Positions 1 through 64,000 of a DNA stretch of 64,000 nucleotides are shown in pieces. The notes under the pieces were generated by a model, which saw only the letters and a list, made by a program, of their open reading frames with translations, was not told where the DNA came from and did not search any database. Both the position numbers and the translations under genes were made by a program. Source of the stretch: Clostridiales bacterium (GTDB lineage: Bacteria; Bacillota; Clostridia; Lachnospirales; Lachnospiraceae); contig JAQXIM010000038.1 of the NCBI GenBank assembly GCA_029007785.1, positions 1 to 64,000 on the forward strand, given 5' to 3'. Within the stretch, counting starts at the first letter, position 1; each line of letters begins with the position of its first letter.

Positions 1-10
1 ACCAGCATTT

Positions 11-93
11 TTGTAAGAAAAAACTTCCACCCCGTGGAATTTAGTCCTACAAGGTGGAAGTAAGTCTTACAAAGTGGAATTAACTTTTACAAG
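11..93. repeat. 20-bp tandem repeat with one inverted copy
   Basis: Three head-to-tail 20-bp units lie at 34-53, 54-73 and 74-93, each beginning GTGGAA and carrying TACAA near its end. An inverted copy, TTGTAAG...CTTCCAC, lies at 11-30. The last unit overlaps the stop codon of the transglutaminase gene. Read on the minus strand, the unit at 34-53 and the inverted copy can fold into a hairpin of about 19 bp with a tiny GGG loop and a T-rich 3' arm, so it could work as the terminator of the upstream operon. The array may continue past the left edge. Confidence 0.8.
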
Positions 94-2492
94 TGACCCG
101 CATGAAGAATTCTTCGGCAACAATTAAGCACTATTTGATAATCCTCTTCTTCTATGATAAGACAACTGAATTGTGCCCGATTGATAATCGGCTTTATATC
201 CATGATCAGCTGAATTTCCTCCTCACTCAAATATGGTTTCAAAGACTGTCTCAGAGTTCCGGAAGAAAAGTGGATATCCTTTGGTGCGCCGCGCTGAATA
301 CAGGCGGCAAGAATTTCATGCCCAAGCAGAAGAACGGCTTCTCTCGGTTCATGCTGAATGACAGGAACACTAAGATGCCGCGATGACTGTTTTTGTTTAT
401 GACGAATACCATAACGATAAAAGATTCCAAAAAAAGTTAATGCAATCAAAAGAACAACAATCAAGGCAGCAATATAAGGAAATAGGGGATTCGATGTTTT
501 TGAATTTCCGGAAATCTGGTTATTCCGTGAGTCTTCCATCGCATTATTACCACTGCCATGCCAATCAGTTTCCCTCATGTTTTTCCAATTTTCAGTTTTA
601 TCTTCATCTGTATCATCGGGATTTTCTGATACTTTTTCTGCTTCCGGAAGTGTTTCCGATATGGAATCCAATGATGATGAGGGTTCCATATCTGAAACCT
701 CTGTTTCTTCCATACTGGAGATGGCTGACTCGCTGATGGTATTGTTAATAACCATATTTTCCGTTTGATCGGAAGAAGGCGTCATTTCCACGGGATACCA
801 TCCGAAATGATCCAGGTACACTTCTGTCCAGGCATGTGCTTGTTTTTGTGTTACGGTACATCTCCATTTCCCGTCTTCCGTGGCCTGGAAAGATGATGGT
901 TCAATACGATATCCTTCTGCATAGCGGGCAGCTACACCGGCCATTCGAAGAATCAGCGTTCCGGCAGAAGCAAAATGCATACAGTATCCCTGATGATTTT
1001 CCAGCAAAAACCATTCCACCGCATCGGTTCCCTGGGGAACAGAACCAGGTGTCAGATTGTACTCTGCCTGCTGACTTAACAGTTCAGCCGTTTCTTTTGC
1101 TATGACAAGAGGATCCTGATCGGTATCAAAACTCTGTTCCTGATACCAGTCTTCTACTTTTTTAAGAGAGTTTTCAGGATATCTGCAATACCATTCCTCT
1201 ACGAGCTGGGTATAGGATGAGGGATTGAGGGCAACATCAAATTCATTCCAATAATCATAAAATTCCGTCCCTTCCAATTCAAGAAGTGCTGACGGAAATG
1301 AATAAACTCCCAGCTGGTTATAATCACTTCCCGGAGTCAGATAAGCATCTCCCTGATATTCTGCAGAGCTTGATATGATATCCTGATACGGATGATACAG
1401 ATAGCTGTCCTTTTCATTCAACGAAAGTACTTCCATGGAAGACACAGTAATTTCGGGGTTTTTGTCCCACGCTGCAGGATACCAGATTTTTTCCGGGTTC
1501 TGCTGAAGTGTATCCGGGAATTCTGATATTTCCAGAGAGCGCCAGGCATTATTTTCATAAATGCTTCCGGAAAAACCGCGAAGAAACAGGGAAACCTGTG
1601 GTTCCTGATCCAGTGTAACAATAAGAACTTCATCATCATCAGGCAGCAGTTCATCTCCATGATTCAGATCTCCGTTTCCTATCCCTGTATTTTGAGTCGG
1701 ATCAGCAGAATGATTCGTCTGGTTTAAGGATGACAATTCACTGATCTGAGTCTGAATCATTTCTTTTGCCCGAAATGTCCATTGGGCTGGTTCAATACAA
1801 AATGTAACGAGGGTTCCAAACAAAAATGATAAGGTCAGAATCAAAACAGAACAAAGAAAAGGACGTACTGATTTGCGGCGTCCGGATAACAAGCAGGGAA
1901 AGAACTCATTTCTGCGAAGAAGTTCATAAAGAAAAGCACTGAGGAAAGTTCCAGGAAGTCCCGGACCTCTGGGAACCTGACCCACCAGCATCAAGCCGAC
2001 GCAAACGATGAAAGGAGCGAACCATGGTGTCAGCACAACTCTTTTCTTGACAGTTTCTCTCGCCCCAAACCATACAAAGGGTATCGCAGCTGCCATGAAT
2101 ATGAGCAGACTTCCAGACCCGCTTTCTGCCCAATAATGATAAGGTTCCAAAAGATAATAATTTGTTCCATAATACTCATTCCAATAACGGATATAGATCT
2201 GAAAAAAATGGCAGAACGAACGAACCAGCTCCATCCGGCTATACCAGAAAACAGCTGCCATAATTAATAATCCAAACAGAAATATAATGAGTTTTTTTCT
2301 TGATTTTCCCGAAGAAATTATCGACGAAACAAGGGCAAGAAAAAGATAAATAATAAAAAGAGGGAAAAATCCGATTTTTTCCCCCGAAAAACAGGATACC
2401 AGATGTATAGCACTAATTGCCGGAATTACCGGGAAAAGACTTAGGATGATTCTGTCTATCCCGATTAATACATTCTGTCTTAATTTAATCAT
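87..2492 (-). CDS. TgpA-type membrane transglutaminase-like protein
   Basis: A predicted polytopic membrane protein of about 801 residues with an extracytoplasmic transglutaminase-like domain. The first ~240 residues hold several hydrophobic segments. The middle contains the transglutaminase core, with the putative catalytic Cys in GYCMHFAS (about residue 505) and His in AHAWTEV (about 555), then GWYPVEMTPS. A Ser/Glu-rich linker and a further membrane segment (about 690-710) precede a short cytoplasmic tail. I chose the ATG at 2492 because AAGGAG lies 6 nt upstream; the frame is open slightly further through a TTG. It is last in the sigma factor/MoxR/DUF58 operon, the usual partner arrangement for this family. 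The substrate is unknown; peptide or protein processing at the envelope is a guess. Confidence 0.88.
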   Translation of the reverse strand: MIKLRQNVLIGIDRIILSLFPVIPAISAIHLVSCFSGEKIGFFPLFIIYLFLALVSSIISSGKSRKKLIIFLFGLLIMAAVFWYSRMELVRSFCHFFQIYIRYWNEYYGTNYYLLEPYHYWAESGSGSLLIFMAAAIPFVWFGARETVKKRVVLTPWFAPFIVCVGLMLVGQVPRGPGLPGTFLSAFLYELLRRNEFFPCLLSGRRKSVRPFLCSVLILTLSFLFGTLVTFCIEPAQWTFRAKEMIQTQISELSSLNQTNHSADPTQNTGIGNGDLNHGDELLPDDDEVLIVTLDQEPQVSLFLRGFSGSIYENNAWRSLEISEFPDTLQQNPEKIWYPAAWDKNPEITVSSMEVLSLNEKDSYLYHPYQDIISSSAEYQGDAYLTPGSDYNQLGVYSFPSALLELEGTEFYDYWNEFDVALNPSSYTQLVEEWYCRYPENSLKKVEDWYQEQSFDTDQDPLVIAKETAELLSQQAEYNLTPGSVPQGTDAVEWFLLENHQGYCMHFASAGTLILRMAGVAARYAEGYRIEPSSFQATEDGKWRCTVTQKQAHAWTEVYLDHFGWYPVEMTPSSDQTENMVINNTISESAISSMEETEVSDMEPSSSLDSISETLPEAEKVSENPDDTDEDKTENWKNMRETDWHGSGNNAMEDSRNNQISGNSKTSNPLFPYIAALIVVLLIALTFFGIFYRYGIRHKQKQSSRHLSVPVIQHEPREAVLLLGHEILAACIQRGAPKDIHFSSGTLRQSLKPYLSEEEIQLIMDIKPIINRAQFSCLIIEEEDYQIVLNCCRRILHAGHL

Positions 2493-2543
2493 GAACAACT
2501 CCTTGAAACGGACCCAGTCTCTAAAGCTGTGTTTCAGATTCTG

Positions 2544-3638
2544 TTAAAAGACCTGCCCTTTTTCACTTAACAACCGGTGCCAGTCCGATTGATTCCATTT
2601 ATTTATTGTTTCGCCGTGAAGCGAAAGGGAACCATCCAGATGCCAGCCGTATATTGCTGCATATTGACGATGAGGAAAATATGCCTGGAAATGATCTTCC
2701 GGTGAATAATCCCCGTCAAGATCATAAATAACAGATTCTGAGGGGGAAGATATTTTTTCTGCCAAAAGAATTTGGAGGTGATAAACGGCTTCTTCACTGT
2801 CTACTGCAATGATTCGATAATCCCCAATCGATTCCATCCATCCCACATCATGGCGGCATTTTTCCTGAACCAGGGCCATGGAAAAGGAAAGAATCAACGA
2901 ACAAAAGCGATCGTAATCATTCTGGCGAATTCCCGGTTTTCCCATATCATCCACCAAAAAAAGGATGCGTGAGACATCCGGCTGACTCCATTCCTTTACA
3001 ATAAGATTTCTTTTTCCTGTGCTGATTTTCCAATGAATCTGCTGAATACGGTCTCCGGGGCGATAATCTCTGAGATCAAATAATTCTGTATTATCATTGC
3101 CGGCCTGGTCCAGATACGAAGAGCTGTCTGTCCAGAAACTCCACACTTCATTTCGGATTTGAACACTGGCAGGATATATTTCCGGTAAAATCATATGAGA
3201 AAAAACGATTTTTTTACCGGAATGAATGAAAAAAAGACCTGTCATATCTGAAACTGACAATTTTTTAATCTCTATTTGATTCTCTCCCACATGAAGATCG
3301 AGATCTTCCACCAGATATTGCCTGGATTTTCCTGCTCCCAGAGAACAATCCCAGTGCCGGATCTCCAATCCGCCGGATGGGATATGCCGGATTCGTAAAA
3401 CAATTCGTATTTTTGCAAAATGGAATGGTCCTTTGTTTGTCAGGATAAAACGAGCTTTTTCATCCTCATCCACAATCTGCCAGGTGAGGAACCGACTTCC
3501 CAGTAAAGTAAAAACATAAGACAGAACCGGAAAAATAAGGGTTACATTCATCAGCAGCGCAAAAGAGGGACATGGGTATAAGATGCAGCAGAATAACAGG
3601 CAGCAAAACCATAAGATCCAAATGAACCAACGTTTCAT
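2544..3638 (-). CDS. DUF58 domain protein (MoxR partner)
   Basis: A protein of 364 residues with two N-terminal hydrophobic segments (about residues 1-40) and a C-terminal DUF58 module, recognised by DLRDYRPGDRIQQIHWK and the later KEWSQPD. DUF58 has a von Willebrand A-like fold and almost always neighbours a MoxR AAA+ ATPase; the pair is thought to act as a chaperone or assembly system. The start is the ATG at 3638, whose ATGA overlaps the TGA of the moxR gene. The frame is open further upstream, but that would overlap moxR by about 200 bp and lacks similarity to the family. It is followed by the transglutaminase gene after a 51-bp gap. Confidence 0.9.
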   Translation of the reverse strand: MKRWFIWILWFCCLLFCCILYPCPSFALLMNVTLIFPVLSYVFTLLGSRFLTWQIVDEDEKARFILTNKGPFHFAKIRIVLRIRHIPSGGLEIRHWDCSLGAGKSRQYLVEDLDLHVGENQIEIKKLSVSDMTGLFFIHSGKKIVFSHMILPEIYPASVQIRNEVWSFWTDSSSYLDQAGNDNTELFDLRDYRPGDRIQQIHWKISTGKRNLIVKEWSQPDVSRILFLVDDMGKPGIRQNDYDRFCSLILSFSMALVQEKCRHDVGWMESIGDYRIIAVDSEEAVYHLQILLAEKISSPSESVIYDLDGDYSPEDHFQAYFPHRQYAAIYGWHLDGSLSLHGETINKWNQSDWHRLLSEKGQVF

Positions 3639-4582
3639 TCTCTTGTCCCCCGCATGCCGGGCATAGGAACCCGTTCCAATATATCCTGAATGATATCTGC
3701 TCTTCTCTTTCCCGTTGCCCTGGCCTGGGGTGTCAGTACGAGACGGTGGACTGCGACAGAAGGAAAGCAAAGACTGACATCTTCCGGTACGACATAATCT
3801 CGATGATCCAGGTATGCGATTGCTTTTGCCATATCGCAAAGAGATAATGTTGCTCTTGGACTTAATCCCAGTTCCAGATTTTCATGCTTTCGGGAACAGG
3901 CACTGAGCTCCACCATATAGGAATAAATATCATCGTGAATATAGACGGATTTTACCTCTCGATTCATTTGGATTAAAAGGTGGCGATCTACTACTGGCTG
4001 TATTTTTGACAGCGAACTGGTACGATCCTGCTTTAAAATCTGTATTTCATTTTCCCGATCCGGATACCCCAAAGATAAACATATCATAAAACGATCCAGC
4101 TGGGATTCCGGGAGCATCTGAGTACCGGCTGAGCCAACTGGATTTTGAGTAGCAATCACTACAAAGGGCTTTGGCAAATGCATTGTTTTTCCGTCAACCG
4201 AAATCTGTTTTTCCCCCATGGCTTCCAAAAGAGCAGACTGGGTTTTCGGAGAAGTCCGATTGATCTCGTCAGCCAGGAACAGGTTACACATGATGGGACC
4301 ATCTTGAAACTGGAAATGTCCGGTTTCCGGATTATAAAGAGAAAAACCTACTACATCAGAAGGCATAATATCCGGAGTGAATTGGAGTCGTTTATACTCC
4401 AGCTGCATGGCTCTGGCAAAGGCCAATGCCATCGTTGTCTTTCCCACTCCCGGTACATCATCAAGAAGAATATTTCCGCCGGCAAGAATCGCTGCAGTGA
4501 TCAGGCGTACCCGCTCCTCTTTTCCGACCATCATACGATTTACTTCCTGAATTATTTTGTCAGTATATTGTGAAAAAAGCAT
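3635..4582 (-). CDS. MoxR family AAA+ ATPase
   Basis: An AAA+ ATPase of the MoxR class. It has Walker A (DDVPGVGKTT), Walker B (LFLADEINR), a sensor-1 Asn in VVIATQNPVG and a lid domain at the C-terminus (315 residues from the chosen start). The start is uncertain. The ATG at 4582 has GGAGAGG about 8 nt upstream and gives the usual MoxR N-terminus. The ATG at 4630 would overlap the preceding stop as ATGA but has no clear ribosome site. The gene is cotranscribed with the DUF58 and transglutaminase genes. In known systems such ATPases remodel or activate partner proteins, often at the membrane; here the target is unknown. Confidence 0.92.
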   Translation of the reverse strand: MLFSQYTDKIIQEVNRMMVGKEERVRLITAAILAGGNILLDDVPGVGKTTMALAFARAMQLEYKRLQFTPDIMPSDVVGFSLYNPETGHFQFQDGPIMCNLFLADEINRTSPKTQSALLEAMGEKQISVDGKTMHLPKPFVVIATQNPVGSAGTQMLPESQLDRFMICLSLGYPDRENEIQILKQDRTSSLSKIQPVVDRHLLIQMNREVKSVYIHDDIYSYMVELSACSRKHENLELGLSPRATLSLCDMAKAIAYLDHRDYVVPEDVSLCFPSVAVHRLVLTPQARATGKRRADIIQDILERVPMPGMRGTRE

Positions 4583-4626
4583 ACTTATATCCTCTCCAAT
4601 TTGTCTCCCTGTTTTCTGCAGATATA

Positions 4627-5475
4627 TCATTCATTTGAAATGATAATGGGAATAGTCAGGTAATCGCAGTCGACAAGTTTCTGGTCTTTTTCCTGAGCAA
4701 TATGATAAGCTGCACGCCAAAGATGCCATCCTTGAAAACGATATTCATAATCTGATGTCAAGGAAAAGGAAAAAAGAATGTGGCTGCTTTCTCCCCCACG
4801 AATATATACAAAGGAATTATTGTATTCATCTGTCACTTTTAAGGAAACGTAGTCCGAAAATTTATTCTCATCTAATTGAGGATAATCGGCCATCATAAAA
4901 GTGTCTGTTTCCGATAAGGATTCCGGCATGTCAGGAATCCATTGGAACGAAACTGTATTCAGATTCAAGCCTATTGTATTCTCCGTATTATTATAAACTG
5001 TTATCTGCAGAGAAGTAGTTTCCTCGAAAGCAGTATACCAATCGGTTATTTCCCAGGATAATGGTTCGATTCCTCCTGGCATAGTGGTATTCTGATCGAT
5101 TTGATAAGAGTTTGGCTGAAGATCATCCGATTTTTCACCGATGGATGCTGCGGATTCAAATTTCCCTGAATCAGCAGGCAAATTCCCGTCCATCTGACAA
5201 TTTTTTGCAGAATTTTCGTTTGGAAGAATTCCAGGAATCCGAGAAGCAATACAAATCAGAAAAACTGCTGCAGCCGTCCCGACAAGTGAATAAGTGAATC
5301 GTCGGTTTTTCTTTTTTCGCTTCTTTTCCTTTTCAAAAAGCTGATTCATATTATCTTCAAATTCACGAGAAAATACATGGGTAATTCTGCCATGAGAAGA
5401 AGGCAGGCGATCGAGTTCTTCCTGCTGAGCGGCAAGCAAAGCCTGTCTTAGTTTTTCTTCATTGGATAGATTCAC
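4627..5475 (-). CDS. membrane-anchored anti-sigma-factor-like protein
   Basis: A 282-residue protein that starts inside the sigma factor gene (ATGA overlap, 4 bp). A cytoplasmic N-terminus of about 60 residues, helical and ending in a very basic stretch (KEKKRKKKNRR), leads into one membrane helix (about 63-82) and a 200-residue extracytoplasmic domain with predicted beta structure. Position, coupling and topology are those of an anti-sigma factor that holds the ECF sigma factor at the membrane. No zinc-binding ZAS motif is visible, so the anti-sigma role rests on context. The outer domain would be the sensor. I do not recognise its family with certainty. Confidence 0.7.
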   Translation of the reverse strand: MNLSNEEKLRQALLAAQQEELDRLPSSHGRITHVFSREFEDNMNQLFEKEKKRKKKNRRFTYSLVGTAAAVFLICIASRIPGILPNENSAKNCQMDGNLPADSGKFESAASIGEKSDDLQPNSYQIDQNTTMPGGIEPLSWEITDWYTAFEETTSLQITVYNNTENTIGLNLNTVSFQWIPDMPESLSETDTFMMADYPQLDENKFSDYVSLKVTDEYNNSFVYIRGGESSHILFSFSLTSDYEYRFQGWHLWRAAYHIAQEKDQKLVDCDYLTIPIIISNE

Positions 5476-6011
5476 GATTTCACTCCCTCCTTTTTTAATA
5501 TTTCAGCCAATTGTTGTCTGGCGCGAAAAAGTCTTACTCGATATAGCCGGGGACTAATCCCCAGCAATTCGGCTATCTCTTTATCTTCCAGGTTATGCAA
5601 AAATTTATACTCCAATACAATGCGGTAATGATCTTTTAATTTCTTTATAGCAGCAACAAGTTCTTCTACCGTCTGTTTTTCCAATAACTGATCTAATACA
5701 TCCGTTCTTGTTCCACCAATGATTTCTTCAATGGGTTCTTCCGTCTTTTGGCGTTTTCTCAATATATCAATCGCTTTATTCTTTACTATTGTTGCCAGAA
5801 AACTCTTTGTGGAAGCTTCAAAGGGATCTTCTATCTTATGAAGATGGCGCATCAATGCAATAAAAGCCTCCTGTACAGCATCCTCTGCCAATTGGGGATC
5901 CCTCAAAACAGAATTGGCAAGATACCACATCCAGGTTTTATATGTAGTATAAAGAATCTCAATTTTTTCACGTTCCGCATTGTCCTCCATTGCGGACAAA
6001 AACCATATCAT
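5472..6011 (-). CDS. ECF-type RNA polymerase sigma-70 factor
   Basis: A 179-residue sigma factor with region 2 (LAEDAVQEAFIALMRHL, KNKAIDILRKR) and region 4 helix-turn-helix (LEDKEIAELLGISPRLYRVRLFRARQ) and no region 3, as in extracytoplasmic-function sigma factors. The ATG at 6011 has GGAG 9 nt upstream; an inner ATG at 5990 is possible. It heads a five-gene operon with its presumed anti-sigma and the MoxR/DUF58/transglutaminase set. It probably drives its own operon through the ECF-like promoter at 6039-6065. Confidence 0.93.
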   Translation of the reverse strand: MIWFLSAMEDNAEREKIEILYTTYKTWMWYLANSVLRDPQLAEDAVQEAFIALMRHLHKIEDPFEASTKSFLATIVKNKAIDILRKRQKTEEPIEEIIGGTRTDVLDQLLEKQTVEELVAAIKKLKDHYRIVLEYKFLHNLEDKEIAELLGISPRLYRVRLFRARQQLAEILKKEGVKS

Positions 6012-6038
6012 TTATATTTACTCCATTCCTAATCATAT

Positions 6039-6065
6039 AACGTATGGACTCAGGCAAAAATTACA
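6039..6065 (-). promoter_or_regulatory. candidate ECF-type promoter of the sigma factor operon
   Basis: On the minus strand, TGTAATTTTTG (-35 like, 6060-6065) is followed after 15 nt by TACGTT (6039-6044), 28 nt before the sigma factor start. TGTAA plus a T-tract with CGT near -10 resembles autoregulated ECF promoters of Firmicutes and does not look like a sigma-A site. This is pattern recognition from a single example. Confidence 0.45.
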
Positions 6066-6083
6066 AATAATTTGTTTTTTTTC

Positions 6084-6121
6084 AAAAAAATAAACTGCTG
6101 CTCCTGGGGAGAGCAACAGTT
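6084..6121 (-). terminator. intrinsic terminator after 6145-6465
   Basis: Arms AACTGTTGCTC and GAGCAGCAGTT (one mismatch) form a hairpin at 6093-6121, followed on the minus strand by a T-run at 6084-6092. Confidence 0.8.
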
Positions 6122-6144
6122 GAATTGCGTCTTATGTAAAATAA

Positions 6145-6465
6145 TTACAATCCTGATCTTGCCAGCTTTTCACAGATCTTCCGAATCACTTTCCCATCAA
6201 CTCCTGCTGCACTGAGACCAGGTGTAGAGTGGACAATCAATTTTCTGGATTCTCCACGATCTGTCAAAACAACAGACAGAGAAACAACACGCCCACCAAA
6301 ATAAACACAGGTTCCTGTCCAAAAGCAGATGTCACTTCCATCCTGTTTCAATTCTGTTTTTTCAAGGACAGATTCGTAAGCCCCCAGGCACTCTCGGATT
6401 ATGACATCTACTTTCGGCGCCAGAGTTTCAAAACATTCTTCATAGTCTTTTTCCAAATATGCCAT
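6145..6465 (-). CDS. conserved small protein of unknown function
   Basis: A soluble protein of 106 residues that I do not recognise. The ATG at 6465 is preceded by GGAGGG at 8 nt and begins MAYLEKDYEECF. An upstream in-frame ATG at 6519 lacks a ribosome site. The sequence alternates helical and beta segments, with SDICFWTGTCVYFGGRVVS in the centre and a basic C-terminus. There is no signal peptide or membrane helix. It stands alone between a terminator and a divergently read transporter gene. Confidence 0.75.
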   Translation of the reverse strand: MAYLEKDYEECFETLAPKVDVIIRECLGAYESVLEKTELKQDGSDICFWTGTCVYFGGRVVSLSVVLTDRGESRKLIVHSTPGLSAAGVDGKVIRKICEKLARSGL

Positions 6466-6631
6466 ATGCAATTCCCTCCGCTTGGCATAAATTGTATCAT
6501 AATTAGTTGAGAAAGGCAATAAATTCTTGAATTCAGCGAAAAACTTCCTGGATTATTCGTTCTTTTTTTAACTGTATCCGAAACATTTATTTGTGAAATC
6601 TTTATTATTTTACTGAAAACAATGACAATTC

Positions 6632-6660
6632 TTGCATTCAGTGGAAGAATGAGATAAAAT
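6632..6660 (+). promoter_or_regulatory. sigma-A-like promoter of the AEC transporter gene
   Basis: TTGCAT (6632-6637), a 17-nt spacer and TAAAAT (6655-6660) lie about 70 nt before the transporter start. Confidence 0.55.
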
Positions 6661-6730
6661 AATTGCGTATTATAAACGAAAACGTCGCCATGCCTTGTGT
6701 TACATTCCATTGGCATGAGAGGGAGCAATT

Positions 6731-7669
6731 ATGCAGTTGAGTCTTCTGTTAGCAAAGCAAATCATTTCGATGGCACTGATTGTTTTACTGGGCTGTTTAC
6801 TGGTAAAGAAAGGATTCTTTGATGAAAAAGCCACCAGTGTCATCGCCAAACTAAATCTCAGTATTATTGCACCCTGTGCGATTTTTCATTCTTTTCAAAT
6901 GGAATTCAGTATGGAAAAACTGACCGGACTGGGAGCAGCTTTCCTTGCTGCCATATTGATTCACATATTATTCATTGCTGCCGAGTTCATATTGAGGAAG
7001 CCCTGCAATTTATCACCGGTAGAATCTGTCTCTGTTATCAATACCAACGGTCTGAACCTGATTCTTCCGTTGATTATGGCTACCCTGGATTCTGAAATGA
7101 TTTTCTATTGCAGTGCTTTTGTTGTAGTACAGACAATAATACTTTGGACATATGGTTTGAAACTCATCAGCGGTGAACCGAAAATACATTTGAAATCCCT
7201 TTTGAATCCCAATATTGTTGCCATTCTTCTGGGATTTCTGTTCTTTCTGTGTCACATCACTTTTCCGGAAATATTAGATACCTCTATAAAGAATATTGGC
7301 GACATGGTTGGTCCTCTCAGTATGCTGGTGATTGGTATGCTCATGGGACCGTTGGATTTGAAAAAAGCCTTTGGTAACATAAGAGTTTATCTTACAGCAT
7401 TTATCCGTCTGATTCTGTTTCCCATTCTGTCCGTTCTGCTTATTCGTTATTCCGGATTGCTGAAGATTCATCCTATGGCTGAACAGATCTATATGGTTAC
7501 CATGTTGGCTGCCGCTTCCTGCAGTGCTGCCTCCATTCCTCAGATGGCTCAGGTATATGGAAAAGACGCTGAAAGTGCGAATTACTCCAGCATGCTTAAC
7601 GTTGTTATTTTGGCCTTCAGCATTGTTACCCTGCCTTTTATAATTTATATCTATCAAATGATACTCTAG
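6731..7669 (+). CDS. AEC family (auxin efflux carrier-type) transporter
   Basis: A membrane protein of 312 residues with about ten hydrophobic segments arranged as two repeats. The start (LLAKQIISMALIVLLGCLLV), the KKGFFDEKATSVIAKLNL region and the second-half segment MLAAASCSAASIPQMAQVYG are typical of the AEC family, which in bacteria carries malate, malonate or other organic acids. GAGGGAG lies just before the ATG. The gene is monocistronic, with its own promoter and terminator. The substrate cannot be told from sequence. It is a possible organic-acid permease for the catabolic cluster at 38-45 kb, but nothing physically links them. Confidence 0.9.
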   Translation: MQLSLLLAKQIISMALIVLLGCLLVKKGFFDEKATSVIAKLNLSIIAPCAIFHSFQMEFSMEKLTGLGAAFLAAILIHILFIAAEFILRKPCNLSPVESVSVINTNGLNLILPLIMATLDSEMIFYCSAFVVVQTIILWTYGLKLISGEPKIHLKSLLNPNIVAILLGFLFFLCHITFPEILDTSIKNIGDMVGPLSMLVIGMLMGPLDLKKAFGNIRVYLTAFIRLILFPILSVLLIRYSGLLKIHPMAEQIYMVTMLAAASCSAASIPQMAQVYGKDAESANYSSMLNVVILAFSIVTLPFIIYIYQMIL

Positions 7670-7673
7670 TCAT

Positions 7674-7722
7674 AAAAAGTGCTCTTATAGGATTTCAGGA
7701 TCCTGTAAAAGCACTTTTTTTA
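7674..7722 (+). terminator. intrinsic terminator after the AEC transporter gene
   Basis: AAAAAGTGCTCTTATAGGAT pairs imperfectly with ATCCTGTAAAAGCACTTTTT, followed by a T-run. It may also serve bioB weakly from the other side. Confidence 0.85.
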
Positions 7723-7756
7723 CATATTATGCCGGCACTTTCTTTTTATACTTTTT

Positions 7757-8743
7757 CTATCGCTGCCAGAGCTGAGGCTCATATCCCAATTCTTTCAGCA
7801 TTTGCAAATCCGTTTCTATCGTGATTCCCGATGTTGTCAGCATATCTCCGGAAATGGCTGCATTTGCGCCGGAACAAAAACAGGATCTTCCTTTATCAGA
7901 AAGAAGACCGCGTCCTCCGGCCAGTCGTATCGAGGCATCCGGGACAAGAAAACGAAATACTGCCACAATTCTCCTCATTTCGTCCTCACTTAAAACAGGA
8001 AGAGATTCAAAAGGTGTTCCGGGAATAGGATTCAGCATGTTTACCGGTATGGAACGGATTCCCAATTCGCGAATCATCAAAACAAGATCAATCCGGTCTT
8101 CCATCGTCTCTCCCATTCCCATAATTCCTCCGCTGCAGACATTCAGGCCGGATTCTTGTGCCATTTTTATGGCAGCAATCTTATCATCAATGGAATGCGT
8201 CGTGCAAACTTGAGGAAAATAACGACGAGAAGTCTCCAGATTATTGTGCACCCGACTCACACCTGCTTTTTTAAGCTTACTGTATGAGTTCTCATCCAGC
8301 AGCCCCGCCGAAACACATACCTCAATGGAGCCTTCCTGACGAATTTGACTCACTGTGAAACATAACTGATCAACTTCTTTTTCACTGAGACGTTTTCCAG
8401 AGGTAACAATGGAATATCGAAGAACACCACGTTTTTCCAAATTCAAAGCCTGCTGCACAACAATATCTGAAGGCAGCATCGGATATGATTCTACTTTTGT
8501 GGGATAAAACGATGATTGAGCACAATATTTACAGTCTTCCGAACATTTTCCGCTTTTTCCATTAATGATGGTACAAAGATCAAAACCATTCTTACAAAAA
8601 TGATATCGAATCTCATTCGCCGCTTTGCAGAGTTCTTCCAGAGGCATTTCTGCCAATTTCATACCTTCGTCCTTGTTCAGTAATTCACCTTGAAGTACTC
8701 TTTCTTTAAAACCCTGAATTGTTTCCTGATTATTATTTTCCAT
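7757..8743 (-). CDS. bioB: biotin synthase
   Basis: A radical SAM enzyme that inserts sulfur into dethiobiotin to make biotin. The 328-residue protein has the radical SAM cysteines in CSEDCKYCAQS, the following YPMLPSDIVVQ, the GGIMGMGET motif and the C-terminal LAGGRG segment. Length and order match BioB throughout. No bioA, bioD, bioF or bioW is nearby, so the cell probably takes up dethiobiotin or has the other genes elsewhere. A BirA-like operator overlaps the promoter about 200 nt upstream, so biotin repression is likely. Confidence 0.97.
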   Translation of the reverse strand: MENNNQETIQGFKERVLQGELLNKDEGMKLAEMPLEELCKAANEIRYHFCKNGFDLCTIINGKSGKCSEDCKYCAQSSFYPTKVESYPMLPSDIVVQQALNLEKRGVLRYSIVTSGKRLSEKEVDQLCFTVSQIRQEGSIEVCVSAGLLDENSYSKLKKAGVSRVHNNLETSRRYFPQVCTTHSIDDKIAAIKMAQESGLNVCSGGIMGMGETMEDRIDLVLMIRELGIRSIPVNMLNPIPGTPFESLPVLSEDEMRRIVAVFRFLVPDASIRLAGGRGLLSDKGRSCFCSGANAAISGDMLTTSGITIETDLQMLKELGYEPQLWQR

Positions 8744-8923
8744 TTTATCCAGCCTTTCTTCCTGAAAATCCTACAACACAGAACAAGTCTTCTTATTTAC
8801 ATGAAATACATGATGTTGGGATCAAAAGGATTGTACCCCATAATATAAAAGGATTTCTCCGCGTTTCACGTTCCCGAAATCCAGGAAACATTCTCTTTAT
8901 ATCCATCATGGCTTATATGTATT

Positions 8924-8952
8924 AGTATATCTTGTTCATTATACAATGTCAA
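8924..8952 (-). promoter_or_regulatory. bioB promoter
   Basis: On the minus strand TTGACA (8947-8952), exactly 17 nt, then TATACT (8924-8929). This is a near-consensus sigma-A promoter reading toward bioB, with a leader of about 180 nt. The -35 box lies inside the BirA-like palindrome. Confidence 0.8.
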
Positions 8953-8976
8953 CCTAACATGAATACAAGTTTACAT
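8946..8976. promoter_or_regulatory. BirA-like biotin operator
   Basis: Half sites ATGTCAACC (8946-8954) and AGTTTACAT (8968-8976) form a palindrome of the type TGTnAACY...RGTTnACA used by the biotin repressor BirA. The spacer is 13 nt, slightly shorter than the 14-16 nt I know for BirA sites. The overlap with the bioB -35 box supports a repressor role. Confidence 0.6.
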
Positions 8977-9017
8977 TCGAAGTACAATCCATTTTAACTG
9001 AAAAAAGAACGGATTTC

Positions 9018-9089
9018 GAATGTTTGAAGCGATTTTGAGAGTGAAAAGCACGAAGAATCGATATGAGGTTCATTTGTCGGGAAACTCAT
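9018..9089. repeat. 72-bp dispersed element, copy A
   Basis: A 72-nt stretch aligns without gaps to 46690-46761 at about three quarters identity (hand count 53 of 72). A variable 5-nt loop sits between conserved, complementary segments (CGATT...AATCG and GTG/CAC). It lies between the bioB promoter and the exporter gene. The rest of 8977-9196 holds AT-rich DNA and the exporter ribosome site, with no gene that I can see. Confidence 0.65.
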
Positions 9090-9196
9090 TACATACAAAA
9101 ATAGATATTTGCATACTTTGGTTCGATTTATATCTTGATATTTAGATGGTATTTGGATATGATTAATCAAAATAAATCATGTAAGGAGGCACTTCT

Positions 9197-10057
9197 ATGA
9201 AAAGCGTTATCCTTTCATCTAAAAAAATGGAAGAAATTTTAAAAAGCAACAAAGAATCCGAAGAAATGAATCATGACGCAGAAATAAATGAGACGGGGAT
9301 TCTGGCTTTGACCACACTGGCCGGAGAACTTTTATTGAAAAACGGCAGTGAAATATTTCGTGTTCAGGATACTATTTTACGTATTCTTGACGCATGCGGC
9401 TGCACCAATCGTCATGTTTATGTTCTATCCAATGCAATTTTTATTTCTCTCAACGAGGGAATGGATGACCCTTGTACTGCAATACGATACGTTCCTTTAG
9501 GTACGGTTAATCTTTCCCGGATTGCAGAAATCAACGAGATTTCCAGAGGTCTGTGTGAAGGCAGATTTACCAGAGATGAAGCCATGAGGAAGCTGGAGAA
9601 ATGCAAAAAGCCCTGGTCTGGTAATCCTTTGTTTATGACGATTGCCTGTGGTATCGGAGCCGGCTCTTTCAGTATCTTATTTGGCGGTGGGTTTGCAGAA
9701 GGTTTTGTCAGTTTTTTTATCGGTTTTTTTCTTCAGGTAATGCTGATCGGTCTTCAGCGTACACAGATCCCACCTTACCTTATTAAGATTCTTGTTAGTA
9801 TCTTTATTCCGCTGGGCGCATTTCTGCCCTTGGCGGCCGGTTTTTCCTTAGCTTTCGATAAAATTGTAATCGGTTCCATTATACCTCTCGTTCCTGGATA
9901 CGTATTCACAACCAGTATCCGTGATTTCTTTAATTCGGATTATTTATCTGGTATCATCCATCTGATTGATTCAATCCTAACGGCTGTCTGTATTGCTGTT
10001 GGAGTTGGTTTGGCTATCGTTTTGATCCAGAGATTGGGAGGAGGAATTTATCTATGA
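9197..10057 (+). CDS. ThrE-type exporter, larger subunit (DUF1212 half)
   Basis: A protein of 286 residues. It has a cytoplasmic N-terminal domain with GELLLKNGSEIFRVQDTI, the signature of the ThrE/DUF1212 family, then about five membrane segments from residue 140 on. In this family the two halves of the threonine/serine exporter are often separate genes, as here: the next gene begins inside this one (ATGA, 4 bp). AAGGAGG lies before the ATG. The presumed role is efflux of small amino acids or dicarboxylates; the substrate is unproven. Confidence 0.9.
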   Translation: MKSVILSSKKMEEILKSNKESEEMNHDAEINETGILALTTLAGELLLKNGSEIFRVQDTILRILDACGCTNRHVYVLSNAIFISLNEGMDDPCTAIRYVPLGTVNLSRIAEINEISRGLCEGRFTRDEAMRKLEKCKKPWSGNPLFMTIACGIGAGSFSILFGGGFAEGFVSFFIGFFLQVMLIGLQRTQIPPYLIKILVSIFIPLGAFLPLAAGFSLAFDKIVIGSIIPLVPGYVFTTSIRDFFNSDYLSGIIHLIDSILTAVCIAVGVGLAIVLIQRLGGGIYL

Positions 10058-10500
10058 TTCTGCAATATGTGATTCACCTGATTGCATCCATGATCGGTAC
10101 CATTGCTTTTTCCATCTTATTCTACGTTCCAAAGAAACAATATCTTTACTGTGGACTTACCGGTGCCATTGGATGGATAATATACTGTGCGCTGAATGAT
10201 TTGGGATTCAGCCTGGCATTTTCCAACTTTATTGCCACTCTTGTGCTTACAGTTTTTTCCCGTGCCATGGCAATCATCCGAAAAACACCGATTACCGTTT
10301 TTCTGGTTCCGGGAATTTTCCCTCTGGTTCCTGGAGCCGGCATCTACTATACCGCTTACTATATTTTTATGAACAATCCACAGCAAGCGGGAGTAAAAGC
10401 TCTGGAAACAGTAACCGTGGCCGGAGCGATCACTTTAGGAATTCTGATTGGCTCCATTCGGCTTTCTCCAAATCCCAATCATAGAACAAATATTTCTTAG
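10054..10500 (+). CDS. ThrE-type exporter, small subunit (DUF3815 half)
   Basis: A protein of 148 residues with four to five membrane segments. LVPGIFPLVPGAGIYYTAYY is the conserved loop of the second half of ThrE-like transporters. It is translationally coupled to the larger subunit gene and followed by a strong bidirectional terminator. The two proteins probably form one transporter. Confidence 0.9.
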   Translation: MILQYVIHLIASMIGTIAFSILFYVPKKQYLYCGLTGAIGWIIYCALNDLGFSLAFSNFIATLVLTVFSRAMAIIRKTPITVFLVPGIFPLVPGAGIYYTAYYIFMNNPQQAGVKALETVTVAGAITLGILIGSIRLSPNPNHRTNIS

Positions 10501-10503
10501 TCT

Positions 10504-10535
10504 AAAAAAAGAGTTCCGCTCGCGGAACTCTTTTT
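10504..10535. terminator. bidirectional terminator
   Basis: A-run, perfect stem GAGTTCCG/CGGAACTC at 10511-10530, T-run. It serves the exporter genes on the plus strand and the isochorismatase gene on the minus strand. Confidence 0.92.
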
Positions 10536-10543
10536 CTTTCATT

Positions 10544-11080
10544 CTATTTGACAAGACGGGAAATCTGGCGAAATGTGTCGGTGCCTGCCTGTTTGAGCAA
10601 TTCAAAAAGACAAGACTCTGCTGTTGTAAGAACGGCTCCGGCCTGCTCCATTCGGCGAAGGGCAATTTCCTTATCGTAGGAATTTCGTGAAGCAATGCAA
10701 TCCGCAGCAACAAAAACAGAATAACCTGCTTCCATCAAATCCAGAGCCGTCTGAAGAACACAGATATGGGCTTCCACTCCCAGAAGAAGAATCTGACGGG
10801 ACTCACCCATTCCGTCCAGATAAGTACGGATTTTTTCATCACGATAACAGCTATACGTAAGCTTATCGAAATAATCGGTAAGCTGTCCGGCTTCCATGAG
10901 TTCCGATTCCGTCATGCCCAGACCTCGTGTATATTGCTGACTGACAAGTACAGGCACTCCCAATATGTTAAGGCCACGGAGCAGAATTTTAGTCTTTTCC
11001 GTCACTTGCTGACGATCGGCCATGGGAGGCATCAGCTTTTCCTGCATATCAATCATGATCGCAATGGTCTGTTCCTTCAT
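10544..11080 (-). CDS. isochorismatase-fold cysteine hydrolase
   Basis: A cytosolic hydrolase of about 178 residues in the isochorismatase/nicotinamidase superfamily. The presumed catalytic triad is Asp in MIDMQEK, Lys in FDKLTYSCY and Cys in GVEAHICVLQTALDL, followed by the conserved SRNSYDKEIAL. The reaction is unknown; family members cleave isochorismate, nicotinamide or N-carbamoyl compounds. Start choice is difficult: ATGs at 11098, 11083 and 11080 all lie inside the spore protein gene, and only 11080 has an AGG at tolerable spacing. The overlap of about 30 bp suggests translational coupling. Confidence 0.85.
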   Translation of the reverse strand: MKEQTIAIMIDMQEKLMPPMADRQQVTEKTKILLRGLNILGVPVLVSQQYTRGLGMTESELMEAGQLTDYFDKLTYSCYRDEKIRTYLDGMGESRQILLLGVEAHICVLQTALDLMEAGYSVFVAADCIASRNSYDKEIALRRMEQAGAVLTTAESCLFELLKQAGTDTFRQISRLVK

Positions 11081-11303
11081 CATTTCCTGTCGTTTCATTA
11101 CCCTGTCGTTTCTCTCTTTCTTTTTCTTCCCGTTTTCTGCGGCTGAGGATTCCGCCGATTTTCCCGGATTCTCTGGCAGACAAACTCCGCCATCCCTGGT
11201 GAATTACTTTATCGTAAACACCAATTTCCTCAGCAATCTCCAGTTTTCTCTCTTCATGCTCTGTCAAATTAGCCAAATCCGGCAGCTTTACTTTCTTTCC
11301 CAT
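11049..11303 (-). CDS. small acid-soluble spore protein, alpha/beta type (SspF-like)
   Basis: An 84-residue protein whose core, KLEIAEEIGVYDKV followed by GWRSLSARESGKIGG, matches the DNA-binding helices of minor alpha/beta-type small acid-soluble spore proteins such as SspF. These coat and protect spore DNA. The C-terminus is a charged tail (KREEKEREKRQGNE) longer than usual. ATG at 11303 has AGGAGAG 9 nt upstream; a TTG two codons earlier is also possible. Its presence indicates an endospore former. The 3' end overlaps the hydrolase gene. Confidence 0.85.
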   Translation of the reverse strand: MGKKVKLPDLANLTEHEERKLEIAEEIGVYDKVIHQGWRSLSARESGKIGGILSRRKREEKEREKRQGNETTGNDEGTDHCDHD

Positions 11304-11471
11304 GTTCAAAATCTCTCCTTCTGCAAAACTGCATTCAGAAATGATGAATCATTCTATACAGTCTTCCAATCTCGAAACAATTTTTTCATGAATCAAAACC
11401 TTATTCCCGAAAACATTTCGATAATGATAGGATGGACAGATGAGAGATTTTCATACCATGAGATAAGACTT

Positions 11472-12650
11472 TTATTTTGCCATACGGTAAATTTCTTCAA
11501 TATCCGGGATATCCAGCTTCCGGAATCCTCCGATGGTGCGTTTTCCGAAGAAACTGCATTTCAATGCCAGTTCTGAAATCTGTTGATCCGTAAGATCCAC
11601 ACCAAGTTCATGAATATTGGTGGGCATATCAATGGAACGATAGAAATCTTCCACGGCAGCAATTCCAGCCAATGCTATTTCATCATCTTCACCAAAGCGA
11701 TAGGGAATACCCATGACATTGACAGCAAACTGTACGAAACGGGAAGGCTCCTGCTTATATACGTATCTCGCCCAGCTTCCCCAGACAGCAGCCAGACCTG
11801 CTCCATGGGCCACATCAAACATTCCGCCAAGTTCATGCTCAATCTGATGGCAAGCCCAGTCACCGGATGTACCGCAGCCGGTTAATCCGTTATGAGAAAG
11901 ACTTCCAGCCCACATCACATTTGCTCTTGCTTCATAGTTTTCAGGATCCTTCATTAGAATTCTGGCAGATTTCATGACGTTCTTCATCAATGTTTCAGCA
12001 AATCCATCTGTAATTTCTGTGTGTTTTTCATGGGTAAAATAGCGTTCCATGGTGTGCATAATAATATCAACACAACCACAGGCAGTCTGGTATGCAGGAA
12101 GTGTATAAGTCAGTTCCGGATTCATGATGGCAAAACGGCAGCGACAAAGATCACTGTTGTATCCGCGTTTCAGGCCGCCTTCCTCTTTTGTAATAACGGA
12201 AGAATCGCTCATTTCACTGCCGGCAGCAGCAATCGTAAGAACGGCTCCAACCGGGAAGCAGCCGGTTGCCACCGATTTTTTCTCATAAATTTCCCATACA
12301 TCAAAATCATTGGCCAGACCGTAGGCAATGGCTTTGCTGGAATCAATCACGCTTCCGCCGCCTACAGCGAGAATAAAGTCCACATTTTCTTTCCTGCAAA
12401 GTTCGATTCCCTCATAAACTTTGGAAAGCCGAGGATTGGGAACAACTCCGCCAAGAGTAACATAGTCTACGCCTGCCTCACGAAGAGATTCCTCGATTCT
12501 GGCAAGCAGACCGGTGCGGATCACACTTCCACTGCCGTAATGAAGAAGAACTTTTTTGCAGCCCTGACTCTTTACCAAAGAACCGGTTTGTTTTTCTGCA
12601 TCTTTACCAAAAACTACTTTGGTTGGTGTATAGTACTGAAAGTTAAGCAT
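11472..12650 (-). CDS. iron-containing alcohol dehydrogenase (BDH/YqhD type)
   Basis: A group III alcohol dehydrogenase of 392 residues. The N-terminal Rossmann-like part has AVGGGSVIDSSKAIAYG for nucleotide binding. The metal ligands are the Asp and His in CGCVDIIMHTMERYF and the His residues in HQIEHELGG and VAHGAGLA. It would reduce aldehydes to alcohols with NAD(P)H, as butanol dehydrogenases do. Start ATG 12650 has GGAG 5 nt upstream; the longer open frame to 12755 runs into the promoter palindromes. The gene is alone, with a complex upstream region suggesting regulation. Confidence 0.93.
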   Translation of the reverse strand: MLNFQYYTPTKVVFGKDAEKQTGSLVKSQGCKKVLLHYGSGSVIRTGLLARIEESLREAGVDYVTLGGVVPNPRLSKVYEGIELCRKENVDFILAVGGGSVIDSSKAIAYGLANDFDVWEIYEKKSVATGCFPVGAVLTIAAAGSEMSDSSVITKEEGGLKRGYNSDLCRCRFAIMNPELTYTLPAYQTACGCVDIIMHTMERYFTHEKHTEITDGFAETLMKNVMKSARILMKDPENYEARANVMWAGSLSHNGLTGCGTSGDWACHQIEHELGGMFDVAHGAGLAAVWGSWARYVYKQEPSRFVQFAVNVMGIPYRFGEDDEIALAGIAAVEDFYRSIDMPTNIHELGVDLTDQQISELALKCSFFGKRTIGGFRKLDIPDIEEIYRMAK

Positions 12651-12731
12651 AGGGTCTCCTTTCTGTTTCATCCATCGGGTATTTCCATACCGATCCGAAA
12701 TAAACCAGATAATATTTTTATTCAGAAAAAC

Positions 12732-12779
12732 AGAATTTCTGAGTATTCTTAGCATCTCTGAAATTCTAAGAATATCATA
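12732..12779 (-). promoter_or_regulatory. candidate promoter and overlapping palindromes of the alcohol dehydrogenase gene
   Basis: TATGAT (minus strand, 12774-12779) is a plausible -10 box with a poor -35. Immediately downstream lie two interlocking inverted repeats: ATTCTTAG/CTAAGAAT at 12745-12752 and 12766-12773, and AGAATTTC/GAAATTCT at 12732-12739 and 12760-12767. Such placement suits a repressor site or a leader structure. The regulator is unknown. Confidence 0.45.
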
Positions 12780-12860
12780 CCATATTTTTCAGATTTAGAA
12801 ATATTTTTTCTGATTTTTTTCTTTTTCAACCGTAGAATATGTGAACATACTTTTCGAATG

Positions 12861-12926
12861 ATTCATTACGAAAATATTCAAATTATTCATAATGAGAATA
12901 CTCTTCCAATTATCCAGAATGAAAAT
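12861..12926. repeat. three iterated 15-bp motifs between addA and the alcohol dehydrogenase promoter
   Basis: ATTCATTACGAAAAT, ATTCATAATGAGAAT and ATCCAGAATGAAAAT recur at 12861, 12885 and 12912, spaced 24 and 27 bp apart. They lie directly after the addA stop and about 80 bp upstream of the alcohol dehydrogenase -10 box. They could be activator sites. AT-richness makes chance similarity possible. Confidence 0.45.
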
Positions 12927-12944
12927 TCTACTGAGTCAGGCAGA

Positions 12945-15900
12945 TTAATCAAGACGAATCGCACGATTCAGGCTGAAAGAATAAATCCACTTTTCTTTAA
13001 CCTTTTGATTTCTGGACTGTTCCAGAGCTTTGGCATAATCACGCAGCTGTGGACGATACTTATCTGCCAGATACCGTTCGCCTTCTTTTCCAAATACCCG
13101 ATCGGTTTTATAATCCCATAAAATAAGTTCGCCGTCTTCTTCCAGGAAAGCATCAATAATTCCCTGAACCAATATGGGTTCGTCGGCCATGGCAGAATCC
13201 TTCTGTTCGGGATAAATCTCGCTGTAAGGAATGCTCATGACAAAGGGCTGCTCCCGGTACAGCTGACCGCGGGCTGCTGCTCTTCTCATCTTCTCCCCCA
13301 GCTCAGACTGATAAAACTTGCATAAGGAAGGAATGGAAATCATTTTTCTCATTTCCGGATCAAGAATACCTTCTTCTGTCATCTGATCCAAACAGCCGGC
13401 GATTTGCCTGGGATTTTGTCCCTCTTCCACCGGTATTCGTTCCAGCACACGATGATAGGCCGTTCCAAGACTGGCGCCGCCTGGTTTCGCCATTCCTGCA
13501 GAATTATCTTTTATGGATTCGATTCCCTCCATATCAGAAATACCATTTTCCTCCATATCAGAAATACTATTTCTATTCCAGATTTCGGGCCGTACAGCCA
13601 TCTCTTCCTGCTGTTTTCTTTCCGATACCGTCAAAACAGTTTTTTGGTGAATGGCCTCCTGCCAGGGGTAACGGAATGATTTTTTCTTTGCCCAGAAAGC
13701 CTTCACATTTTCATCCAATTCGGATAAAAAACCTTCTCTCAGCCATTTCGCTTTTTTCTCACGGTCTGCTGCCTGACGAAGGATCTCCGAATCCAGTAAT
13801 TCTTCTGCTGAAAAGATCTGAAATTCCGGTAACTCTTCATGACTGCTTCCCTGAGCCAGCCAGATCCAATCCAAATAAGAAGATGCCCGATTCAAAATAA
13901 CGGGAGAAAGATGTTGATTTGTGCTTTCCATTGTTCCATGAATATCAGAATCTTCGCAAATCTCCCGCCAGAGATTTCCTATCTGAATTTTTTCCTCCAT
14001 TCTGGATAGAGAGGATGTGGTTCCCACACAGATAAGCTTTTCTTTTGCTCTGGTTAATGCCACATAAAGAATCCGAAGTTCTTCTCCCCTGGTTTCTTTT
14101 TCCTGATAATCTGCCACAAAATGTTTCCAGATGGTAGGAATACGGATTCGTTCCTTGGGATCCGTATAATCGCAGGCCATACCCAATTCTTCATGAACGA
14201 GAATCGGCTGACGGCTGTCCTGAAAATTAAAGCTTTTTCCGAGACCGGCTGCAAAGACCACCGGATACTCCAGACCCTTGCTTTTATGAATACTGGTAAC
14301 ACGAATCAGATTTTCATTTTCAGAAAGAACGGAAGCTTCTCCAAAATCAACCTCATATGTCTGCAGCTTTTCGATATACCGGAGAAAATGAAAAATTCCA
14401 TGATAAATGGTTTCCTCATAGGAACGGGCTTTTTCCATCAGCATTTCCACATTCGCCAGGCGAACTGCACCGTCCGGCATAGCAGCCAGAATTAATCGAT
14501 ATTCTGTTTCTTCCAATATATTTTCAAAGATTTCAGCAATAGAGGTATAGACAGCCATTTTTCGATATCGTTTCAGAACCGATTCAAAGTACTCCCATTT
14601 TTCCCTTAGAATTCCCTGGGCTGAAGCATCGCGACAGCGAAGATAGAAATCTTTCTTTTCTGTACCGGCAGCGATCAAGGCAAGCTCCTCCTCGGTATAG
14701 CCAAAAAGCGGAGAATGCAGCACGGATACCAGTGGAATATCCTGACGCGGATTATCAAGAATCTTCAGAAAATTTAATAGTATCTGCACTTCTACTGCCT
14801 GAAAATATCCTTTTTTTCTTTCTGCATGGGCCGGGATTCCTTCCTGATTCAGAATTCCGGTAATTGTATCCGCCCAGCCGTCCATAGTTCGAAGAAGAAT
14901 AACCATGTCCCTGTATTGAACGGGACGATACTCTTCTTTACCAATATCCCAGACAAGAAATGGTGATTCGGGATTCATCAATTCCCGGATCTTTTTTGCC
15001 ATCAGACGACCTTCCAATTCCGGATCTTCCACATCCCAACCCTGAGAATCTGCCAAAAGAAGTTCCATTGAAGGATCCGGCTGGGGATAGGAGGCCCCGT
15101 ACCGAAGCTCTGCCTTATCATCGTAGTTCACGCCTCCCAACGACTCACCCATGAGTTCATGGAAGATATGATTTATCTGACGGAGGATTTCCCTGCGGCT
15201 TCGGAAATTCTTACTCAAATCAATTTTTCTTCCGGACTTCTCATGACTCTGATAGGAATAACAATGATATTTTTCCTGAAAGAGCTCCGGTTTTGCCATA
15301 CGGAATTTGTAAATGCTTTGTTTCACATCACCAACCATGAAAAGATTCGGCTCTCCTCTGCGTTCCCCGGAAAGGGAGGTGAGAATCCATTCCTGAACCT
15401 GATTGCTGTCCTGATATTCATCGATAATGATTTCCCGGAAATGTTTTCCCAGTTCGTCTGCCAAAGGAGTGGGAATCGTTTTCCCATTTTCCCGGTGAAG
15501 GAGGAGATCCAGGGCCCAATGTTCTATATCTGAAAAATCAGCCAGGTTCTTTTCCATTTTTATCTGCTGGTATGATTTTCGAAAGCAAAGGGTGATTTCT
15601 GCCAGCATTCTGCAATCCTCTTCCGTATGAAGAATGTACGATGCCATTTCCTCCACAGAACCGAAAACGTATCGTTTCGATAAAAGAGTAACCCCTTCTT
15701 TTACCTGATCTCGCAGCTCTGACATAAGATTTTTTCTGTTTTCATCTGCCTGAGCTTTTTTGGAAATAACCGGTTTTCGAACAAAAGTGACATTTCCCAA
15801 AGCATCAAGAAATCCATCCAGATCAGAAGCATCGAGACATAACTGAAGCTGACCGGCATCGGACAAAAACATGGTTTCGTATTTATCCAGTCCCAATTCC

Positions 15901-16649
15901 TCCCGGCAGACCTCTGCGCCCCAGACAGCCAGTTCTTTCCACTGACTTACCTGATTCCGCAGTTCTTCTTCCATACGATCAGCCCAGACAAAAGAAGATA
16001 CAGATATCTTCTCATCAGAATTATCCTGCGGAAAGGAACCTGTTTCCTTTAGAACCTGTTTTCCCAGTTGATTCAGCCATTCTTCCGGCCAGGGAGAGCT
16101 TTCAGAATAGAAATAAACCTTTTCCACCAGTTCCCGAACGCGAACATCTCCTTTACCCGATGCAAAAGAATCCATGAAATGAAGAAATTCTTCCCGGTTC
16201 TCCTGATAATACTCATCCAGAACCTTCTCCATTACTTCACCTCGGAGAAGCTTTCCTTCTCCTTCTTCCAGAATTCGGAAGTCAGGATCCAGATCCATGA
16301 GATGAAAATAGTTTTTCACAAGCCACTGACAAAAACTGTCTATGGTACAGATATGTGCCTGATCCAAAAGGTAAATCTGACGTTTCAGAGAGGTATCCCA
16401 TGGTCTGGACTGCCAGGCTTCTTCCAGTTTCTGTCGGAGCCGCTCTTTCATTTCTCCGGCTGCTGCTCTGGTAAAAGTAACCACCAAAAGCTCAGATACC
16501 GAGAGAGGTTCTATGGGATCCAGAATCTGATCGAGAATATGCTGAACCAGTACAGCTGTTTTTCCGCTGCCGGCAGATGCTGCTACCAGAATGTTTTCGT
16601 TTCGGGACTTAATTACCTGCTGCTGTTCCGTCGTCCACTGTATCGCCAT
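12945..16649 (-). CDS. addA: ATP-dependent helicase/nuclease subunit A
   Basis: A 1234-residue UvrD-family helicase fused to a RecB-type nuclease. Helicase motifs include Q-motif TTEQQQVI, Walker A AASAGSGKT, motif II DEYQDSNQVQ, VGDVKQSIYKFR, and motif VI LYVALTRAKEKL. The nuclease domain near the C-terminus has GIIDAFLEEDG and LWDYKTDR. With AddB it processes double-strand breaks for recombination and degrades foreign linear DNA. GGAGGAG precedes the ATG, which lies inside the addB 3' end (41-bp overlap), so translation is probably coupled. Confidence 0.97.
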   Translation of the reverse strand: MAIQWTTEQQQVIKSRNENILVAASAGSGKTAVLVQHILDQILDPIEPLSVSELLVVTFTRAAAGEMKERLRQKLEEAWQSRPWDTSLKRQIYLLDQAHICTIDSFCQWLVKNYFHLMDLDPDFRILEEGEGKLLRGEVMEKVLDEYYQENREEFLHFMDSFASGKGDVRVRELVEKVYFYSESSPWPEEWLNQLGKQVLKETGSFPQDNSDEKISVSSFVWADRMEEELRNQVSQWKELAVWGAEVCREELGLDKYETMFLSDAGQLQLCLDASDLDGFLDALGNVTFVRKPVISKKAQADENRKNLMSELRDQVKEGVTLLSKRYVFGSVEEMASYILHTEEDCRMLAEITLCFRKSYQQIKMEKNLADFSDIEHWALDLLLHRENGKTIPTPLADELGKHFREIIIDEYQDSNQVQEWILTSLSGERRGEPNLFMVGDVKQSIYKFRMAKPELFQEKYHCYSYQSHEKSGRKIDLSKNFRSRREILRQINHIFHELMGESLGGVNYDDKAELRYGASYPQPDPSMELLLADSQGWDVEDPELEGRLMAKKIRELMNPESPFLVWDIGKEEYRPVQYRDMVILLRTMDGWADTITGILNQEGIPAHAERKKGYFQAVEVQILLNFLKILDNPRQDIPLVSVLHSPLFGYTEEELALIAAGTEKKDFYLRCRDASAQGILREKWEYFESVLKRYRKMAVYTSIAEIFENILEETEYRLILAAMPDGAVRLANVEMLMEKARSYEETIYHGIFHFLRYIEKLQTYEVDFGEASVLSENENLIRVTSIHKSKGLEYPVVFAAGLGKSFNFQDSRQPILVHEELGMACDYTDPKERIRIPTIWKHFVADYQEKETRGEELRILYVALTRAKEKLICVGTTSSLSRMEEKIQIGNLWREICEDSDIHGTMESTNQHLSPVILNRASSYLDWIWLAQGSSHEELPEFQIFSAEELLDSEILRQAADREKKAKWLREGFLSELDENVKAFWAKKKSFRYPWQEAIHQKTVLTVSERKQQEEMAVRPEIWNRNSISDMEENGISDMEGIESIKDNSAGMAKPGGASLGTAYHRVLERIPVEEGQNPRQIAGCLDQMTEEGILDPEMRKMISIPSLCKFYQSELGEKMRRAAARGQLYREQPFVMSIPYSEIYPEQKDSAMADEPILVQGIIDAFLEEDGELILWDYKTDRVFGKEGERYLADKYRPQLRDYAKALEQSRNQKVKEKWIYSFSLNRAIRLD

Positions 16650-19600
16650 GGCTCTCCTCCTCCATTTTTTTCCAGATTTCTTCCTTCTTTAATTCTCTCG
16701 TTTTGTTGTAGTGATAACCATCGATTCGTGGATCAAATTCACAGATTCCGGCAAAAGAACAATAATCACAGCCGGTATGACCTTTTTTCTTATAGGGATA
16801 AGAGGAAATATTTCCATCAAGAATTTCACGTCCAAACTGACGAATTTTATGTCTCACATATTTTTGCAGCTGACGGAATTGATCTTCCGTCGCTTTATCA
16901 CCGGTTACTGCTTTCTGATGTTCCAAAGGGGCACCGCCGTGAGACAGTCCACGGAAAGTTAATTCCCGCAGCATTTTTTCTTCCCTCTTCTCTTTTGGAA
17001 TCATGGTCTCCAGTTCCATGAGGGGATCCTCTACGGTATAGTAATACATGCCTGCCGGAACCGCTGTTTTACCAGGATACTTGACGGAAGCATATTCCAT
17101 GGCAGCATTCATATAAAGAGGAAGCTGGAGCTGGAGTCCCTGATATACGGCATTGAGATCAAAACGGGAAGCTGATGTCTTATAATCAATAATTCGAAGA
17201 TAAACCTTATCCTCTTCCATATATATATCCAGCCGATCCACAATTCCGCGAAGAATCATCTGTTCTTCCTGGGAAAGCGGGATTTTCATGGAGGAGGATG
17301 TCCATCCATCGAAATACAATTCCATGGCTTCCGGTCGGAAATCTTCTTCTGACAGCATACGACAAAGAGCCCAGATGGTTCTTCCCGCAATTTCTTTCCA
17401 TCGATGCTTCAGATAGCGATTACCGGCACTTTCGTCCATGATATCAAAATTACCCTCCTGAGAAGCCCTCAGATAGGAATCTTCCAGTATTTCCTCCCTT
17501 TCTTCCTCCGTCAGTTCACGGAAGGATACATGACGTTTTCTGCAAAGAGTGAAAAAGATTTCCAATACTTTATGGAAGAAGCTTCCCCGATCAGAACCGG
17601 TGAACTCATGAGTTCGCCGTTCTGTCAATCCCAGTCCATATTTCAAAAACTGAGCATAAGCACAGGATGCATACTGTTCCATCCTTGTTACACTTCCAAT
17701 CAATTCATTTCCATAAAGAATTACAGCTGTATTTCTGGAAATCGAACTTCCTTCATAGACGGTAAAGGAAGAATCCAGGATTCTCTTCATTCGGTCCGGA
17801 TTCTTCTCCTCATACAAACATTGAGCCAGATTCCAGATCTCCCCGGACTCTTCCTTTTTAAGAGAATCCATATGAGACGCCATGGTTTGCCAGGCACTGG
17901 AGACTGTGGTAATCTGATCCCATACATCCCGCTTCTCTCCATCCTGAATGGTAAATTCGGGAAATACCATTTTCAGATAGCGACTCAAATAGGATGGCTT
18001 TTGAGAAGAGCCATCCATTCCCAATTTGCTCATGGAAAGATAGAGTCTGCAGGAAGGTTTCGTAAATAAGGTATACAGATAAAAGCGCTCTTGTCCCGAT
18101 AATGTTTCAGCCGACGGTGCCATATTCAGATGAGATCGCAGCAGAATATCTCGTTCTTCTTCCGATAAGATTCCGCCGGAAACGGGAGGTTTCGGAATTT
18201 TACCATCATTGAAGCCCAAAACAATCAGCACACGAATATTGGTGAGACGGCTTCGCATAACGTCTCCGGCAATGACCTGATCCAGGGTTGCCGGAATCAT
18301 ACCAATACGAGCCTCAGAAAGGCCTGCATCCAGAATTTCAGAAAACTCCTGCCAGGTTATCTTTTCATCTCCAAGTAAGCAATCCATTTGACAGAGAATA
18401 TCATCCAAAAAATCATAGACTTTATGATATTCTTCTTTTAAAACAGTTTTTTCCAAAGGCAGCTCATCTGCCATCTGTTCCATTTGTTCTCTTCCCCGGA
18501 CGAGTTCCATCATCCGGCAAATCGCTTTCGTTTTTTCCTTTACCGTGATATTATTCGATTTTTCCAATTCTAAAAGAGGAGAAAGACTAAACAAAAATTT
18601 TTCACGGTTCTTGTTAATTTCCTGGATATCATCTGCTTCCTCTTCGGAAACTTTCTCCCAGTTTTGCTCCCACTGCCTGCGGCCGCGAATTCCCCAGGCA
18701 AGGCAATACTGATCCAATAAATCCGTTTCTTCCTGAGTCAGAACGGAGAGTCCGCTCCGAAGACAGCGGAATACAGCTTCATAGGAAAATCCATTCTCTA
18801 AAGTCTGAACAGCACTTCTTATATATTCCACCAGCGGATTTCCAAGAATGCCTTTTTTGCGATCAAGAAAAATGGGAATGCCGGCCCGACGGAATGAGCT
18901 TTCCAAATAAGGACGGTATTCCTCCAGATCACCTGTCACCACTGCAATTTCCCGATACCGATATCCATTCTGAATCAGCTGATGAATCAATGATGCTGCG
19001 TAATCTGCTTCTTCTGATGGATTTCTCATCATCATGGCAGAAATATGATGGATTTCTCCTGACATTTTGCATGGATTCTCCGGTCGGAGAAATCCTTCAG
19101 CCAAACAAATCAGTTCCTGGGACTCATAACGATGCATCTTTGTCAGAAAGACTGACTGAGATGAAATTCCTGCCTGTGATGCCAATTCATTGCAGGCAGA
19201 AATGGCAGTCCGGCTCATATAAAACAGATCTTCTTCCCTCATATCCTTCTCTGCCTCTTTCTCAGGAAGAAGAAAGGCCATGGAAATAGAATCGGCCTTC
19301 AGAAATATGGTCTGAAGAATCTGAAATTGTACGGAAGTAAATCCTGTAAAATTGTCAAAGGCTACCACCGCATGGTCAAGATAGGATGAACGGGGCAGAA
19401 CCGATGCCAATCGTGGAAGCAGTTCCTCGGCCACCATAGAATCCTTCCCAAGTGCTTCACGAAAGGAATGATAAATGATTTCCAGATCATGAAGCTTATG
19501 ATTCAACAAAGGATATTCGGTCAATTCCTTCTTCCGTTCATTCAAATCCTTCTCTGTGATTCCATATTCATAGAATTCTGAAAGAATACCCATAAGACGA

Positions 19601-19959
19601 CTGATAAAACCAGGTTTTCTTATATTTCGGCGGAAAACGGATAATTGGCCGCTTTTCTCCTGAGAAATTTTCCGAAGCAGCATATTTTTTCCCAATTCGG
19701 TTAAAATCGGTGGATTTTCCTGCCCCAAGTCATTAAAAACACGATGGGCCAGACGCTCAAAACTCAAAACATCAATATTCAGAACCGCATGGCGGGGATG
19801 AAGTCTTACCACATCCCTTTGCGTCTGCATGGTAAACTGCTCCGGAACCAGAATCACATGACGCTGATCCGGATGAGATTCTGCAGAAGCAATCAGATCT
19901 GTCAGAAGTCTTGTTGTTTTCCCCGTACCCGGTCCCCCTAAAAGATATGTTAGTGACAT
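16609..19959 (-). CDS. addB: ATP-dependent helicase/nuclease subunit B
   Basis: A 1116-residue partner of AddA. The N-terminus carries a Walker A motif (LLGGPGTGKTT). The C-terminal RecB-like nuclease domain has IDYKTSASRFD and the four iron-sulfur cysteines: one upstream in ASCAYAQFLKYGLGL and three in GCDYCSFAGIC. Length and motif order are those of AddB. AAAGGTGG lies 6 nt before the ATG. It is first in the addB-addA operon. Confidence 0.97.
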   Translation of the reverse strand: MSLTYLLGGPGTGKTTRLLTDLIASAESHPDQRHVILVPEQFTMQTQRDVVRLHPRHAVLNIDVLSFERLAHRVFNDLGQENPPILTELGKNMLLRKISQEKSGQLSVFRRNIRKPGFISRLMGILSEFYEYGITEKDLNERKKELTEYPLLNHKLHDLEIIYHSFREALGKDSMVAEELLPRLASVLPRSSYLDHAVVAFDNFTGFTSVQFQILQTIFLKADSISMAFLLPEKEAEKDMREEDLFYMSRTAISACNELASQAGISSQSVFLTKMHRYESQELICLAEGFLRPENPCKMSGEIHHISAMMMRNPSEEADYAASLIHQLIQNGYRYREIAVVTGDLEEYRPYLESSFRRAGIPIFLDRKKGILGNPLVEYIRSAVQTLENGFSYEAVFRCLRSGLSVLTQEETDLLDQYCLAWGIRGRRQWEQNWEKVSEEEADDIQEINKNREKFLFSLSPLLELEKSNNITVKEKTKAICRMMELVRGREQMEQMADELPLEKTVLKEEYHKVYDFLDDILCQMDCLLGDEKITWQEFSEILDAGLSEARIGMIPATLDQVIAGDVMRSRLTNIRVLIVLGFNDGKIPKPPVSGGILSEEERDILLRSHLNMAPSAETLSGQERFYLYTLFTKPSCRLYLSMSKLGMDGSSQKPSYLSRYLKMVFPEFTIQDGEKRDVWDQITTVSSAWQTMASHMDSLKKEESGEIWNLAQCLYEEKNPDRMKRILDSSFTVYEGSSISRNTAVILYGNELIGSVTRMEQYASCAYAQFLKYGLGLTERRTHEFTGSDRGSFFHKVLEIFFTLCRKRHVSFRELTEEEREEILEDSYLRASQEGNFDIMDESAGNRYLKHRWKEIAGRTIWALCRMLSEEDFRPEAMELYFDGWTSSSMKIPLSQEEQMILRGIVDRLDIYMEEDKVYLRIIDYKTSASRFDLNAVYQGLQLQLPLYMNAAMEYASVKYPGKTAVPAGMYYYTVEDPLMELETMIPKEKREEKMLRELTFRGLSHGGAPLEHQKAVTGDKATEDQFRQLQKYVRHKIRQFGREILDGNISSYPYKKKGHTGCDYCSFAGICEFDPRIDGYHYNKTRELKKEEIWKKMEEESHGDTVDDGTAAGN

Positions 19960-20075
19960 GAAAAACCACCTTTCTTACATGAATTGCAAAAATACTGCTG
20001 CTCTTTTTATATGTGATTTCCGTCTTCTTTGAATTTATTCTTCGTTCATACATGGTAGTATACCATAAAACATGG

Positions 20076-20123
20076 AAAAAGGCATCTTCACTGCTCCTTC
20101 CAAGAAACATAAGATGCCTTTTC
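20076..20123 (-). terminator. intrinsic terminator after the KamA-family gene
   Basis: Arms AAAAGGCATCTT and AAGATGCCTTTTT with a 23-nt loop, T-run on the minus strand. 19960-20133 holds nothing else recognisable. Confidence 0.8.
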
Positions 20124-20133
20124 TTCTATTCTG

Positions 20134-21249
20134 TTATCCGGTGCATCCATTTAAAGAATCATCCAGCCAGGTATCTTCTTCTGTTAGTTTCCGGCGGAAT
20201 ATACGACACTGATTTTCCGGAAGCTTCGATTGATGGAACTTAAACAAAGTGTAACCATCCTCATCCATGCCCAGAATTTCAATTTTTCCTTCGGGATGGC
20301 TCAGTGCAAAGCGAACTGCTTTGCCGAATCCATTCTGCATACTTTTTGCCTGATCTACAATACGAATTCCTTCCTGAATGGGGATCTGAAACTGTCCTTT
20401 CACTCCGGTAACCGGACGACATTGGAAAAGATAATAAGGAACTACACCGATCTGTGTTAAGTGAGATAAAAGAGCCGCAAGTACATCCGGATCATCATTT
20501 ACACCTTTCAGCAGCACTGTCTGATTGCGGATCTGTACTCCACGTTCCATCATACATTGAAGAGCACGAATGGAATCTTCTGTGATTTCTCTTGGATGAT
20601 TAAATTGAGTAACGATGTAAATGGATTTCTTTTTAGCATAAGCTGAAAAAATCTGAAGAAATTCCGGATCATCATAGATTCTTTCCGGCAAAGTTATCGG
20701 AACGCGAGTGCCAAAACGAATATAATTAAGCTGAGGAAGGGACGTCATTTCCTTCAAATATCGTTCAATAATGTCATTGGTATTCAGAAAAGCATCTCCT
20801 CCGGAAATCAATACATTATTAACCTCCGGATGGGCCCGGATATAAGCAACCGCTTCATCCACTCTTTGATTTAATGCTTCTTTCGAAAGTCCAACCATTC
20901 GCTTTCGAAAACAATGACGGCAATACATGGCACAACGGTTGGTGGAAAGCAGCAAAACCGTTTCTTTATATTTGTGCTGAAGACCATCCTGCTTTGTGTT
21001 TGTCTCTTCTCCGCTGGTATCCGGAGATCCTCCATCGTCAAATTCCTGAAAGGAGGGAATACACATTCGTGCGATGGGGTCATTGGGATCTTTAGGATCA
21101 ATCAGCGAGAAATAATAAGGGGTAATCATCATAGGATATTTCTCAATTACCTTAGCACAGGCAGCTTCTTCCTCCGAACTCAAATTCAAAATCGGTGCCA
21201 ATTGCTCTGCGGTTCGTATGCTTTTTCTTAATTCATCTTGCCATTTCAT
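20134..21249 (-). CDS. KamA-family radical SAM protein (lysine 2,3-aminomutase-like)
   Basis: A radical SAM enzyme of 371 residues with the cluster motif in CAMYCRHCFRKR and the aminomutase-like LISGGDAFL, IRFGTRVP and QFNHPREIT segments. Near the C-terminus SHPEGKIEIL is in the place of the PLP-lysine motif PGGGGK of true lysine aminomutases; a lysine is kept but the glycine run is not. It is about 45 residues shorter than KamA. It may be a lysine- or glutamate-type aminomutase or an EpmB-like enzyme; the substrate is unknown. GAGGTGG lies 5 nt before the ATG. It is monocistronic. Confidence 0.85.
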   Translation of the reverse strand: MKWQDELRKSIRTAEQLAPILNLSSEEEAACAKVIEKYPMMITPYYFSLIDPKDPNDPIARMCIPSFQEFDDGGSPDTSGEETNTKQDGLQHKYKETVLLLSTNRCAMYCRHCFRKRMVGLSKEALNQRVDEAVAYIRAHPEVNNVLISGGDAFLNTNDIIERYLKEMTSLPQLNYIRFGTRVPITLPERIYDDPEFLQIFSAYAKKKSIYIVTQFNHPREITEDSIRALQCMMERGVQIRNQTVLLKGVNDDPDVLAALLSHLTQIGVVPYYLFQCRPVTGVKGQFQIPIQEGIRIVDQAKSMQNGFGKAVRFALSHPEGKIEILGMDEDGYTLFKFHQSKLPENQCRIFRRKLTEEDTWLDDSLNGCTG

Positions 21250-21456
21250 ACAAGCCACCTCTTTCTTATATTTATCTCATATATATAATTAATGCTATCA
21301 TATTATATTTTTAGATACAATTAACAAACCGTGGACGAAAGATTAAATTTCTGAAAACTTTTCATATAGAAAGACTATTCATTTGCCGTAGTTATCGATT
21401 GTCATATCGGGACTTGAAGCTGCATACAATGAAGAAAGGAAGGGAGGCTATCATCC

Positions 21457-21885
21457 ATGAGTTCTCGCACCAATATTATCGTTCTCCGCCTGAAAGAAAT
21501 CATCTATACTCTGATTTTCCTTGCATTTGCAATCTTCCTTGTTTATTTGATGATTCATATGTTCAAAGATTCAGAAGAACCTTCATTAAATACATCCTCT
21601 CTTTACAAACCTGGAATTTATACTACAGAAATGAGTCTGGGAAATCATACGGTGAATGTGGAAGTGACAGTAGACGAAAATCATATCAATGGTATTTGCT
21701 TTACTAATCTGTCTGATTCTGTCACTGCCATGTATCCTCTTATGGAACCAGCCATGGAAAATCTGGAAAGTCAGATTCTATCGGCTCAAAATCTTGAAGA
21801 TATCAGCTATGATGAAGGAAGCAAATATACTTCTTCTGCCCTTCTTGCAGTGATCGAGGAAACTCTTGCGAAAGCAAAAAAATAA
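21457..21885 (+). CDS. FMN_bind-like single-span membrane protein
   Basis: A 142-residue protein with one N-terminal membrane helix (about 14-34) and an outer domain resembling FMN_bind: PGIYTTEMSLGNHTVNVEVTV, then DENHINGI, and the C-terminal EGSKYTSSALLAVIEETLAKA. In flavinylated FMN_bind proteins this last segment reads S(T)GAT with the Thr linked to FMN; here that Thr position appears to be Lys. It may bind flavin non-covalently or not at all. GGGAGG precedes the ATG. It stands alone, with its own terminator. 21250-21456 is AT-rich with no other clear feature. Confidence 0.7.
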   Translation: MSSRTNIIVLRLKEIIYTLIFLAFAIFLVYLMIHMFKDSEEPSLNTSSLYKPGIYTTEMSLGNHTVNVEVTVDENHINGICFTNLSDSVTAMYPLMEPAMENLESQILSAQNLEDISYDEGSKYTSSALLAVIEETLAKAKK

Positions 21886-21887
21886 TG

Positions 21888-21963
21888 AAAAAGCTCCCTT
21901 TCTCAGAGATGCAGTCCGGTATCCTACCCATTACTGCTGCTCTCTGAAAAAAGGAGCTTTTTA
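21888..21963 (+). terminator. long-stem terminator
   Basis: Outer arms AAAAAGCTCC and GGAGCTTTTT enclose inner complementary segments (CTCAGAGA/TCTCTGA, GCAG/CTGC), followed by a T-rich stretch. It could act in both directions. Confidence 0.8.
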
Positions 21964-22091
21964 TTATTTATCGATCGATTTTCTTAGTATGGAGCATATC
22001 TGCCCATTCTTATACTATCATGTATTTTCATGAAGGCATGAAAACATAGAAACATGAAGGCATAATCCTTTTAGACTTATATAAAAGGATA

Positions 22092-23267
22092 TTAGTGGTG
22101 GAACAGACGAATGCCAACAAAGGACATTATCATATCGTAACGATCACAGGTTTCAATTACATTATCATCACGAACGGAACCGCCGGCCTCTGCCACATAT
22201 TTTACGCCGCTCTTATGAGCTCTTTCGATGTTATCACCGAAGGGGAAGAATGCGTCGGAACCAAGAGCAACATCACTCATATGAGTTAACCATTCTTTTC
22301 TTTCCTCACGGGTAAACTCTTCCGGTTTTTCCGTAAATACATTCTGCCAAGCACCATCACGAAGTACATCTTCACAATCATCAGAAATATATACATCGAT
22401 GGCATTGTCGCGGTCAGGACGTCTGACATCTGCCTTAAAAGGAAGATTCAGTACCTTAGGATTCTGACGAAGGAACCAGTTATCTGCCTTATTGCCGGCA
22501 AGACGAGTACAATGAACACGAGACTGCTGTCCGGCACCAATACCAATGGCCTGTCCTCCCTTTGCATAGCAAACAGAGTTGGACTGGGTATATTTCAGAG
22601 TAATCATAGCAACCATCAGATCACGAATTGCACTCTCGGTCATATCCTTATTCTTGGTGGGAATATTATTCAGGAACATTTCTTTCGTAATCTTATAATC
22701 ATTCCGCTTCTGCTCAAAGGTAATACCAAATACTTCCTTGGTCTCCAGTTCTTCAGGACGATAATTCGTATCCATCTTCATAACCAGATAATTACCTTTT
22801 CTCTTTCCTTTCAGAATCTGAAGGGCTTCTTCCGAATAGGAAGGAGCAATGACACCATCAGATACTTCACGGGCAAGGAAAGAAGCGGTTGCAGCATCAC
22901 ACTCATCGGAAAGGGCAACGAAGTCACCATAAGAAGACATACGATCTGCTCCTCTTGCTCGAATGTAAGCGATGGACATGGGAGTAAGTTCAACACCTTC
23001 AACAAAATAAATCTGTTCTTCAACGGGACTGAGCGGCACCGATACAGCAGCGCCGGCGGGGCTTACATGCTTGAAGGAAGCAGCTGCCGGAAGTCCAGTG
23101 GCTTCTTTCAATTCCTGAACCAACTGCCAGCTGTTGAAAGCATCCAGCAAATTAATATAACCAGGCTTTCCGTTCAATACTTCAAAGGGAAGATCTCCCT
23201 CTTTCATAAATACTCTTGCAGGTTTCTGATTCGGGTTACATCCGTACTTTAATTCCATCTCGTTCAT
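22092..23267 (-). CDS. purH: stand-alone AICAR transformylase
   Basis: Catalyses formylation of AICAR to FAICAR with 10-formyl-tetrahydrofolate, the ninth step of purine synthesis. The 391-residue protein holds only the transformylase part of PurH: MELKYGCNPNQKP at the start, the catalytic Lys-His in AAASFKHVSPAGAAV, YTQSNSVCYAKGGQ and SDAFFPFGDNIERA. The IMP cyclohydrolase domain is missing, so another protein must close the ring. ATG 23267 has AGGAG 7 nt upstream; the open frame further up runs through the riboswitch and is not coding. Regulated by the ZTP riboswitch. Confidence 0.95.
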   Translation of the reverse strand: MNEMELKYGCNPNQKPARVFMKEGDLPFEVLNGKPGYINLLDAFNSWQLVQELKEATGLPAAASFKHVSPAGAAVSVPLSPVEEQIYFVEGVELTPMSIAYIRARGADRMSSYGDFVALSDECDAATASFLAREVSDGVIAPSYSEEALQILKGKRKGNYLVMKMDTNYRPEELETKEVFGITFEQKRNDYKITKEMFLNNIPTKNKDMTESAIRDLMVAMITLKYTQSNSVCYAKGGQAIGIGAGQQSRVHCTRLAGNKADNWFLRQNPKVLNLPFKADVRRPDRDNAIDVYISDDCEDVLRDGAWQNVFTEKPEEFTREERKEWLTHMSDVALGSDAFFPFGDNIERAHKSGVKYVAEAGGSVRDDNVIETCDRYDMIMSFVGIRLFHH

Positions 23268-23334
23268 GTATACTCTCCTTTTTTGACAGGCAGGGCTTAT
23301 TTCTATACAGAAGTAAAGAAAAGCCCACTCCTTG

Positions 23335-23408
23335 GACATCATGCCCAGACGGTCGGCTTTCAAGGTTATGCTCCACGTGGTCGATTCCACTTCCGTCAGT
23401 CGCATAAC
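23335..23408 (-). ncRNA. ZTP riboswitch (pfl motif)
   Basis: The minus-strand leader holds the two conserved blocks of the pfl motif: GCGACTGACGGAAGTGGAA and CCACGTGGAGCA, then, after a short linker, CCGACCGTCTGGGCA. It senses ZMP/ZTP, which accumulates when 10-formyl-THF is short. A hairpin with arms GGGCTT/AAGCCC follows before the ribosome site, without a T-run, so the expression platform is unclear. It lies just upstream of the AICAR transformylase gene, whose substrate is ZMP itself. Confidence 0.93.
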
Positions 23409-23415
23409 TATATTA

Positions 23416-23444
23416 AAACTACCAGATTATGTGCTTCATGTCAA
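23416..23444 (-). promoter_or_regulatory. promoter of the ZTP riboswitch and AICAR transformylase gene
   Basis: Minus strand TTGACA (23439-23444), 17 nt, TAGTTT (23416-23421), placing the transcript start next to the aptamer. Confidence 0.7.
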
Positions 23445-23446
23445 GT

Positions 23447-23523
23447 ACTCTTTTTCTTTAGTTTCCGTATGAACTCTTTTTCTTGAGTTTCCGTATGAAC
23501 TCTTTTTCTTGAGTTTCAGTATG
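23447..23523. repeat. three tandem 26-bp units upstream of the riboswitch promoter
   Basis: Units at 23447-23472, 23473-23498 and 23499-23523 differ at only a few positions, each starting ACTCTTTTTCTT and containing AGTTTC near the end. The array stops two bases from the -35 box. No spacers are present, so it is not a CRISPR array. Confidence 0.9.
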
Positions 23524-23544
23524 TTATGAACCAGTAGTAAATCA

Positions 23545-23566
23545 AGCCCCGGCCAAAGCCGGGGCT
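23545..23566. terminator. GC-rich hairpin downstream of nadE
   Basis: Perfect 9-bp stem AGCCCCGGC/GCCGGGGCT with a 4-nt loop. The T-run after it is weak on both strands. It lies about 85 bp past the nadE stop; 23567-23651 has nothing else visible. Confidence 0.65.
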
Positions 23567-23651
23567 AATGTCTTTTACAGGGGCTGTATTCGTATCAATT
23601 TTCACCTTAATTTTATGGTTTTTCAGAAAACCAATATGGGATGATCAAATT

Positions 23652-25598
23652 TTATACTATTTTTTCCTGCTCTTCCAGTTTTCTCAGTTCTTCCAGCCAG
23701 ATCGTACTGCAGGCATCGCTGGGCATTCTAAGATCTCCCCTGGGACTTACTGCAACAGAACCAACCTTTGGTCCATCCGGGAGACAGGAACGTTTGAACT
23801 GCTGAGTGAAGAACCTGCGATAAAAAGTATGGAGCCAATGAAGGATGGTATTTCTGCTGAATTTTCCTTCAAATGCCCGAACGGCTAAGCGATAGATCTT
23901 GGCAGGCGGAAAAGCGAAACGAAGCATATAATAAAGGAAAAAGTCATGCAGCTCATAGGGACCAACCAGATCTTCCGTTTTCTGTGAAATGGTTCCGTTT
24001 TCCGGGGGAAGAAGTTCCGGACTAACCGGTGTATCCAGAACATCTGCCAGAGTATCTGACAGTATACCATCACCGCAGGTATCTGCATAATAACGAACCA
24101 GATGACGAACCAGCGTCTTGGGAACTCCGGCATTGACTCCATACATGGACATATGATCCCCATTGTAGGTGGCCCATCCCAATGCCAATTCAGACATATC
24201 ACCTGTTCCAATGACCATTCCGCCTTTCTGGTTTGCCACATCCATGAGAATCTGGGTTCTCTCTCTTGCCTGGGAATTTTCATAGGTAACGTCATGAACC
24301 GATTCTTTCTGGCCAATATCACGAAAATGGATCCGAACCGCTTCCTGAATAGGAATTTCTGTCAGGGTTGCTCCTGTGGATTCTGCCATTCTGCATGCAT
24401 TCTGATAGGTTCGATCCGTCGTTCCAAAACAAGGCATGGTAATTGCCTGAATATTGGAACGAGGAATATTCAGATAATCAAAGGCTTTCACTGTTACAAG
24501 GAGTGCCAGAGTGGAATCCAAGCCTCCTGAGATACCGATCACGGCACACTGGGAATGGGTATGCTGAAGACGTTTGGCCAGACCCATTGACTGTATGGAA
24601 AGAATTTCTTCACAACGTTCCTCCCAATCATGCTTTGACTGGGGAACAAAGGGGGTCTGAGCAAAAACCCGGGTAAGCTTTGTTTCTGTCTGCTTTAATT
24701 CAAATTCTTCCGTCGTATACTCATCATCTCCACTGGGAATAAAGCTGGTACTGCGGCGCCGCTCATATTCCAGCTTATCCAGATCCAATTCGCCGTAAAT
24801 GATAGAAGTATGGAAACGAGGAGATTCACTCAGCAGAACACCGTCTTCAGCAATCATATTATGACCGCTGAAAACAAGATCCTGAGTCGATTCTCCTTCG
24901 CCAACGCTGGCGTAAATATATCCGCAGAGAAGACGTCCTGACTGTCCTGTCACCAGATCTCTGCGGTAAGCTGCTTTACCGGTGGACTCATTGCTGGCAG
25001 AACCATTAATGATTACCGTAGCTCCTGCCAAAGCATGACCGGTACTGGGAGGACAAGGACACCAAAGATCCTCACAGATTTCGGCTGCCAGAATCAGCTG
25101 AGGAAAGGTGGTGCATCGAAACAGAGTTTTTGTTCCCATGGGGATCATAATTTCATCTCCGTCACGATCTGTAAAAGGAATATAAATCGGCTCCTCCATG
25201 CCAGGAACAAAGTGACGGGCTTCATAAAATTCGCCATAATTTGGAATGATCCTTTTGGGAACCAATCCAAGAAGGTCTCCATGATTCATTGCCGCCATTA
25301 CATTATACAGCTTTCCGGCATACACCCAGGGCAGTCCTACGAATACAATGGCATCCAACCTTCTGGTAGCATCAAGAACTCTCCGAAATTCCATCTGAGT
25401 TCTGTCCAAAAGATGCTTTTGCAGAAAAAGATCACCGCAGGTATATCCGGTCATGACCAGTTCCGGATATACAAGGATTTTCGCACCATTTTTCACTGCC
25501 TGTTTCATCGTTTCAATTACTTGTTTTCCATTATATTCCGGATCAGCTACTCTGATATGAGGTGTGATGGCAGCTGCCTTAATAAATCCATCCTTCAT
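23652..25598 (-). CDS. nadE: glutamine-dependent NAD+ synthetase
   Basis: Converts nicotinate adenine dinucleotide to NAD+ using glutamine. The 648-residue protein has an N-terminal nitrilase-type glutaminase domain (Glu in VYPELVMTGY, Lys in LVPKRIIPNYGEFYE, Cys in AAEICEDLWCP) and a C-terminal ATP-pyrophosphatase synthetase domain with the P-loop GISGGLDSTLAL and MVIGTGDMSELALGWATY. Length and domain order match the clostridial two-domain enzyme. AAGGAGG precedes the ATG. Confidence 0.97.
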   Translation of the reverse strand: MKDGFIKAAAITPHIRVADPEYNGKQVIETMKQAVKNGAKILVYPELVMTGYTCGDLFLQKHLLDRTQMEFRRVLDATRRLDAIVFVGLPWVYAGKLYNVMAAMNHGDLLGLVPKRIIPNYGEFYEARHFVPGMEEPIYIPFTDRDGDEIMIPMGTKTLFRCTTFPQLILAAEICEDLWCPCPPSTGHALAGATVIINGSASNESTGKAAYRRDLVTGQSGRLLCGYIYASVGEGESTQDLVFSGHNMIAEDGVLLSESPRFHTSIIYGELDLDKLEYERRRSTSFIPSGDDEYTTEEFELKQTETKLTRVFAQTPFVPQSKHDWEERCEEILSIQSMGLAKRLQHTHSQCAVIGISGGLDSTLALLVTVKAFDYLNIPRSNIQAITMPCFGTTDRTYQNACRMAESTGATLTEIPIQEAVRIHFRDIGQKESVHDVTYENSQARERTQILMDVANQKGGMVIGTGDMSELALGWATYNGDHMSMYGVNAGVPKTLVRHLVRYYADTCGDGILSDTLADVLDTPVSPELLPPENGTISQKTEDLVGPYELHDFFLYYMLRFAFPPAKIYRLAVRAFEGKFSRNTILHWLHTFYRRFFTQQFKRSCLPDGPKVGSVAVSPRGDLRMPSDACSTIWLEELRKLEEQEKIV

Positions 25599-25632
25599 GG
25601 AATTCCTCCTTTTCCTTTCTGCTTACTCTTTT

Positions 25633-27945
25633 CTATTGTTTTCTTTGTCGAACACCTTTTGCTCCACGGCGGGAAAGCTTAACCTGATTCCAGTCAATTG
25701 CGGTGGAATCTCCTTCCTCCTTCCTGGTATCTGTTTTCATACGAGGGCTTACCTGATAAACTTCACACACCTGATCTCCCTCTGTCAGCTGCATACCACG
25801 GACACCGGTGCTTGCCCTCTTCATCTCACTGATTTCACTGACAGCGAAACGTATCACATAATTCGCTTTTGTCCGAAGAATTACCTGAGTATCTGTAAGA
25901 AGCTGAACAGCTGCCAGGCGATCTCCATCATTCAGTTTTGTTGCGGCAATGGTTTTCCGTCCGGCAATGAATTCGGAACCCTTTACAATTTTCACCTGTC
26001 CCCCTTCGGTCACAAATAGATATTTTTCCTGTTCCAAATCGTGATCAGCAAAAATGCCAACCACATTTTCTTCTTTGTGATCCAGAGGACAAAGGGTATC
26101 CAAGGGAACTCCTTTATCTTTGGCCCGTACCATGGGAATATCCGACACTTTCAGCTGATGCATTTTGCCGGTATCGGTAAAGACACAGATCTTACCAGTA
26201 TTCCTGCAAGGGAAAACCCGTCGATTATCATTGCGGATATTCTCTTCATTTCGATGGAATACAGACAGATCGTAGGTCTTGATGTAGCCGAACCGATCAA
26301 TGGCAAACATAAATTCCTGCTCTACCACTTCTTCTTTTACTTCCGGAGCAGCCTCCTCATCGGTAATCTCCGTACAGCGATTTTTTCCAAATTTTTCAAT
26401 ATATCCATTCAGATCCCGAATGATAGCCTGGGTCATGGCCCGGGAAGAATTCAGCAGCTTTTCATATTGAGAAATCAGTTTCAGCGTCTTTTCATGTTCC
26501 TGTTCTAAAGAAATGATCTCCAGACCGATAAGTTTTGCCAGACGCATTTCCATAATTGCTGTGGCCTGCCGTTCCGTAAAATCCAGATTCTGAGCAGCCA
26601 TGGCTGACTGGGGAGAACGAAATGTCACGTTGGAAGGATCACCCATAAGACAAGCCTTTGCGTCTTTTACCGTTTTGCTGCCTCGAATGATCTCAATGAT
26701 CAAATCAATCATGTCAATGGCCCGGATCAGACCTTCCTGTATTTCGGATTTGATCTTCTCTTTTTCCAGAAGATTTCTGAATTTTCTTGTGTTCAGTTCT
26801 CTCTGAAATTCAATATTTTCCTGAAGAATTTCCTTTAATCCTACCGTTCTTGGTATACCACCGACAATCGTCAGCATATTGACACCAAAGGTATCTTCCA
26901 GACCAGTTTTCTTATAAAGGATATTCTTCACTCGTTCAGGATCAGCACCGTTTTTCAGTTCAAATACGATTCGAATTCCTTCTTTGGAAGACTGATTGGA
27001 AATATCGGTCACTTCGGGGAGCTTTTTTCCTTCCATCAAAGCTGCTACATCCGATATAAATTTTGAAATACCGGAACCAATCATGGTGTAAGGAATCTCT
27101 GTAACCACAAGACTGGATTTGTCACTCTTTCTCTTTCCAGGTTCCAGAGTGATTCTTCCCCGAAGTCTCACTTTGCCCATTCCGGTTTCATAAATATTTC
27201 TCAAGTCCTTTTTATTAATAATAATGCCGCCAGTGGGGAAATCCGGACCCGGCATCACTTCCATCAATTCATCAACATCGGCATCCGGACAGGTCAAGAG
27301 AAGCTTCATGGCTTCTGTCACTTCTCTAAGATTGTGTGTCGGAATGCTGGTTTTCATTCCAACTGCAATACCATCTGCCCCATTAATCAGCAGATTGGGA
27401 ACCCGCACCGGCAAAACAACAGGTTCTTTCTCCGTTTCATCAAAGTTAGGCACAAAGTCCACCACATCTTTATCAAGATCCGCCAGAAATGCGGTTTCAC
27501 TCAGTTCGGAAAGACGGGCTTCCGTGTATCTGGCCGCAGCTGCTCCGTCTCCCTCAATGGAACCAAAGTTTCCATGTCCATCCACCAGGATTTCTTCTTT
27601 TTTCCAATCCTGAGCCATTACAACCAATGCTTCATAAATAGAACTGTCTCCATGGGGATGATATTTACCCATGGTATCACCAACGATACGAGCACTCTTT
27701 CGATGAGGCTTGTCATGTTTGACTCCCAGTTCATGCATGGAATATAAAGTGCGTCTCTGTACCGGTTTCAATCCATCACGCACATCCGGAATTGCACGGG
27801 ATACAATAACACTCATGGCATAATCCAGATATGATTTACTCATTTCATCGGAAAATTCTGTTTTCAGAATCCGATCTTCCGGTCGATTTTCTTCGTTACT
27901 CGTTACTTTACTATCTTCCGGACGATTCTCATCTCTTTTTTTCAA
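25633..27945 (-). CDS. parC: DNA topoisomerase IV subunit A (GyrA/ParC family)
   Basis: A type IIA topoisomerase breakage-reunion subunit of 770 residues. It has RAIPDVRDGLKPVQRR, the quinolone region HPHGDSSIYEAL and the active Tyr in AAARYTEARLSE. A C-terminal beta-pinwheel follows, but I see no GyrA box (QRRGGKG), which together with the length favours ParC over GyrA. The start is a TTG at 27945 with AGGAG 7 nt upstream. The first ~25 residues contain a short duplicated segment (ENRPED twice). It follows parE after 115 bp and probably shares its transcript. Confidence 0.88.
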   Translation of the reverse strand: MKKRDENRPEDSKVTSNEENRPEDRILKTEFSDEMSKSYLDYAMSVIVSRAIPDVRDGLKPVQRRTLYSMHELGVKHDKPHRKSARIVGDTMGKYHPHGDSSIYEALVVMAQDWKKEEILVDGHGNFGSIEGDGAAAARYTEARLSELSETAFLADLDKDVVDFVPNFDETEKEPVVLPVRVPNLLINGADGIAVGMKTSIPTHNLREVTEAMKLLLTCPDADVDELMEVMPGPDFPTGGIIINKKDLRNIYETGMGKVRLRGRITLEPGKRKSDKSSLVVTEIPYTMIGSGISKFISDVAALMEGKKLPEVTDISNQSSKEGIRIVFELKNGADPERVKNILYKKTGLEDTFGVNMLTIVGGIPRTVGLKEILQENIEFQRELNTRKFRNLLEKEKIKSEIQEGLIRAIDMIDLIIEIIRGSKTVKDAKACLMGDPSNVTFRSPQSAMAAQNLDFTERQATAIMEMRLAKLIGLEIISLEQEHEKTLKLISQYEKLLNSSRAMTQAIIRDLNGYIEKFGKNRCTEITDEEAAPEVKEEVVEQEFMFAIDRFGYIKTYDLSVFHRNEENIRNDNRRVFPCRNTGKICVFTDTGKMHQLKVSDIPMVRAKDKGVPLDTLCPLDHKEENVVGIFADHDLEQEKYLFVTEGGQVKIVKGSEFIAGRKTIAATKLNDGDRLAAVQLLTDTQVILRTKANYVIRFAVSEISEMKRASTGVRGMQLTEGDQVCEVYQVSPRMKTDTRKEEGDSTAIDWNQVKLSRRGAKGVRQRKQ

Positions 27946-28060
27946 AATCCTTCTCCTGCTTCCTGTCTATATTTCGTCACTGCAGGCAACCATTCATTGC
28001 CCTGCATTTATTCTCTGATGATTCAAATGTCACAATTCATGATATTGATTTTTACGCAGA

Positions 28061-29977
28061 CTAAATATCCAGTGTCGCATAAACTGCGTTTTCCTGAATA
28101 TAATTTCTTCTCGGTTCTACATCACTGCCCATCAGAAGAGAAGTCATCCGATCAGCCATCCGGGCATCTTCAATTTCCACCTGTTTCAGCATTCTCGTTT
28201 CCGGATTCATGGTAGTATCCCAAAGCTGATCGGAATTCATTTCGCCGAGACCTTTATATCTTTGAAGTTCAAAATTCTTATGAGTACGACGATATTTTGA
28301 CAAAGCCGCATCATCGTAGAGGTAAAACTCCTCTCCACGGGTGGGTTTCACCTTATACAAAGGAGGCATGGCAATGTAGATATGACCTTCACGGATTAAT
28401 TCCGGCATAAACCGATAGAAAAAGGTCATAAGCAACGTACTGATATGGGCTCCGTCCACGTCGGCATCGGCCATAATAATGATCTTGTCATACCGAAGCC
28501 TGGTAATATCAAAATCATTTCCGTATCCCTCAGAAAAACCGCATCCAAAAGTATTAATCATGGTTTTAATTTCTGCATTGGCAAGAACCTTGTCCATAGC
28601 AGCCTTTTCCACGTTGAGGATTTTTCCTCGAATGGGAAGGATAGCCTGATACTTTCGATTTCTTGCCGTCTTGGCAGAGCCTCCGGCGGAATCTCCTTCC
28701 ACGATGAAGATTTCACACTTGGAAGCATCCCGGCTTTCACAGTTTGCCAGTTTTCCATTGCTGTCAAAGGAAAACTTCGGCTTAGAAAGCATATTAGCCT
28801 TATTTTTTAATTCTGCTTTTCGTATCTTTGCAGATCGTTCTGCACTTGAAATAACCTTCTTTAATTCTTCCAGATTTCGATCAAAATACAAAGGAAGCTG
28901 TTCTGCCGTTACCGCATTCACTGCTTTCGCCGCATCTGCACTTCCCAGCTTTGTCTTTGTCTGACCTTCAAAGAGAGGATCCGGATGTTTGATGGAAACA
29001 AGGGCCGTCATTCCGCTTCTTGTATCGGCTCCGGTAAAGTTTTCATCCTTTTCTTTCAAAATTCCCAACTCTCTGGCATAGGAATTGATTAGCATGGTAA
29101 AACGATTTTTGAACCCTGTCAGATGGGTTCCGCCTTCCGTGTTGTAAATATTGTTGCAGAATCCCATGATGTTTTCTTCAAAGGAATAATTAAACTGAAA
29201 GCATACATCCACTTCAATACCATCTGACTCTCCGGAGAAAGAAATAATTTCACTTACCGTTTCCTTTCCCTGATTCAGATCACGAACGTAACCTACCAGA
29301 CCATCCGGCTCGTGGAAAAGAATCTCTTCTTCTTCCCCTTTTCTCTGGTTCATAAACTGAATTTTCAGTTCCGGATTCAAGTAAGCCATCTCATGCATAC
29401 GGCTCTTGATAGAAGATGCTTTAAAGGTATGATCTCCGAAGATTTCCGGATCGGGACAAAACGTTACACAAGTTCCACGAAGCTTTGTTCGACCAAGAAC
29501 AGGAAGAAGGCCGTTTTCCAGTTCCTGCACCGGTTTTCCCTGTTCGTAACGGTCGAAATGAATCTTTCCGCCGCTGTAAACCTTCACTTCCATAAAAGAA
29601 GAAAGGGCATTCACAACAGACGAACCTACTCCATGAAGACCTCCGGATACTTTATAGGAATTCTGATCAAATTTTCCTCCGGCATGGAGAGTGGTATAAA
29701 TGACCCGTTCCGCAGAAACTCCCATTTTATGCATATCTACAGGAACACCACGTCCGTCATCCTCCACTGTCGCTGAGCCATCTGCTTCCAATACCACTTT
29801 AATATTATGACAATAACCGGCAAGATGCTCATCCACCGCATTGTCTACAATTTCATAAACCAGATGATTGGCACCTTTCGTCCCGACGCTGCCGATATAC
29901 ATTCCGGGTCGTTTACGCACAGCTTCCAGTCCTTCCAGGACGGTAATGGAATCTGCATTATATTTTATATCTGCCAT
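28061..29977 (-). CDS. parE: DNA topoisomerase IV subunit B (GyrB/ParE family)
   Basis: The ATPase subunit of a type IIA topoisomerase, 638 residues. GHKL ATPase motifs are EIVDNAVDEHLAG, VEDDGRGVPVD and GGLHGVGSSVVNALS; the TOPRIM domain has FIVEGDSAGGSAK and IIMADADVDGAHI; the C-terminus has RYKGLGEMN. Gyrase B and ParE are hard to tell apart by eye. Pairing with the ParC-like gene and absence of dnaA/recF nearby favour topoisomerase IV. Confidence 0.88.
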   Translation of the reverse strand: MADIKYNADSITVLEGLEAVRKRPGMYIGSVGTKGANHLVYEIVDNAVDEHLAGYCHNIKVVLEADGSATVEDDGRGVPVDMHKMGVSAERVIYTTLHAGGKFDQNSYKVSGGLHGVGSSVVNALSSFMEVKVYSGGKIHFDRYEQGKPVQELENGLLPVLGRTKLRGTCVTFCPDPEIFGDHTFKASSIKSRMHEMAYLNPELKIQFMNQRKGEEEEILFHEPDGLVGYVRDLNQGKETVSEIISFSGESDGIEVDVCFQFNYSFEENIMGFCNNIYNTEGGTHLTGFKNRFTMLINSYARELGILKEKDENFTGADTRSGMTALVSIKHPDPLFEGQTKTKLGSADAAKAVNAVTAEQLPLYFDRNLEELKKVISSAERSAKIRKAELKNKANMLSKPKFSFDSNGKLANCESRDASKCEIFIVEGDSAGGSAKTARNRKYQAILPIRGKILNVEKAAMDKVLANAEIKTMINTFGCGFSEGYGNDFDITRLRYDKIIIMADADVDGAHISTLLMTFFYRFMPELIREGHIYIAMPPLYKVKPTRGEEFYLYDDAALSKYRRTHKNFELQRYKGLGEMNSDQLWDTTMNPETRMLKQVEIEDARMADRMTSLLMGSDVEPRRNYIQENAVYATLDI

Positions 29978-30157
29978 ATATCTTCAAACACTCCTGTCTG
30001 CTTAATTAACAAATATTCCGATAAACAGGGATTCTTATATTATGTAGTTTTCCCATCGTATATGGAACCATTAGTTTTTATCTTATCAATTTTTTTCCAT
30101 TCTGGCAATGGGGAGATTTTTGACAGTACAGAATTATAAAGAATTCATGAAAAGCCG

Positions 30158-30203
30158 AAAAACAGGATTAATCCGTCATATTGATACAGACTAATCCTGT
30201 TTT
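30158..30203 (-). terminator. terminator after the M18 peptidase gene
   Basis: Arms AAAACAGGATTA and TAATCCTGTTTT around a 21-nt loop, T-runs on both sides. It separates the peptidase from parE-parC. The rest of 29978-30280 is AT-rich leader with no gene. Confidence 0.85.
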
Positions 30204-30280
30204 CTCTTTTTTACATTACTTACATGGAAATGCTTCCCCTTGAAAAACAAATGAAGGAAGCCATCATTCACTGATTCTTC

Positions 30281-31666
30281 TTAGCTGCGATGGGCTTTTA
30301 AGAATGCCAGATATCCCCGATATCCTTCATAGATATCTACCTTACAGGAAATCTCCCAGGGAGCATGCATACTGAGAATGGCTATGCCGCTGTCGATGAC
30401 ATCCATGCCATAGTTTGCAGAAATGTAGGCAATGGTGCCGCCTCCGCCCTGGTCCACTTTTCCCAGCTCTGCTGTCTGCCAGGATACCTGAGCATCATCC
30501 ATAATATGCCGCATGGAGGCCATATATTCAGCAGACGCATCATTGGAACCGGATTTTCCGCGGGAACCGGTATATTTGTTAAACACAAGACCACGTCCAA
30601 AATATGCAGCATTCTTTTTCTCTGAAACCGACGCATAATTAGGATCAAATGCGGCACTGACATCAGATGAAATCATGCGCGAATGAGACAGGGTTCTGCG
30701 AACAGAAAGCTCCGAATACTGTCCCATAGCATGAAGAATTTCTGCCACCGTATTCTCAAAAAAGCGGGAATGCATACCGGTGGCACCCACACTTCCAATT
30801 TCCTCTTTGTCCACCAGCAGGCAAACTGCCGTTGTATCCGTATGCTCCAGATCTAATTGAGCCATCAAAGAAGTATAGGCGCAAATCCGGTCATCCTGTC
30901 CGTAAGCCAGCACCATGCTTCGGTCAAAACCCATATCCCGTGCTTTTCCGGCAGGAACCACTTCAATTTCTGCAGAAAGGAAATCCTCTTCCTCCATGCC
31001 GTAGGAGTCTTTCAGGATCTGAAGAATATTGGCTTTTACACTGTCTTTCTCTTCTCCGACAAGAGGTTCACTTCCCACAAGAATATTGAGATCTTCCCCT
31101 TCAATAACCACACTTGCTTTCTTTCCCATCTGATCCGCACCAAGATGGGGAAGGAGATCACTGATACAGAACACCGGATCCTCCGAATTCTCACCGATGG
31201 AAATATTTATCACACTGCCATCCTTCTTCGCAATGACGCCGTGCAGGGCCAAAGGAAGAGCTACCCACTGATATTTTTTAATACCGCCATAGTAATGGGT
31301 ATCAAGAAGTACCTGATCGTTATCTTCATAAAGAGGATTCTGTTTCAAGTCCAGACGAGGAGAATCAATATGGGCACCAAGAATATTCATACCCTTTTCC
31401 ATATCTTCAGAGCCAAGATGAAACAAAGCAATCGCTTTGCCCATGCAGACAGCATATACTTTATCTCCGGGTATCAATGTCCGTCCGTCTGCGATCACCT
31501 GCTCCAAATTGACATATCCTGCTTTTTCTGCCCGGCAAATGGTTTCTTTTACGCATTCTCTCTCTGTCTTTCCATTATCCAGAAAAGTTTTGTAATCTTC
31601 ACAAAGCGCATGCATTTCCCTGCGCTGTTCTTCCGTCAAAGAAAGCCATGCATTTTTTCTTTCCAT
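30281..31666 (-). CDS. apeB: M18 family aminopeptidase
   Basis: A zinc aminopeptidase of 461 residues in the aspartyl aminopeptidase family. It has GAHIDSPRLDLKQNPLYED (first His ligand and Asp), VDKEEIGSVGATGM (Glu pair), SSDVSAAFDPNY and, near the C-terminus, SGIAILSMHAPWEISCK with the last His. It trims N-terminal residues from peptides in the cytosol. ATG 31666 has GGAGG 7 nt upstream. The gene follows efp by about 100 bp but a terminator lies between. Confidence 0.93.
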   Translation of the reverse strand: MERKNAWLSLTEEQRREMHALCEDYKTFLDNGKTERECVKETICRAEKAGYVNLEQVIADGRTLIPGDKVYAVCMGKAIALFHLGSEDMEKGMNILGAHIDSPRLDLKQNPLYEDNDQVLLDTHYYGGIKKYQWVALPLALHGVIAKKDGSVINISIGENSEDPVFCISDLLPHLGADQMGKKASVVIEGEDLNILVGSEPLVGEEKDSVKANILQILKDSYGMEEEDFLSAEIEVVPAGKARDMGFDRSMVLAYGQDDRICAYTSLMAQLDLEHTDTTAVCLLVDKEEIGSVGATGMHSRFFENTVAEILHAMGQYSELSVRRTLSHSRMISSDVSAAFDPNYASVSEKKNAAYFGRGLVFNKYTGSRGKSGSNDASAEYMASMRHIMDDAQVSWQTAELGKVDQGGGGTIAYISANYGMDVIDSGIAILSMHAPWEISCKVDIYEGYRGYLAFLKAHRS

Positions 31667-31731
31667 GCTTATTCCTCCGTCGTATTCTATCCTTACCGAA
31701 AAAAATTTCCTTCTTGAAAAAGTTTTCAAAT

Positions 31732-31757
31732 AAAAACAGTCCACAAGGGACTGCTTT
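31732..31757 (-). terminator. terminator after efp
   Basis: Stem CAGTCC/GGACTG with a 5-nt loop, then TTTTTATTT on the minus strand. Confidence 0.85.
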
Positions 31758-31767
31758 TATCTTGACA

Positions 31768-32325
31768 TTATACACGAGAAAGATATTCTCCCGTTCTTGT
31801 ATCGATCTTAATTTTTTCACCCTGGCTTACAAAGAGGGGAACCATAACCTGAGCACCGGTCTCAACGATAGCCGGCTTGCTTGCACCGGTAGCAGTATCG
31901 CCCTTGAATCCGGGTTCGGTGTCAGTGATCTCCAGTTCTACGAACAGGGGAGGCTCTACAGAGAAAACATTTCCCTTATGAGAGCAAATCTTAACCATCT
32001 CATTCTCTTTCACGAATTTAAGAGCGTCACCGATCTGCTCTGCACTCAAAGCAATCTGATCGTAGGTGTTAACGTCCATGAAGTAAAACAGATCGCCGTC
32101 GCTGTACAGATACTGCATATCGTTTCTGTCGATACGTGCTTCTTCACATTTCTCAGTAGGACGGAAAGTCTTTTCTACTACACCGCCGCTGACGATATTC
32201 TTCAGTTTTGTACGAACAAAAGCAGCGCCTTTACCAGGTTTTACATGCTGAAACTCAATAATCTGATAAATGTTTCCTTCATATTCAATGGTAATACCAT
32301 TTCTAAAATCACCTGCTGATACCAT
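31768..32325 (-). CDS. efp: translation elongation factor P
   Basis: Helps ribosomes through polyproline stretches. The 185-residue protein has the KOW-like domain with the modified loop KPGKGAAFV (Lys 32), then two OB domains ending in [17 protein letters not shown]. Lys 32 is intact, so post-translational modification is possible; no epmA homologue is visible. AAGGAGG precedes the ATG. Codon use is strongly biased, as expected of an abundant protein. 32326-32592 upstream is AT-rich, with no clear feature. Confidence 0.98.
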
Positions 32326-32592
32326 TTATTTTCCTCCTTCAATTCCTGACGGAATTTTCTATCTATTATATTCTACATTAGTTGATATCATTTTTCAACT
32401 ATTTTTTCATTCCTGTTTTGTTTTTATGTGGTATTTTTTCTTTACACCATGAATTTAAATGTAACTTTCAGAATTATCCACCCTTTTAAGCTTGTCTGCC
32501 CCTAAAATTTCTATAATTCTATGACCCATTCGCATCCCATTTCGTATTCTTTGTCACATCATGCAAAACGGAGTCAGCACAAAGAGCCTAGC

Positions 32593-33126
32593 TTAAAGAT
32601 TGTTCTCAGTAAAAATACGGGGAACTTTTTTTGATCCGCCATGGCGATAAAAGAACAGGACAATTTTCTCCAGATAACGTTTCAATACAATCTGTATTTC
32701 CTCTTTTGGATGAATCGGTTTTACGAGAATACTTCGGATTCCGGCTCGATTTGCTCCATAAATGTCGGTAAACAACTGATCTCCTACAAAAATGGCCTCA
32801 TTCGTTTGAATTCCCATAATACTGCAGGCTTTTTGATATCCTTTTACCGAGGGCTTATGTGCATTACAAAGATAATCGGATTCCATGGCTTCCGCAAAAG
32901 GTGCCACTCGCGGTTCCTGGTTATTGGAAATCAGACAGGTAGCCAGTCCGGTTTGATGGATCCTTTGAAGCAGAGCAATACTTTCCTGAGTAGCCGGCAT
33001 TCCATGGGGAACCAGGGTATTATCAATGTCGAAAAGTATTCCTTTAATTCCCATTTTGGCCAGCTGCTCATAATCGATTTCATAAGAGGAATCCTTCCAT
33101 TCATTGGGATAAAATATTTTAAACAT
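32593..33126 (-). CDS. yqeG: YqeG family HAD phosphatase
   Basis: A HAD superfamily IIIA phosphatase of 177 residues with motif I FDIDNTLVPHG, motif II CLISNN and motif III-like VGDQLFTDIYGANRAG. The family includes B. subtilis YqeG and the related mitochondrial phosphatidylglycerophosphate phosphatase; the bacterial substrate is not established. It begins 3 nt after the nrdR stop, in an nrdR-yqeG pair. Confidence 0.92.
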   Translation of the reverse strand: MFKIFYPNEWKDSSYEIDYEQLAKMGIKGILFDIDNTLVPHGMPATQESIALLQRIHQTGLATCLISNNQEPRVAPFAEAMESDYLCNAHKPSVKGYQKACSIMGIQTNEAIFVGDQLFTDIYGANRAGIRSILVKPIHPKEEIQIVLKRYLEKIVLFFYRHGGSKKVPRIFTENNL

Positions 33127-33129
33127 TCA

Positions 33130-33582
33130 TCAATTCCTCTTTTTAGCCAGTTTTTCTATTTCAAGAAGGAAAGTTTCCACGTCCTTGAATTCCCGATAAA
33201 CGGAGGCAAATCGAACATAGGCAACATCATCCAGGTCCTGGAGTTTACTCATGACTAATTCTCCTACTTCACTGCTGGAAATCTCTCTGCGATCACGGCC
33301 CAGAATCTGATTCTCTATTTCGTCTACGACAGCATTGATCCGGTTGATGGAAATGGGACGTTTATGACAAGCACTGAGAATACCGGTCTCAATTTTCGAT
33401 CTGTCATAGGGTTCCCGGCTATCATCTTTTTTGATAATCATCATGGGAATCGTTTCCACTTTTTCGTATGTGGTAAAGCGACGTCCGCACTTTTCGCATT
33501 GACGGCGGCGGCGAATGGCATTGTCCACCGGTCGGGAGTCGATTACTTTTGTGTCATCTTCATTGCAGAAAGGGCATCTCAT
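33130..33582 (-). CDS. nrdR: transcriptional repressor NrdR
   Basis: Represses ribonucleotide reductase genes in response to (d)ATP. The 150-residue protein has the zinc ribbon MRCPFCNEDDTKV...RRQCEKCGRRFTTYE and the ATP-cone domain beginning KKDDSREPYDRSKI. Length is typical. It lies between ymxH and yqeG, all on the minus strand. Confidence 0.98.
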   Translation of the reverse strand: MRCPFCNEDDTKVIDSRPVDNAIRRRRQCEKCGRRFTTYEKVETIPMMIIKKDDSREPYDRSKIETGILSACHKRPISINRINAVVDEIENQILGRDRREISSSEVGELVMSKLQDLDDVAYVRFASVYREFKDVETFLLEIEKLAKKRN

Positions 33583-33628
33583 AACAACACTCTCCTTATT
33601 ATCGGGAAAATTTGTCCTATTTTCTCCG

Positions 33629-33889
33629 TTAGTAATTGCATTTTTTTAAGCACTGGCCAGGATCAATTTCCACCAGTATAATATCTTTTCCAACCTGCCG
33701 AATACATGAGAACGGAATAATATATTCGCTGTCCCTTCCCAGACACCCAAACAATTGACATGGACCTGGTACAATCAGAGAACAAATACAACCCGTATCC
33801 AGATTGAATTCCAAATCCGCCACATATCCAAGCCGTTTACAGTCACAGGTATTGATAACTTCCTTCTCCCGAAGCTGACAGATTCTCAT
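33629..33889 (-). CDS. YlmC/YmxH family sporulation protein (PRC barrel)
   Basis: An 86-residue PRC-barrel protein. REKEVINTCDCKRLGYVADL and the later GRDSEYIIPFSCIRQVGKDIILV are characteristic of the YlmC/YmxH family, found in spore formers and induced in sporulation. Its molecular role is not known. It carries six cysteines in 86 residues, which is unusual for a cytosolic protein. It precedes nrdR on the same strand. Confidence 0.88.
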   Translation of the reverse strand: MRICQLREKEVINTCDCKRLGYVADLEFNLDTGCICSLIVPGPCQLFGCLGRDSEYIIPFSCIRQVGKDIILVEIDPGQCLKKCNY

Positions 33890-34034
33890 CTCATGATACA
33901 GCCTTTTTTTCCATTATATGCAGCATCCAGGAAATTGTCATTGAAAAAAATATGTTTGCATGAATCCAGGGATCACAACGATCCATATGGTAATCCAAAC
34001 CAATGAAATATGCCGTTGATTCGAAGGAGTCAGA

Positions 34035-35627
34035 CTAGTTTCTTCCAAATTCTGACAGCTTCAAATCCGGATTTCTGTCTTCTACCATACCAATACTCCA
34101 GCTGTTTACAAAGATCAGCAAAGGATTTCCCTTCAAATCTTTAATTCGTTTCATATCGGAAGTGCCTTGAATCTTGGCAACATCAATTTCATCTTTATTT
34201 TCAATCCAACGAATGTATTCATAAGGCAGCTGTTCCAGCTTTGCTTCTACATTATACTCATTCTGAAGACGGTACATCAGTACATCAAACTGAAGGACTC
34301 CGACAACACCAACAATGATTTCCTCCATTCCTGTATTGAATTCCTGGAAAATCTGAATGGCACCTTCCTGAGCAATCTGATTGATTCCTTTGAGGAACTG
34401 TTTTCTTTTCATGGTATCCACCTGACGGACTCTGGCGAAATGCTCCGGAGCAAAAGTGGGAATTCCCTCAAAAGCAAATTTCTGATTTCCGGCACAAAGA
34501 GTATCACCAATGGAGAAAACACCAGGATCAAAGATACCAATAATGTCACCTGCATAGGCCTCTTCTACCAGGGTTCTTTCCTGAGCCATCATCTGAGTAG
34601 ACTGGGACAAACGAATCTTTCGTTCACCCTGAATATGATTAACTTCCATTCCTGCCTCATATTTGCCGGAACAGATACGCATAAAAGCAATACGGTCACG
34701 GTGAGCCTTATTCATATTTGCCTGAATCTTAAATACAAATGCAGAAAAAGGTTCCTCCACCGGATCAATGATGCCTGTATCAGCCATACGAGGTGTGGGA
34801 GAAAGTGTCATTTTCAGAAAATGCTTCAGAAACGTTTCCACACCAAAATTTGTCAATGCAGAACCAAAGAATACGGGACTGAGTTGGCCTGCACTTACCA
34901 TTTCCATATCCAGTTCCTGACCGGCCCCATCCAAAAGCTCTATTTCCTCTTTCAGCTGTTCCAGATTCAAAGCTCCTATGGCATCCGCTGCCTCAGGCGA
35001 CTCCGGATCAATCAACTTCGATTCAATTTCTCTCTGACCGGCTCCCTCGGCTTTAAAGGTCGTGATCATTCCACTTTCCCGTTCATATACACCTTTAAAG
35101 TTTTTTCCTGAACCAATGGGCCAGTTAATAGGACATGTAGCAATACCAAGAACATTTTCAATATCATCCATCAATTCAAAAGGATCCCTGGATTCCCGAT
35201 CCATCTTATTGATAAATGTAAAAATCGGAATATGACGCATGACACATACCTTAAATAATTTTATGGTCTGTGCCTCTACACCCTTGGAAGCATCAATTAC
35301 CATGACAGCAGAATCCGCTGCCATCAAAGTACGATAGGTATCTTCGGAGAAATCCTGATGACCGGGAGTATCCAGAATATTAATACAATAGTTATCGTAT
35401 TCGAACTGAAGAACGGAAGATGTAACGGAAATTCCTCTCTCTTTTTCAATTTCCATCCAGTCCGATACGGCATGCTTGGCCGTCTTTTTTCCTTTTACGG
35501 AACCGGCCAGATTAATGGCACCTCCGTAAAGCAGAAATTTTTCTGTCAAAGTTGTTTTTCCGGCATCCGGGTGAGAAATAATAGCAAAAGTTCGTCTTTT
35601 ACTGATTTCATCTTTTAAACTGGCCAT
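34035..35627 (-). CDS. prfC: peptide chain release factor 3
   Basis: A GTPase that recycles RF1/RF2 after termination. The 530-residue protein has G1 SHPDAGKTTLTE, G2 region KERGISVTSSV, G3 DTPGHQDF and G4 NKMDRESRDP, and the RF3-specific C-terminal domain. Length is standard. It is monocistronic or weakly linked to coaBC upstream. 33890-34034 shows no feature. Confidence 0.97.
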   Translation of the reverse strand: MASLKDEISKRRTFAIISHPDAGKTTLTEKFLLYGGAINLAGSVKGKKTAKHAVSDWMEIEKERGISVTSSVLQFEYDNYCINILDTPGHQDFSEDTYRTLMAADSAVMVIDASKGVEAQTIKLFKVCVMRHIPIFTFINKMDRESRDPFELMDDIENVLGIATCPINWPIGSGKNFKGVYERESGMITTFKAEGAGQREIESKLIDPESPEAADAIGALNLEQLKEEIELLDGAGQELDMEMVSAGQLSPVFFGSALTNFGVETFLKHFLKMTLSPTPRMADTGIIDPVEEPFSAFVFKIQANMNKAHRDRIAFMRICSGKYEAGMEVNHIQGERKIRLSQSTQMMAQERTLVEEAYAGDIIGIFDPGVFSIGDTLCAGNQKFAFEGIPTFAPEHFARVRQVDTMKRKQFLKGINQIAQEGAIQIFQEFNTGMEEIIVGVVGVLQFDVLMYRLQNEYNVEAKLEQLPYEYIRWIENKDEIDVAKIQGTSDMKRIKDLKGNPLLIFVNSWSIGMVEDRNPDLKLSEFGRN

Positions 35628-35700
35628 CTCCAGTCTCCTTCCTTGTTTTCATTTCTTTTATATTTTGAGTCGCCTGACAAATGAGGCTCACTTCAGCTTA

Positions 35701-36891
35701 TCATAAAAATTCTTTTAGGCGATCCAAAATATGAGAAGCAACCTCTTCCTTGCTCATCATAGGAAGTTCTTCTTCTTTTTCTTTGCTGATCATGGTCACT
35801 ACATTGGTATTGGTACCAAAACCGGCACCTTCCTGCTTAAGATTATTGGCAATAATCATATCCAGATTTTTTCTTTCCAGTTTTCCACGGGAGTTTTCCA
35901 GCATATTTTCTGTTTCCATGGAAAAACCGCAAAGAACCTGACCGGACTTACGGTTCTGTCCCAGAGTTTTTAGAATATCTTTTGTTCTTTCCAGTTCCAA
36001 ACTGGAGGATCCATCCATTTTTTTAATTTTCTCATCTGCAACATATTTGGGACGATAATCGGCTACAGCAGCTGCCATAATAATGATGTCCTGTTCATCC
36101 GCACGAGCTGTTACCTCCCGGAACATATCTTCCGCGGATACGGTATCCACACGTTTTACATGAAGGGGAACCGATAGAGATGTAGGACCGCTGACTAAGG
36201 TAACATCGGCTCCACGCTGACTGGCCACTTTGGCTAAAGCGTATCCCATTTTTCCTGTGGAATGATTGGAAATAAAACGAACCGGATCTAACGACTCTCT
36301 TGTGGGACCTGCCGTTATGAGAATTCTTTTTCCATTCAAATCTTTTTCCTGCCCAATTAAATAATCCAGATATTCAGCGATGGTTTGAGGCTCTTCCATT
36401 TTGCCTTTTCCCACAGCACCGCAGGCAAGAGAACCTTCCACCGGTTCAATAATATAAAAATTTCTTGTACGCAGCACAGCTAAATTATATTGAGTGGCTG
36501 GATTCTCATACATCTTTGTATTCATTGCCGTAGCAATTATTTTAGTACAATCACAGGCAAGCATAGTTGTACTCAGCATATCGTCTGCCAAACCGTGGGC
36601 AAATTTTGCAACTACATTGGCATCGGCGGGAGCAACCACAATGGCATCGGCCCAATCGGCCATGGATATGTGTTTTACTGAAATTTCATAGTTATGATCA
36701 AAGGTGTCCACAATGCATTTGTGTTTTGTCAGCTGCTCGAATGTAAAGGGAGTAATAAACTGAGTCGCATTCTCAGTCATAATTACCTGGACTTCTGCCC
36801 CCTGCTTAACAAGCTCCCTGGCCAGTACTGCACTTTTATAGCAGGAAATACTGCTGGAAACACCTAGAATAATATGTTTACCCTTAAGCAT
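35701..36891 (-). CDS. coaBC: phosphopantothenoylcysteine decarboxylase/synthase
   Basis: A bifunctional CoA biosynthesis enzyme of 396 residues. The N-terminal flavin decarboxylase has GVSSSISCYKS, the His in VKHISMADWAD and AMNTKMYENPA. The C-terminal CTP-dependent ligase has ITAGPTRESLDPVRFISNHSTGKMG, AAVADYRP and the Lys in KIKK. ATG 36891 follows AGGG by 8 nt. coaX, for the first step of the pathway, is divergently placed 460 bp away. Confidence 0.97.
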   Translation of the reverse strand: MLKGKHIILGVSSSISCYKSAVLARELVKQGAEVQVIMTENATQFITPFTFEQLTKHKCIVDTFDHNYEISVKHISMADWADAIVVAPADANVVAKFAHGLADDMLSTTMLACDCTKIIATAMNTKMYENPATQYNLAVLRTRNFYIIEPVEGSLACGAVGKGKMEEPQTIAEYLDYLIGQEKDLNGKRILITAGPTRESLDPVRFISNHSTGKMGYALAKVASQRGADVTLVSGPTSLSVPLHVKRVDTVSAEDMFREVTARADEQDIIIMAAAVADYRPKYVADEKIKKMDGSSSLELERTKDILKTLGQNRKSGQVLCGFSMETENMLENSRGKLERKNLDMIIANNLKQEGAGFGTNTNVVTMISKEKEEELPMMSKEEVASHILDRLKEFL

Positions 36892-37015
36892 CCTTTCATC
36901 CCTTTCTCCTATAATAGTCAAGTTTTTTATGTTTTATATTACGGTTTTTCGTTTAAAACTAACCCCAAAGCTAAATATAAACGAAAAAATCGTCTGCAAA
37001 ATATCTTTTGACCAC

Positions 37016-37048
37016 AACATCATTGTATGATATGATATCATGGATGTT
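37016..37048. promoter_or_regulatory. palindrome in the coaBC-coaX intergenic region
   Basis: AACATC at 37016-37021 and GATGTT at 37043-37048 bracket an AT-rich, internally symmetric core containing ATGATATCAT-like sequence. It is the only clear structure in the 459-bp gap between divergent coaBC and coaX, and could be a shared operator. The rest of the gap is AT-rich; a short open frame inside it has no family resemblance. Confidence 0.4.
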
Positions 37049-37350
37049 GATGAGCATATATTATTTTGCCTTTGTTTCAACTGCTTTGGCTGCTGTAATT
37101 CTCCACTGATTTTATGATAAAAGTTCTGCTTGTACGACTTCTGTTCAGATGATCTTTGGAAATAAATGCAGGATAACTCAATTGTTAATAATATCATATA
37201 GGTCGGACATTTGTCCAGAATAATTATTCAACCAGTCATAATCCTTACGATTATGATTATGATTGTTATTGTGCTTATGAACAAAACAATCCTCTTATTT
37301 GAATCACAAACATGGAACTTCCATGATTTTATGAAAGGCAGGGAGAACTC

Positions 37351-38127
37351 ATGATTTTAGTATTAGATATTGGAAACACAAATATCGTTGTTGGTGTTAT
37401 GGATCAAAACAAGCCCCTGTTTGTAGAAAGACTTTCAACAGACAGCAATAAAACAGATCTTGAATATGCTGTAATGATAAAAACCGTTCTGGAATTATAT
37501 CAGCTCAATGGTGTCGATTTTGAGGGAAGCATAATTTCGTCAGTTGTTCCTCCTGTAACGGCCACAGTTAACCGGGCGATTACCAAACTTCTCGGAAAAC
37601 CGGCCCTGGTGGTTGGACCTGGTGTGAAAACAGGATTAAACATTCGCATAGAAAACCCGGCTCAGCTTGGAAGTGATCTGGTTGTTGATGCGGTTGCTGC
37701 GATTGCAGAGTATACGGCTCCTCTTTTAATCATTGATATGGGAACGGCTACTACCATCTCCGCCATTGACAAAAATTTAAATTACGTTGGCGGAGTAATT
37801 ATACCTGGTGCCCGGGTGGCTTTGGACTCTTTGAGCAGCAAAGCATCTCAGCTTCCCAGAGTCAGCTTTGAGGCACCGAAAAAAGCCATTGGGACAAATA
37901 CCATTGAGTGTATGAAAAGCGGTACCATTTTCGGCAATGCATCTCTGCTTGATGGAATGATTGAGCGAATGGAGGAAGAACTGGGTGGACCTGCCACCGT
38001 TGTTGCCACCGGCGGACTTGCCAGATTTATCATTCCCCATTGTCGTCATCATATTATTTACGATGACACCCTTTTATTAAAGGGATTGGGTAATATCTAT
38101 TATAAGAACATGGAAAAGAAAAAATAG
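37351..38127 (+). CDS. coaX: type III pantothenate kinase
   Basis: Phosphorylates pantothenate, the first committed step to CoA. The 258-residue protein has the ASKHA P-loop-like DIGNTNIVVGV, the substrate region QLGSDLVVDAVAA, IIDMGTATTISAID and GGLARFI. GGGAGAA precedes the ATG. It is convergent with the small gene at 38203. Confidence 0.97.
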   Translation: MILVLDIGNTNIVVGVMDQNKPLFVERLSTDSNKTDLEYAVMIKTVLELYQLNGVDFEGSIISSVVPPVTATVNRAITKLLGKPALVVGPGVKTGLNIRIENPAQLGSDLVVDAVAAIAEYTAPLLIIDMGTATTISAIDKNLNYVGGVIIPGARVALDSLSSKASQLPRVSFEAPKKAIGTNTIECMKSGTIFGNASLLDGMIERMEEELGGPATVVATGGLARFIIPHCRHHIIYDDTLLLKGLGNIYYKNMEKKK

Positions 38128-38171
38128 TAAAAAAAATCGTAACGTTTCAGGACTTAGTCCTGAACGTTACG
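38128..38171 (-). terminator. terminator between coaX and the small gene
   Basis: A long stem, CGTAACGTT...CAGGAC with GTCCTGAACGTTACG, at 38138-38171, followed on the minus strand by an eight-base T-run at 38129-38136. It ends the minus-strand small gene and probably coaX as well. Confidence 0.85.
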
Positions 38172-38202
38172 TACATCTACGCAAAGCAGAAAAAGGCATT
38201 TT

Positions 38203-38388
38203 CTACAAACACTTCACTATCTCATCAACAGCTTCCTGATAATTCACATCTTTATTGTAATCACCTTCGTAAACCTGACGTTTATCTTTAAATACAATAA
38301 TCGTATCCGGGATACAACCAGACCAGCCTTCCAACTTAAAAGTCAGATTTCTTTCTTTCAGCCAATTTTTGAACTCAAAAAAATCCAT
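38203..38388 (-). CDS. 61-residue protein of unknown function
   Basis: A small acidic-basic protein that I do not recognise. It starts MDFFEFKNWLKERN with GGAG 8 nt before the ATG, has a central GWSGCIPDTIIVFKDKR and ends in a helix with EAVDEIVKCL. There is no signal peptide or membrane helix. It lies just after the terminator-like hairpin that ends the five-gene catabolic cluster, and read-through could place it in that transcript. A real gene is supported by the ribosome site, its own terminator and a protein-like composition. Confidence 0.7.
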   Translation of the reverse strand: MDFFEFKNWLKERNLTFKLEGWSGCIPDTIIVFKDKRQVYEGDYNKDVNYQEAVDEIVKCL

Positions 38389-38430
38389 ACTCTTATCTCC
38401 TATGCCTATTTTTCAATTAACTTAGTGAAA

Positions 38431-38452
38431 GCCCCTCGGAAAACCGAGGGGC
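38431..38452 (-). terminator. terminator of the catabolic cluster
   Basis: Perfect 9-bp stem GCCCCTCGG/CCGAGGGGC, 4-nt loop, then TTTC on the minus strand. The short T-run may allow some read-through into 38203-38388. Confidence 0.75.
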
Positions 38453-38491
38453 AATTTCTACTATGTAGAAAATTTAATCAATGCAATAAGA

Positions 38492-39355
38492 CTATCTTCC
38501 GTTTACGATATCGTCGATGGTCTTGAACATCTGATCAACGGGAGCTTCATCTACACCGCACCACAGTTCGATCTGACGAGCACCCTGGTAAATAACCATG
38601 CCCAGACCGTTAATGATCTTGCAGCCCTTAGCTTCAGCATCCAGCAGGAACTGAGTCTTCAGAGGGTTGTAAGTAGCATCGAAGCAGATGTGATTGGGTT
38701 TGATGCACTCAGCTGCGATGGGAGTCTCACCTTCGTGTCCTCTCATACCAAGACCGGAGAGATTCATCAGAACGTCGGATTCAGCAACAGCAGCCTTAAC
38801 AGCTTCTTCATCACTGGTACGAATAGCGAAAGCAACTTCACGACCAAATTTCTCATTCAGATCTTTAGCCAGTACTTCGCATTTCTCAGATCTGGAGCTG
38901 ATGTACATCTTCTTAGCACCCAGGTCAGCCATGGTGAAGCATACAGACTTACCAGTTCCGCCAGCACCCCATACAAAGAAGGTGGTCTCTTCGAACTTAA
39001 CACCTTCCAGCAGCAGGGACTTGGTTGCGCCGTAACCATCGGTGTTGTAACCCTTGCAGGTTCCGTCAGCGTTACGAACTACAGTGTTGATGGTTCCCAT
39101 CTTCTCAGCCAGGGGATCCATCTCGTCCATGAACTGAACTGCGAATTCCTTGTTGGGTTTGGTTACTGCAAAACCAGCATAGCTGGGATCTTTTTTGATG
39201 TTGGCAATGTTGTTGCCGATCAGTTCATTACCAGTCTCCAGAGGGAAGTAATGTCCATCGAAGTTGATAGCTTTGTAAGCTTCATTCTGCATACGAGGAG
39301 AGAAAGACTGTCCCAGAGGAGTTCCTAACAGTGCGATTAACTTTGTATCTGCCAT
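38492..39355 (-). CDS. shikimate dehydrogenase-family oxidoreductase (catabolic-type)
   Basis: A 287-residue NAD(P)-dependent oxidoreductase. The shikimate-site residues of AroE are present: Ser17 and Ser19 in GQSFSP, Lys69 in AVTKPNK (usual NVTxPxK), Asn90 in GTINT, Asp106 in YNTDG, Gln in MVIYQGARQ. The Rossmann fold has VWGAGGTGKS, and SSRSEK lies where AroE binds NADP phosphate. So a hydroxycyclohexane- or hydroxycyclohexene-carboxylate substrate is plausible. Its place last in a ThDP/aldehyde dehydrogenase/lyase operon argues against a role in aromatic amino acid synthesis. Quinate or shikimate dehydrogenase, or a relative acting on another polyol acid, are the options. Confidence 0.88.
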   Translation of the reverse strand: MADTKLIALLGTPLGQSFSPRMQNEAYKAINFDGHYFPLETGNELIGNNIANIKKDPSYAGFAVTKPNKEFAVQFMDEMDPLAEKMGTINTVVRNADGTCKGYNTDGYGATKSLLLEGVKFEETTFFVWGAGGTGKSVCFTMADLGAKKMYISSRSEKCEVLAKDLNEKFGREVAFAIRTSDEEAVKAAVAESDVLMNLSGLGMRGHEGETPIAAECIKPNHICFDATYNPLKTQFLLDAEAKGCKIINGLGMVIYQGARQIELWCGVDEAPVDQMFKTIDDIVNGR

Positions 39356-39395
39356 AATTGCGCCTCTTTCTACACTAAAATGTGTGATTTATTTT

Positions 39396-39416
39396 ATAAC
39401 AGCATTAAACTGTTAT
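39396..39416. repeat. small hairpin between the lyase and shikimate dehydrogenase-like genes
   Basis: Perfect 7-bp inverted repeat ATAACAG/CTGTTAT with a 7-nt loop in the 136-bp junction upstream of the dehydrogenase gene. AT-rich and weak alone; listed because two other junctions in this operon also carry hairpins. Confidence 0.5.
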
Positions 39417-39465
39417 ATCTGTGTAAAAATATAAAATCATAGAGATTTACTCTTGTGATATTTGA

Positions 39466-40428
39466 TTATTTGGTCTGATTCTTAATCTGTCCCTTGGGCA
39501 GCTCCAGTTTCAGATCTTTGGATTTTCCTGCACGCAGAATGTAGCTGTCTGCAGAATGTCCAATCATTTCGATAACTTTCTTGCTGATTGCAATAGCCTT
39601 ATCGATATCAATACCAGTATTAACGCCCATTTCATCACAAACATGCAGTACGTCCTCAGTGGAAACGTTTCCTGCTGCTCCGGGAACGAAAGGACAGCCG
39701 CCAACACCTGCAAAGGATGCATCAAACTGGGTAAATCCAGCCTGCATACCTGCAATGATATTAGAAATACCAAGACCTCTGGTATTGTGGAAATGCAGCC
39801 ACCATTTGTTATCAGGATAAGATTTCTGCATTTCTTTACACATGCTGTAAACCTGAGAAGGGAAAGCCATACCGGAAGCATCGGACAGAGAGATCTCAGT
39901 GATACCTACAGCCATGTATGCTTCAACAATTTTCTTAACTTCATCAACCGGAATCTCATCATCCCAGGGAGATCCAAATGCCATGGAAATAGATCCGGAA
40001 ATATCCAGACCATTGGATTTGGCAGCATCTACAGCCTCTCTGAAACCAGCAACACTTTCTGCAGGTGTTCTGTTCAGGTTAGCCAGATTGTGTCCCATAC
40101 TTGCGGATACGTTCAGTTTAACTTTCTTACATCCACAAGCAACAGCACGATCTACACCACGCTTGTTGGGAATCAATGCACGAAGCTCAACATCATCGGG
40201 AACGTCAACTTCAGCCATAGCTTTGAAAACGTCGTCAGTGTTTGCCATCTGCGGTACTTTTACAGGGTGCATGAAAGAACCAACTTCAATTACTTTGAAA
40301 CCAGCATCAATCATACCTTTCAGCAGTTCTACCTTCTGATCAACAGTAAGAATGGTTTTTTCATTCTGCAGACCGTCACGAAGACCTACTTCACAAATTC
40401 TAATATCTTTTACAAGATCGAATGCCAT
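39466..40428 (-). CDS. HMG-CoA lyase-family enzyme
   Basis: A 320-residue DRE-TIM metallolyase. It has EVGLRDGLQNE (catalytic Arg17, metal Asp18), SLSDASGMA, the metal-binding HFHNTRG, and the mobile loop GVGGCPFVPGAAGN with the catalytic Cys (about residue 244) found in HMG-CoA lyases but not in isopropylmalate synthases. It would cleave a 3-hydroxy(-3-methyl)acyl-CoA to acetyl-CoA and an oxo acid. HFHNTRG differs from HCHDTYG of the classical enzyme, so the substrate may differ. ATG 40428 has GGAG 6 nt upstream (the GGAG is itself part of an upstream TTG codon frame). No leucine degradation genes are nearby; the neighbours point to a dedicated carbon pathway. Confidence 0.88.
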   Translation of the reverse strand: MAFDLVKDIRICEVGLRDGLQNEKTILTVDQKVELLKGMIDAGFKVIEVGSFMHPVKVPQMANTDDVFKAMAEVDVPDDVELRALIPNKRGVDRAVACGCKKVKLNVSASMGHNLANLNRTPAESVAGFREAVDAAKSNGLDISGSISMAFGSPWDDEIPVDEVKKIVEAYMAVGITEISLSDASGMAFPSQVYSMCKEMQKSYPDNKWWLHFHNTRGLGISNIIAGMQAGFTQFDASFAGVGGCPFVPGAAGNVSTEDVLHVCDEMGVNTGIDIDKAIAISKKVIEMIGHSADSYILRAGKSKDLKLELPKGQIKNQTK

Positions 40429-40465
40429 AATTGTCTCCAATCTACTATTTTACTACTTAAGAAAA

Positions 40466-40499
40466 GCATGCCGAATGCTCGAATGAACATTCGGCATGC
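40466..40499 (-). terminator. strong hairpin between the ThDP enzyme and lyase genes
   Basis: Perfect 12-bp stem GCATGCCGAATG/CATTCGGCATGC with a 10-nt loop, followed on the minus strand by TTTTCTT. It looks like a partial terminator or mRNA-stabilising structure inside the operon. Confidence 0.7.
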
Positions 40500-40542
40500 C
40501 GCCTGTTTTTTATATGAAAGTTTCTAGAATAAAGCCGAAGAA

Positions 40543-42441
40543 TTAGTCAGCCTGAGAACGGATAACTTCTACAACTTTTCCGTCCATTTCATCAGCAAAT
40601 TTCAGACGTCCATTGCAAACATCAACGTTCTCTTTATGAGTATAAATATCGTTGATGTTCCAGATACCAGGGGTAGGAACCGGCAGGTTCTCCATGGGAA
40701 CGTCAATCAGGAAAGGAACATTGCTGTCAACTGCTTCCTGCAGATATTTAGCATAATCATCAGCGCAGGTAACAGTTCTGGCTTCGATACCATAACCACG
40801 AGCGATTGCAGCCCAGTCAGGAGAATAAGATTCCCATCTCTGCTGGAAAGTACCTTCTCCTCCCATGGTATCGCCCATCTCGGTAGGTCTGATCTTGAAC
40901 TCAGTACCCAGATGAAGTGCGCAGTTCTCTCTCTCGTTCTTATAGTGAAGTCCTTCCAGACCAGCGATGGTACCGAAAGCACTGTTGTTCATAACAACCC
41001 AGATTACAGGGATACCCTGCTCTTTAGCGGTTGCCATAACACAAGGGTTAGCAGCACCAAATCCACCGTCACCGGTAAGAGTGATAACAACCTTATCCGG
41101 AGCAGCCAGCTTAGCACCCAGAATAGCGCCAGCACCGAATCCCATGGTAGCCAATCCCGAAGGATGATTGATGGTACCAGGAATTTCGATATCATACTGC
41201 TGAGCAACACCATTCTTGTTCCAGCCTACATCGGTGAAGATCAGGGAATCGGGCGGCAGAATAGCCTTGGTATCTCTCAGGATTCTCTGAGGAGCCATAG
41301 GGAATCTTCCATCGTCGCAGATTGCCTTGTTTTCTTTCTTGAAGTTTGCTTTGAAATCAGCAATTTCTTTTCTCAGTTCAGGTCTGTCAATACCTTCAGG
41401 TTTGATCTCCTTAGCAGCAGCAAGAATCTGAACCAGAGCACGCTTGATATCAGCAATTGCACCAATCTCAACAGGATAGTTTCTTCCAATTTCAGTAGGA
41501 TCGATATCGATCTGCATGAATTTGGTCTTGCTCTGATCAAAGGTTACACCTTTGTACCAGGAAGAGCTGTTAGCTTCAGCCATTCTGGATCCAAGGATCA
41601 GAATATAGTCAGCAGCAAGAGTCTTCTGGTGAGTCAGCTCAAAGCCCCAGAAACCAGTCTGTCCAAGCAGCAGCGGATGAGTATCCGGAATGCAGCCCTG
41701 ACCCATCAGAGAACGGGAAACGGGGATATCCAGGAAGTCAACCAGGTCAGCCAGCTCTTTGGAAGCCTGAGACAGCAGAACACCACCACCGGCATGGATT
41801 ACAGGATTCTTAGCGTTGATCAGCTTTTCAGCAATCAGCTTAGCAGTATCGGGATCCAGAGCGGGTCTGATGGTTTCGTGAGAATCCATAAAGGTTCTCT
41901 CCCAGCACTCAGTCTCAATCTCACGGGAGAACATATCCATAGGAACAGAAATCAGGACAGGACCAGGTCTGCCGGATTCTGCCAGACGGAAAGCTTTGTC
42001 CAGTACTTCCGGGAAAGCTTCAGGACGATCAATTCTCCAAGCTCTCTTAACGAAAGGTTTGTAGATATCGTACTGAGATCCGTCACAGTGCATATTAACT
42101 TCCTGATGAGGATGTTTTCCATAGTAATAACTGGGAACGTCACCAGCGATTACAACCATGGGAATAGAGTCAAATGCTGCGTTTGCAACACCGGTGGTAG
42201 CATTAGTGAGACCCGGTCCAAGGTGGCAGATAACTACACCAGCCTTATGGGCAACACGTGCATAACCGTCAGCAGCAGTTGCAGCAATCTGCTCATGACG
42301 AACGCTGATATATCTCAGCTTAGTAGATCTGCTGAAAGCATCCAGCATAGCAATTACGGTATGTCCGCACAGACCGAAAACATATTCAACGCCTCTGCGC
42401 TCTAAATAGTCAACGATCTGATCAGAAACTAATTTTTTCAT
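40543..42441 (-). CDS. thiamine-diphosphate-dependent enzyme, possible cyclic-dione hydrolase
   Basis: A 632-residue member of the acetolactate synthase/decarboxylase superfamily. The N-terminal PYR domain has the catalytic Glu50 in RHEQIAATAADGYAR; the C-terminal PP domain has the ThDP/Mg motif GDGGFGAANP...MNN (about 453-482). It is about 50-70 residues longer than acetolactate synthases. The extra length follows NNSAFGTIAGLEGLHY and ends at SPDWAAIARGYGI. The segment FGTIAGLE and the C-terminal PTPGIW recall the inositol ring hydrolase IolD as I remember it, so a C-C hydrolase is possible, but decarboxylase or carboligase activity is not excluded. AGGAG lies 5 nt before the ATG. Confidence 0.85.
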   Translation of the reverse strand: MKKLVSDQIVDYLERRGVEYVFGLCGHTVIAMLDAFSRSTKLRYISVRHEQIAATAADGYARVAHKAGVVICHLGPGLTNATTGVANAAFDSIPMVVIAGDVPSYYYGKHPHQEVNMHCDGSQYDIYKPFVKRAWRIDRPEAFPEVLDKAFRLAESGRPGPVLISVPMDMFSREIETECWERTFMDSHETIRPALDPDTAKLIAEKLINAKNPVIHAGGGVLLSQASKELADLVDFLDIPVSRSLMGQGCIPDTHPLLLGQTGFWGFELTHQKTLAADYILILGSRMAEANSSSWYKGVTFDQSKTKFMQIDIDPTEIGRNYPVEIGAIADIKRALVQILAAAKEIKPEGIDRPELRKEIADFKANFKKENKAICDDGRFPMAPQRILRDTKAILPPDSLIFTDVGWNKNGVAQQYDIEIPGTINHPSGLATMGFGAGAILGAKLAAPDKVVITLTGDGGFGAANPCVMATAKEQGIPVIWVVMNNSAFGTIAGLEGLHYKNERENCALHLGTEFKIRPTEMGDTMGGEGTFQQRWESYSPDWAAIARGYGIEARTVTCADDYAKYLQEAVDSNVPFLIDVPMENLPVPTPGIWNINDIYTHKENVDVCNGRLKFADEMDGKVVEVIRSQAD

Positions 42442-42470
42442 GTTGTCTCCTTTGTGAGTGTATTATAGGT

Positions 42471-42492
42471 GGCTGCCTGTATCCAGGCAGCC
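42471..42492. repeat. GC-rich hairpin between the aldehyde dehydrogenase and ThDP enzyme genes
   Basis: Perfect 9-bp stem GGCTGCCTG/CAGGCAGCC with a 4-nt loop in the 75-bp junction. No T-run follows on the minus strand, so it is more likely an mRNA processing or stability element than a terminator. Confidence 0.7.
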
Positions 42493-42516
42493 GCTTAGTT
42501 GCAATTATAAAGGAAA

Positions 42517-44103
42517 TTATTTGATTGCGTCGTTGGAGTTGTAAGCAGAGTACTGTACTGCTTCCAGTTCAGGATTGTAGAACTCACCGAACAGTACATC
42601 ATCAGTCTGCCAATCGGGAGTTTCGTACTCTCTGGAAACCCAAGTAACGTTCATGTAGTGGTGCAGATGAACGTTTTCGGAAGTAGCATTTCCGCCCCAA
42701 GTACCGCAGCCGATAGAAGAAGTCATAGGCATACCATTGTTCATAGAACCGGAGTTTGCCTTGGACTGAGGCTGACGAACCATGATACGGCCAACACGAG
42801 CAACCATAGCCAGTCTGTGAATATGATCATCATCGAAGGAGAAGATACCTACAGAGTGACCCTTACCGCCTACTTCATGAATAGCCATGATAGCATCGAT
42901 AGCATTCTGGAATTCACCAGTATATTTGTGTACAGCCAGTACAGTGGAAAGTTTCTCACGGCACCAAATTCCTTCCAGACCTTTGGTGTAGATACCAGTT
43001 CCATGAGAAGCAATCAGGAATCTCTTATCAGCAGGAATTTCGAATCCAGCTTTCTCAGCCATATCCTGTGCAGACAGAGCAACAGTGTCAGACAGTCTGT
43101 GGATTTCTTCATCCCACATAGCGTTCTTCATCTTTTCCTGTTCTTCTTCGCTCATCATGTATCCGCCAACTTCTTCCAGAGCAGCAATAGCATCATCCCA
43201 AATGCTCTCGTGGATAATTACATTACCGTCTGCAGAGCAACCGGAACCGAAATCGGAGGTCTTGGAACGCATGGTATTGTCAGCTGCATGATGCAGATCC
43301 TGAGCAGCAGTCTCGTCCCAGATCATGGTAGCATTACCAGCACCTACGCCGTAAGCGGGAGTACCGGAGCTGTAAGAACGACGTACAACACCCTGTCCGC
43401 CAGTAGCAATAACCAGATCACATTTGGTCATCAGAGCTTCAGAGATAGCTTTGTTGATCTTAACAGTGCTGGGTTTGCTCATGAAGTACTCCAGATCGGT
43501 CGGAACGGGGCCAGCAGCTTCTTCTTTGGTGAAGGTGATGTTAGCACCGCCAAGGCACTGAATAAGATCCTGAGGTGCACCAACACGAGCCAGACCAAAA
43601 CGCATCAGGTTGATGGTAGCTGCGGAAGTTCTAGCTGTTCTGGGGTGCGGGGAAAAGATGATAGCGTTTCTAGCTTTCAGAGCATAGATAGCGTTACCAG
43701 CGGGGGTCAGATCAGGGTTGGTAGCAGGAATTACGCAAGCAATAACGCCAACAGGCTTAGCATACAGTTCAATCTTTCTTTCCGGATATTCACCGATCTT
43801 ACCAACGGATTTCTCACGCAGGCAGTCACGCAGGATACCACGGATTTTGAATCTCTTGTTCTCACGGCTGATCGGATCACCGAAACGAGACTCTTTAATA
43901 CCGAACATAACCAGTTCATGGAAAGTCTGAGAGTTAGCAACCATCTGTGCGATGGATTTGATAGCTCTGTCGATTTCTTCCTGGCTATAGGTCTCAAATT
44001 CCAGCTGAGCTTTATCAGCTCTGTCAAAACAATCAACTACATCTGCAAACTGTTCAGGGGACAGCTTAGCCTGATGTTCGCTCATGTCGCTCATTCTACT
44101 CAT
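42517..44103 (-). CDS. CoA-acylating aldehyde dehydrogenase
   Basis: A 528-residue NAD-dependent dehydrogenase of the acylating group (AdhE N-domain, EutE, SauS types). KPVGVIACVIPATNP binds the cofactor, the catalytic Cys is in SDFGSGCSADGN (about residue 288), and SSIGCGTWGGNATSEN near the C-terminus is typical of the sulfoacetaldehyde/succinate-semialdehyde branch. There is no fused alcohol dehydrogenase and no microcompartment targeting peptide that I can see. It would turn the aldehyde made by a preceding step into an acyl-CoA. AGGAGG lies 10 nt before the ATG. A strong promoter sits just upstream. Confidence 0.9.
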   Translation of the reverse strand: MSRMSDMSEHQAKLSPEQFADVVDCFDRADKAQLEFETYSQEEIDRAIKSIAQMVANSQTFHELVMFGIKESRFGDPISRENKRFKIRGILRDCLREKSVGKIGEYPERKIELYAKPVGVIACVIPATNPDLTPAGNAIYALKARNAIIFSPHPRTARTSAATINLMRFGLARVGAPQDLIQCLGGANITFTKEEAAGPVPTDLEYFMSKPSTVKINKAISEALMTKCDLVIATGGQGVVRRSYSSGTPAYGVGAGNATMIWDETAAQDLHHAADNTMRSKTSDFGSGCSADGNVIIHESIWDDAIAALEEVGGYMMSEEEQEKMKNAMWDEEIHRLSDTVALSAQDMAEKAGFEIPADKRFLIASHGTGIYTKGLEGIWCREKLSTVLAVHKYTGEFQNAIDAIMAIHEVGGKGHSVGIFSFDDDHIHRLAMVARVGRIMVRQPQSKANSGSMNNGMPMTSSIGCGTWGGNATSENVHLHHYMNVTWVSREYETPDWQTDDVLFGEFYNPELEAVQYSAYNSNDAIK

Positions 44104-44169
44104 TGTAATAATTCCTCCTTAATATAGGTGTTTTGGTATCAGTTATTTGCTTTTGTTACTATATACTGA

Positions 44170-44198
44170 ATTATACAACCCATCCCGTCTATAGTCAA
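44170..44198 (-). promoter_or_regulatory. strong sigma-A promoter of the aldehyde dehydrogenase-led operon
   Basis: Minus strand TTGACT (44193-44198), 17 nt, TATAAT (44170-44175), giving a leader of about 60 nt. The four genes from 44103 to 38492 can therefore be transcribed apart from the TIM-barrel gene. Confidence 0.88.
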
Positions 44199-44216
44199 TA
44201 GCAAACGCAAATGCCA

Positions 44217-44258
44217 AAGATACATTATAAATATATTAACATCTTATATATGTATCTT
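44217..44258. promoter_or_regulatory. inverted repeat upstream of the aldehyde dehydrogenase promoter
   Basis: AAGATACAT at 44217-44225 and ATGTATCTT at 44250-44258 form a perfect 9-bp inverted repeat with an AT-rich 24-bp interior. It ends 18 bp upstream of the -35 box, a position suited to an activator or upstream operator. Confidence 0.5.
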
Positions 44259-44323
44259 ACCATGTAAAAAGCAGCCTTTTTATACAGTAATTGTATTTGA
44301 ACAGGATGCTTTCGTTTTACGAA

Positions 44324-45166
44324 TTAGTCCTCCAGACCGTGTGCTCTGAAGTATGCTCTAGCTTTATCGATACAAGCCTGAGCGTGACCTTTACGTCCGC
44401 GAGCTTCGATCTCTTTCAGGTTGGGCAGTTCGATGGACAGAGGAATATTAGGCATATTTGCGATCATGGAAGCGATATCAATATCACCATCACCAACATA
44501 GTAACGAGCTTCACGAGCAGTGTACAGCATCAGATCATCTTTGATGTTGTCAAGAACTACATCTCCATCGGGGCCGGCAGGGCCATCGCACAGATGCATG
44601 AATCTGAAGTATTTGGAATCGGTACGGCCCAGTTCCTGACCGGTTACACCAGCACGGCCTGCATGGAGGGTATCAACCATGATGAATACATTCTCTTTAG
44701 CCAGGTTATCCATCAGGGAGATAGCTTCCTGAAGGTTACGAACACCAGCCCAAGGCAGGAACTCGATATTGTAGTTCAGACCAAATTCTTTAGCGTCTTC
44801 TGCAATCTTTGCAGCAGTTTCCAGATAATAATTCTTGTCACGAGTCCAGATAGAACCAAGAACATCGGTAGCACCCAGCTTAGCAGCAGCTTCAAAAGCA
44901 GGTTTATACTCAGCAATGTCCAGGTCAGGACGAACACGAGCCAGTTCGATGTCCATCAGGGGCATATCATACTCAGCCAGAGCAGCTTTGGTAGCTTCAA
45001 ACAGAGCGGGATCCTTGTCCAGCAGAAACTCAGGTTCGCCAGGCAGATGCATAGGAATAGTACGCAAAGAAACGTAATCATAACCACACTCTTTTGCAAT
45101 CTTAATCTGCTCCATGGGATCTACACCCGGAATAGTCAGGTATGCAAGGGAATACTGTCTTTTCAT
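44324..45166 (-). CDS. IolE-like TIM-barrel sugar isomerase/dehydratase
   Basis: A 280-residue member of the xylose isomerase-like TIM-barrel family (AP endonuclease 2 fold). Putative metal ligands are Glu in NIEFLPWAG (about 135), Asp and His in MVDTLHAG (about 163-166), His in FMHLCDGPAG (about 190) and Glu in LSIELPN (about 245). The family covers 2-keto-myo-inositol dehydratase IolE, hydroxypyruvate and tagatose epimerases, and 3-dehydroshikimate dehydratases, so an isomerase, epimerase or dehydratase step is likely. AAGGAGG precedes the ATG. It is first in the cluster and has its own promoter. Confidence 0.87.
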   Translation of the reverse strand: MKRQYSLAYLTIPGVDPMEQIKIAKECGYDYVSLRTIPMHLPGEPEFLLDKDPALFEATKAALAEYDMPLMDIELARVRPDLDIAEYKPAFEAAAKLGATDVLGSIWTRDKNYYLETAAKIAEDAKEFGLNYNIEFLPWAGVRNLQEAISLMDNLAKENVFIMVDTLHAGRAGVTGQELGRTDSKYFRFMHLCDGPAGPDGDVVLDNIKDDLMLYTAREARYYVGDGDIDIASMIANMPNIPLSIELPNLKEIEARGRKGHAQACIDKARAYFRAHGLED

Positions 45167-45245
45167 TGTAAACTCCTCCTTAAGTTTAATTCAATGGGTT
45201 CTGCGATCATTCAATTGTTTGGAATCATATGTATCGCTTTAACAT

Positions 45246-45251
45246 ATTATA
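45246..45251 (-). promoter_or_regulatory. -10 box upstream of the TIM-barrel gene
   Basis: Perfect TATAAT on the minus strand 80 nt before the gene. The -35 region at the right distance is poor; TTGACA lies only 6 nt upstream of the box, which suggests an activator-dependent or overlapping promoter. TGTC/GACA inverted repeats lie about 100 bp further upstream (45347-45361). Confidence 0.5.
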
Positions 45252-45376
45252 CAATATTGTCAATGAAAAAGCTAGGGGGTTTTTAATAATAATTTGACAT
45301 ACTTGTTCAATGTTTCACGTAAAAACTTAGGATTTCAGTCTATTATGTCATTTATCGACAACAGTTTTGTCTCAAT

Positions 45377-46609
45377 TTATATTTTTTTAATCATTTTCGC
45401 TACATCTTTTTTAAACTGAGTCCAGGCTTCCTCATTTTCCACAAAGTACTTCGGGCATATCTTTCCTGTTACATCATAGTGACGGATCAAATCCTTTGCC
45501 TTAAGATTATACTCTTTGCATAACCATGCACTGAACTTTACCAGTGAATCATAAGTTTCCTGGGTAAACTCCCCAGTCTCGTCTTCATGACAGCATTCAA
45601 TAGATATGGTATCCAGATTTCTGTTGTTGGAAGCATATGCAACTTCGCCAGCAGGAACACAGGCAATCACTTCCCCGTCCAATCCTATGATGAAATTGCT
45701 GCTGGCTTTCGTTTCACCGCTGTTTGCCAGTCCTTCAAAATAATCACGATTTTGCTTCGCCGTTGATCCAGGATTTGCTGTGTAGTGAATGACAATACTG
45801 TTGATCTCTTTCACTTCCACTCCCGGTCTTGAATAAGGATTTACCGTAAGATACTCTTCCTGAACATATTCCGGGTAATCATGATTATTTTCTGTTTTTT
45901 GTAATTTCAGAAGATAACGAATACCGGAAAACACAATTACGATCAGAAGGATGCATATAGCAGCAGCCGCAAAGCGGGTTATCCATGCCATCGCCTGCTG
46001 TTTTTTGCTTTTTTTACGTCGGCGTTTTTTACCTGCTTCCATTCTCCGTCTCTTTCGTTCAATGGAGTCATCGGTTTCAGCCTGCACTTCTTTGTTTTTT
46101 GATGTTTCCTCTTTCCACTTTTTAAATGGAGCACTTATTTTATATTTCCATTCTGCCAAAACAGATACAATGGAATCCCAGAAACCGGCTGCACCGCCTT
46201 CCTCCAGTATGGAACGAAAAAGATCTGCATTTTCTCTGTCATCTTCGATTTTCTTTTTATTCCGAAACTGTTTTCCTGCATCCATGTTTCCCTGCGGCTT
46301 TTTACTGTTTCTTCGATCAGTAAAAACTTCTTCTGCCGGTTCCTTTATTTCTGTTCTTTTTTTTGTTCGGTCATCTCCAAAAATCAGTTCTCTGTCATCA
46401 TTCTCCCGGTAATAACGGTCGGATATTTCTGTTGTTCCTGTTTTATCTTCGAAAGAGGTATGATGGAATTCTTTTTTCACAGAAGATAACGATTCATGAG
46501 TCTTTCCAGGATTCTTCCAATCAAATATATATAGTTCGTTATCTTTTTGTTTTATTTCCCAAGACTCCTGTGAACTGGGATCTATATTTTCGGAATGATT
46601 ATCAGACAT
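45377..46609 (-). CDS. membrane-anchored N-acetylmuramoyl-L-alanine amidase (amidase_2)
   Basis: A 410-residue protein with an unusual layout. About 205 charged, low-complexity residues (rich in Lys, Glu, Arg, Asp) come first, then one membrane helix (about 207-228) and an extracellular amidase_2 domain. Zinc ligands appear as His in NSIVIHYTANPG, His in IRHYDVTGK and Cys in KICPKYF; the Glu in SIECCHED is likely catalytic. It would cut the bond between MurNAc and L-Ala in peptidoglycan. ATG 46609 has GGAGG 5 nt upstream. The long cytoplasmic tail could link it to a cytosolic partner. Confidence 0.88.
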   Translation of the reverse strand: MSDNHSENIDPSSQESWEIKQKDNELYIFDWKNPGKTHESLSSVKKEFHHTSFEDKTGTTEISDRYYRENDDRELIFGDDRTKKRTEIKEPAEEVFTDRRNSKKPQGNMDAGKQFRNKKKIEDDRENADLFRSILEEGGAAGFWDSIVSVLAEWKYKISAPFKKWKEETSKNKEVQAETDDSIERKRRRMEAGKKRRRKKSKKQQAMAWITRFAAAAICILLIVIVFSGIRYLLKLQKTENNHDYPEYVQEEYLTVNPYSRPGVEVKEINSIVIHYTANPGSTAKQNRDYFEGLANSGETKASSNFIIGLDGEVIACVPAGEVAYASNNRNLDTISIECCHEDETGEFTQETYDSLVKFSAWLCKEYNLKAKDLIRHYDVTGKICPKYFVENEEAWTQFKKDVAKMIKKI

Positions 46610-46689
46610 TTTCTCCTCCCAATAAATCAATGAGGGGACAAAGCTGTCCCCCCTATTCTATTGTATTCTTTATAAAATGAGCGTTTTTT

Positions 46690-46761
46690 GAACGTTTGCG
46701 TCGATTTTAAGAGTGCCGTTCACGAAAAATCGACTTCAGACTCATTTGTCAGGCAGCTCAT
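46690..46761. repeat. 72-bp dispersed element, copy B
   Basis: Second copy of the element at 9018-9089, in the same orientation on the plus strand. Stem CGATTTT/AAAAATCG is longer here, and ATGAGC at 46677-46682 can pair with GCTCAT at 46756-46761 as an outer stem. It lies between the uppP stop and the amidase start. Confidence 0.65.
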
Positions 46762-46765
46762 AAAA

Positions 46766-47602
46766 TCAAGCGGTCATCAGTGCTTTTACAGCAAAATAAA
46801 CAACCACCAGAACACCCAGAGCAATACGATAGTATCCAAATACTTTAAAATCTTTCTTTTTAATATAATCCATAAGAAAACGAATTGCAGCCAGAGATAC
46901 AACGAAGGCAACCAGCATGCCAAGGAACAGGCAGATCAGTTCCGGTGCTGAAAAAGCAAGGCCATGTTTTACCAGTTTCAGAAAACTGGCTCCGAACATA
47001 ACAGGAATTGCCATAAAAAATGAAAATTCTGCTGCAACCGATCTGGATACCCCAAAAAACATTGCTCCCAGAATGGTCGATCCGGAACGGGATGTACCAG
47101 GAATCAAAGATAACACCTGACAAATTCCAATAAGAAATGCCATGGGATATGTCATCTGCTGAAAACTTCTGACTCTGGGATGCTGATTCTTATTGCGGTT
47201 TTCAATGACAATGAACAAAACACCATAAAGAATCAGGGTAAAGGCTACTATGGGCCAACGATAAAAATATGTATCAAAGAAATCATTAAAAAGAATACCG
47301 AGTACTCCTGCAGGAATACATCCAATGATGACCTTCCCCCAGATTCCAATAATCTGATTCTTTTCTGCCAAAGAGTGTTCTCTGGAAAATGGATTCAGTC
47401 TATGAAAATAAAGAACACATACAGCGAGGATTGCTCCCAACTGGATCACAACACGAAACATCTCCATAAACTCTTCATTCTGCTGTAACGGCCAAAAACT
47501 TTCAAAGAGAATAAGATGTCCCGTACTGCTGACAGGCAGCCATTCCGTTATTCCTTCCACAATACCATAGAAAATAATTTTTAAAATTTCGATAAAATCC
47601 AT
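46766..47602 (-). CDS. uppP: undecaprenyl-diphosphatase
   Basis: Recycles the lipid carrier of cell wall synthesis by removing a phosphate from undecaprenyl diphosphate. The 278-residue protein has about eight membrane segments and the two signature regions EGITEWLPVSSTGHL and PGTSRSGSTILGAMFFGVSR. Length is standard. It also confers bacitracin tolerance in other species. It is followed by the dispersed element and the amidase gene. Confidence 0.97.
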   Translation of the reverse strand: MDFIEILKIIFYGIVEGITEWLPVSSTGHLILFESFWPLQQNEEFMEMFRVVIQLGAILAVCVLYFHRLNPFSREHSLAEKNQIIGIWGKVIIGCIPAGVLGILFNDFFDTYFYRWPIVAFTLILYGVLFIVIENRNKNQHPRVRSFQQMTYPMAFLIGICQVLSLIPGTSRSGSTILGAMFFGVSRSVAAEFSFFMAIPVMFGASFLKLVKHGLAFSAPELICLFLGMLVAFVVSLAAIRFLMDYIKKKDFKVFGYYRIALGVLVVVYFAVKALMTA

Positions 47603-47616
47603 CCTGTCCCCTCCGC

Positions 47617-48297
47617 TTAAATATCTTCAATCTGCCAGTCAATTGGTGTCAATCCCTTTTCTTGCAGAAAACGATTTGCCTGACTGAAATGACGGCATCC
47701 AAAAAATCCATTGTATGCAGACAAAGGACTTGGATGTGCGGCCGTCAGTATCAAATGATTGGGATTTGTCAGCATCCTTGCTTTTGTCTGAGCAGGTCTG
47801 CCCCACAAGAGATATACGATCGGTCTATCCTGTTCATTGAGAATTCGTATTGCCGCATCGGTGAATTCTTCCCATCCAATGCCGCGATGAGAGTTTGCTC
47901 GGTGTGCCTGAACTGTAAGTACCGTATTCAGCATTAAAACACCCTGTTTCGCCCACTTCACCAGATATCCGTGATGAGGAATATAACATCCAAGATCCGT
48001 TTCCAGTTCCTTATAAATATTTTTAAGGGATGGCGGAATATCCACATCCGGTTTTACAGAAAAGCAGAGACCATGTGCCTGACCATTATTATGATAAGGG
48101 TCCTGCCCTAAAATCACTACTTTAACCTGGGACAAAGGTGTTAATTCAAATGCGGTGAAAAGTTCATCGGGAGGCGGAAATACCTCTTGTGTATTATACG
48201 CTTCCTGAACAGTCCGATATAACTTTGCATAATAAGGTTTTTTAAATTCCGGAGACAGAGGAGCTAACCAGTCATTTGAAATTGCAGCCAAAATCAT
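47617..48297 (-). CDS. ung: uracil-DNA glycosylase
   Basis: Removes uracil from DNA. The 226-residue protein has the water-activating motif GQDPYHNNGQAHGLCFSV and the C-terminal HPSPLSAYNGFFGCRHF. The ATG at 48297 is only one base from AGGAGG, whereas TTG at 48291 (codon 3) is ideally spaced, so the true start may be TTG. It begins 5 nt after hisF. Confidence 0.97.
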   Translation of the reverse strand: MILAAISNDWLAPLSPEFKKPYYAKLYRTVQEAYNTQEVFPPPDELFTAFELTPLSQVKVVILGQDPYHNNGQAHGLCFSVKPDVDIPPSLKNIYKELETDLGCYIPHHGYLVKWAKQGVLMLNTVLTVQAHRANSHRGIGWEEFTDAAIRILNEQDRPIVYLLWGRPAQTKARMLTNPNHLILTAAHPSPLSAYNGFFGCRHFSQANRFLQEKGLTPIDWQIEDI

Positions 48298-48302
48298 CCC
48301 TC

Positions 48303-49064
48303 CTAAAATCTGACAGGAATATCTCTTCCAGCAAGATACTGTTTCAATTCACGGATTTCCAATTCCTTATAGTGGAACAGGGAAGCAGCCAAAGCGGCAT
48401 CTGCTTTTCCTTCTGTCAGAGCGTCGTAAAAATGTTCTTTCGTTCCTGCTCCGCCGGAAGCAATGACAGGAATTGACACATTTTCAGCCACCAGTGATGT
48501 CAGCTCGTTGTCATATCCGGCTTTTGTTCCATCGCAATCCATACTTGTCAAAAGAATCTCACCAGCACCCAGTTCATTTGCTTTCATTGCCCATTCAATG
48601 GCATCCAGCCCCACATCGATACGACCGCCGTTTTTCAAAACTGTCCATCCACTGCCATCCGGACGACGTCTGGCATCAATGGCTACAACAACGCATTGAC
48701 TTCCAAATTTATCCGCCGCCTCAGAAATCAAGTCAGGATTATTGATGGCCGATGAATTGATTGAGATTTTGTCAGCACCTTCCCGAAGAATCATTTTAAA
48801 GTCTTCTACTGTACGGATACCTCCACCCACAGTAAAAGGAATGAATACTTTTTCTGCAACACGGCGAACCATATCAATTACAATATTTCTCGAATCAGAG
48901 GATGCCGTAATATCCAGAAATACAAGTTCATCTGCACCGGCTTTATCATAAGCTGCAGCAATTTCGACAGGATCACCTGCATCTTTTAGATTTACAAAGT
49001 TTACGCCTTTCACAACTCTGCCCGCATGGACATCCAGACAAGGAATAATTCTTTTTGTATGCAT
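48303..49064 (-). CDS. hisF: imidazole glycerol phosphate synthase cyclase subunit
   Basis: Uses ammonia from HisH to make imidazole glycerol phosphate and AICAR in histidine synthesis. The 253-residue TIM barrel has [29 protein letters not shown], and the catalytic Asp residues near the start and in [14 protein letters not shown]. It follows hisH by 11 bp. The other his genes are not in the window. Confidence 0.98.
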
Positions 49065-49075
49065 ATGTTTCCTCC

Positions 49076-49681
49076 TTACAGTTCTGCAAAATTTTTAAGA
49101 ATGGCTAATCCCACAGAACTGCTTTTCTCCGGATGGAATTGACAGCCAAATACATTTCCTTCTTCTACCGAGGCATGAATGTGAACGCTGTATTCTGTAG
49201 AAGCGGCAACTGTTTCTTCTTTCTCAGCCTTGAGATAGTAAGAATGCACAAAATAGACAAAAGCTCCATTATCGATTCCCTGAAACAGCTTGGCTTCAGG
49301 ACGTATATCCAGGGAATTCCATCCCATATGAGGAATTTTTAATCCTTCTTTTGCAGGAATCCGCAGAACCTCTCCGGCAAGAATCCCAAGACCGGGAACA
49401 CCGTCGCTTTCATCACTTCGTTCGAAGAGAAGCTGCATTCCCAGACAAATACCAAGAAGTGGAATCTTTCTCTTTGCCACTTCACGAAGTGTGTCAACCA
49501 ATCCGAATTTATGAAGATTTTCCATGGCATCTCCGAAGGAGCCTACTCCGGGAAGAATTACCTTCTCTGCACCAAGAATCACGGCAGGGTCTCGTGTAAT
49601 TACCGGATCCTTTCCCAGAGAAACCAACGCTTTCTCAACGCTTTTCAAATTTCCGGCATCATAATCTACAATTGCTATCAT
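49076..49681 (-). CDS. hisH: imidazole glycerol phosphate synthase glutaminase subunit
   Basis: A class I glutamine amidotransferase of 201 residues supplying ammonia to His[15 protein letters not shown] starts the protein, the nucleophile Cys is in [12 protein letters not shown], and His-Glu is in [11 protein letters not shown] 49681 has GGGAG 8 nt upstream; the longer open frame to 49759 lacks support. hisH-hisF is detached from a his operon here; its product AICAR ties it to the AICAR transformylase at 22 kb. 49682-49865 shows no clear feature. Confidence 0.97.
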
Positions 49682-49865
49682 TTGCTCTCTCCCATCTTTC
49701 GTCTTGCTAATTCTTATGATAATGTCCCTCCCACGGCGATGGATACCGTACCGAATCAATCCGTGATTTCATTATCATATTCCCCTCTTTATGAATTACG
49801 GATTTTTACTGCCTAAACAGCATATATCCAATAATGCCTTACCTGTTTTGTTTCTTCAGTTTTCT

Positions 49866-50885
49866 TTAATCTTTTATAAATACACTATCATAAATCTGAT
49901 AGAAATCCGGCATTTCATAACTTTTCTGTTCTGCAACAGAAACGGATTCCCAAAGCGATGAATTCCAATGCAGATCCGCAGAGGTTTCATATTTTTCCAA
50001 AGCATCCTCGAGGAGCTTTTCCAGTTTTTCCTCTGTTCTGGTTTCACGGTTTTTTTCCGAAAGCTCCGGATCCATGGATTTTTCGCAGTAAAAAATCACA
50101 TAAGCTTCATCCGATTCGAGAATTTCAGAAATCTGGCCGTCTTCCATCGAAAATATCGCATTTTCCAGCTCTGTTTCCAGGTCTCCACGTTTTATTTCAA
50201 AATCAATTTCATCATTTTGCGTGTATCGTGCTGCCAACGCCTGAAAAGATTCACCCGCTTTGTAACTTTTCAGAATACGATTCATTGTCTTTTTCGCATC
50301 CGTTTTCTGATCTTCTGCCTGAAAAGGAATCCATATCATTTTTCCGCGAACCACTCTGACTTCCTCATCAGAAAGTACTTCGTGGGAAGCATTCATCACA
50401 TTATCTACTACACAACTGGCAAGATAGTAATGACGATAAGCCTGAATCAAATCATCTTCCTTCCATGATGACTGATTCTTCGATTCCTCATCCATTTGAT
50501 CCCAGTACATTTTCGCTGCCGTTTCTGCCATTTCATTTTCCTGATCAGAAAAAGTCATACCGTCAGCGAAAGCCATACTGCTTTGAAGGGCAATTCTTTT
50601 TATATATTTTTCGGAAGAGTCCTTGATGTAAGCTTCACCGTTTCCATCGGATAATGGAAGCTCCCATATACTGTCTCCATAGTAGTTTTCTATCTGTTTC
50701 TTCTGAGCGGTGAGAAAAACTTCAGCCTCTCCCAATGTCATGTAATCCTCACCTATGGCAACAAGATTCTTGTTATCTGATAACTGTAAGAATTTCCCGC
50801 CAATATTACCTGCTTTCTGGCATCCGGATAAAGAAAGAGCAGTAAGCAGCAGAAAAAATCCACCTATTCCTCTTTTCCGTTTCAT
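49866..50885 (-). CDS. foldase-like lipoprotein (SurA/PrsA-type, parvulin-like)
   Basis: A 339-residue secreted lipoprotein. The N-terminus has a basic start, a hydrophobic stretch and the lipobox LSGC (Cys 22). A SurA-N-like helical region follows, and residues about 180-265 resemble a PpiC rotamase domain (FQALAARYTQNDEIDF, then GDLETELENAIFSMEDGQIS). It may help fold exported proteins. It overlaps the HAD gene by 4 bp (ATGA) at the end of the prpC-prkC-rsgA-rpe operon. The rotamase similarity is partial, so catalysis is uncertain. Confidence 0.78.
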   Translation of the reverse strand: MKRKRGIGGFFLLLTALSLSGCQKAGNIGGKFLQLSDNKNLVAIGEDYMTLGEAEVFLTAQKKQIENYYGDSIWELPLSDGNGEAYIKDSSEKYIKRIALQSSMAFADGMTFSDQENEMAETAAKMYWDQMDEESKNQSSWKEDDLIQAYRHYYLASCVVDNVMNASHEVLSDEEVRVVRGKMIWIPFQAEDQKTDAKKTMNRILKSYKAGESFQALAARYTQNDEIDFEIKRGDLETELENAIFSMEDGQISEILESDEAYVIFYCEKSMDPELSEKNRETRTEEKLEKLLEDALEKYETSADLHWNSSLWESVSVAEQKSYEMPDFYQIYDSVFIKD

Positions 50886-51691
50886 TTGATATCACCGCCA
50901 TTTTCTATTAATTGATGCAAAATCTGAAGTACTCCTTTGTCTTCCATGGAAGGAATGATCCTACCGGCTGCCAGACGGCATTCCGGCCTTGCATTTGCCA
51001 CAGCACATCCAAATCTGCCTGCCATACGAATCATTCCCATATCATTCATATGATCACCAAAAGTAATAATTTCATCTTTTGAGACAGACAGTTTTTGAAT
51101 CAGATATTCCAATGCAGATTCTTTGCTTACATGAGAAGCCATAAAATCCAGCCAGCATCGTCCGGCCAGCACTCCATGAAGTCGTTTTTCCCATTTCTGC
51201 AGAAGCAGTGACGTCTGTCCCACTATATCTGAATCATGGTACAGGGAGAATTTGATGACACCTTTCAGACTTCTCAAGTCTTCTGTCTGATGAATGGTAA
51301 AACGATATTCATCTCTCAGCAAATGGATGAACTCATCATCTGCATCCATGGTGGTGTAAGAACAATCCGCCGTGGTTACCAGAACAGTACATTCTTTCAG
51401 GCACATCGCATCGTCCAGGAGTTCCTGAAACAGATCGTCTCCCAGAGAACATGCCCTCATCAATTCGTCTATTCTGCCGGTAATAGCACCATTATCACAT
51501 ATAAAGTAGATCTGGTCAGCCACCGGTTCAAATAAGCGCTGAGTACTGTCCATATGTCTGCCTGTCGCCACTACCACAAAAATTCCTGCTTGTGTTAACT
51601 GACGAATTGCTTCAAAATACGCCGGATCCAATTGATTTGAACTTTCCGGAACAAGAGTTCCGTCCACATCCGTCGCAATCAGTCGAATCAT
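50882..51691 (-). CDS. Cof-type HAD-IIB phosphatase
   Basis: A cytosolic HAD hydrolase of 269 residues. Motif I is ATDVDGTLVPES, motif II VVVATGRH, motif IV TFGDHMNDMGMI, with an IIB cap between. Relatives act on sugar phosphates or flavin/PLP phosphates; the substrate is not known. It overlaps rpe upstream and the lipoprotein gene downstream by 4 bp each, so all three are translationally coupled. Confidence 0.93.
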   Translation of the reverse strand: MIRLIATDVDGTLVPESSNQLDPAYFEAIRQLTQAGIFVVVATGRHMDSTQRLFEPVADQIYFICDNGAITGRIDELMRACSLGDDLFQELLDDAMCLKECTVLVTTADCSYTTMDADDEFIHLLRDEYRFTIHQTEDLRSLKGVIKFSLYHDSDIVGQTSLLLQKWEKRLHGVLAGRCWLDFMASHVSKESALEYLIQKLSVSKDEIITFGDHMNDMGMIRMAGRFGCAVANARPECRLAAGRIIPSMEDKGVLQILHQLIENGGDIK

Positions 51692-52368
51692 TTACTTTCA
51701 CCCGCCTGCATCTGTTCAAAATGATTCAGGAAACTCTTTACGTTCTCTGTAATATCTCCACGAAAAACAGCCGATCCTGCCACCAAAATGTTGGCTCCTG
51801 CCTCCATGATCTCATCAACATTTTTTACAGTCACACCGCCGTCTACCTCAATATCCGTATTAATACCTTTCTCATTCAGGTATCGACGAAGTTTCTGTAT
51901 CTTTTCCGTTACATAGGGAATATAGCTTTGTCCGCCAAAACCAGGGTTTACAGACATAAGAAGAATCATGTCCGTCTGAGGTGCAATCCATTCCAGGCAA
52001 TCCAGAGAAGTAGCAGGATTCAGAGCCACTCCTGCCCGACAGCCTAAACTATGAATTTTTTGGATGGTTCGATCGAGATGTGTACAGGCTTCTGCATGAA
52101 CAGTCAGGATATCTGCACCAGCCTTTGCAAAGTCTTCTAAATAACGATCCGGATCTTCTATCATCAGATGGACATCAAAAATCATTTTTGAATTCTTTCT
52201 TAAACTCTGAATGACAGGCATTCCAAAGGAAATGCTGGGTACAAACGCACCATCCATAACATCCAAATGGATATAGCCCGCACCGGCACGCTCCGCTTCA
52301 GCCACCTGTTCACCGAGTCTGCAAAAATCAGCTGCCAAAATTGACGGGGATAATTCGTATTTCAACAT
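51688..52368 (-). CDS. rpe: ribulose-phosphate 3-epimerase
   Basis: Interconverts ribulose 5-phosphate and xylulose 5-phosphate. The 226-residue TIM barrel begins LSPSILAADFCRLG, has the metal and catalytic residues in HLDVMDGAFVPSISFG, DVHLMIEDPD and VNPGFGGQSY, and DIEVDGGVTVKNV with the catalytic Asp. It follows rsgA, the usual firmicute order. Confidence 0.98.
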   Translation of the reverse strand: MLKYELSPSILAADFCRLGEQVAEAERAGAGYIHLDVMDGAFVPSISFGMPVIQSLRKNSKMIFDVHLMIEDPDRYLEDFAKAGADILTVHAEACTHLDRTIQKIHSLGCRAGVALNPATSLDCLEWIAPQTDMILLMSVNPGFGGQSYIPYVTEKIQKLRRYLNEKGINTDIEVDGGVTVKNVDEIMEAGANILVAGSAVFRGDITENVKSFLNHFEQMQAGESK

Positions 52369-52463
52369 AATCTATTCTCCTTACTCTGCCTTTGAATGGG
52401 CAGCAGTTTCTTTTGAGTGACATTCTGCCCGAAGTGCCATTTTGGCCGGACAGAAATATCCTT

Positions 52464-53342
52464 CTAGTACTTTCTTGTATTCTTTATCTCCTGATATAAT
52501 TGAAGATAGTTTTCATAGCGAATGGGGGAAATCTGTCCATCTTCCACTGCGGATTTTATACCACACTCCCGTTCTCCCACATGAACACAGTCGGGAAAGC
52601 GGCACGAATCCTGAAACGATCCAAATTCAGGATAGTATTGGGATAATTCCCTTTCATCCTGAAGAAAAAGGCCCAGGGAAGTGAAACCAGGTGTATCCAT
52701 TAAAAAAGTCTCTTTTTCCATATAAAACAATTCTGAATGTCTTGTCGTATGTTTTCCCCGCTGAATTTTCCGGCTGATCTCTCCTGTTTTCATCTCAGCC
52801 TGCGGATTCCAGGAATTCATCAGGGACGATTTTCCAACACCGGAAGGCCCAGCCATAACGGTTGTTTTTCCACGAAGAAGATCTCTCAGATCATCCAATC
52901 CATGGTTTTGATACACGCTGACCAATTTTACTGTATATCCTGCCGATTGGTAAATCCGGCAGTACTCGTCCGTCTCGTCTTCTTTCATCAGATCACATTT
53001 ATTAAAGCAGATGATTGTGGGCAGATTCTGCTGTTCCATCATTACGAGAAAACGATCCAGCAAATTGAAATTGGGTTTCGGTGCCCTGGCTGCAAAAATC
53101 ACAAGAGCCTGATCCACATTGGCAACCGCCGGACGAATCAGTTCATTTTTTCTGGGAAGAATTTCTGCAACGTTTCCCGTAAACGTATTCTCATCCAAAA
53201 TATCCATTTCCACATTGTCTCCGACAAGAGGTTTCAGGTTTTGGTTTCGAAAAATACCCTTGGCCCTGCATTCATAAACATTGGCATGGCCATCATGAAC
53301 ATAATAAAAACCGCCGATTCCTTTGATTATTTTTCCCTGCAT
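52464..53342 (-). CDS. rsgA: ribosome small subunit-dependent GTPase
   Basis: A circularly permuted GTPase for 30S maturation, 292 residues. An OB fold (GKIIKGIGGFYYVHDG) precedes G4 CFNKCDL, G1 AGPSGVGKSSLMN, G3 DTPGFTSLG, and a zinc knuckle with Cys and His in CRFPDCVHVGERECG. ATG 53342 has AAGGG 5 nt upstream; the longer frame to 53471 overlaps the hairpin region. It lies in the prkC operon. Confidence 0.97.
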   Translation of the reverse strand: MQGKIIKGIGGFYYVHDGHANVYECRAKGIFRNQNLKPLVGDNVEMDILDENTFTGNVAEILPRKNELIRPAVANVDQALVIFAARAPKPNFNLLDRFLVMMEQQNLPTIICFNKCDLMKEDETDEYCRIYQSAGYTVKLVSVYQNHGLDDLRDLLRGKTTVMAGPSGVGKSSLMNSWNPQAEMKTGEISRKIQRGKHTTRHSELFYMEKETFLMDTPGFTSLGLFLQDERELSQYYPEFGSFQDSCRFPDCVHVGERECGIKSAVEDGQISPIRYENYLQLYQEIKNTRKY

Positions 53343-53456
53343 GTTTTCCCTTCTATAATCATTTTGTCTGACCCCTGAATACCATAAAAGGGCAAGGGAT
53401 CTGTACGAATTATCACTAATAATTCTATCCTGCAAATTGGTTTCATCATTATCAAC

Positions 53457-53506
53457 GGAAATACCTGTCACACTGCGGTGAAAAACCGGCTGGGACAGGT
53501 ATTTCC
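53457..53506. repeat. perfect 13-bp inverted repeat between prkC and rsgA
   Basis: GGAAATACCTGTC at 53457-53469 and GACAGGTATTTCC at 53494-53506, with a 24-nt loop that has its own small stem. No T-run follows on the minus strand; ATCTTTTCTTT follows on the plus strand. It may tune expression across the operon. Confidence 0.7.
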
Positions 53507-53552
53507 ATCTTTTCTTTGATCTGTTAAGAGTAAATCTTAGTCAGAAATATCA

Positions 53553-55730
53553 CTAATCTGCCTTTGTTGGCTGGTCATCCGGATCACCGGAATCTTCATA
53601 GGTCTGCGAAGCTGGCTGAGTCGGTTCCGCTCCTTTACCAATGGTAATATCCACAGCCGTTCCCCTTTCTACAGATCTTCCTTCCGGGATAGACTGACCG
53701 ATTACAAGGCCTTTGGAGCTCTCATCACTGTATTCCTCATCCACACTGCCAACTTTCAGCCCTGCCTCATTCAAAGCATCCTTGGCATCACTGAGAGAAG
53801 AGAAGCGCAGATCCGGTACAGTAGTCATAGAAGAACCTTCACTGACAACAAAGGATACTTCTGAGTTTTCTTCTACTTTTTTGCCGGCTTCCGTATTCTG
53901 TCGAATAACACGACCGGCGGAAACAGAATCACTGGATTCATAGGTAATCTTTCCTGCCTTAAGACCAGACTCTTCCAACCGATTGATGGCACTTGCTTCC
54001 GTTAAATTGACAATATTCGGAACCTTTACTTCTACCACTGCCGGTCCTTCACTGACAATCAGAATAACCGGCTGATTCACAGATGCAGGATTTCCCATAG
54101 AAGGATTTGCATCAATAACAAGGCCTTCCTCAATATCATCACTGTTCTGTTTTTCAATCTGACTGGAAACCTTAAGACCCACCGATTTAATCAGACTGGT
54201 CGCCTCTTCAATGGTTTTTCCTGCCAGATTATTGGGAACAACAGCAGTTTCATTTCCTACGCTTACCTTAATCGTTACGACAGTACCGATATCCAGCATC
54301 TTGCCTTCTTTAAATTCCTGTTCAAATACCTGACCCTCTTCATAAATATCAGAGGTACCTGTTTCAACTTTATACTTCAGGTTCATTCCTTTCAGAAGAG
54401 ATACTGCTTCATCTTTTGTTTTACCCAACAAATTAATCATTGCCACCTGATCTTCCGATGACTCTAAGGTTTCGGCTGTTTCCTGAGTTTCTTTTGCATT
54501 CTGGGTAATACCGCAGCCTTTCAAAATAAGTACAGCTGCAATGATCACAATGATGATAGCCACACCAATACTGATACCGGTGATGATTTTCTCTATCTTT
54601 GAATGCTTATCCTCATCCTCCTCATCATAATCGTCATCGTAATCATCTTCATATTCATCATCATAATAACGGTTATCCCGATCCTGTTCCCACCGATCAC
54701 TGCGGCGATCATCATAATGACGGTCATCATAACGGCGATCGTAATGATCGTCGTCATCGTATTCATCATCATAATCATCGTCATAATCATTATCATAATC
54801 ATCATCCATGGATTCTGAGCTTTTCCTTTTGATTTCGTCGATATCTTCCCCGGTAAAGATCATGGTAGGTGAGTCGGAATTCAAAGAAGCGATCTTAACA
54901 AAATCTTCATTCGGCATGGTCAGAGATTTCTTCAGGTCATCAATCAATTCTGTTGCCGATGCATAACGCAGCTCCGGTTTTTTCTGAGTACATTTCAGAA
55001 TGATTTTTTCCAAGCTGATGGGAATCAGAGGTTCATACTGTCTGGGCGGAACCATTTCTCCCTGAATATGAAGAAGGGCCACCGACACAGTGGAATCTCC
55101 TTCAAAAGGAACACGGCCGGTAAGCATCTCATAAAGCGTGATACCGAGAGAATAGATATCGCTCTTTTCATTACAGTAACCGCCTCTTGCCTGTTCCGGA
55201 GAAATATAATGAACACTGCCCATGGTATTGGAGCTGATGGTCTGCGTTGAGGCTGCTCTGGCAATTCCAAAGTCTGTTACCTTAACCTTTCCTTCCATGG
55301 AAATCATGATGTTCTGGGGTTTGATATCACGATGAACAATGTGCTGGTTATGGGCTGCCTCAATTCCCCGGGCAACCTGCATGGCAATTTCAATGGATTC
55401 TCTGATCTCCAGTTTCTTTTTTCGTTCAATATATTTTTTCAGAGTGATTCCTTCAATCAGTTCCATTACAATATAGTACACGCCCTGATCTTCTCCAACA
55501 TCATAGACACTAACAATGTTTGGATGAGAAAGACAGGCAGCATTCTGTGCTTCCATACGGAACTTGGACACAAAATTCTGATCAGCACTAAACTCACTCT
55601 TTAATACTTTTATCGCTACAAACCGATTCAGTTTATGACACTTTGCTTTATATACATCAGACATACCGCCGGAACCAATCTTTCCGATGATTTCATAGCG
55701 GTTGCTTAAAAACATTCCTACTCTCAGCAT
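53553..55730 (-). CDS. prkC: PASTA-domain Ser/Thr protein kinase
   Basis: A 725-residue membrane kinase. The kinase domain (about 12-270) has GKIGSGGMSDVYKA, the Lys in VAIKVLK, HRDIKPQNIM, TDFGIAR and the SPEQARGG segment. A linker of about 75 residues (about 305-385) consists almost only of Asp, Tyr, Arg and Glu. One membrane helix (about 390-412) and four extracellular PASTA repeats follow, then a short Pro/Gln/Asp tail. PASTA domains bind muropeptides or lipid II; the kinase controls growth, wall synthesis and spore germination in relatives. It overlaps prpC by 7 bp. The acidic tyrosine-rich linker is unusual. Confidence 0.96.
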   Translation of the reverse strand: MLRVGMFLSNRYEIIGKIGSGGMSDVYKAKCHKLNRFVAIKVLKSEFSADQNFVSKFRMEAQNAACLSHPNIVSVYDVGEDQGVYYIVMELIEGITLKKYIERKKKLEIRESIEIAMQVARGIEAAHNQHIVHRDIKPQNIMISMEGKVKVTDFGIARAASTQTISSNTMGSVHYISPEQARGGYCNEKSDIYSLGITLYEMLTGRVPFEGDSTVSVALLHIQGEMVPPRQYEPLIPISLEKIILKCTQKKPELRYASATELIDDLKKSLTMPNEDFVKIASLNSDSPTMIFTGEDIDEIKRKSSESMDDDYDNDYDDDYDDEYDDDDHYDRRYDDRHYDDRRSDRWEQDRDNRYYDDEYEDDYDDDYDEEDEDKHSKIEKIITGISIGVAIIIVIIAAVLILKGCGITQNAKETQETAETLESSEDQVAMINLLGKTKDEAVSLLKGMNLKYKVETGTSDIYEEGQVFEQEFKEGKMLDIGTVVTIKVSVGNETAVVPNNLAGKTIEEATSLIKSVGLKVSSQIEKQNSDDIEEGLVIDANPSMGNPASVNQPVILIVSEGPAVVEVKVPNIVNLTEASAINRLEESGLKAGKITYESSDSVSAGRVIRQNTEAGKKVEENSEVSFVVSEGSSMTTVPDLRFSSLSDAKDALNEAGLKVGSVDEEYSDESSKGLVIGQSIPEGRSVERGTAVDITIGKGAEPTQPASQTYEDSGDPDDQPTKAD

Positions 55731-56467
55731 ACTTCCACCTCTTCTATTTCGGGATCAATGATGATAACGGAAAGATTGTCACGTCCACCATAGGCATTTC
55801 CTTTCTGAATTAAATGAAGTGCCGTTTCCTGACACGTTGTGCCGCGGCTCACCACGGCAAGAATTTCATCGTCAGAAATCATATTCGTCAAACCATCGGA
55901 ACAAAGAAGAACTTTGTCTCCGCTTTGGAGTTCAACTTCAAAAAAATCCGCCGTTACTTCGTCTTTTACTCCGACGGCACGGGTTATTACATTTTTATTC
56001 TTATAAAACAATTCACTGTTTCTGTCCAGCTGTCCCTGGGCAATCATGGCTTCCACCCAGGAATGATCCTTAGTAATCTGACGAATTTTATCATTCACCA
56101 CATACAGTCTGCTGTCACCTACATTAGCGACGTAGAGAACCTGGTTCAGAATGGTTGCGGCAACCAGAGTGGTTCCCATCCCCTGCAAATCTTCATAGCT
56201 GGAAGACTTTCTATATAATTCATCGTTCACCTTTTGAATGGCATTGCGAATCAGTGAAACAACCTCTCCGTCCTTTGACTGAGAGAGAAGTTCTGCCATC
56301 CGTTCCGCTGTATATCGGGAAGCAAAACCGCCGCCCTGATGACCGCCCATACCATCAGCCACCAGATAAAAATTCTCCAATATTCCCAACGGATTATCTG
56401 AGGCATAAACAAAATCCTGGTTGCTGGAACGAATTTGTCCAATATCCGAAACAGCATAACTATTCAT
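55724..56467 (-). CDS. prpC: PP2C-family Ser/Thr phosphatase
   Basis: The partner phosphatase of PrkC, 247 residues. Metal-binding motifs are RSSNQDFVYA, LVADGMGGHQGGGFAS, VGDSRLYV, LCSDGLTNMI and GGRDNLSVI. It removes phosphate from the kinase and its targets. It begins 3 nt after the rlmN stop and overlaps the kinase gene. Confidence 0.97.
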   Translation of the reverse strand: MNSYAVSDIGQIRSSNQDFVYASDNPLGILENFYLVADGMGGHQGGGFASRYTAERMAELLSQSKDGEVVSLIRNAIQKVNDELYRKSSSYEDLQGMGTTLVAATILNQVLYVANVGDSRLYVVNDKIRQITKDHSWVEAMIAQGQLDRNSELFYKNKNVITRAVGVKDEVTADFFEVELQSGDKVLLCSDGLTNMISDDEILAVVSRGTTCQETALHLIQKGNAYGGRDNLSVIIIDPEIEEVEVC

Positions 56468-56469
56468 GT

Positions 56470-57522
56470 TTATCTCCTCCTCTCCGCTTCATTTTGGGCA
56501 ACTTTTCTCCGCAGCTGACCACATGCACTGTCAATATCTATGCCCATTCTTCTTCTAATAGTAACATTTATTCCGCTTTTTTCAAGACGTTTTTTAAAGT
56601 TCTCCACGTTGACCGGCAGCGATTCCCTGTAATCTCTCTCTTTAATTGGATTAATGGGAATCAGATTCACGTGACAGTTTTTCCCCTGAAGAAGGCCAGC
56701 CAATTCGTCGGCCTGATCCGGTCCATCGTTCACACCGTTCACCAAACTGTATTCATAACTAATGCGTCGGCCTGTCTGCCTGAAATAGAATTCGCAGGCA
56801 TCGAGGCATTGCCGGATCGTATATCGATTGGCAATCGGCATCATGGTCCTGCGAAGCTCATCATTAGGTGCATGAAGAGATAGAACCAGCGTAACCTGAA
56901 GCTTTTCTTCCGCCAGAGCCATAATCTTTGGAACAAGTCCACAGGTAGAAACCGTAATATTTCTCTGACCAATGGCATCGCTCTTTTCGTCCGATAATAT
57001 ATGTATAAACTTCACAAGATTCTCCATATTATCCAGAGGTTCCCCTGTTCCCATGACTACCACATGGGAAATTCGTTCTCCGATATCTCTCTGAATATAG
57101 TAAATCTGTTCCAGCATTTCTGCAGCGCTGAGATTTCTTGCCAATCCATCTAAAGTGGAAGCACAAAACCGGCAGCCCATACGGCAGCCTACCTGAGAAG
57201 AAATGCATACACTGTTTCCATAGTGATAACGCATCAGAACACTTTCAATGATATAATTATCATCCAGTGCAAACGCATATTTTCTCGTTCCGTCGAGCTT
57301 TGAAATCTGACATTCTGCTTTCCGCAGCTGAGGAATATAAAAATTTTCTTCCAGCTGAGTTCGAAGAGCCAGGGAAAGATTCGTCATATCATGAAAAGAA
57401 CATACTCTCTTTTTGTGAAGCCAGTCAAAAATCTGTCCGGAACGAAACTTTTTTTCTCCCATTTCAAGAATTGCCTGTTCAAGCTCTAGATATGTCATGG
57501 ATTTGATATCACGTCGATCCAT
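56470..57522 (-). CDS. rlmN: 23S rRNA/tRNA adenine C2-methyltransferase
   Basis: A radical SAM methyltransferase acting on A2503 of 23S rRNA and A37 of some tRNAs. The 350-residue protein has CRFCASTLDG (cluster Cys), GTGEPLDN, and the C-terminal methyl-carrying Cys in DIDSACGQL. ATG 57522 has GGAGGAG upstream; the rsmB stop overlaps the spacing region. Confidence 0.97.
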   Translation of the reverse strand: MDRRDIKSMTYLELEQAILEMGEKKFRSGQIFDWLHKKRVCSFHDMTNLSLALRTQLEENFYIPQLRKAECQISKLDGTRKYAFALDDNYIIESVLMRYHYGNSVCISSQVGCRMGCRFCASTLDGLARNLSAAEMLEQIYYIQRDIGERISHVVVMGTGEPLDNMENLVKFIHILSDEKSDAIGQRNITVSTCGLVPKIMALAEEKLQVTLVLSLHAPNDELRRTMMPIANRYTIRQCLDACEFYFRQTGRRISYEYSLVNGVNDGPDQADELAGLLQGKNCHVNLIPINPIKERDYRESLPVNVENFKKRLEKSGINVTIRRRMGIDIDSACGQLRRKVAQNEAERRR

Positions 57523-57523
57523 A

Positions 57524-58843
57524 TTACTCCTCCTTTCGCTGAAATTTTGAAATATAAAATCCGTCACAGGGATGTACTCCGGGAAGCAGCTGAAGATGCC
57601 CCTCTGCTGTTGTACTTCCCTTCAGAGATTCCGGCAGCAATGCATCCAGGCTAACCGCCCGGAAGGGCAGATTTTCAAGAATCCACTGATAATTATCCTG
57701 GTTTTCTTCCTGGGTTACCGTACAGGTACTGAAAATCATATATCCGCCCGGACGTACATATCGGCTCACATTGGCAAGTATTTCCTTCTGAAGCGCAGCC
57801 AATTCCAGAATCTGCCCTTCCGATAGCCGATATCGGATTTCCGGCTTTCTGCCCAATACTCCAAGACCGGAACAAGGAAGATCTGCAACAACGAGATCCA
57901 TTTTCTTCTCCCATTCCGGATGAAATTCTCTCGCATCCGCAACTTTAACATCCAAATTATCAAGGCGGGCACGCCTGCGGTTTTCTTCAATCTTTGCTGC
58001 TTTCTGGGGAGTAAGATCACAGGAAATCACATGACCGGATCCATTCAGTTCTTCTGCCAGATGAATACTTTTTCCTCCGGGAGCAGCGCAGACATCCAAA
58101 ACATTCCAGCCATCCCCGGGTTCTGCAATAGTACCAACCATCATGGAACTGATATCCTGAATCTGAATCCAGCCATTCTTCATGGCATCCAATTCTTCCA
58201 GTTTATCGACATGCTCCATAATCCATCCATCATCCGGAAATGGCGCTTTACGAATCCGGACCTGCTGATTTCTAAGAGAATCCAAAATTGTTTTCTCATC
58301 TGCAAGATTTTTGTGGACACGAAAACTGAGAACACTTTTTTCTCCAATGGCCTTCATCATGGTTTCCGCCTTTTCCGTTCCAAAATCACGATACCAGCGT
58401 TCCGCAATCCAGTCAGGTACAGAACAGGATACAGGAATCGACTCTTCCGGCCAGTTCTCTTCTCTGGCCATTGCACGAAGGACACCATTGACAAAGCCCT
58501 TCAGTCCTTGCATGTGAAGCTTTCCGGTTAGTTTTACTGCTTCATTACATACAGCAGATGCAGGAACACGATCCATATAAAACAACTGGTAAGCACTCAT
58601 TCTCATAAGAACACGAATGGCCGGTTTCATCCTTGACACAGAAACCTTTGATTTCTGATTTATTCTGAAATCCAACAGAATTTGCTTTTCCAGAGTTCCC
58701 TGAACGAGACAGATAATAAAACGGCGATCCTGACCAGTAAGCTCCGGATATTTTTCCCATGCATTCTGTAAAGCCAGATGACTCTTTTCTTCTTTTTCTT
58801 CCACATCATACAGAATATGGAATGCGATTTCTCTCGTATTCAT
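57524..58843 (-). CDS. rsmB: 16S rRNA cytosine-967 C5-methyltransferase
   Basis: A 439-residue enzyme with an N-terminal NusB-like domain (about 1-130) and a C-terminal SAM-dependent methyltransferase. VLDVCAAPGGKSIHLAE binds SAM; the catalytic cysteines are in ADLPCSGLGVLGRKPE and FSTCTVTQEEN. It begins 3 nt after the zinc protease gene in the fmt operon. Confidence 0.97.
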   Translation of the reverse strand: MNTREIAFHILYDVEEKEEKSHLALQNAWEKYPELTGQDRRFIICLVQGTLEKQILLDFRINQKSKVSVSRMKPAIRVLMRMSAYQLFYMDRVPASAVCNEAVKLTGKLHMQGLKGFVNGVLRAMAREENWPEESIPVSCSVPDWIAERWYRDFGTEKAETMMKAIGEKSVLSFRVHKNLADEKTILDSLRNQQVRIRKAPFPDDGWIMEHVDKLEELDAMKNGWIQIQDISSMMVGTIAEPGDGWNVLDVCAAPGGKSIHLAEELNGSGHVISCDLTPQKAAKIEENRRRARLDNLDVKVADAREFHPEWEKKMDLVVADLPCSGLGVLGRKPEIRYRLSEGQILELAALQKEILANVSRYVRPGGYMIFSTCTVTQEENQDNYQWILENLPFRAVSLDALLPESLKGSTTAEGHLQLLPGVHPCDGFYISKFQRKEE

Positions 58844-58846
58844 ATG

Positions 58847-59539
58847 TTAGTCTCTTTTCCGATTCATAAGCATCAAAAGACGCAGAAGCTGAAGCAGGGA
58901 GGCTGCAACACTGGCTACATAAGTCAAGGCGGCAGCTGACAACACTTTTTTTGCTTTCGATACTTCATCTCCGTATAAAATCCCCTGAGAATCCAGCAGC
59001 TTCAAAGCCCGGGAAGAAGCGTTGAACTCCACCGGCAATGTAATCACCTGGAATAAAAGAGCTCCCAGGAAGAGCAGTATTCCTGCCTGAAGAAGAATTC
59101 TGCTTGCAGATCCACTGATTAACAGCCCGATCAGAAACAAAGGCCAACTGAATTTGGCTCCCAGATTAGCCACCGGCACCAATGCACTTCGAATGGAGAG
59201 AGGTGCATAACCTTCCGCATGCTGTACGGCATGACCACACTCATGGGCTGCCACACCTATGGCTGCCAGACTGGTGGATCCGTATACGGAATCTGAAAGT
59301 CGAAGAATCCGATTTGACGGGTCAAAATGATCTGTCAAATCTCCGGAAACCCGCTGAATGGAAACATCATAAATTCCCTGAGAGTGCAGGATTCTGGAAG
59401 CCGCCTCCGCTCCCGTTAGGCCGCTGCAGCTTCTCTCACGGCTATATCTGGCAAAGGTAGTTTTAACTCTGGAAGAAGCAACGATAGAGAGAATTGCTCC
59501 AATAACAATAAGGATATACGTACTATCATAATAAAACAT
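58847..59539 (-). CDS. neutral zinc metallopeptidase (YugP family)
   Basis: A 230-residue membrane protein with an N-terminal helix, the zinc site AAHECGHAVQHAEGY and two to three later membrane helices. The YugP family is often found in the fmt-rsmB operon of Clostridia; its substrate is unknown. The HExxH motif here reads HECGH, which keeps all ligands. Confidence 0.93.
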   Translation of the reverse strand: MFYYDSTYILIVIGAILSIVASSRVKTTFARYSRERSCSGLTGAEAASRILHSQGIYDVSIQRVSGDLTDHFDPSNRILRLSDSVYGSTSLAAIGVAAHECGHAVQHAEGYAPLSIRSALVPVANLGAKFSWPLFLIGLLISGSASRILLQAGILLFLGALLFQVITLPVEFNASSRALKLLDSQGILYGDEVSKAKKVLSAAALTYVASVAASLLQLLRLLMLMNRKRD

Positions 59540-59554
59540 AATTACCTCCGGATT

Positions 59555-60481
59555 TTATTCTCCAAGGATCTCTCCGCACTCTACGGGATATCCACGAAGA
59601 TATTCAGCTGCCGTCATTCTTCTTTTTCCTTCCGGCTGTACTTCACGAAGCCATAAAACTCCTTCGCCTGTCTGTATACCAAAACCATCGCGTTCTACGG
59701 AAACAACCTCACCAGGGCAGCCTTCATGGCCCTCCTTTACAACGGCAGACCAGATTTTCAAGCCTTTTCCCTGACGTTTTGTAAAAGCACTGGGCCAGGG
59801 ATTCATTCCTCTCACCAATCGTTCCAGTTCAACTGCGGATTTTGTCCAATTAATTTCTCCCATGGATTTTTTGATCATGCCCACATAACAGGTTTCACCT
59901 GTCTGAGGAGTCGGAGTGATTCTGCCCTGCTCCAGACAATCCAGAGTCTCAATCAAAAGCTTTGCTCCTGCTTCACTCAGTTTATCAAACAGACTTCCGC
60001 CAGTTTCTTCATCATCAATGGAAACTTTACACTGAAGAAGCATATCACCGGTATCCAGCCCTTCATCCATCATCATTGTTGTGATCCCGGTTTCTTTCAA
60101 ACCATCCAGCACAGCATACTGAATCGGAGCAGCGCCGCGATACATGGGCAGAAGGGAGGCATGAACATTAACACATCCATACACCGGAACATCCAAAACA
60201 CTTTTTGTCAGGATCTGACCGAAAGCAACTACAACAATCACATCCGGTTTCTGATCGCGAAGAATCTGAACAAAAGACTCCTCTCTTACTTTTTCCGGCT
60301 GGAGAACAGGGAGCTGATGTCTGATTGCCGCCTCTTTCACCGGCGAATAAACAACACCTTTTCCTCGTCCTTTGGGACGATCCGGCTGGGTAACAACGGA
60401 AGTTACCTCAATCCCTTTCTCTACCATTGCATCCAATACCGGCACACTGAAATCCGGCGTTCCCATAAATATAGCTTTCAC
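59555..60481 (-). CDS. fmt: methionyl-tRNA formyltransferase
   Basis: Formylates initiator Met-tRNA. The 308-residue protein starts MKAIFMGTPDFSVPVL, has VVVAFGQIL and the catalytic region CVNVHASLLPMYRGAAPI with Asn-His, and the C-terminal OB-like domain. The start codon is GTG with GAGGTG 7 nt upstream. It heads the operon; priA and def, its usual neighbours, are not here. A TATAAT box lies at 60555-60560 with a weak -35. Confidence 0.97.
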   Translation of the reverse strand: MKAIFMGTPDFSVPVLDAMVEKGIEVTSVVTQPDRPKGRGKGVVYSPVKEAAIRHQLPVLQPEKVREESFVQILRDQKPDVIVVVAFGQILTKSVLDVPVYGCVNVHASLLPMYRGAAPIQYAVLDGLKETGITTMMMDEGLDTGDMLLQCKVSIDDEETGGSLFDKLSEAGAKLLIETLDCLEQGRITPTPQTGETCYVGMIKKSMGEINWTKSAVELERLVRGMNPWPSAFTKRQGKGLKIWSAVVKEGHEGCPGEVVSVERDGFGIQTGEGVLWLREVQPEGKRRMTAAEYLRGYPVECGEILGE

Positions 60482-60659
60482 TAAATATCACCTCGTATTT
60501 TTATACAATTTTCCAAATAATCACACTTTGGATTTTAGTATACCGTAAATCTCTATTATAATCCAGACTGAAATAGAAATTTAACAATTAAGTCACAAAA
60601 ATGAACAGCGAAATCAATGTAAACCTCTTCCAGCTGCTTCCGATACTTCTTAATATAGC

Positions 60660-60702
60660 AAAGAGACGGTATTCAAATGGATGTCTCTGAATACCGTCTC
60701 TT
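60660..60702. terminator. terminator downstream of ackA
   Basis: Perfect 15-bp stem AAGAGACGGTATTCA/TGAATACCGTCTCTT with a 12-nt loop. The T-run on the minus strand is short (CTCTTTG). The rest of 60482-60740 carries the fmt promoter region only. Confidence 0.75.
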
Positions 60703-60740
60703 CTTATTCTATTATATTTTCATTGATTACTGATACAAGA

Positions 60741-61934
60741 TTAAACCAGAGCAACAGTCTCTCTTGCAATAGCCAGCTCTTCGTTGGTAGGAAGCAGAAC
60801 AACTTTAACTTTGGAATCTGCAGCAGAGATGATTCTCTTCTGACCACGAATATCGTTTGCTTCATCATCGATCTTAACACCCAGATAGCTCAGGCATTCG
60901 CAGATTTCTTTTCTGGTCTTCTTATCATTCTCACCCAGACCAGCGGTGAATGCGATGGCATCTACACCATTCATAGCTGCAGTGTAAGCACCGATGTACT
61001 TAACTACGCGGTAGATGTAAGCATCCATAGCAACTTTTGCCAGATGATTGCCGGCTTCCTTAGCAGCTTCAATATCACGGAAGTCACTGGAAACGCCGCC
61101 GCTCATACCAAGAACACCGGATTTCTTGTTCAGGATGTTCAGAACTTCATTTACAGTCAGGTTCTCTTTATTGCAGATAAACTGTACAACAGCAGGATCC
61201 ACATCACCACTTCTGGTACCCATGATCAGACCTTCCAGCGGAGTCAGTCCCATACTGGTATCTACACACTTGCCGCCGATGGAAGCAGAGATGCTGGCAC
61301 CATTACCCAGGTGGCAAACGATAACTTTTGCATTCTCAGGATCCAGTTCAGCAAATTTGATGGTCTCGCCGGAAACAAACATATGGCTGGTTCCGTGGAA
61401 ACCGTATCTGCGGATGCTGTATTTCTCAAAATACTCATGGGGAATTGCATACATATAAGCTTTTTCAGGCATGGACATACCGAAGGTAGTATCAAATACA
61501 GCTACGTTGGGAGTACCAGGCATAGCAGCTTCACAAGCTTCAATACCCATCAGGTTAGCCGGGTTGTGGAGAGGTCCCAGATCGAAGCATTCACGGATTA
61601 CTTCTTTTACCTGTTCATTTACAACGATAGACTGAGTGAATTTCATACCGCCGTGCAGTACACGATGTCCAATCGCATTGATTTCGCTGGTATCTTTGAT
61701 TACGCCGTGTTCTGCATCAGTCAGAGCAGACATAACCAGTTCGATTGCTTCCTTATGAGAAGGCATATCCTTTTCTACCACATACTTGTCCTTGTTAACG
61801 GGCTGATGAGTCAGCATAGAACCATCAATACCGATTCTCTCGCAAAGACCTTTTGCGATAACGCTTTCATTCTCCATGTCAATCAGCTGGTATTTCAGAG
61901 AAGAACTTCCGCAGTTGATTACTAATACTTTCAT
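60741..61934 (-). CDS. ackA: acetate kinase
   Basis: Makes ATP from acetyl phosphate, the last step of acetate fermentation. The 397-residue protein has VINCGSSSLKYQL, the Arg in HRVLHGG, DTTFGMSMPEKAYMYAIP, HLGNGASISA and FTAGLGEND. Length is standard. The pta gene is not adjacent. Codon use is strongly biased, as in efp and the 38-45 kb cluster. AGGAGG lies before the ATG. Confidence 0.98.
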   Translation of the reverse strand: MKVLVINCGSSSLKYQLIDMENESVIAKGLCERIGIDGSMLTHQPVNKDKYVVEKDMPSHKEAIELVMSALTDAEHGVIKDTSEINAIGHRVLHGGMKFTQSIVVNEQVKEVIRECFDLGPLHNPANLMGIEACEAAMPGTPNVAVFDTTFGMSMPEKAYMYAIPHEYFEKYSIRRYGFHGTSHMFVSGETIKFAELDPENAKVIVCHLGNGASISASIGGKCVDTSMGLTPLEGLIMGTRSGDVDPAVVQFICNKENLTVNEVLNILNKKSGVLGMSGGVSSDFRDIEAAKEAGNHLAKVAMDAYIYRVVKYIGAYTAAMNGVDAIAFTAGLGENDKKTRKEICECLSYLGVKIDDEANDIRGQKRIISAADSKVKVVLLPTNEELAIARETVALV

Positions 61935-62047
61935 GTTATTAAATCCTCCTGATCATGAAAATCATATCCAGTTTATTGTCTCTTCTTCAGACATATATTA
62001 CTATCTTATTACGAATCTCTGTTTCTGTAAAGAGCCAAAAGCATATA

Positions 62048-62077
62048 ATTATAATATAATATGATATAAGTGGTCAA
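62048..62077 (-). promoter_or_regulatory. ackA promoter
   Basis: Minus strand TTGACC (62072-62077), 18 nt, TATAAT (62048-62053), with a leader of about 105 nt. Confidence 0.75.
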
Positions 62078-62153
62078 AAAGACATGTGTTTCATTCCTGC
62101 ATAAAAACACATAACTATCCGCTTTCTTTTGAAATAAGAATTTCCCAAAAGTC

Positions 62154-62789
62154 TTAAACTGAACTTTTTCCAATAAAATCCCTTCGAAGAGAATATACAC
62201 ATCCACAGTAATCCTGACGGTACATACCATATTTTTCTGACAGTTCTACAGACCGAACGTAACCATTTTTCTTCTTAAAATCCGATAACAAATACTTCTG
62301 ACCATACTCTTCTGCAACTTTTTGACCTATCTCATTCAGTTTGTCGGCATTTTTCAAAGGACTAATGGAAAGAGTGGTTGTGAAAAAGTCAAAATCACCA
62401 TTTTTTGCTGCCGTTGCTGCTGCTCGGAGTCTTTGTTCATAACAAAGAAAACATCTCTCTCCTCCCTCCGGTTCCTTTTCATAACCTCGAACAAGATGAT
62501 AGAATTCTTCCGGATGATATTCTCCTTCCAAAAAGTGGATAGGATTAACCGCTGGAAATCTCCGAATCAGCTCTTCCTGTTCACGGGCCCGAAGATGATA
62601 TTCTTCGTCAGGATAAATATTGGGATTGTAGTAGAAAATGGTTACTTCAAAAAAAGGGGTAAGCCGTTCCATAACAGCACTGCTGCAGGGACCGCAGCAG
62701 CTATGCAGGAGCAGGGACGGAGCTTTCTCCGTCCTGCAATACTGATTTATTATTTGTTCCATTTCACGTTGGTAATTTTTTCGATTCAT
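62154..62789 (-). CDS. queH: epoxyqueuosine reductase QueH
   Basis: The last step of queuosine synthesis: reduces epoxyqueuosine in tRNA. The 211-residue protein has the cysteine pairs SCCGPCSS, CFLC and YCGC that bind the iron-sulfur cluster and a second metal. It replaces the cobalamin enzyme QueG, mostly in anaerobes. ATG 62789 overlaps the stop of the upstream gene (ATGA), with GGGAG 5 nt before it. Confidence 0.95.
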   Translation of the reverse strand: MNRKNYQREMEQIINQYCRTEKAPSLLLHSCCGPCSSAVMERLTPFFEVTIFYYNPNIYPDEEYHLRAREQEELIRRFPAVNPIHFLEGEYHPEEFYHLVRGYEKEPEGGERCFLCYEQRLRAAATAAKNGDFDFFTTTLSISPLKNADKLNEIGQKVAEEYGQKYLLSDFKKKNGYVRSVELSEKYGMYRQDYCGCVYSLRRDFIGKSSV

Positions 62790-64000
62790 CGATTCTCCCA
62801 CTTATCACACACCTGGTTGATATCTTCCGTAAGACGGCGAACTTCTTTGTTAGGCCGTCCATCGAAGGAAGCAACAAGTGCTGTCAGTCTCTTTACTGCA
62901 GCCAGCAAAGTTTCAAAGAGACCGGTGCTCTTTGTTCTTTCACCACGAACCTTCACAGGAACAGGAACTCCCTGAGTTTCAACAATGCATTCACCGGTAA
63001 TCAAATCGTAGCAGGTTCCGCTGAAGGGTGCGACAGCCAGCGGGAAACCATGCTCTTTCATCAGGCACTCTGCAAAACTTTCCGTAACCTTATCTTCCCC
63101 GTGATTTACAAATACAATACCAGGTTTTTTCTTAAATGAATTGATCCAGTCAAGAAGTCCTGCTTTATCCGCATGTCCGCTGATACCGGCAAGATATTCA
63201 ATTTCAGCATTTACCTCGATATCCTCACCGAATAATTTTACCTGACTGGCACCTTCAAATATTGCACGTCCCAGAGTTCCTGTCGCCTGATATCCGGCAA
63301 ACAGAATGGTAGATTCTTTTCTCCAGAGGTTATGCTTTAAATGATGACGAATCCGTCCGGCTTCGCACATACCGCTGGCAGAAAGAATGACTTTCGGCTC
63401 CGGATCAAAATTTATATTTCTTGATTCATCACTGGATACGGCTACTTCCAGTCCAGGGAAAAATATGGGATTTTTCCCTTCGTCCAGAATGGCACACATC
63501 TCTTCGTCAAAATAGCTGTGATCGCATTGAACAAATACACTGGTGGCTTCATTGGCCAAAGGAGAATCTACATAAACCTTAAAATGATCATGACCGGTTA
63601 CCATATGCTGATCTTTAATCTGACGAATATAATACAAGAGTTCCTGGGTTCTTCCAACCGCAAAAGAAGGTATTACCACATTACCTCCCCGATCCAGGGT
63701 TTTCTGAATGACCTCTGCCAATTGGTTCACATACTGCTGGTTTCCAGGATTCTTTTCATGATACCGATCCCCGTATGTAGACTCAATAACGACATAATCC
63801 GCTTCTTCCACTTTCTGGGGATCTTTCAAAATGGGTTTGTCTTTATTTCCCACATCACCGGAGAAAACAATTTTCCTCTCCACATCTCCCTCTTTCAGCC
63901 ACAGCTGAACACAGGAAGAGCCCAGCAAATGTCCAACATCTCCAAATTGAATATCCACACCCTCCAGTATTGTAAATCTCTTATTATAGGGATAAGGTAC
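62786..64000 (-). CDS. beta-CASP metallo-beta-lactamase fold protein (5'-truncated by window)
   Basis: The last 404 codons of a gene that runs off the right edge; the frame is open to 64000. It has DVGHLLGSS, the metal-binding IVFSGDVGN, the beta-CASP Glu in IESTYGDR, SASGMCEAGRIRHHL with the motif B His, and GHADKAGL from the RNA-specificity (RMMBL) domain. A C-terminal extension of about 60 residues (after GECIVETQG) ends in a helix. Likely an RNA nuclease or a relative of unknown substrate. The N-terminal HxHxDH motif must lie outside. It is coupled to queH. Confidence 0.93.
   Translation of the reverse strand, partial: VPYPYNKRFTILEGVDIQFGDVGHLLGSSCVQLWLKEGDVERKIVFSGDVGNKDKPILKDPQKVEEADYVVIESTYGDRYHEKNPGNQQYVNQLAEVIQKTLDRGGNVVIPSFAVGRTQELLYYIRQIKDQHMVTGHDHFKVYVDSPLANEATSVFVQCDHSYFDEEMCAILDEGKNPIFFPGLEVAVSSDESRNINFDPEPKVILSASGMCEAGRIRHHLKHNLWRKESTILFAGYQATGTLGRAIFEGASQVKLFGEDIEVNAEIEYLAGISGHADKAGLLDWINSFKKKPGIVFVNHGEDKVTESFAECLMKEHGFPLAVAPFSGTCYDLITGECIVETQGVPVPVKVRGERTKSTGLFETLLAAVKRLTALVASFDGRPNKEVRRLTEDINQVCDKWENR

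Follow-up and report, generated by a model that had tools for sequence, protein, structure and literature searches.

A five-gene block in a Clostridiales genome as a candidate pathway for the non-aromatising breakdown of quinate and shikimate

What is broken down by the products of five neighbouring genes at positions 38492–45166 of a 64,000-nucleotide stretch of DNA (hereafter the window) from a gut-type anaerobe of the Clostridiales? An earlier note on this DNA had described a minus-strand cluster of five enzyme families and inferred that it cleaves the ring of a quinate- or shikimate-like acid. An ORF check at these coordinates found five intact reading frames, all on the minus strand and free of internal stops, and Pfam bears out the five families (Table 1). 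The genes on either side, encoding a type III pantothenate kinase and an amidase, are unrelated in function as judged by Pfam. As the note had stated, the cluster in the window has neither a transporter nor a regulator gene, though relatives have both adjoining; an IolC kinase and an IolJ aldolase are likewise absent from the five genes and their immediate window neighbours. The description of the genes as tightly grouped holds for the intergenic gaps of 75–220 bp, but implies no single transcript, because the ThDP and HMGL genes are separated by a strong terminator-like hairpin. This hairpin (folding z = −4.67; 0 shuffles fold as well) is a possible transcript boundary or attenuator. A sigma-70 promoter scan returned sites no more common than in shuffles.

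Table 1 Features of the five-gene block and its flanks
Feature	Length	Position	Strand	Family or character
Type III pantothenate kinase (flank)		37351..38127	+	Pfam
Shikimate/quinate-dehydrogenase-family oxidoreductase (SDH)	287 aa	38492..39355	-	PF08501 (Shikimate_dh_N) + PF18317 (SDH_C)
HMG-CoA-lyase-family enzyme (HMGL)	324 aa	39466..40440	-	Pfam HMGL-like; NCBIfam NF004283
Terminator-like hairpin between ThDP and HMGL genes		40465..40500	-	16-bp stem + T run
ThDP enzyme	632 aa	40543..42441	-	Pfam TPP_enzyme_N/M/C
Acylating (CoA-forming) aldehyde dehydrogenase (ALDH)	528 aa	42517..44103	-	PF00171 (Aldedh)
Xylose-isomerase-like TIM barrel (TIM)	280 aa	44324..45166	-	PF01261 (AP_endonuc_2)
Amidase (flank)		45377..46630	-	Pfam

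Across 80 loci from several phyla that carry relatives of the ThDP gene, all five genes occur together in 34, in 13 different orders and nearly always on one strand, and the five-gene block ranges from Clostridia to Proteobacteria. Its cultured carriers include Acidaminobacter hydrogenoformans, Dethiosulfatibacter aminovorans, Anaerosphaera aminiphila and Acetoanaerobium pronyense. A phylogenetic profile of 291 genomes of the window's class agrees: the ThDP gene is present in 7 and the TIM gene in 6, all of them within those 7 (Fisher test, p about 9e-12), and a high-scoring HMGL gene is present in 6, 5 of which belong to the ThDP-bearing 7 (p about 7e-9). The three genes share contigs in these genomes, mostly within a few kb, and the distribution of the ThDP and TIM genes is sporadic. 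Co-occurrence in other genomes, on which the earlier note had staked its pathway idea, is therefore what we found, and the five genes form a real functional block. Several loci, some of them from Synergistetes, hold only the ThDP and ALDH genes within the locus DNA compared, and one MAG (L041) encodes an HMGL–SDH fusion ORF. In the variants L062, L065 and partly L064, a non-acylating ALDH, a CoA-transferase III and a citryl-CoA-lyase-like enzyme replace the acylating ALDH and HMGL, while in L052 HMGL adjoins a CoA-transferase. The variant last-step enzymes point to a citryl-CoA-like intermediate, suggesting that the same end chemistry is reached via other enzymes, through a 3-carboxy-3-hydroxyacyl-CoA. 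In GC-rich relatives, we set aside several large antisense ORFs (component c8) as ORF-calling artefacts.

The block is linked to dehydroquinate metabolism and carboxylate transport. A gene for AroD (3-dehydroquinate dehydratase), AroQ or a QuiC-like protein is present in 30 of the 80 loci, a raw count within the 10-kb flank, inside which many of these neighbours sit at a distance rather than adjacent. TRAP or TctABC transporter genes adjoin the block in many of the 80 loci, and IclR/LysR regulator genes adjoin it in relatives. The window block itself has no adjacent aroD or transporter gene; the same genome has two aroD genes, one as the last gene after TctC-TctB-TctA and the other with TRAP genes as neighbours. 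The AroD/AroQ/QuiC neighbours and tripartite carboxylate transporters independently support the earlier guess of quinate or shikimate as substrate, and the two aroD–transporter loci lend it further weight.

The catalytic residues of the five families are intact. The SDH protein contains the substrate domain PF08501 (71 bits) and belongs to the shikimate/quinate dehydrogenase family by its catalytic Lys and Asp (K69 and D106), which are invariant in 30 homologues together with N90, T65 and Q257. With 185.8 bits against the aroE equivalog model (cut-off 200.2), it is not classed as biosynthetic AroE. In this MAG, neither a biosynthetic aroE nor an aroB was found, and the cluster SDH is the sole PF08501 gene found, so it could serve biosynthesis there too. 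Several relatives have a separate, higher-scoring SDH gene outside the cluster, which makes it likely that the SDH of the cluster is an additional copy with a specialised role.

For the TIM protein (AlphaFold model, pLDDT 92.6), fold comparison ranked lmo2234 (2g0w) best, with IolI and QuiC1 also above the IolE structures (Z 23.5–23.8); QuiC1 (5hmq) and AsbF (3dx5) are both among its structural neighbours. The earlier note was largely right, but its label ‘IolE-like’ is loose, since the barrel is structurally nearer QuiC1, IolI and lmo2234. No NCBIfam model matches the protein at E ≤ 0.001, which places it outside the IolE-type dehydratases, and the QuiC model NF042435 does not match it either. 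Residues E135, D165 and E246 are invariant in 44 homologues and H191 in 42; E135, D165, H168, R221 and E246 coincide with QuiC active-site positions (PMC7442255). Judged by these residues, the protein should work like QuiC while being a non-member of the QuiC family. We found no confirmation in the open literature that lmo2234 is a Listeria dehydroshikimate dehydratase.

In the ThDP protein, E50, H27, H73 and Q113 are invariant (n = 32 homologues), while acetolactate synthase (AHAS) lacks both His. It scores 371.7 bits against the acetolactate synthase model TIGR00118 (cut-off 538.35) and thus falls outside the AHAS equivalog; no IolD model is among the best 25 of its 53 NCBIfam matches. Cyclohexane-1,2-dione hydrolase matches at E 1.3e-52, ranked under AHAS and glyoxylate carboligase. 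We rejected it as the closest family, as AHAS and BbmA rank higher in two profile searches. Owing to this greater nearness to acetolactate synthase and BbmA, the role of ring-opening hydrolase of a vicinal dione is proposed from genomic context. The best NCBIfam models for the ALDH are acylating enzymes (SauS, AdhE and EutE types). Its score of 379.9 bits against SauS, the closest curated acylating model, lies below the cut-off of 600, and the family Cys, C289, is invariant (n = 22 homologues), which indicates an acylating ALDH of another kind. HMGL is a member of the DRE-TIM HMG-CoA lyase family, scoring 301.1 bits against the subfamily model NF004283 (cut-off 246), and matches HMG-CoA lyases in the PDB at 1e-69 to 1e-50; its catalytic set R21, D22, H216, H218, C249, N258 and E262 is invariant in 35 homologues.

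We propose that the block encodes a non-aromatising catabolic pathway that takes quinate and, through AroD, shikimate to acetyl-CoA and 2-oxoglutarate, a reading to which we give a probability of about two in three. We infer every substrate and product along this route. The SDH-family enzyme would convert quinate to 3-dehydroquinate; shikimate would enter by oxidation to 3-dehydroshikimate and hydration to 3-dehydroquinate by AroD encoded elsewhere in the genome. The TIM barrel, as a putative metal-dependent 3-dehydroquinate 4,5-dehydratase, would strip the C5 hydroxyl to give the C7H8O5 vicinal dione 1-hydroxy-3,4-dioxocyclohexane-1-carboxylate, a 4,5-elimination like that of QuiC/AsbF on dehydroshikimate. 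Hydrolysis of the C3–C4 bond by the ThDP enzyme would yield homocitrate semialdehyde, which the ALDH, as a candidate homocitrate-semialdehyde dehydrogenase, would turn into homocitryl-CoA and NADH. HMGL would act as a homocitryl-CoA lyase, releasing acetyl-CoA and 2-oxoglutarate. The formulae of this step order balance for quinate.

The same logic might instead serve a different alicyclic acid (a quinate isomer, a carbocyclic sugar acid, or a methylated or deoxy analogue), with AroD-linked neighbours present for other reasons. GFO/IDH/MocA or Zn-ADH dehydrogenases accompany or replace SDH in several loci, and 11 of 30 SDH homologues have A or T at the position of S19, so the carboxylate pocket varies. 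However, the recurrence of AroD/AroQ/QuiC neighbours in unrelated phyla and the conserved SDH catalytic set both favour quinate or shikimate itself, making another acid unlikely, if the most serious alternative. We consider it improbable that the cluster leads to protocatechuate through a TIM protein acting as 3-dehydroshikimate dehydratase, its ThDP enzyme, ALDH and HMGL belonging to an unrelated acyl-CoA route. Such a role for the TIM protein would fit its likeness to QuiC1 and AsbF and the metal ligands and R221 that it has in common with QuiC. Against it, alphaproteobacterial loci (L054–L060, L068 and L075) combine a QuiC-like gene with the TIM gene within one cluster, so the roles of the two should differ; moreover, the presence of the TIM gene follows that of the ThDP gene from genome to genome, and the block is devoid of aromatic-ring enzymes. 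Least probable of all, and very much so, is sulfonate, leucine or branched-chain breakdown by a SauS-like ALDH, an HMG-CoA lyase and an AHAS-like ThDP enzyme. The first two are the best single-family annotations, but the ALDH scores well short of the SauS cut-off and the ThDP protein misses the AHAS cut-offs. Neighbouring genes that could be identified are of shikimate type or encode tripartite carboxylate transporters and, in a few loci, CoA-transferase or citryl-CoA-lyase-like enzymes, with no sulfonate or leucine gene among those annotated.

Quinate, mostly as chlorogenic acid esters, is among the commonest plant acids of food, feed and leaf litter. Decades ago, Brune and Schink reportedly described bacteria that ferment quinate and shikimate without passing through any aromatic compound; we know of no genes assigned to such fermenters. 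Propionivibrio limicola is one known quinate fermenter. Somewhat less firmly than the pathway itself, we favour the block as the genetic basis of this non-aromatising anaerobic breakdown, via ThDP ring opening and homocitryl-CoA, distributed by horizontal transfer among anaerobes of the gut and of sediments and among some Proteobacteria. A five-gene marker would make the genes of non-aromatising quinate fermentation testable and the trait scorable in gut, rumen, termite and sediment genomes, and the block would supply three enzymes with proposed new activities. In line with the earlier note, which knew of no described pathway with this gene set, our search of the open-access literature found no published genes or description of the five-enzyme route. 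The term ‘homocitryl-CoA’ occurs in no open-access paper searched.

Among known systems, the myo-inositol (iol) pathway shares cyclitol dehydrogenation, TIM-barrel dehydration to a vicinal dione, ThDP ring hydrolysis, a CoA-forming aldehyde dehydrogenase and C–C cleavage to acetyl-CoA. By contrast, the block has an SDH-family first dehydrogenase, no kinase or phosphate intermediate, no IolB or IolJ, the CoA step before cleavage, and TIM and ThDP proteins from other subfamilies. The analogy is functional only, and the block is not an iol pathway. Cyclohexane-1,2-dione hydrolase of Azoarcus, for which we know of no quinate link, resembles the proposed ThDP role in cleaving a C–C bond of an alicyclic vicinal dione, but is only distantly related by sequence; its physiological reaction has been described (PMC12247030). 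The aerobic quinate/shikimate pathway (QuiA/QuiB/QuiC; QsuABCD; Listeria qui genes) also oxidises quinate or shikimate, passes through 3-dehydroquinate and uses QuiC, to which the TIM protein is related. It forms the aromatic protocatechuate, whose further degradation is cytoplasmic (PMC4213383), whereas the proposed route would open the ring while it is still alicyclic, without oxygen. HMG-CoA lyase and citryl-CoA lyase likewise split a 3-hydroxyacyl-CoA into acetyl-CoA and an oxo acid by retro-Claisen cleavage, with conserved catalytic residues; the proposed substrate of HMGL differs in being homocitryl-CoA, which would give 2-oxoglutarate.

The window holds a block of five minus-strand genes that apparently combines known enzyme families into an undescribed ring-cleaving pathway. 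All five grouped reading frames claimed by the earlier note are present as described and intact, with intergenic gaps of 75–220 bp. Pfam and NCBIfam bear out the families of the acylating aldehyde dehydrogenase (ALDH), the ThDP enzyme, the HMG-CoA-lyase-family enzyme (HMGL) and the shikimate-dehydrogenase-family oxidoreductase (SDH); the xylose-isomerase-like TIM barrel was assigned by Pfam only, and its gene carries a strong ribosome-binding site (aaggaggag). Genes for a type III pantothenate kinase and an amidase border the block, to which they are unrelated. Owing to an internal terminator-like hairpin, the block may be transcribed as more than one unit.

Features of the five-gene block in the window
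Feature	Position	Strand	Transcription order	Remark
TIM barrel	44324-45166	-	first	intact ORF
ALDH	42517-44103	-	second	intact ORF
ThDP enzyme	40543-42441	-	third	intact ORF
HMGL	39466-40440	-	fourth	intact ORF
SDH	38492-39355	-	fifth	intact ORF
Terminator-like hairpin	40465-40500	-		between ThDP and HMGL genes; 16-bp stem plus T run; folding z -4.67

Using the ThDP protein as query against 84,980 species genomes, we obtained 80 loci spanning Lachnospiraceae and other Clostridia, Tissierellia, Synergistetes, Fusobacteria, Spirochaetes, Bacilli, Alpha- and Betaproteobacteria and Actinobacteria. The co-occurrence on which the earlier note had made its pathway depend is found: relatives of all five genes lie within ≤10 kb in 34 of the 80 loci, in 13 different orders, and four of the five in another 16. 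Partners share the strand of the ThDP gene almost throughout (ALDH 62/63, TIM barrel 54/57, HMGL 52/55, SDH 38/42). Genes that flank the block in the window, among them the uppP relative and those on the amidase side, recur in only a few Lachnospiraceae loci, so the conservation is specific to the five genes.

A second, independent sample of 291 genomes of the class contained the ThDP gene in seven genomes and the TIM gene in six, all among those seven. HMGL exceeded 500 bits in six, five of them ThDP carriers, with the next match at 331 bits. The three genes share contigs, mostly a few kb apart (Fisher p with ThDP: TIM 9e-12, HMGL 7e-9; optimistic, as the genomes are related). The block is absent from all nine further genomes in this sample that belong to the window's family, a pattern suggestive of gain and loss or of horizontal transfer. 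At two loci (L001, L002), four proteins are 84–96% identical to those of the window and the TIM barrel just 40%, whereas the TIM barrels of L003 and L004 are 75–79% identical; judging by these identities, the block seems to have exchanged its TIM gene for a distant relative. In Cuneatibacter sp. NSJ-177 (L005), a second copy of the ThDP gene (84%) lacks the other four as partners; a LysR gene adjoins it, and an MFS transporter is encoded close by.

Putative catalytic residues are conserved in the ThDP enzyme (E50, H27, H73 and Q113 invariant in 32 homologues; acetolactate synthases lack both histidines in alignments), ALDH (C289, 22 homologues) and HMGL (R21, D22, H216, H218, C249, N258 and E262, 35 homologues). 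For the route we infer all substrates and products; its computed formulae balance for quinate. Quinate would lose 2H to give 3-dehydroquinate, which would lose water through its C5-OH, an elimination likened to the QuiC reaction on dehydroshikimate, giving 1-hydroxy-3,4-dioxocyclohexane-1-carboxylate. The ThDP enzyme would add water and cleave C3–C4 to HOOC-CH2-CH2-C(OH)(COOH)-CH2-CHO, CoA-acylating oxidation would yield homocitryl-CoA, and the lyase would release acetyl-CoA and 2-oxoglutarate. A 3-hydroxyacyl-CoA cleavable by an HMG-CoA-lyase relative arises only if the ring opens in this direction.

Variant clusters agree with the route. Loci from Alteribacillus (L062) and Caulobacterales (L064, L065) combine the ThDP gene with a CoA-transferase III, a citryl-CoA-lyase-like protein and, where the contig reaches, a non-acylating ALDH, and in Metabacillus (L052) 3 bp separate an HMGL gene from a CoA-transferase gene. 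From their gene content, such clusters would form the same kind of CoA ester and split it via other enzymes. In an Oscillospiraceae MAG, a single 614-aa frame (L041, 11821-13662) spans both an HMGL and an SDH domain, an apparent gene fusion.

In the SDH, K69, D106, N90, T65 and Q257 are invariant across 30 homologues, S17 is S or T and S19 is S, A or T. Several relatives have a second, higher-scoring SDH gene elsewhere in the genome, and the cluster SDH is therefore probably a dedicated catabolic copy. In the window's own MAG (97% complete), aroC is present, the cluster SDH is the sole PF08501 gene found, and aroB and a second aroE were not found; an assembly gap or dual use of the SDH is therefore possible, and the missing genes would reflect an assembly gap or aromatic auxotrophy.

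Neighbouring genes in relatives bear on the substrate. At least one of AroD, AroQ and QuiC occurs in 30 of the 80 loci (type I 3-dehydroquinate dehydratase in 13, type II in 9, QuiC-like dehydroshikimate dehydratase in 11). Other neighbours among the 80 loci are TRAP (~32 loci) and TctABC (9 loci) transporters and IclR or LysR regulators. Neither of the two aroD genes of the window's genome adjoins the block; one is the last gene of a TctC-TctB-TctA run next to a two-component system (L085, G000:C68) and the other precedes TRAP genes (L086, G000:C144), and both likely mark shikimate/quinate uptake loci. A closely related ring acid is a possible substrate instead of quinate or shikimate. Six loci (L018, L020, L023, L028, L048, L076) hold within the block a GFO/IDH/MocA oxidoreductase gene of the inositol-dehydrogenase type, whose product may be an additional dehydrogenase acting on a different ring acid.

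The TIM barrel keeps E135, D165 and E246 in all 44 homologues and H191 in 42, the metal-ligand set expected of this fold, and in alignment its R221 and H168 correspond to R210 and H168 in the active site of QsuB/QuiC (PMC7442255). The closest folds to its AlphaFold model (pLDDT 92.6) are lmo2234 (Z 29.4), IolI (28.8) and QuiC1 (27.0), then IolE (23.8) and AsbF (23.4), a likeness between a predicted model and known folds that does not show function. That the TIM barrel forms protocatechuate is unlikely, because in alphaproteobacterial loci the TIM gene is accompanied by a QuiC-like one. A role in sulfonate or leucine breakdown agrees with neither the curated family cut-offs nor the neighbouring genes identified.

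We found neither a description of such a non-aromatising quinate/shikimate pathway nor the term 'homocitryl-CoA' in the open-access literature. Among known systems, the block works like inositol catabolism, yet is not a member of it.
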